Shown piece after piece: positions 1 to 15,890 of a stretch of DNA of 15,890 bases (within the stretch, counting starts at the first letter, position 1; the number at the start of each line of letters is the position of its first letter). Origin of the DNA: Bacteroidota bacterium (GTDB lineage: Bacteria; Bacteroidota; Bacteroidia; Bacteroidales; GCA-2748055); NCBI GenBank assembly GCA_024244665.1, contig JAAEOI010000186.1, positions 1-15,890 of the forward strand. The letters run 5' to 3'. A program made the translations under genes and the position numbers. The notes below the pieces were generated by a model. That model worked only from the letters and a program-made list of their open reading frames with translations, was not told the DNA's origin and ran no database searches.

Positions 1-438
1 ACCATCATAATAATTATTCCCAATCATTCTTGTTCTCGAATCAAATTCAACAGTTTCTTTATCATCATCGTTCATTACCAGTCCTAGTGAAATAAATGGC
101 CCATACTTTATTGGTGTTACTCTAAAATGAATTAATGCTCGTTGCCCAACTTTTTCTTTTGAACTTAGTAAACCATCAAAACCAATACTTTGTGCATCAT
201 ATGAATTATTGTTTCGTTCAATATTATCAACTAGCTGGAATATTGCACCGATATACAAATTTTGATTGAATCGATACCCAACTGTGAAACTTGGTTTAAA
301 ACTCTTTGATAGAAAAGGAATTTCGCCAAAACCTATGCCTGCTTGATAATATTTTTGTGGCATTCCATCATTAGTTTGTGCAGCAAGACATTTCCCAAAA
401 CTAATTACTATTAGAATTGCTATAAATTCTGTTTTCAT
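1..438 (-). CDS. Secreted beta-barrel-like protein, 3' end outside window
   Basis: The minus-strand frame starts with ATG at 438 and stays open for 146 codons to the window edge, so the C-terminus is missing. The first ~20 residues (MKTEFIAILIVISFGKCLAA) are a hydrophobic signal peptide with a likely cleavage before QTNDG. The rest alternates polar and hydrophobic residues in short strands with aromatic positions (for example YYQAGIGFGEIPF, PSFTVGYRFNQNLYIGAIFQ, ALIHFRVTPIKYGPFISLGL), as in small outer-membrane beta-barrels of Bacteroidota. No family can be named. It begins 6 bp after the stop of the upstream small membrane protein gene, so the two are probably co-transcribed. Base composition is AT-rich like its neighbours up to ~1250 and unlike the rest of the window. 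Barrel topology is inferred from sequence pattern only. Confidence 0.6.
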   Translation of the reverse strand, partial: MKTEFIAILIVISFGKCLAAQTNDGMPQKYYQAGIGFGEIPFLSKSFKPSFTVGYRFNQNLYIGAIFQLVDNIERNNNSYDAQSIGFDGLLSSKEKVGQRALIHFRVTPIKYGPFISLGLVMNDDDKETVEFDSRTRMIGNNYYDG

Positions 439-444
439 GATTTA

Positions 445-738
445 TTAGAATATTAAGTGAACTAATTGGATAATACCTTTAAGGAGTTGAATTAGTACTA
501 TTCCAAAAATAGAATTGATTACTAAAGTTAAAATTGCTGCACCATACAGTCCGAAACTCATAATAGCAAGGCTATCGGCTATACCAATATCATTGCCTAT
601 GAGTTTATTTACAATAACCCAGGCATTTAAATGTTTAGCTTCAGCTCCTAACAAATAGTCAATAGCTATCATGATAGCCAGGCAAGCTAAGCCAGCAATA
701 AGATATATTGAGATTGGATAAGAGAAAAATGTTTTCAT
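445..738 (-). CDS. Small two-helix membrane protein, unknown function
   Basis: 97 residues with two strongly hydrophobic segments: about residues 7-30 (ISIYLIAGLACLAIMIAIDY) and about residues 57-97, which reads as one long or two closely spaced helices. Between them is a short polar stretch (EAKHLNAWVIVNKLIGNDIG). No enzyme motif is visible and I do not recognise the family. It sits 6 bp upstream of the beta-barrel-like gene and about 86 bp downstream of the broken Crp-type regulator gene, all on the minus strand. A perfect palindrome and a second inverted repeat lie in its upstream region, so it may have been a target of that regulator. The AT-rich composition supports acquisition together with its neighbours. 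Confidence 0.5.
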   Translation of the reverse strand: MKTFFSYPISIYLIAGLACLAIMIAIDYLLGAEAKHLNAWVIVNKLIGNDIGIADSLAIMSFGLYGAAILTLVINSIFGIVLIQLLKGIIQLVHLIF

Positions 739-754
739 ATGTATAAGTTTAAAG

Positions 755-778
755 GTTCACAACAAAGGTGAGGTGAAC
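755..778. repeat. Inverted repeat GTTCAC/GTGAAC upstream of small membrane protein gene
   Basis: GTTCAC (755-760) is repeated in inverted form as GTGAAC (773-778) with a 12-base spacer, 17-40 bases upstream of the ATG at 738. It could form a leader hairpin or be a dyad binding site. With a 6-bp arm it may also be chance. Confidence 0.3.
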
Positions 779-792
779 AAAAAACCTATGCA

Positions 793-806
793 TTAACATA
801 TGTTAA
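793..806. promoter_or_regulatory. Perfect 14-bp palindrome, candidate regulator operator
   Basis: TTAACATATGTTAA is a perfect palindrome in the 86-bp gap between the Crp-family pseudogene and the small membrane protein gene, 54 bases upstream of the latter's ATG. Crp/Fnr family proteins bind dimeric sites of similar size and AT-rich palindromic form, so it is a plausible operator for the neighbouring (now broken) regulator. The assignment is by position and symmetry only. Confidence 0.4.
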
Positions 807-824
807 GATATAAAATGAAACAAA

Positions 825-1239
825 TTACTTTTTAACCTGCTGCGCTCGGATCCTGCTTAATTGGATTGGTGTAATACCAAGATAGGAGGCAATATGGTAT
901 TGTGGTATTTGATTTTCTAATTCGGGATATTCATCTCTAAATATTAAGTAGTTTGCTGTTGCATCATTTGTGACCATTCTGATATCATGTCGTTCTTTCT
1001 TTATCCATTCGTCTTCCAAAATGGCCAACATTAGAGATTCGAGGCTTCTATGTGAAATAAAAAGTTCTCTGAACGATTGATATGAAAATTGTACAAGACG
1101 ACATTTAGTAAGCGCTTGAAAACTAAGTTGGCTGGCTCTCTTTGACAAAAGTGATGTGAGTGCTGTTGGGAAAGTGTTTTGAATCTTCATCAGATAAGGG
1201 ATGAATATTGTTTACTGATTTTAGTATATCACTATCCAT
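825..1239 (-). pseudogene. Crp/Fnr-family transcriptional regulator, broken by internal deletion and frame change
   Basis: The C-terminal part is intact in one frame (825-1190, 121 codons). It ends with a Crp-type winged helix (IPQYHIASYLGITPIQLSRI), preceded by the end of a cyclic-nucleotide-binding-like domain (SFQALTKCRLVQFSYQSF). The family's N-terminus is in another minus frame: an ATG at 1239 opens 38 codons beginning MDSDILKSVNNIHPLSDE, which matches the usual start of Bacteroidota Crp regulators, and ends at a TAG at 1123-1125. The two parts meet around 1130-1145. Family proteins are about 190-200 residues, so roughly 50-60 codons of the effector-binding beta-roll are missing as well as the frame being lost. 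The 121-residue ORF alone could still make a DNA-binding fragment, but it lacks most of the sensor domain. The missing-length estimate comes from family knowledge, not an alignment. Confidence 0.7.
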
Positions 1240-1264
1240 TCGATACTTTTTTGAATGCCACAAC

Positions 1265-1295
1265 GGGGTAGCTTACGCCCCCTGAGAACCGTACG
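1265..1295 (-). mobile_element. Possible group II intron 3' end remnant (half of domain V plus domain VI-like hairpin)
   Basis: On the minus strand CGTACGGTTC (1295-1286) is followed by TCA and then GGGGGCGTAAGCTACCCC (1282-1265). CGTACGGTTC is the conserved 3' strand of group II intron domain V. The next segment folds as a short hairpin with a GTAA (GNRA) loop and a TA bulge before CCCC, like a small domain VI with a bulged branch-point A. The 5' strand of domain V (expected GAGCCGTAYG) and any intron-encoded reverse transcriptase are absent, so this would be a dead fragment. It sits where the base composition changes. Chance similarity cannot be excluded. Confidence 0.4.
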
Positions 1296-1343
1296 GATTT
1301 TTTTGCAAGAACCGGTTTCCGGTCTGCCCCAGCTCCAAAGGTG

Positions 1344-2495
1344 CTAGATTTCAACCCACGCCTCGTTTTCTGAGCTCTCCACAGCTTTGTCCACGAACTT
1401 CATTCCCCGCAGGCCTTCGTAAACTGTCGGGAAATCCTTTGCCTCTTCAGGTGGTTCGCTTCCCTCCAGGATGTGTTGGATACAGGTGGCAACATTGCGG
1501 TAAATGTTGGCAAAGGCCTCAATGTATCCCTCCGGGTGACCGGCGGGAACGCGGGTGTTGTAGGCGGCAATGTCACTGACAAACCCGGTGCCTTTTTGCC
1601 GTACCTCCATGGCTTTGTCGAGCCACTTAACGACCAGGGTGTTTGGCTCCAGCTGGTTGAACTCGATTCCGCCTTTTTCACCATATACTCTGAGCCTGAT
1701 GGCATTCTCTTCACCGGCCGAGATCTGGCTGGCGTACAGGACACCACGGGCGCCTCCCTCAAATTGCAGCAGCATGTTGGCATCGTCTTCCAGTATGCGG
1801 TTGGGGACATGGGTACTCAGATCGGACATCAGCCTCGCTGTTTCAAGACCCGTCACATATTCGGCCAGGTGAAATGCGTGGGTCCCGATTTCACCCACAC
1901 AGCATGTCTTCCCGGAGCGGTTTGGGTCTCCCCGCCATGAGGCCTGAACATGATCGGTCTGTTCCAGTGGTTCGCTGAGCCATCCCTGCGGGTACTCCAC
2001 AACCACCTTCCTGATCTTGCCCAGTTCCCCATTATGAACCAGCTTCCTGGCCTCTTTCACCATGGGGTATCCTGTATAGGTATGGGTTAAGGCAAAGAGC
2101 AATCCGGTCTCATCTTTAATACGAACCAGCACCTCTGCCTCATCGGCATCCAGGGCAAGTGGCTTGTCGCATACCACGTGGAAACCATTCTCCATGGCCA
2201 GCTTGGCAGGTTCGAAGTGAAGATGATTGGGGGTCACTATGCAGACAAAGTCCATCCTGACGCCCTCGGGGAGTTTGGCCTCCCCGGCAATCATCTCCTG
2301 GTAGGTGTCGTAGATACGTTCGGGTGCCAGGTAGTACTCTGCTCCCGTTATTTTTGATTTCTCCGGGTTGGAACTGAATGATCCGCAGACCAGGTCGATC
2401 TGTCCGTCCAGGATGGCTGCCATATAGTGTACATGGCCGATAAAGGAACCCGGACCGCCGCCCACCATCCCCATATTGATTTTCCGTTTTGCCAT
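1344..2495 (-). CDS. Gfo/Idh/MocA-family NAD(P)-dependent sugar oxidoreductase (383 aa)
   Basis: A soluble oxidoreductase of the Gfo/Idh/MocA fold: an N-terminal Rossmann domain binding NAD(P), then the C-terminal alpha/beta dimerisation and substrate domain. Visible motifs are a glycine-rich loop VGGGPGSFIGHVH (residues 11-23), the DKP motif (109-111) with the catalytic lysine K110, and GEIGTHAFHL (200-209), where E201 stands in place of the usual aspartate and H205 is the expected catalytic histidine. There is no signal peptide, so it is cytoplasmic. Length is normal for the long form of the family. Members oxidise or reduce hydroxyls of sugars, inositols or sugar glycosides; the substrate cannot be read here. 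It is transcribed divergently from a second family member across a 169-bp gap, so the two may share control. No motif in the sequence narrows the substrate. Confidence 0.9.
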   Translation of the reverse strand: MAKRKINMGMVGGGPGSFIGHVHYMAAILDGQIDLVCGSFSSNPEKSKITGAEYYLAPERIYDTYQEMIAGEAKLPEGVRMDFVCIVTPNHLHFEPAKLAMENGFHVVCDKPLALDADEAEVLVRIKDETGLLFALTHTYTGYPMVKEARKLVHNGELGKIRKVVVEYPQGWLSEPLEQTDHVQASWRGDPNRSGKTCCVGEIGTHAFHLAEYVTGLETARLMSDLSTHVPNRILEDDANMLLQFEGGARGVLYASQISAGEENAIRLRVYGEKGGIEFNQLEPNTLVVKWLDKAMEVRQKGTGFVSDIAAYNTRVPAGHPEGYIEAFANIYRNVATCIQHILEGSEPPEEAKDFPTVYEGLRGMKFVDKAVESSENEAWVEI

Positions 2496-2594
2496 AGCAG
2501 TTATTCTGTTAGATGGTTGATTACTTAAAATTACCTTTTTTTTTGTAATTGAGAATCAGAATTGACCAATTGAATCGTTGGTGTATATGGATTT

Positions 2595-2620
2595 TTTGTG
2601 AATAAGGGCCTCGGTATAAT
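2595..2620 (+). promoter_or_regulatory. Candidate promoter for the rightward oxidoreductase/mutS2 transcript
   Basis: In the 169-bp divergent gap (2496-2664), TTTG (2595-2598) precedes TATAAT (2615-2620) with a 16-base spacer, 45 bases before the ATG at 2665. TTTG resembles the Bacteroidota -33 element, while TATAAT is closer to the general sigma-70 -10 box than to the phylum's TAnnTTTG. No convincing leftward promoter was found in the same gap. Confidence 0.3.
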
Positions 2621-2664
2621 GGGGTCTTTTTTATTACATTTGAAACTGTAAATAAGGGAGCCGT

Positions 2665-3663
2665 ATGGAAAAAATTAGATGGGGGATTCTGAGCACCGCG
2701 AAAATTGGGCTGAATAGTGTGATCCCGGCCCTGCAGAAAGGGTTGAATTCGGACGTGAACGCCATTGCATCGAGGTCGCTGGATAAGGCGAATGTGGCAG
2801 CAGAAAGTCTGGGGATCGCCAGGGCATATGGCTCCTATGAGGAGCTGCTGTCCGATCCCGATGTGGATGCTATCTATAATCCCCTTCCCAATAACATGCA
2901 TTTGGAGTGGAATATAAAAATCATGGAGGCCGGAAAGCACCTTTTGTGCGAGAAACCCCTGGGCTTAAATGCGGCCGAGGTGGAGGAGATGATCAGGGTG
3001 CGGGACAAGTGCAGGGTGAAGGCCGGGGAGGCTTTTATGGTAAAGTCGCATCCCCAATGGATTGAAACCAGGGAGCGTATACGCCGGGGCGAAATAGGGG
3101 ATCCGAAGCTGGTGCAGGCGGCATTCACCTACTATAACGTGGATCCCAGCAACATCAGGAATATCCCCACCATGGGTGGGGGAGGGATGTGGGACATCGG
3201 CTGCTATTGTGTCACCATGTCGAGGTACGTTTTTGAAGAGGAGCCTTTGAGGGTGGTGGCCAGTATGGATTTGGACCCGAAGTTTGGTACTGACAGGCTG
3301 TCCAGTGTGATTATGAAGTTTCCCTCCGGGCAGGCGCATTTCGGTGTGAGTACACAGCTTGCCGGGTTCCAGAGGATGCAGATATTGGGTGACAAGGGGC
3401 ACCTGGAGGTGAAGATCCCCTTCAATGCTCCCATCGACAGGCCAACAATCATAGCCCAGGACCGGGGGAATATTCTCCTGGATGATCTTACAAAACATGA
3501 ATACCCCACGGTAAACCAGTACACACTGATGGGTGATGATTTTTCCAGGGCGATCAGGGAGGACAGAGAGGTGCCGGTAAGCTTCGAGGATGCCCTGAAA
3601 AACACAAAGGTCCTGGCTGCCATATTTGAATCGGCCGGAAGTAGTGCCTGGACTGATGTGTAA
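2665..3663 (+). CDS. Gfo/Idh/MocA-family oxidoreductase, xylose/dihydrodiol dehydrogenase-like (332 aa)
   Basis: A cytoplasmic NAD(P)-dependent sugar dehydrogenase. The N-terminus reads RWGILSTAKIGLNSVIPAL (residues 5-23), a dinucleotide-binding loop of the subgroup containing D-xylose dehydrogenase and dihydrodiol dehydrogenase. It is followed by YNPLPNNMHLEW (71-82), CEKPL (95-99) with catalytic K97, and GGGGMWDIGCYCV (171-183), where D177 is present but the usual downstream histidine is replaced, as is common in this subgroup. Length is typical. The ATG has an upstream AAGGGAG that could act as a ribosome binding site. Only 24 bp separate its stop from the mutS2 start, so the two are probably one transcript, although no functional link with MutS2 is apparent. 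The substrate is unknown. Confidence 0.9.
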   Translation: MEKIRWGILSTAKIGLNSVIPALQKGLNSDVNAIASRSLDKANVAAESLGIARAYGSYEELLSDPDVDAIYNPLPNNMHLEWNIKIMEAGKHLLCEKPLGLNAAEVEEMIRVRDKCRVKAGEAFMVKSHPQWIETRERIRRGEIGDPKLVQAAFTYYNVDPSNIRNIPTMGGGGMWDIGCYCVTMSRYVFEEEPLRVVASMDLDPKFGTDRLSSVIMKFPSGQAHFGVSTQLAGFQRMQILGDKGHLEVKIPFNAPIDRPTIIAQDRGNILLDDLTKHEYPTVNQYTLMGDDFSRAIREDREVPVSFEDALKNTKVLAAIFESAGSSAWTDV

Positions 3664-3675
3664 ATTGAGGAACAG

Positions 3676-3690
3676 AAAGGAGAGAGCTTG
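3676..3690 (+). promoter_or_regulatory. Shine-Dalgarno supporting a TTG start for mutS2
   Basis: AAAGGAGAG (about 3676-3684) lies a few bases before TTG at 3688-3690. The protein read from this TTG begins with the conserved MIYPEQFEAKVGFDRIR start of Bacteroidota MutS2, so TTG rather than a later ATG is the real initiator. A strong Shine-Dalgarno is uncommon in this phylum and may offset the weak start codon. Confidence 0.7.
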
Positions 3691-6183
3691 ATATACCCCG
3701 AACAATTTGAAGCCAAGGTAGGATTCGACCGGATCCGTGATCTGGTGAAATCACACTGCCTGTTTGATCCCGGCCGAGAGCGTGTGGACCAGATGGGCTT
3801 TCTTACCGATCATGTTGAAATAGCAAGGGAGCTTGACCTGGTGGATGAGTTTATGTCTGTCCAGAGGGGTGAGGATGATTTTCCTGTGAACCATTTCATT
3901 GACAACCGGGAGGCTTTGAAAAAGGCTGAGGTTGAGGGAACCTTCCTGTTGGAGGAGGAGGTGTTCGGATTGGTGAAAAGCCTCGATTCGGTAAGGGCCA
4001 TACTCCACTTTTTCAAATCGGATGAGGAGGGAAAGTATCCTGCCCTGCAAGAGCTGTGCAAGCCGGTTAAGGTTTTTTCCTATGTACAGGATCGCATTGG
4101 CAAGGTGCTGAATAAGCACGGGAAGATACGGGACAATGCTTCGCAGGAGCTGAACCATATCCGGCGTAGTCAGCACGAGAAGCAGGGAGCAGTTTCAAAA
4201 AAACTAAATCAGGTCATGAGCAAGGCCCAGCGGGAAGGCTGGGTGGATACCGATGCAGCACCCACTTACCGAAACGACCGGCCGGTGATCCCGGTAATGG
4301 CTGGTAACAAGCGGAAGATCGGCGGACTGGTACACGATGAGTCGGCCTCCGGTAAAACGGTCTTCATTGAGCCTGCCGAGGTTGTGGAGCTCTCCAACCA
4401 GATTAAGGAGCTGGAGTATGCCGAGCGGAGAGAGATCGTCCAGATCCTGATTGCACTCACAAGCGATCTTCGTCCATACATCCCTGACCTGCTATCCACA
4501 CAGGAGTTTCTCTCCACCATCGATTTCATCCGTGCCAGGGCGCTGTTTGCCAGGAGAATTGAAGGCTGCAGGCCCAATGTAGAAAACGTTCAGCAGTTTG
4601 ACTGGAAGGAGGCGAGGCACCCGCTGCTCTACCTGGCACATAAGGCCGAACAGAAGGAGGTAGTTCCCCTCTCATTCCATCTTTCAGATAAGAACAGGAT
4701 ATTACTGATATCGGGACCCAATGCAGGTGGTAAATCGGTCTGTCTGAAAACCATCGGCTTGCTGCAGTACATGTTGCAGTGTGGCTTACTGGTGCCCTGT
4801 AAGCCCGATTCGGTATTCGGGCTCTTTGCAGGAATATTTATCGATATTGGGGATGAGCAGAGTATAGATAACGATCTGAGTACATACAGCTCCCATCTGT
4901 TAAATATGAAATATTTCCTGAAGCACGCCTCCTCAGACACACTGCTGATGATAGATGAGTTCGGGACAGGGACAGAACCCATGCTGGGAGGTGCCATTGC
5001 CGAGTCGATCCTGGAGCAGCTCAATCAGTCGGGGACCAGCGGGGTGATTACAACCCACTATACCAGCCTGAAGCATTATGCCACCTCCTCGGAGGGGATC
5101 GTGAACGGGGCCATGCTTTTTGATAACCAGAAGATGCAGCCCCTCTACCAGTTGCAGGTGGGAAAACCGGGCAGCTCCTTTGCCTTTGAAATAGCCCGGA
5201 AGATCGGTCTGCCCGAAGAGGTTCTGGAGAGTGCGTCGGAGAAGGTGGGGCAGGACCATATCGATTTCGACAAGCACCTTCGTGATATCCTGAGGGATAA
5301 GAAGTACTGGGAGAGTAAACGTCAGAAGATCCGCCAGTCGGAGAAAAAACTGGAGGAGCTGATGGGCCGGTATGAAAAGGAACTCCAGGAGAGCGAGAAG
5401 CAGCGAAAGGTAATTGTGAGGGAGGCCAAGCAGCAAGCCGATACCATGCTCTCCGGGGCCAATAAGAAGATCGAGCTGACCATCAGGGAGATACGAGAGG
5501 CGGAGGCAGAAAAGGAGAAAACCAAAGAGCTCAGGAAGGAGCTGGAGATTTTCAAAGAGAATATAGAGGTTGAGAAAGGGAATGAGGAGAAACATGTGGA
5601 GAAGCGTTTGGAGGAGATCCGGAAGCGGGGAAGCGAGCTGGAGTCCAGGAGGCCCGATCTGCGCCAGCGCTCGAAGAAGATCCTCTCCCAAAAACAGGAG
5701 AGGGAGGATCCCGAGATCCGTGTTGGCGATATGGTCCGGATCAGGGGACAGGAGGCCGCCGGTGAAGTTATAGAGTTGAAGGGGAAGAATGTAACCGTTG
5801 CCTTCGGAATTCTGAAGAGTATTACCAAGCTGGATCAGCTGGAGAAAATTCAGGGTGAAGAGGCCGGGAAGCTGAAGATAAAAACCCAGTCGAAGGTAAA
5901 ACTGGGGGATTGGGATGTAAGCACCCGACGCGCCAGGTTCCGTCCCGATATCGACCTGAGGGGAAAACGGGCTGATGAAGCCATGGAATTGGTGGTCGAT
6001 TTTATTGATGAGGCGATCATGGTGGGTGCCAGGGAGCTGCGGATCCTTCATGGGAAGGGCAACGGTATACTGCGCCAGCTGATCAGGGAATACCTGCACA
6101 CCATGGAGCTGGTGGAGTGGTACGGTGATGAGCATATTCAGAATGGGGGGGCGGGGATTACGGTTGTTAAAATGGAAGGATAA
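3688..6183 (+). CDS. mutS2: MutS2 family ATPase/endonuclease (831 aa)
   Basis: MutS2 is a MutS-like ABC-type ATPase with a C-terminal Smr nuclease domain. It has been linked to suppression of homologous recombination and, in Bacillus, to rescue of collided ribosomes. Visible here are an N-terminal clamp/core region (1-~330), Walker A GPNAGGKS (343-350), Walker B LLMIDEF (419-425), the aromatic/hairpin TTHYTSLKHYA segment after it, a long charged coiled coil (about 515-665, rich in E, K and R), a KOW-like beta-barrel segment (about 675-725, VGDMVRIRG), and the Smr domain (about 754-831) with DLRG (756-759) and HGKGNG (788-793). The mismatch-recognition domain I of MutS is absent, as expected. 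Length is close to the family's usual ~780-830. The gene is co-oriented with the upstream oxidoreductase (24-bp gap). All key motifs are present, so it should be active. Confidence 0.96.
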   Translation: MIYPEQFEAKVGFDRIRDLVKSHCLFDPGRERVDQMGFLTDHVEIARELDLVDEFMSVQRGEDDFPVNHFIDNREALKKAEVEGTFLLEEEVFGLVKSLDSVRAILHFFKSDEEGKYPALQELCKPVKVFSYVQDRIGKVLNKHGKIRDNASQELNHIRRSQHEKQGAVSKKLNQVMSKAQREGWVDTDAAPTYRNDRPVIPVMAGNKRKIGGLVHDESASGKTVFIEPAEVVELSNQIKELEYAERREIVQILIALTSDLRPYIPDLLSTQEFLSTIDFIRARALFARRIEGCRPNVENVQQFDWKEARHPLLYLAHKAEQKEVVPLSFHLSDKNRILLISGPNAGGKSVCLKTIGLLQYMLQCGLLVPCKPDSVFGLFAGIFIDIGDEQSIDNDLSTYSSHLLNMKYFLKHASSDTLLMIDEFGTGTEPMLGGAIAESILEQLNQSGTSGVITTHYTSLKHYATSSEGIVNGAMLFDNQKMQPLYQLQVGKPGSSFAFEIARKIGLPEEVLESASEKVGQDHIDFDKHLRDILRDKKYWESKRQKIRQSEKKLEELMGRYEKELQESEKQRKVIVREAKQQADTMLSGANKKIELTIREIREAEAEKEKTKELRKELEIFKENIEVEKGNEEKHVEKRLEEIRKRGSELESRRPDLRQRSKKILSQKQEREDPEIRVGDMVRIRGQEAAGEVIELKGKNVTVAFGILKSITKLDQLEKIQGEEAGKLKIKTQSKVKLGDWDVSTRRARFRPDIDLRGKRADEAMELVVDFIDEAIMVGARELRILHGKGNGILRQLIREYLHTMELVEWYGDEHIQNGGAGITVVKMEG

Positions 6184-6250
6184 AGAGGTAAGAAAGTAAG
6201 TAAGTGGGCAGGTAAATAGTAATTGGTAAATAGGTAAGTGGGTAATAGAT
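6184..6250 (+). repeat. Low-complexity GGTAA-type degenerate repeat between mutS2 and the deacetylase gene
   Basis: The 67-bp gap is made almost entirely of G, A and T and contains two copies of GGTAAATAG (6211-6219, 6225-6233), two of GTAAGTGGG (6200-6208, 6234-6242) and further GGTAA/GTAAG variants. It looks like a decayed short tandem repeat. No terminator or clear promoter is visible in it. Confidence 0.6.
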
Positions 6251-7246
6251 ATGGAAGATAATTGGTTAAGGACCATAACGCCTTTTTTCCGGTTGATGAA
6301 ACTGGAGTGGATGTCCGGCCTTTCAGGCCAGAATACCATCTTCCCCTTTTATCATGTGGCTTCCGACCAGCAGCTGCCACACCTGAAGCATCTCTACCGA
6401 TACCGGAACGAGGCGCAATTTGAAAGGGATATTGAGCAGTTGCTCAGCTCCTTTGAACCCATCAGCATAACAGACTTCCTGGAGGGTGATCCAGGGCCCG
6501 GAAGTAAACGACGTATGGTTCTCTCCTTTGACGACGGACTGGCAGAGTGCCACAGCTTCATTGCACCTTTTCTCAAGAGAAAGGGAATCCCTGCTGTCTT
6601 TTTCCTGAACAACGATTTTATCGATAACCGGGGGCTCTTTTATCGGTACAAAGCAAGCATCCTGGTTGAGTATCTGCAGAATGAGCGTGCAGCACTGATT
6701 AAGGCTGCGGAATTTTTAATCATCCCTGAACAGCAGGTTAAAGATGCCATCCTGATGAGTAACCACAGGCAGATCCCGCTGCTGGATGCCCTGTCGCTCC
6801 ATGTGGGACTGGATTATGCGGTCTACCAGAGGGATCAGCCTGTCTACATGACCACTGAGCAGGTGCAGCACTTGGTAAAGCTGGGGTTTCACATGGGAGC
6901 CCACAGCATGGATCATCCCGAGTTCTTCAGGATGGAGGAGAAGAAGATGGAGGCCAATGTGAGCATGAGCATGGAAGATATCCGGAAGCGCTTTACTGTG
7001 AAACCGGCCTGCTTTGCATTTCCGTTTACAAGTGACGGGATTCCGGAGAGGGTGATCGATGAGATCCTGGCTGAGGGCATTGCCGATGTGATTTTCGGAA
7101 CGGCGGGACTGAAGAGGACAGGGAAGAGGAGATTCATCCAGCGCATTCCAATGGAGGCATATGCCATGGATGCAAAGCAGGCACTTAAAGCGGAGTACCT
7201 GGCTTATTTGTTTAAGGGGCTGATGGGTAAAAATGGATACTTTTAA
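6251..7246 (+). CDS. Polysaccharide deacetylase (NodB-homology, carbohydrate esterase 4-like) (331 aa)
   Basis: A metal-dependent deacetylase that removes acetyl groups from amino sugars or other acylated glycans. Motif 1 is LSFDDG (91-96), with D94 as the expected catalytic base and D95 as a metal ligand. Motif 2 is AHSMDHP (217-223), with metal-binding H218 and H222. CFAFPF (about 254-259) corresponds to the motif 3 strand in the divergent branch of the family found in capsule and O-antigen loci. No cleavable signal peptide or clear transmembrane segment is visible, so it probably works in the cytoplasm on a nucleotide- or lipid-linked glycan. The segment between motifs 1 and 2 (about 120 residues) is longer than in classic secreted members. 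It is 6 bp from the next gene, starting a three-gene run with an acyltransferase and a sulfotransferase. The exact glycan is unknown. Confidence 0.85.
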   Translation: MEDNWLRTITPFFRLMKLEWMSGLSGQNTIFPFYHVASDQQLPHLKHLYRYRNEAQFERDIEQLLSSFEPISITDFLEGDPGPGSKRRMVLSFDDGLAECHSFIAPFLKRKGIPAVFFLNNDFIDNRGLFYRYKASILVEYLQNERAALIKAAEFLIIPEQQVKDAILMSNHRQIPLLDALSLHVGLDYAVYQRDQPVYMTTEQVQHLVKLGFHMGAHSMDHPEFFRMEEKKMEANVSMSMEDIRKRFTVKPACFAFPFTSDGIPERVIDEILAEGIADVIFGTAGLKRTGKRRFIQRIPMEAYAMDAKQALKAEYLAYLFKGLMGKNGYF

Positions 7247-7252
7247 AAGGAT

Positions 7253-8176
7253 ATGATCAGCTATCTTCATCGAGGGCAGATTAATGAGGCACGGTGGGAC
7301 CGGGTGCTTGAATTATCCGGGTTCGAAACTGTATATGCACATGCCTGGTACCTGGATGCCTGTGCCGGGAACTGGGGGGCCCTGGTCATGGGTGAGTATG
7401 AATTTGTCATGCCGGTGGCGTTCCGGAAAAAGCTGGGATTCAGGTATGCCTATCAACCCAGGTTCTGTCAGCAGCTTGGTATCTATTCAGAAAATGAGGT
7501 GAGCCGGGAAATCCTACTGCTTTTTCTGCACGAACTGAAGAAAAGATTCAGCTTCGGTGATTATGCCTTCAACGAAGGAAATCTGATTGGGGAGGCAGAC
7601 GGTTTCGGATTTACACACAATTCCAACTACACACTTCAGCTGAACTCAGCATACGGGGAGCTGCAAAAAGGGTATTCCAGCAATTGCAAAAGAAATGTAC
7701 GGAAGGCTGTGGTCGCGGGTCTTGAATTCTCCGATGAAATCAGTATCAGTGATCTGGTGAATCTGAAAAAACAGCATGATCACCATGTGCAGCAGGAAGA
7801 TCACTACCGCAGGCTGACTGAAATGTTTTCCGGACTGGAAGAGAAGGGAAAGGTGAAGGCCTGTGGTGTGAAGCTGGAGGGGCAACTCAGTGCGGGAGCC
7901 ATTTTTGCCTTTTCCGGCAAAAGGGTGCATTACCTGCTCTCGGTGTCCAGCGGGGAAGGTAAAGAGAAAAGTGGAATGTTCCTGGTGATCGACCGGTTCA
8001 TGAAGATACATGCGGGTAATGCCATATGTCTTGATTTTGAGGGATCCAATATCCCATCCATCGCACGTTTTTTTACTGGTTTTGGAGCAGTCCCAAACCA
8101 ATACCTGCGCATTGGCCTGAATCCCCTGGCCGGGAAGATTATCAAAGGAGTTAAAAGTATCTTGGATCATGACTGA
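7253..8176 (+). CDS. FemAB/GNAT-fold N-acyltransferase-like protein (307 aa)
   Basis: The pattern is that of the FemAB-like / Bacteroidota GNAT acyltransferases used on cell-surface glycans and peptidoglycan-like acceptors. An N-terminal half starts with an aromatic WYLD segment (residues 32-35). It is followed by a conserved acceptor/cofactor region around YSSNCKRNVRKAVVAGLEF (about 140-159), then a C-terminal GNAT core with GAIFAFSGKRVHYLLSVSS (about 216-234), LDFEGSN (about 262-268) and FFTGFGA (about 273-279). No signal peptide or membrane segment is visible. The acyl donor (acyl-CoA or aminoacyl-tRNA) cannot be told. It lies 6 bp after the deacetylase and overlaps the sulfotransferase start by 8 bp, so the three are almost certainly translated together. 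A likely role is re-acylating the amine exposed by the deacetylase, which is inference. Confidence 0.75.
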   Translation: MISYLHRGQINEARWDRVLELSGFETVYAHAWYLDACAGNWGALVMGEYEFVMPVAFRKKLGFRYAYQPRFCQQLGIYSENEVSREILLLFLHELKKRFSFGDYAFNEGNLIGEADGFGFTHNSNYTLQLNSAYGELQKGYSSNCKRNVRKAVVAGLEFSDEISISDLVNLKKQHDHHVQQEDHYRRLTEMFSGLEEKGKVKACGVKLEGQLSAGAIFAFSGKRVHYLLSVSSGEGKEKSGMFLVIDRFMKIHAGNAICLDFEGSNIPSIARFFTGFGAVPNQYLRIGLNPLAGKIIKGVKSILDHD

Positions 8177-9047
8177 GTTTAAGGTGAATACACTGATCAT
8201 CGGTGCAGGCCGGTCGGGTACCACCAGCCTTTTTTCCTACATGGAAGCTCACGCCGAGGTATGCTTTTCATACATCAAGGAGGTTCACTATTTCTCAATT
8301 GGCGATCTATACAAAAAAGGGGTGGGATACTATCACTCATTCTTCAAAAAGTGTAATGATGCGCATGTAATTGCCTCGGCCGATACCTACCTGTTAATGG
8401 ACCATAATGCCATTTCACGCATCCATGCCTACAATCCTGAGATGAAAATCATTGTGATGTTGCGCGATCCGGTTGCAAGGGCGTACTCGTCCTACAACTA
8501 CTCGGTGAATTACGGGCATCATAAGCCCTACGGTGCATTCCTGGATTCCATTGATGTGGAGAGGGATATTGAGAATGAGAGAAACATTGTTACCCGAAAT
8601 AATGCGGGGCACTTCCACGGGAGCCTCTACCATAAGCACCTGAGTAAGTGGGCAGAGCAGTTTCCCAGGGAGCAACTCCTGCTGCTTGAAACCAGGGAGC
8701 TCAGGGAGTCGTCGCAGATCTTATCAGAGAAGCTTGCCGCCTTTTTGAACCTGTCATATTTTGAGGGTGAGATTGAGAGGGTAAATGCAACTGCTGTGCC
8801 TAAAAACAGGAAGCTGGAAAAGTTCCTGCTTGACAGGGATGGTTTTTTGAGGAGGATGATTCGCAGTCTGACCCCGCGTTTTATCAAGAACCTGGTTATG
8901 GGATCGGGTCTTGTAGACAGGTTGCACGATGCAAACCGTGTGGAGCAAGCGGTCACCCCATTGTCAAAGGAAGAGGCCGAAAAGGCGATGCTCTTCTTTA
9001 AGGATGATCTTCAACTTCTGAAAGAGGAGTTTAACATAGAACTTTAA
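8169..9047 (+). CDS. PAPS-dependent sulfotransferase (292 aa)
   Basis: Transfers sulfate from 3'-phosphoadenosine 5'-phosphosulfate to a hydroxyl or amine. The 5'-phosphosulfate loop is IIGAGRSGTTSL (residues 10-21). The 3'-phosphate-binding motif is LRDPVARAYSSYNY (98-111), with R99 and S107 in the expected R-x7-S spacing. A later segment (about residues 150-180), with YHKHLSKW and EQLLLLETREL, is typical of the carbohydrate/heparan-type sulfotransferase fold. There is no signal peptide, so it is cytoplasmic. The ATG lies inside the 3' end of the acyltransferase gene (8-bp overlap), the tightest coupling in this run, and a small hairpin begins right at its stop. With a deacetylase and an acyltransferase alongside, the acceptor is probably the same glycan or glycolipid. 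Confidence 0.9.
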   Translation: MTEFKVNTLIIGAGRSGTTSLFSYMEAHAEVCFSYIKEVHYFSIGDLYKKGVGYYHSFFKKCNDAHVIASADTYLLMDHNAISRIHAYNPEMKIIVMLRDPVARAYSSYNYSVNYGHHKPYGAFLDSIDVERDIENERNIVTRNNAGHFHGSLYHKHLSKWAEQFPREQLLLLETRELRESSQILSEKLAAFLNLSYFEGEIERVNATAVPKNRKLEKFLLDRDGFLRRMIRSLTPRFIKNLVMGSGLVDRLHDANRVEQAVTPLSKEEAEKAMLFFKDDLQLLKEEFNIEL

Positions 9048-9063
9048 CCCGACTTTCCGGGTT
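9046..9063 (+). terminator. Hairpin at the end of the sulfotransferase gene, possible terminator
   Basis: AACCCG (9046-9051) and CGGGTT (9058-9063) form a perfect 6-bp stem with a 6-base loop, beginning within the TAA stop codon. GGGTT (9059-9063) could instead pair with AACCC (9071-9075), giving two mutually exclusive stems. No U-tract follows (the next bases are ATCAAAAAACCC), so intrinsic termination is uncertain. Confidence 0.35.
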
Positions 9064-9124
9064 ATCAAAAAACCCAAGGGTAAGATTCTCATAAATAATG
9101 ACATACGATCATCATTTCATTCCC

Positions 9125-9286
9125 CTAAATTGCAATATAGTCGTTCATTTCGAAGAGATCGAAAAGCTTTTCCTGGATCTCATCCATCTTGGTTAGCGTC
9201 CGGGTCTTGCGTTCCTTTTTGTTTCCTTGCCCTTTCTGCTTTGGATAGACATTGATCAATCTCACTAATCGCTCTAAAAATGTTTG
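9125..9286 (-). pseudogene. 3' remnant of an unidentified gene, possibly a transposase
   Basis: In the 375-bp gap between the sulfotransferase and sigma-factor genes, the minus strand holds a protein-like frame of 53 codons ending at TAG (9125-9127). It includes RLINVYPKQKGQGNKKE and then LTKMDEIQEKLFDLF and ends NDYIAI. It is preceded by an in-frame TGA (9287-9289) and has no sensible start. The basic linker followed by an amphipathic C-terminal helix looks like the tail of an insertion-sequence transposase, but I cannot name a family. The rest of the gap shows only the hairpin at its left end and a candidate promoter at its right end. Confidence 0.4.
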
Positions 9287-9327
9287 TCAATTCGGGTTTT
9301 GATAACACGAAGGAAAAATATTTCAAC

Positions 9328-9335
9328 TATTTTTG
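9328..9335 (+). promoter_or_regulatory. Candidate -7 promoter element for the sigma-factor operon
   Basis: TATTTTTG matches the Bacteroidota -7 consensus TAnnTTTG exactly and lies about 88 bases before the ATG at 9423. The nearest TTTG upstream (9298-9301) is 26 bases away, longer than the usual ~19-21, so the -33 box is doubtful. Confidence 0.3.
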
Positions 9336-9422
9336 AAGTAGAATGAGGCGATGGATTTAGGTTAGCTACAGATATAAACAAACTTCCCAGACTAACATTG
9401 TTGACGGTTATGACATATCCTT

Positions 9423-10295
9423 ATGAATGGCGATGAATTCAAACTGGTCCATGACAGGCTGCTCGCGAATGATGAGGAGGCCTGGTCGGATATTAAATCC
9501 CATATGGGGATCATGATATCCAGCCTGGCAAGAAAGGAGAAGATTGAACTAGCCTGGATTGCTTCAGATAACAGAGTACTGGAGGGCAGGAATGTGCAGT
9601 TTGAGGTTTGTTCCCGGTTTAGAGCGGAGTTAATATCCGGGCGTATTGCAGTAGATTGTTTTGCCGATTATAAGGAAGTAGTTGGTACATATTCGAGAGA
9701 AGTTCTGGCAGAATGGTTCGCAAACTTCTACCAGGATTTGAAGAATAACAATGGCCTGGCCTGGAAGAAAGTGAATGAAAGGCTTCATATTTATGCTGCC
9801 AAATGGCTTTCAGAGCGGAGTGTTAATTCCGGGTTTGCAAAGGATATCTTTCAGGAATCAGTCATAACATTGTGCGAGAAAGTGCTTGGGAACAATCTCA
9901 AATTTGAGACATCCAGGGAGCTGAAATCCTATTACTTCAGGATTCTTGAACTAAAGGTCATGGAGTATTACAGGAAGGTCCAGGGGCACAGGCAAAAGTA
10001 TTCTGACTCTGATTTGGATCATTTGGACATGCCATTCCTTGAAGAAGGTTTTGAATTGGATGACAAATATTTCTATATTGAAAAGATCATGATTAACACC
10101 ATTTCGAAGGAGGAATACCATATTTTAAAACGGTACTATTTCCATGGTGATAAGCTAAAGAGCATAGCCAGGTCACTCAAGATTTCGGATCTTAACTGTC
10201 GACAGAAAAAGCATCAGGCCCTCAGAAAGATTGCTTCAGTTTATGAGAAAATTGAAGCGCAAAAGAAAGATAGCAGACGTATTTATGTATTATGA
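9423..10295 (+). CDS. Sigma-70 family (ECF-like) RNA polymerase sigma factor with an apparent second region-2-like segment (290 aa)
   Basis: Residues 110-186 read as sigma region 2: AWKKVNERLHIYAAKWLSER (113-132), the polymerase-contacting DIFQESVITLCEK (141-153), and LKSYYFRILELKVMEYYRK (167-185), the -10 recognition helix. Residues 228-272 are region 4 (EEYHILKRYYFHGDKLKSIA, then LKISDLNCRQKKHQALRKI), with the helix-turn-helix that reads the -35 box. The extra N-terminal ~105 residues look like a diverged second region 2: ANDEEAWSDIKSHMG (15-29), then FEVCSRFRAELISGRI (60-75) and VDCFADYKEVVG (77-88). ECF sigmas are usually 160-200 residues, so 290 is long. The stop overlaps the anti-sigma start by 4 bp (ATGA), so the two are translationally coupled. 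It probably drives its own operon in response to an envelope signal (inference). The duplication is judged by eye. Confidence 0.8.
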   Translation: MNGDEFKLVHDRLLANDEEAWSDIKSHMGIMISSLARKEKIELAWIASDNRVLEGRNVQFEVCSRFRAELISGRIAVDCFADYKEVVGTYSREVLAEWFANFYQDLKNNNGLAWKKVNERLHIYAAKWLSERSVNSGFAKDIFQESVITLCEKVLGNNLKFETSRELKSYYFRILELKVMEYYRKVQGHRQKYSDSDLDHLDMPFLEEGFELDDKYFYIEKIMINTISKEEYHILKRYYFHGDKLKSIARSLKISDLNCRQKKHQALRKIASVYEKIEAQKKDSRRIYVL

Positions 10296-11077
10296 ACATA
10301 AGAATGGATCGCGACCATATACATAAGAACAAGGATCTAGTGATAGATAGCTATATCCGGAATGAGTTATCGGAGGTGGATGCAGATTCCTTCGAGGAGC
10401 ACTTATTGTACTGCAAAGAGTGCCGGGATGCGCTATTGATGAGAGAGAGGATAGCCGGCTCCATACAGAATCTGGCTGCAAAAGAGAATCTGCAGGGCCA
10501 AATCGATTTCCGGCATCGTTCAAGGAAGCAGAAAGTATTGATAGGACTTTTTGCTGCTGCTGCAGGGGTAGCTCTGGTGTTGGGAATTTTCCATGTATCA
10601 AACAGGGATATTCCTTCTGGATTATCAAAGAACATGGCCATGGATACCGTTTTAAACACCCTTCAAAACCCTGAAGCAAAAGGAGAGGAGATGGAGGTGC
10701 TTTCTGAATCCATTGAAGTCGATTTAGGTGAATTACCGGAAGATAGGAGGTCGTATCTGGCCAGTTGTCAGCCTAATCCTATCTACGAAAACCAAATTGG
10801 AATCCACCTGAGGTCTGGCAATTTGCAAGTGCTTTCTCCACCTGATAGTGTGGAACGCTATGTTGGCTCTTTTATCGAAGTACAATACCAGGCCCCCCAA
10901 TTGGATTCCCTCTTCCTGGTGCTTCTGAATCGTCATGGGGAGATCCTGAGTGAGGAAAAAATTGCCTCGCCTCATGAACTTATACTGCATGTTCAGGCAG
11001 GACTATATTATTGGCAGCTGACCGATAACGAAGAGCTATTGCATACGGCAAAAATCTATGTCAGACCACCTCGGTGA
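10292..11077 (+). CDS. Transmembrane anti-sigma factor with zinc-finger (zf-HC2-type) domain (261 aa)
   Basis: The cytosolic N-terminus carries an anti-sigma zinc motif: H37-x3-C41-x2-C44 (EEHLLYCKEC), with an upstream histidine (H9 or H11) as a likely fourth ligand. One transmembrane helix follows at about 82-102 (VLIGLFAAAAGVALVLGIFH). The periplasmic part has a low-complexity linker and then a beta-rich domain (about 160-261) beginning PNPIYENQIG, with LQVLSPP, FIEVQYQ, LDSLFLVLLNRHGEIL and LYYWQLTDNEELLHTAKIYV. This tail resembles those of other Bacteroidota anti-sigma proteins and may be the sensor. It presumably sequesters the sigma factor encoded 4 bp overlapping upstream and releases it on an envelope signal or after proteolysis. 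An alternative start at 10304 (MDRDHIH) is possible but would lose the ATGA coupling. Confidence 0.82.
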   Translation: MNIRMDRDHIHKNKDLVIDSYIRNELSEVDADSFEEHLLYCKECRDALLMRERIAGSIQNLAAKENLQGQIDFRHRSRKQKVLIGLFAAAAGVALVLGIFHVSNRDIPSGLSKNMAMDTVLNTLQNPEAKGEEMEVLSESIEVDLGELPEDRRSYLASCQPNPIYENQIGIHLRSGNLQVLSPPDSVERYVGSFIEVQYQAPQLDSLFLVLLNRHGEILSEEKIASPHELILHVQAGLYYWQLTDNEELLHTAKIYVRPPR

Positions 11078-11238
11078 TAATTACAGGTACATAGTTTTGG
11101 ACCCTGACTAATACCTCGAAATTATTATTCGGGGGCTTCTTAGCGGGCGCTTTTTATGGGGGACTTTCATAACGTTTTCAATTTCCGTGTCATTTCAGAA
11201 TTAAACAGCTGAAACAAGGACCAAAAAACCGAAGCCTT

Positions 11239-11895
11239 ATGAATCAAATCAAAACTACCCTTTCATACATTCCTGGATATTTGTATGTTGTTTGCTTTCT
11301 GGGAGCCATGTCCCTGAATGTCAACGCTCAAGAAAGCAGAGGCAAGCACCAGTTTCTCATGTACCTGACGGCCCCTACAATGACTTTTCTCGATGAAGAC
11401 AGATCTGCAGATCTGAATATTGGGGATGTTGCATGGACTATGGAAGTTGGTGTACAAAGCAAATTGTATGGTTTGGTTGGGATCTCGGGATCCTTGGGCT
11501 ATGGAGGTGTAAAAGATCACAATAGTTTTACGCAAAGTACCACCTGGGGTACGCTTGAATCGTCCTTCACCACTTTGACTTACGATTTTAGTACTGGGAT
11601 ATGGTCCCCCTTATGGTATTTGAACGGGCAGGATGGCCTCAGTTTTACCGGTGGATTATCCCTGGGATATGAGGGTATATCCGGACGGCGCGAGATTGTG
11701 AATTGCGACAACTGTGATGTTGAAAAGTACAGTTTCAATGGAGGGTTTTTCCTTGAACCTGAGTTAAGTTTCTACTTTCTGCAGGATCTGGTGGGTGTGG
11801 GGACTTCCTACCGCTACTTCTTCGGAGATACTGATTTGAATGGCAGTTGGACAATTTTGAAGCTGTTGGTCCGCTTCGATTTACTTAATCGCTAA
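11239..11895 (+). CDS. Secreted outer-membrane beta-barrel-like protein (218 aa)
   Basis: It has an N-terminal signal peptide (about 1-30, hydrophobic YLYVVCFLGAMSLNVNA with probable cleavage before QES). The remaining ~188 residues form repeated amphipathic strands: QFLMYLTAPTMTF, WTMEVGVQSKLYGLVGIS, LESSFTTLTYDFSTGI, FTGGLSLGYEG, FFLEPELSFYFLQD and the last strand WTILKLLVRFDL. Length and pattern fit an 8-10-stranded barrel of the OmpA/opacity type. It carries a CDNCD pair of cysteines (in the middle of an outer loop) that might form a disulfide. It lies 161 bp after the anti-sigma gene and 11 bp before a second barrel gene. A function beyond the envelope cannot be assigned. Confidence 0.65.
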   Translation: MNQIKTTLSYIPGYLYVVCFLGAMSLNVNAQESRGKHQFLMYLTAPTMTFLDEDRSADLNIGDVAWTMEVGVQSKLYGLVGISGSLGYGGVKDHNSFTQSTTWGTLESSFTTLTYDFSTGIWSPLWYLNGQDGLSFTGGLSLGYEGISGRREIVNCDNCDVEKYSFNGGFFLEPELSFYFLQDLVGVGTSYRYFFGDTDLNGSWTILKLLVRFDLLNR

Positions 11896-11906
11896 ACCTG
11901 TGCTTT

Positions 11907-12479
11907 ATGAAACACAACTTTATTTCAGGGTTCTTGTTAGTGGCATGCATAAGTCTGCAAGCCCAGGATGGGAAACAGTCAGTTCCATTTCAGACCAATA
12001 GTCCCATCGATAAGATTTCCATTGGCCTTGGTGTTGGATTGGATTATGGAGGTATAGGAGGAAACCTTAGTTTCTATCCGGTACAAAGTTTAGGAATATT
12101 CGGAGGAGCGGGATATGCACTGGCCGGTGTTGGTGTTAATGGGGGGCTGAAATACAGGTATATTCCGAAGAAACCCGATGCCAGGGTACGTCCATATGCG
12201 CTGGCCATGTATGGCTACAATGCAGCGATTGCAGTTCTAAATGCCTACCAGTATAACAAGCTGTTTTATGGTCCCACCCTGGGAGCCGGTGTTGATATCA
12301 TGCGGAAGTCGATGAGAAGAGGATACTGGTCCTTGGCAGTTTTAGTGCCCTTCAGAGGTGATGAGGTGAATGACTATATCGAGGATCTGGAAAATAGTCA
12401 CGGCGCAGATTTCAGCAACTCCCTATTACCCGTTACAATCACCCTTGGATACAAATACATAATACACCTTATGAAATGA
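11907..12479 (+). CDS. Secreted outer-membrane beta-barrel-like protein (190 aa)
   Basis: It has a short signal peptide (MKHNFISGFLLVACISLQA, cleaved before QDG). The mature part is rich in glycine and short amphipathic strands: ISIGLGVGLDYGGIGGNLSF, LGIFGGAGYALAGVGVNGGL, KYRYIP, RPYALAMYGYNAAIAV, YGPTLGAGVDIM, YWSLAVLVPF and the C-terminal VTITLGYKYIIHL. This is the pattern of a small outer-membrane barrel. It starts 11 bp after the preceding barrel gene and its TGA overlaps the next ATG (ATGA, 4 bp), so the run is one operon. The protein could be part of the signal the anti-sigma factor monitors, or an output of the sigma regulon. I do not recognise a named family. Confidence 0.65.
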   Translation: MKHNFISGFLLVACISLQAQDGKQSVPFQTNSPIDKISIGLGVGLDYGGIGGNLSFYPVQSLGIFGGAGYALAGVGVNGGLKYRYIPKKPDARVRPYALAMYGYNAAIAVLNAYQYNKLFYGPTLGAGVDIMRKSMRRGYWSLAVLVPFRGDEVNDYIEDLENSHGADFSNSLLPVTITLGYKYIIHLMK

Positions 12480-13459
12480 GAAAATCAATATTACTATTCT
12501 GCTGTGTCACCCTCCTGATGACCTCAGCTTGTTCCAGCAATAAATTCATCGTCAGTTCATATCCTGAGGGTGCATACATTGTGGGATATGGAGAAACAGG
12601 CCAGGATCAATCAATTGAAGGGACCTACATGTTTATGGGCAAATCGGATAGTTATGACTTCATCGCTATGAAAAGAGGCTACCTTTCTGATACCGTAACC
12701 GTTACCAAAAGCTCTCCTTCTGAGGTACACATTGAACTCAAGCCCATGGAGGGCATTCCCCCACTTATCCGGAAACCGATGGAGCTGGATATGAAGAATG
12801 CCAATCTTCTCCCGGTCAATGTTGAAATTGTTCTGCACAAGGGAGTCGGGAATCTGGACAAATACGTGAAATCGGATGAATTATCAAAGGAAGCCCGCCT
12901 TGAAATGAATCAAGAGCTGCAAGACATACAATCGGACACCAGCATCTGCATGCTCAGTATTACAGAACATCCTGACTGGCCTGCTGCTTCTTCCGAACTG
13001 GAGGCCTATCTGCAATCGCTCTCTACTGAATTACTGCCCTACTATCCTGAGGCACCATCAGTGTCCAGGATATTTGCAAAGTACCCACAACTCTTTGCAA
13101 GCATACAGGATCTGCTCAAACAACCGAGAGAAGCGGAGCTGATTGTGTATGCCTGGTGTAAGAGTGTTAAACCTACCACGGGCAGAATCATTGGAAATAT
13201 CAGTGCTACTGTAGCTGGAGGAGTGGTATCGGGCTACGAGACTGCCATGTACGGATACCCGGTAACATATTCCGATCCCAGTGCCTTTAGACTGGATAAC
13301 AGCACTATTTTTGCCGCTTACATTATTGATCCTGTTTCTGGCGAGATTATAGATACCAGACAATTTGTAGTCCCCTATGACATCACAAAAACAGACCGGG
13401 TTCACATGTTAGCCAAGTCGATCATCATGTTCCCAAGAGCTAAATCAAATTCTGACTAA
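12476..13459 (+). CDS. Lipoprotein with N-terminal PEGA-like domain (327 aa)
   Basis: The start MRKSILLFCCVTLLMTSAC has a lipobox-like TSAC with lipidated C19. It is followed by CSSNK, so it is a probable membrane-anchored lipoprotein. Residues ~22-92 resemble a PEGA domain: FIVSSYPEGAYIVG, a YMFMGKSDSYDF strand, KRGYLSDTVTVT and VHIELKP. The central part (about 105-225) is helical and unrecognised. The C-terminal part has glycine-rich strands (IIGNISATVAGGVVSGYETA, about 238-257) and AAYIIDPVSGEIIDTRQFVV (about 281-300), a pattern seen in several outer-membrane-associated lipoproteins. It is coupled to both neighbours: 4-bp overlap upstream and 1-bp overlap (TAATG) downstream. The role is unknown; a periplasmic scaffold for the barrel proteins is a guess. 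Confidence 0.65.
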   Translation: MRKSILLFCCVTLLMTSACSSNKFIVSSYPEGAYIVGYGETGQDQSIEGTYMFMGKSDSYDFIAMKRGYLSDTVTVTKSSPSEVHIELKPMEGIPPLIRKPMELDMKNANLLPVNVEIVLHKGVGNLDKYVKSDELSKEARLEMNQELQDIQSDTSICMLSITEHPDWPAASSELEAYLQSLSTELLPYYPEAPSVSRIFAKYPQLFASIQDLLKQPREAELIVYAWCKSVKPTTGRIIGNISATVAGGVVSGYETAMYGYPVTYSDPSAFRLDNSTIFAAYIIDPVSGEIIDTRQFVVPYDITKTDRVHMLAKSIIMFPRAKSNSD

Positions 13460-13758
13460 TGAAAGCAATCCTGATCCTGGTCATTTCCTTTCTTTGTACT
13501 CAAATCCTTTGTGGACAACATCGAGATGGAAATATACAGAAGAACTATTTGTTTGTTCAACTGAATCCTCACCTTGAGAAGAGAGGTACCGATGAGAACC
13601 AAACTTCGAATCCGGATTTTGCACTGGCCTATGAACGGGATATTACTGGTATCGGCGATCACCGTTTCTAATCCGGGATAAGGCTCGGAGCTTACTTTTT
13701 ATTCGATCCAAGAGCATACATGGCAAAGGCAGGAATCAGGGTTGGGTACAGATTTTGA
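13459..13758 (+). pseudogene. Third beta-barrel-like secreted protein gene, interrupted by an in-frame stop and probably internally shortened
   Basis: The ATG at 13459 overlaps the lipoprotein stop by one base. It opens a signal peptide (MKAILILVISFLCTQILCG) and a first barrel-like segment to DHRF, where TAA (13669-13671) ends the frame at 70 codons. In the same frame reading continues for 28 more codons to a TGA at 13756-13758: GIRLGAYFLFDPRAY, then AGIRVGYRF, whose final aromatic strand is the usual C-terminus of outer-membrane barrels. So a full barrel end survives behind one stop codon. Even together it is only about 98 residues, about half the length of the two sister barrel proteins, so an internal deletion is likely too. 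The same-frame continuation is seen directly. Decay is the simplest reading; a short secreted 70-residue protein is the alternative. Confidence 0.6.
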
Positions 13759-13759
13759 A

Positions 13760-15890
13760 TTAATGCCCTATCAGAACGAAGGTGCCCCAGGTGGCTGGAA
13801 AAGCAGTGGAGGGATCCTCAATTGCCAGGAGTTTAGCTGTTCTCAAAGCTCTTGAGTAAGACTCACCCGATAGTACCTCCCCATAAAAGTCAAACATGAA
13901 CTTGGCGGTTGTTTTGTCGTTCACCTTCCAATACGAGATAAGCACATTTGGAACCCCGGCAAATGTAAGTCCCCTTACAAAGGATAACAAACCTTCTCCC
14001 TTAACAAGTTTGCCGGCGCCGGTTTCGCACGCGCTAAGTGTGACCAGGTCGGCATTCAGATCAAGCTTGTACATCTCTTTGGTATAGAGTACTCCGTCGT
14101 CATTTTTCTCCGCTATCAGTAACTGCGGAACATCCTTGGTCTGAGTGCTGGTATCTTTCCAGAAGACCAGTCCCGACAATTCAGGTTTCTCCGGATTCAT
14201 CAGGCCATGGGTAGCGATATGAATATACTTGAAGCTTCCGGACAGCTCTCTGAAATTTGCTTCTGTAGCATGTTCCATTAACAATGCCTCACTCCGGTCG
14301 CCCTCTTCAGCGAACATGGCTGCCAACTTCTCAACCTCATGCCTGGAATAGGGCAGTCCTTTCAGGGACATCCTGTCTACCACCTTTCTTTCGGCATAGA
14401 TCAGGGAATCTGAGTCCCTGGCAATACCATCGGACCTGATGATCAGGGTATCAAAAACCGGAGCCATCCCCAGGAAGGTTTTTTTACCAGGCGCCTCATT
14501 GTTTGTCATGCTTTTTTGTTTAGACCTGACCCATAAGTCGGTGGAATAGTGGGATAGGGTTTCAAAACGTTTAATAAAGAAATCAAGTTCCGATAGGTCA
14601 GAAAGCCCCTTGCCTGCTTCCTCGCATATCAATACATCCAGGGGGAGCAGCAGCAGATAGCTTTCAGGAATGGTGATGATTCGTTCGATCCCTTCAAAAT
14701 ATTTTTCGAGGGGATGGATCAAAGCTTGGGAAATCTCGTGTGACAGGCTAAGGTAATTGTGGATCTGATACTTTTTCAACGCCTGAAGCAGATCATAGAT
14801 GCGCACTTCAAAATTGGCCGGTACTTTCAGGTGCTCGATCCAATGACCATTTTTTCCAATTATGATGGCGTGAATTGCTGAATCGCTCACGACAAAATCC
14901 AGCAGGAGGCTTCCGGGATCCATGAGCCTGGTAATATCTTCCGGAGAATAATCGGGATACCTGGATCGAAGACTATTGTAATCGGGATACTCCTTTTCAA
15001 GGGTCAGCAGCAGGGAATTCAATTCGATTGCAGTCTGGTTGATTTGGCTGTTAATTTGCTCAGATTCAAAGAGCCTGGCCGAATCCCCCTCCAGCTCCAG
15101 CAGGCTCTGCCTCAAGCCTTCCAGGGTGGTACGAAGAGACTCTTCCTGTAGAACTTGTTTTTCGGGGATTCCTGAATTTTTCATGGCCTGACTGGCCAGG
15201 ATGGCATCAGTCAGTGCAGATGCCTTTTTCAGGCCTGCGAAGCGAAAGGCCTTAGAAAAATAGATCTCATTTCCGGTAATTTCATATAGTGCTGCAGCGG
15301 TTTCAAATCCATCGGCGTAAAGGTAATTCCATTGCTGTAGTGCATATAATCTTGATTTCTCAAATCTGTAGCTTTCTCTGAGCTTGATGGACAGATCTGC
15401 GATAAGTTCGTAGATCACCAGGTTATGCTTGTGTAGTTCTTCGACCGTGGGGAAGGATAGATATTCCTTGTTATAAGAAATAAGTGTGGCCAGGATTTCT
15501 ATAAAAAGGTTTCCATCTTTCAGCTTTGCCGGATCAATTGTACCTGGTGAACTCAGATCGACTTCGCCAAAATAATTTACCGCGAGACCTTTGTGTAAAT
15601 ACTTCAGGCCCTGGTCAATCTCTCCTTTTTTAGCCAGCAACTTTCCATACCTGGTATAGTCAATAGCCAGGTCGGGGTCCTTGAGCCCGGACAACTCTTC
15701 CCGGATAAGAATGGCCTTTTCCAGGTACTCCATGGACTTATCTAAACTATCCAATTCATAATAGTCCCAGGCCATATTTGCATAGATGGAGGGTACCAGC
15801 CAGTTCTTTTCTCCATAAGCTTCCACCTGTATGGAAAGGGCTTTCTTGTTATAGGAAGATGATTCTTCAAATCTGCCAAGCTCTGAGACC
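13760..15890 (-). CDS. TPR-CHAT protein (caspase-like protease domain), N-terminus outside window
   Basis: The minus-strand frame runs from the TAA at 13760-13762 to the window edge with no stop (about 710 codons; an internal GTG at 15826 is not the true start). The upstream part has tetratricopeptide-like helical repeats (for example ANMAWDYYELDSLDKSMEYL and YGKLLAKKGEIDQGLKYLHK), then a long helical linker. The C-terminal CHAT domain carries both caspase-like catalytic residues: His in YIHIATHG (codon 14207-14209) and Cys in LSACETG (codon 14027-14029), followed by the conserved GEGLLSFVRGLTFAGV and SYWKVND segments and ending TWGTFVLIG. CHAT domains are cysteine proteases of the caspase clan, and TPRs serve as sensing or substrate-binding arms. 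The gene converges on the sigma/anti-sigma/barrel operon with one base between stop codons. Any signal peptide would lie outside the window. Substrate unknown. Confidence 0.92.
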   Translation of the reverse strand, partial: VSELGRFEESSSYNKKALSIQVEAYGEKNWLVPSIYANMAWDYYELDSLDKSMEYLEKAILIREELSGLKDPDLAIDYTRYGKLLAKKGEIDQGLKYLHKGLAVNYFGEVDLSSPGTIDPAKLKDGNLFIEILATLISYNKEYLSFPTVEELHKHNLVIYELIADLSIKLRESYRFEKSRLYALQQWNYLYADGFETAAALYEITGNEIYFSKAFRFAGLKKASALTDAILASQAMKNSGIPEKQVLQEESLRTTLEGLRQSLLELEGDSARLFESEQINSQINQTAIELNSLLLTLEKEYPDYNSLRSRYPDYSPEDITRLMDPGSLLLDFVVSDSAIHAIIIGKNGHWIEHLKVPANFEVRIYDLLQALKKYQIHNYLSLSHEISQALIHPLEKYFEGIERIITIPESYLLLLPLDVLICEEAGKGLSDLSELDFFIKRFETLSHYSTDLWVRSKQKSMTNNEAPGKKTFLGMAPVFDTLIIRSDGIARDSDSLIYAERKVVDRMSLKGLPYSRHEVEKLAAMFAEEGDRSEALLMEHATEANFRELSGSFKYIHIATHGLMNPEKPELSGLVFWKDTSTQTKDVPQLLIAEKNDDGVLYTKEMYKLDLNADLVTLSACETGAGKLVKGEGLLSFVRGLTFAGVPNVLISYWKVNDKTTAKFMFDFYGEVLSGESYSRALRTAKLLAIEDPSTAFPATWGTFVLIGH

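Follow-up and report, generated by a model that had tools for sequence, protein, structure and literature searches.

A putative sigma-factor switch for envelope genes, convergent with a TPR-CHAT protease gene, in Bacteroidales

We tentatively propose that the locus at the right-hand end of the window (the whole 15.9-kb stretch of DNA analyzed) works as a sigma switch that activates itself and serves envelope genes, with a periplasmic TPR-CHAT protease as its gate. As judged from the sequence comparisons, the switch itself—the sigma/anti-sigma pair, its predicted promoters, and their conservation—and its coupling to the CHAT gene appear well supported; that the CHAT protein may cut the anti-sigma factor is what we infer. 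The pairing of sigma and CHAT genes recurs in other uncultured Bacteroidales, which recurrence of a convergent arrangement suggests that the protease may flip the switch.

The sigma/anti-sigma pair

All the genes named in a preliminary description of this DNA are present: a sigma factor, an anti-sigma factor, two small exported proteins, a lipoprotein, a decayed gene, and a convergent TPR-CHAT gene (Table 1). The first two form a coupled pair, as that description held, the genes overlapping by 4 nt and the products giving sigma-type matches and a Pfam zf-HC2 match above the cut-off (28.1 bits). The sigma factor, in which regions 2 and 4 were found as in ECF/ZAS pairs, scored below the cut-offs of both Pfam Sigma70_r4 (E 1.8e-4; 21.4 bits, cut-off 24.1) and TIGR02937 (E 2.1e-10; score 40.5, cut-off 42.9), and its AlphaFold2 model (pLDDT 85) had sigma factors among the Foldseek matches listed, all with E above 0.001 and the best at E 1.2e-3. 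A profile comparison made for a possible duplication of region 2 in its N-terminal extension scored 20.07, the maximum in 60 column shuffles being 19.45, with an E value of 0.006 and a probability of 6%. A plasmid search with the sigma factor returned no match.

The anti-sigma factor, whose gene adjoins that of sigma as in cognate ECF/ZAS pairs, carries the zinc motif HxxxCxxC with H37, C41, and C44 invariant in 37 sequences. From hydropathy and charge only—a single hydrophobic helix with basic residues on its N-terminal side—the C-terminal domain should face the periplasm, which predicted topology is that of a single-pass anti-sigma factor of the RseA type with an exported C-terminal domain. 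That domain is Ig-like by structure model and fold comparison, the model falling below a pLDDT of 50 over residues 67–148, within which low-confidence part the membrane segment is modeled as a helix. Conservation in the linker is 0.42 versus 0.66–0.71 elsewhere in the protein, and residues 100–163 contain no invariant column.

Table 1. Features of the locus, with coordinates in the window
Feature	Position	Strand	Basis or homologues
Predicted sigma-dependent promoter TAAC-N17-CATATC, sigma/anti-sigma operon	9393..9419	+	leave-one-genome-out matrix
ECF-like sigma factor, 290 aa: helical N-terminal extension of ~110 residues, then region 2 and region 4	9423..10295	+	
Membrane anti-sigma factor: zf-HC2, one hydrophobic helix, linker, Ig-like C-terminal domain	10292..11077	+	
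Anti-sigma predicted membrane helix, residues 81-102	10532..10597	+	hydropathy 2.64
Anti-sigma linker, residues 103-148, predicted unstructured, presumably periplasmic; hypothetical cleavage region	10598..10735	+	
Predicted sigma-dependent promoter TAAC-N17-CATTTC, 5' of envelope genes	11170..11196	+	matrix without window sites
'barrel1', exported protein	11239..11895	+	homologues in L001, L003, L005
'barrel2', exported protein	11907..12479	+	homologue in L001
Lipoprotein, lipobox-like TSAC (by eye)	12476..13459	+	homologues in L002, L003, L005
Third exported-protein gene, remnant: 70 codons, stop, then C-terminal tail only	13459..13759	+	
TPR-CHAT protease gene, convergent; N-terminus past window end	13760..15890	-	

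Predicted promoters and the envelope genes

A promoter pattern, TAAY-N17-CATHTC, found by eye over all the upstream regions taken together, lies 5' of the sigma and the envelope genes. With the 17-nt spacer the pattern occurs 16 times in 104 kb, 12 of those matches being at expected places, versus 58 matches in all (mean 2.6) for 22 other spacers. When each genome in turn was left out of the matrix, with spacing and column choice unchanged, the best positions lay before sigma in all six loci, and also before the envelope genes in five of them; the window's sigma-operon site ranked second among all window positions on both strands, and its envelope-gene site, with the window's sites out of the matrix, was the top-scoring position. 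In two loci (L003 and L004) the longest sigma ORF covers the sigma promoter with its 5' end, a later ATG being taken as the start, and the matrix gave no site for the sigma gene of genome G722 (L049) or for the divergent gene of L003. By prediction, then, the pair is autoregulated, as ECF/ZAS pairs are, and the predicted sigma targets in these loci are sigma itself and envelope or exported proteins. Across six whole genomes, the pattern was mildly commoner than its reversed control (112 versus 77 matches), an excess too small to single out targets beyond the locus, so that we rejected it as a guide to a genome-wide regulon.

At E <= 1 neither 'barrel1' and 'barrel2' nor the lipoprotein had a Pfam match, and "barrel" and "PEGA-like" are descriptive labels only. 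The decay reported for the third gene is real, since intact relatives of the truncated gene measure 180 aa (L001) and 182 aa (L005). Homologues of the envelope proteins recur in other loci, barrel1 together with barrel2 in L001, the lipoprotein in L002, and the lipoprotein together with barrel1 in both L003 and L005; L004 has a homologue of none of the three. The possibility that the CHAT protein has as its substrate an envelope protein of the regulon, or else a foreign one met at the envelope, as a form of quality control, with the sigma switch sensing otherwise, would fit the accompaniment of the pair by envelope genes in L001, L002, L003, and L005, the sigma promoter common to an envelope gene in five loci, the expectation that exported proteins be on the CHAT side of the membrane, and the lack of an invariant column in the anti-sigma linker. 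We nevertheless consider it unlikely, because L004 has no such proteins, sigma is the more constant partner, and no envelope homologues were found near other sigma-linked CHATs of the same genomes (about 1.5 kb scanned on each side).

None of five CHAT upstream regions had the sigma-dependent site (best score 1.5, background 95% point 3.8), which absence makes the CHAT protein look like an input of the switch rather than an output. That result, together with the nature of the predicted targets and with PADLOC best matches of only E 0.0036 and 0.0062, argues against the CHAT protein being an effector—an exported protease that the sigma response would induce or license to harm the cell or an invader—and we regard that alternative as very improbable, even though the domain belongs to the caspase clan and type III-E CRISPR uses a TPR-CHAT protease in defense (available part of PMC10028731). 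Of the responses proposed earlier, an envelope response fits the promoter pattern; a suicide or defense reading is not supported in view of the PADLOC result and of a window without a CRISPR-like array. The housekeeping pattern TTG-N17-22-TAnnTTTG preceded the CHAT gene in one of five cases, with a background of 29 in 1000 windows.

The TPR-CHAT protein and its recurrence beside sigma genes

The window CHAT protein matches PF12770 at E 9.1e-52 and carries TPRs, which are binding modules; the His and Cys attributed earlier to this convergent protein are present, as in the TPR-CHAT protease of type III-E CASP, and are kept in 39 of 39 aligned CHATs, a set picked by hand. That conservation makes it rather improbable that the protein is a non-catalytic scaffold or sensor whose TPRs bind the anti-sigma factor and release sigma without cutting, which alternative could draw on the binding function of TPRs and on one anti-sigma factor of a wider module (L172) with weak C-terminal TPR matches below the curated cut-offs. 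In the PDB, a CHAT-only profile matched six sequences at E 1.3e-4 to 9.8e-4, all bearing the name "CHAT domain protein" or "CHAT domain-containing protein", entries such as 8d9h, 7x8a, and the like, which we take to be Csx29.

Hydropathy indicated signal-peptide-like hydrophobic N-termini in all five window-clade CHATs with a readable start, the window's own start lying beyond its end, and the homologue in L001 (1216 aa) has an N-terminus of that kind. The CHAT protein is therefore probably exported, to the side of the anti-sigma C-terminal domain, so that it and the Ig-like domain would probably share one compartment and the two can meet; the predicted location fits the preliminary description, whose proposal depended on a CHAT protein able to reach a product of the operon.

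That proposal also called for a conserved neighborhood, and in four of the six genomes with a long-N sigma the closest CHAT homologue is indeed convergent with the pair on one contig (L001, L002, L004, L005); in a fifth (G003, L056) the arrangement follows by inference across a contig break, the CHAT gene adjoining the 3' end of an anti-sigma gene. The genome-wide best match of the window CHAT is this sigma-linked one in five of the six. G722 has the pair without a CHAT gene on the contig, near whose left end the pair lies. In one related family, that of genome G004, a convergent ECF sigma gene lies near 29 of 41 CHAT genes, which are kin to one another and counted without correction for phylogeny, sigma lying 3' of CHAT in those 29 and 5' in two. 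Twelve of the 29 face a sigma gene without an anti-sigma gene beside it, that is, without a same-strand ORF of 100–600 aa whose start falls between 80 nt before the sigma end and 120 nt after it. L298 is counted there, the sole ORF that qualified being one of 103 aa inside the CHAT span.

Tail-to-tail arrangement on its own, with overlapping genes that control one another through antisense transcription or collision and no contact between the proteins, might account for that 29-to-2 orientation bias and for the overlap, by 9 to 37 nt, of convergent anti-sigma and CHAT genes at 12 loci that are not of the window clade. The linkage, however, persists where the genes are 2.7 kb (window) or 2.0 kb (L001) apart with envelope genes between them, and this explanation has in our judgment little chance of being correct.

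Class-wide, a convergent ECF sigma gene lies near 13 of 70 CHAT genes, and in 52 of these regions a sigma is absent within 2.2 kb, as detected by a profile built from 36 sigma ORFs that may miss divergent sigmas, in regions picked not at random, one to three per genome, from at least 139 CHAT places. Among 40 control regions, drawn from the 21 of 48 genomes with long contigs, no sigma flanked the mock gene within 1 kb, one (L200) lay inside the mock gene span, and 636 kb contained two sigma genes altogether. A large CHAT clade of 39 rows has 37 without sigma. Universal pairing of CHAT and sigma was rejected, a convergent sigma being seen in one of the 28 best-scoring phylum-wide CHATs, in stretches mostly of 1.3–1.5 kb; in that phylum-wide set L332 is the window-type CHAT of genome G001, with its sigma beyond the stretch, L331 leaves space for only 166 nt, and in L321 the gene opposite CHAT is anti-sigma-like, without a detected sigma. 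CHAT genes, TPR-CHAT included, occur in at least 48 of the 149 genomes sampled across the class and in 59 of the 118 sampled across the phylum.

A possible mechanism and its relation to known systems

At rest, sigma would be kept at the inner membrane by the cytoplasmic zinc-finger domain of the membrane anti-sigma factor. On the signal side would stand the exported TPR-CHAT protein, its TPRs sensing an envelope cue and its CHAT domain cutting the periplasmic part of the anti-sigma factor in the manner of a site-1 protease; general proteases would then complete the breakdown, and the freed sigma would act on its own operon and on that of the exported proteins and lipoprotein through their shared TAAY-N17-CATHTC promoter. 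Counting against cleavage are the 12 of 29 convergent CHATs in the G004 family with no anti-sigma gene beside sigma, and the linker without an invariant column.

The model resembles RseA/DegS, the regulated proteolysis of a membrane anti-sigma factor described in the available part of PMC10028731, in its ECF-type sigma, its single-pass anti-sigma factor with an exported domain, its envelope response, and a proposed first cut outside the cytoplasm; it differs in that the candidate protease is a caspase-clan TPR-CHAT and the exported domain Ig-like. By extension, a class of ECF sigma switches that recurs in Bacteroidales could have exported TPR-CHAT proteins as its site-1 proteases, making it a periplasmic caspase-clan counterpart of DegS-RseA marked by convergent sigma/(anti-sigma) and CHAT genes, with the window as a long-sigma, Ig-domain variant; this generalization we consider doubtful. 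If sigma-paired CHATs were signal proteases, caspase-clan proteases would act in bacterial envelope signaling; the partner and the cleavage test would follow directly, and the predicted promoter would be a ready reporter.

In the limited collection searched, the relevant papers on a link between CHAT and anti-sigma factors were, from the parts available, only those on CRISPR, ECF54 (PMC8999054), and EACC2/caspase/ECF systems (PMC8195603), the function of a CHAT protein being shown only for CRISPR Csx29 (PMC10028731) and proposed for ECF54. Type III-E CASP comprises the TPR-CHAT Csx29, Csx30, and CASP-sigma, and as described in the part available its TPR-CHAT gene likewise adjoins a sigma and an inhibitor gene, with sigma sites within the locus (PMC10028731). 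In contrast, the 15.9-kb window has no Cas7-11 effector with CRISPR array: as noted earlier for this DNA, we found no CRISPR-like array in it, only a single pair of 23-nt direct repeats; its scanned proteins gave no Cas-like Pfam match, and Rfam matched nothing there. Furthermore, the window CHAT is probably exported, the signal-peptide-like N-termini of its clade speaking against a cytoplasmic protease bound to an RNA-guided effector; a membrane protein with a zinc finger serves as the inhibitor, and the predicted targets are envelope genes. We read Csx29 as a functional analogue of the window CHAT, without placing the window in the type III-E CASP family.

The ECF54 context comprises a carboxypeptidase, a subtilase, and CHAT proteins, with no anti-sigma factor in the part of the account available, which proposes that proteases including the CHAT proteins control the sigma (PMC8999054). 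The G004-family loci whose sigma faces CHAT with no anti-sigma found (12 of 29) resemble that arrangement; the window, compared by gene context, does not, since it has a zf-HC2 anti-sigma factor; its sigma also carries a long N-terminal extension. EACC2/caspase systems have linked ECF sigma and TPR genes with a proposed transcriptional role (PMC8195603), and share with the window a caspase-like domain, an ECF sigma, and a TPR protein in one neighborhood; their TPR protein, unlike the window's, is separate (DUF1822) and accompanied by EACC2 and TRADD-N components, and the available part of the description names neither CHAT nor a zinc-type anti-sigma factor.

With classical ZAS/ECF pairs the window pair shares zf-HC2, overlapping genes, the hydrophobic helix, and predicted autoregulation, differing from them in the extra N-terminal sigma domain, the Ig-like C-terminal domain, and the CHAT partner. 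In type III CRISPR, the Lon-type CalpL is said to act on an anti-sigma factor upon an RNA or second-messenger trigger; there, as in the window, a protease and an anti-sigma factor occur together, the protease families being different.

Conservation of the sigma, anti-sigma and CHAT neighbourhood

Protein searches, with the window's own sequences excluded, returned 27 homologues of the sigma factor and 33 of the anti-sigma factor, and one scan of species genomes yielded five window-type loci (L001 to L005), all from MAGs titled Bacteroidales or Bacteroidetes. The conserved neighbourhood on which the preliminary description had made its proposal depend did recur, the sigma, anti-sigma and convergent CHAT genes being together in L001, L002, L004 and L005. 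The L001 order was sigma, anti-sigma, barrel1, barrel2, an intact third protein of 180 aa, and then the convergent CHAT, the lipoprotein being absent from that locus. Of the corresponding gene in the window, which is decayed, 70 codons matched the N-terminus of that 180-aa protein, followed by a stop, and of the rest the C-terminal tail alone remained. In the other three loci the convergent CHAT came directly after the sigma and anti-sigma genes, while divergent genes lay upstream of the sigma: that of the lipoprotein in L002, that of a PQQ_2 propeller protein in L004, and those of barrel1, the lipoprotein and the third protein in L005. The L003 contig stopped within the anti-sigma gene, and elsewhere in its genome a CHAT near a contig start adjoined an anti-sigma 3' end (L056). 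In a sixth genome (G722) the sigma/anti-sigma pair was present and no CHAT was found on the same contig, a CHAT fragment being located elsewhere.

The sigma factor with the long N-terminus is rare: it was found in the centre genome alone among 295 genomes of one order and among 28 of one family, as well as, at near-full length, among 395 genomes of the class, in which 36 others gave partial matches; in a second family 5 of 23 genomes carried it. The N-terminal extension weakly resembled region 2 (score 20.07, against 19.45 for the best of 60 shuffles), a possible duplication of that region. Two homologues, one sigma (P0015) and one anti-sigma (P0056), bore the source name of a Methanosarcinaceae archaeon MAG, which probably reflects misbinning of a contig. 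Within the window, nothing tied the three genes listed upstream to the sigma module.

Positions of features in the window and in related loci
Feature	Sequence	Position	Remark
MutS2/Smr protein	window	3688-6183	upstream neighbour
Polysaccharide deacetylase	window	6251-7246	upstream neighbour
Sulfotransferase	window	8169-9047	upstream neighbour
Sigma N-terminal extension	window	9423-9760	
Predicted sigma promoter	window	11170-11196	before the envelope genes
PQQ_2/BamB-type beta-propeller	L004	409-1620	replaces the exported protein/lipoprotein set; predicted sigma promoter at 1701
CHAT homologue	L001	13277-16927	1216 aa
BNR/PSII_BNR-repeat protein	L001	17250-19625	adjoins CHAT; weak secretion-tail match; predicted sigma promoter at 17178

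A candidate promoter of the sigma factor

The motif TAAY-N17-CATHTC, derived by eye from all the upstream regions together, had 16 matches across the 104 kb of eight loci, against a total of 58 for the 22 alternative spacer lengths between 8 and 30 (mean 2.6). Twelve of the 16 sites preceded sigma genes (6), envelope genes (5), or the gene of the BNR-repeat exported protein beside the L001 CHAT (1); the other four look like chance. The sigma-upstream site was present in 6/6 window-type loci, those of L003 and L004 lying within the 5' end of the longest sigma ORF. When, as a guard against circularity, the sites of each genome were left out in turn, the best positions were still those before the sigma gene in all six loci and, in five of them, those before envelope genes. 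No CHAT upstream region (0/5) contained a site. As points against the motif, the matrix gave no site for the G722 sigma (L049) or the L003 divergent gene, and enrichment genome-wide was mild only.

CHAT genes facing sigma genes elsewhere

Of the further CHAT genes taken from these genomes, most likewise faced ECF sigma genes, usually across an intervening gene that resembles an anti-sigma and encodes a hydrophobic helix; in L059 and L061 no sigma was seen within the short stretch examined. Among 70 class-level CHAT regions, hand-chosen from at least 139 places in the 48 genomes with a match, a sigma lay within 2.2 kb in 18 (13 convergent, 3 same-strand, 2 divergent), and two further divergent sigmas lay at 3.8 kb. 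Had sigmas been as dense as in the 40 control regions, which held 2 in 636 kb, 0.93 would be expected; the P of 1.8e-17 is rough, given so few control sigmas and the relatedness of the CHAT rows. A C-terminal hydrophobic helix was present in 15/18 of the sigma-linked CHATs versus 11/52 of the others (Fisher P 4.6e-6).

Of all 41 CHAT places listed for the family of G004, 29 had a convergent sigma, one a divergent sigma and one a sigma on the same strand; the remaining 10 had no sigma within 2.5 kb, and one of these (L169) had an anti-sigma 3' end alongside. The CHAT 3' side thus held 29 sigmas and the 5' side 2, a comparison that serves as an internal control. Not every CHAT is paired in this way: among the 28 best-scoring CHATs phylum-wide the pairing appeared in 1 within the stretch examined. 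The 3' ends of convergent anti-sigma and CHAT genes shared 9 to 37 nt in L125, L128, L142, L158-L161, L164, L168, L171, L172 and L174, which raises the question of antisense or collision effects. The L146 CHAT gene was split between different frames into pieces of 1007 and 115 aa, so that either the gene is broken or its sequence contains an error.

Proposed working of the switch

The CHATs of the window clade (six rows, tree support 100/97) had signal-peptide-like N-termini wherever readable and lacked the C-terminal helix, and such a protein is probably exported. Since basic residues precede the helix of the anti-sigma factor, its zinc-finger part should be cytoplasmic and its Ig-like part periplasmic, so that CHAT and anti-sigma could meet; the contact that the preliminary description had presupposed is therefore possible on the predicted side of export. 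The His and Cys of CHAT were kept in 39/39 aligned sequences. As precedents, PMC10028731 describes Csx29, which cleaves an inhibitor of a sigma factor whose sites lie in the same locus, and DegS-RseA, with equivalent logic at the membrane. From possible contact, conserved residues and these analogies, we infer that CHAT would cut the periplasmic part of the anti-sigma factor, a step which we put forward tentatively. That CHAT is functionally coupled to the sigma/anti-sigma switch appears likely, and that the pair forms an autoregulated envelope switch, highly probable. For the locus as first described, the gene content and the conserved neighbourhood were confirmed, and the interpretation is partly supported. 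In its predicted working the locus resembles a protease-gated sigma switch; we do not assign it to the type III-E CASP family because neither a CRISPR array nor a Cas-like protein was found in the window.

Among the 29 convergent CHATs of the G004 family, an anti-sigma candidate stood beside the sigma in 17 and in the remaining 12 there was none (L277, L279, L281, L289, L290, L292, L294, L298, L300, L302, L305 and L170), which suggests that CHAT is tied to the sigma pathway as such; ECF54, in PMC8999054, offers a published parallel. All 12 of these CHATs had a C-terminal hydrophobic helix, and in those loci CHAT may itself replace the anti-sigma factor.
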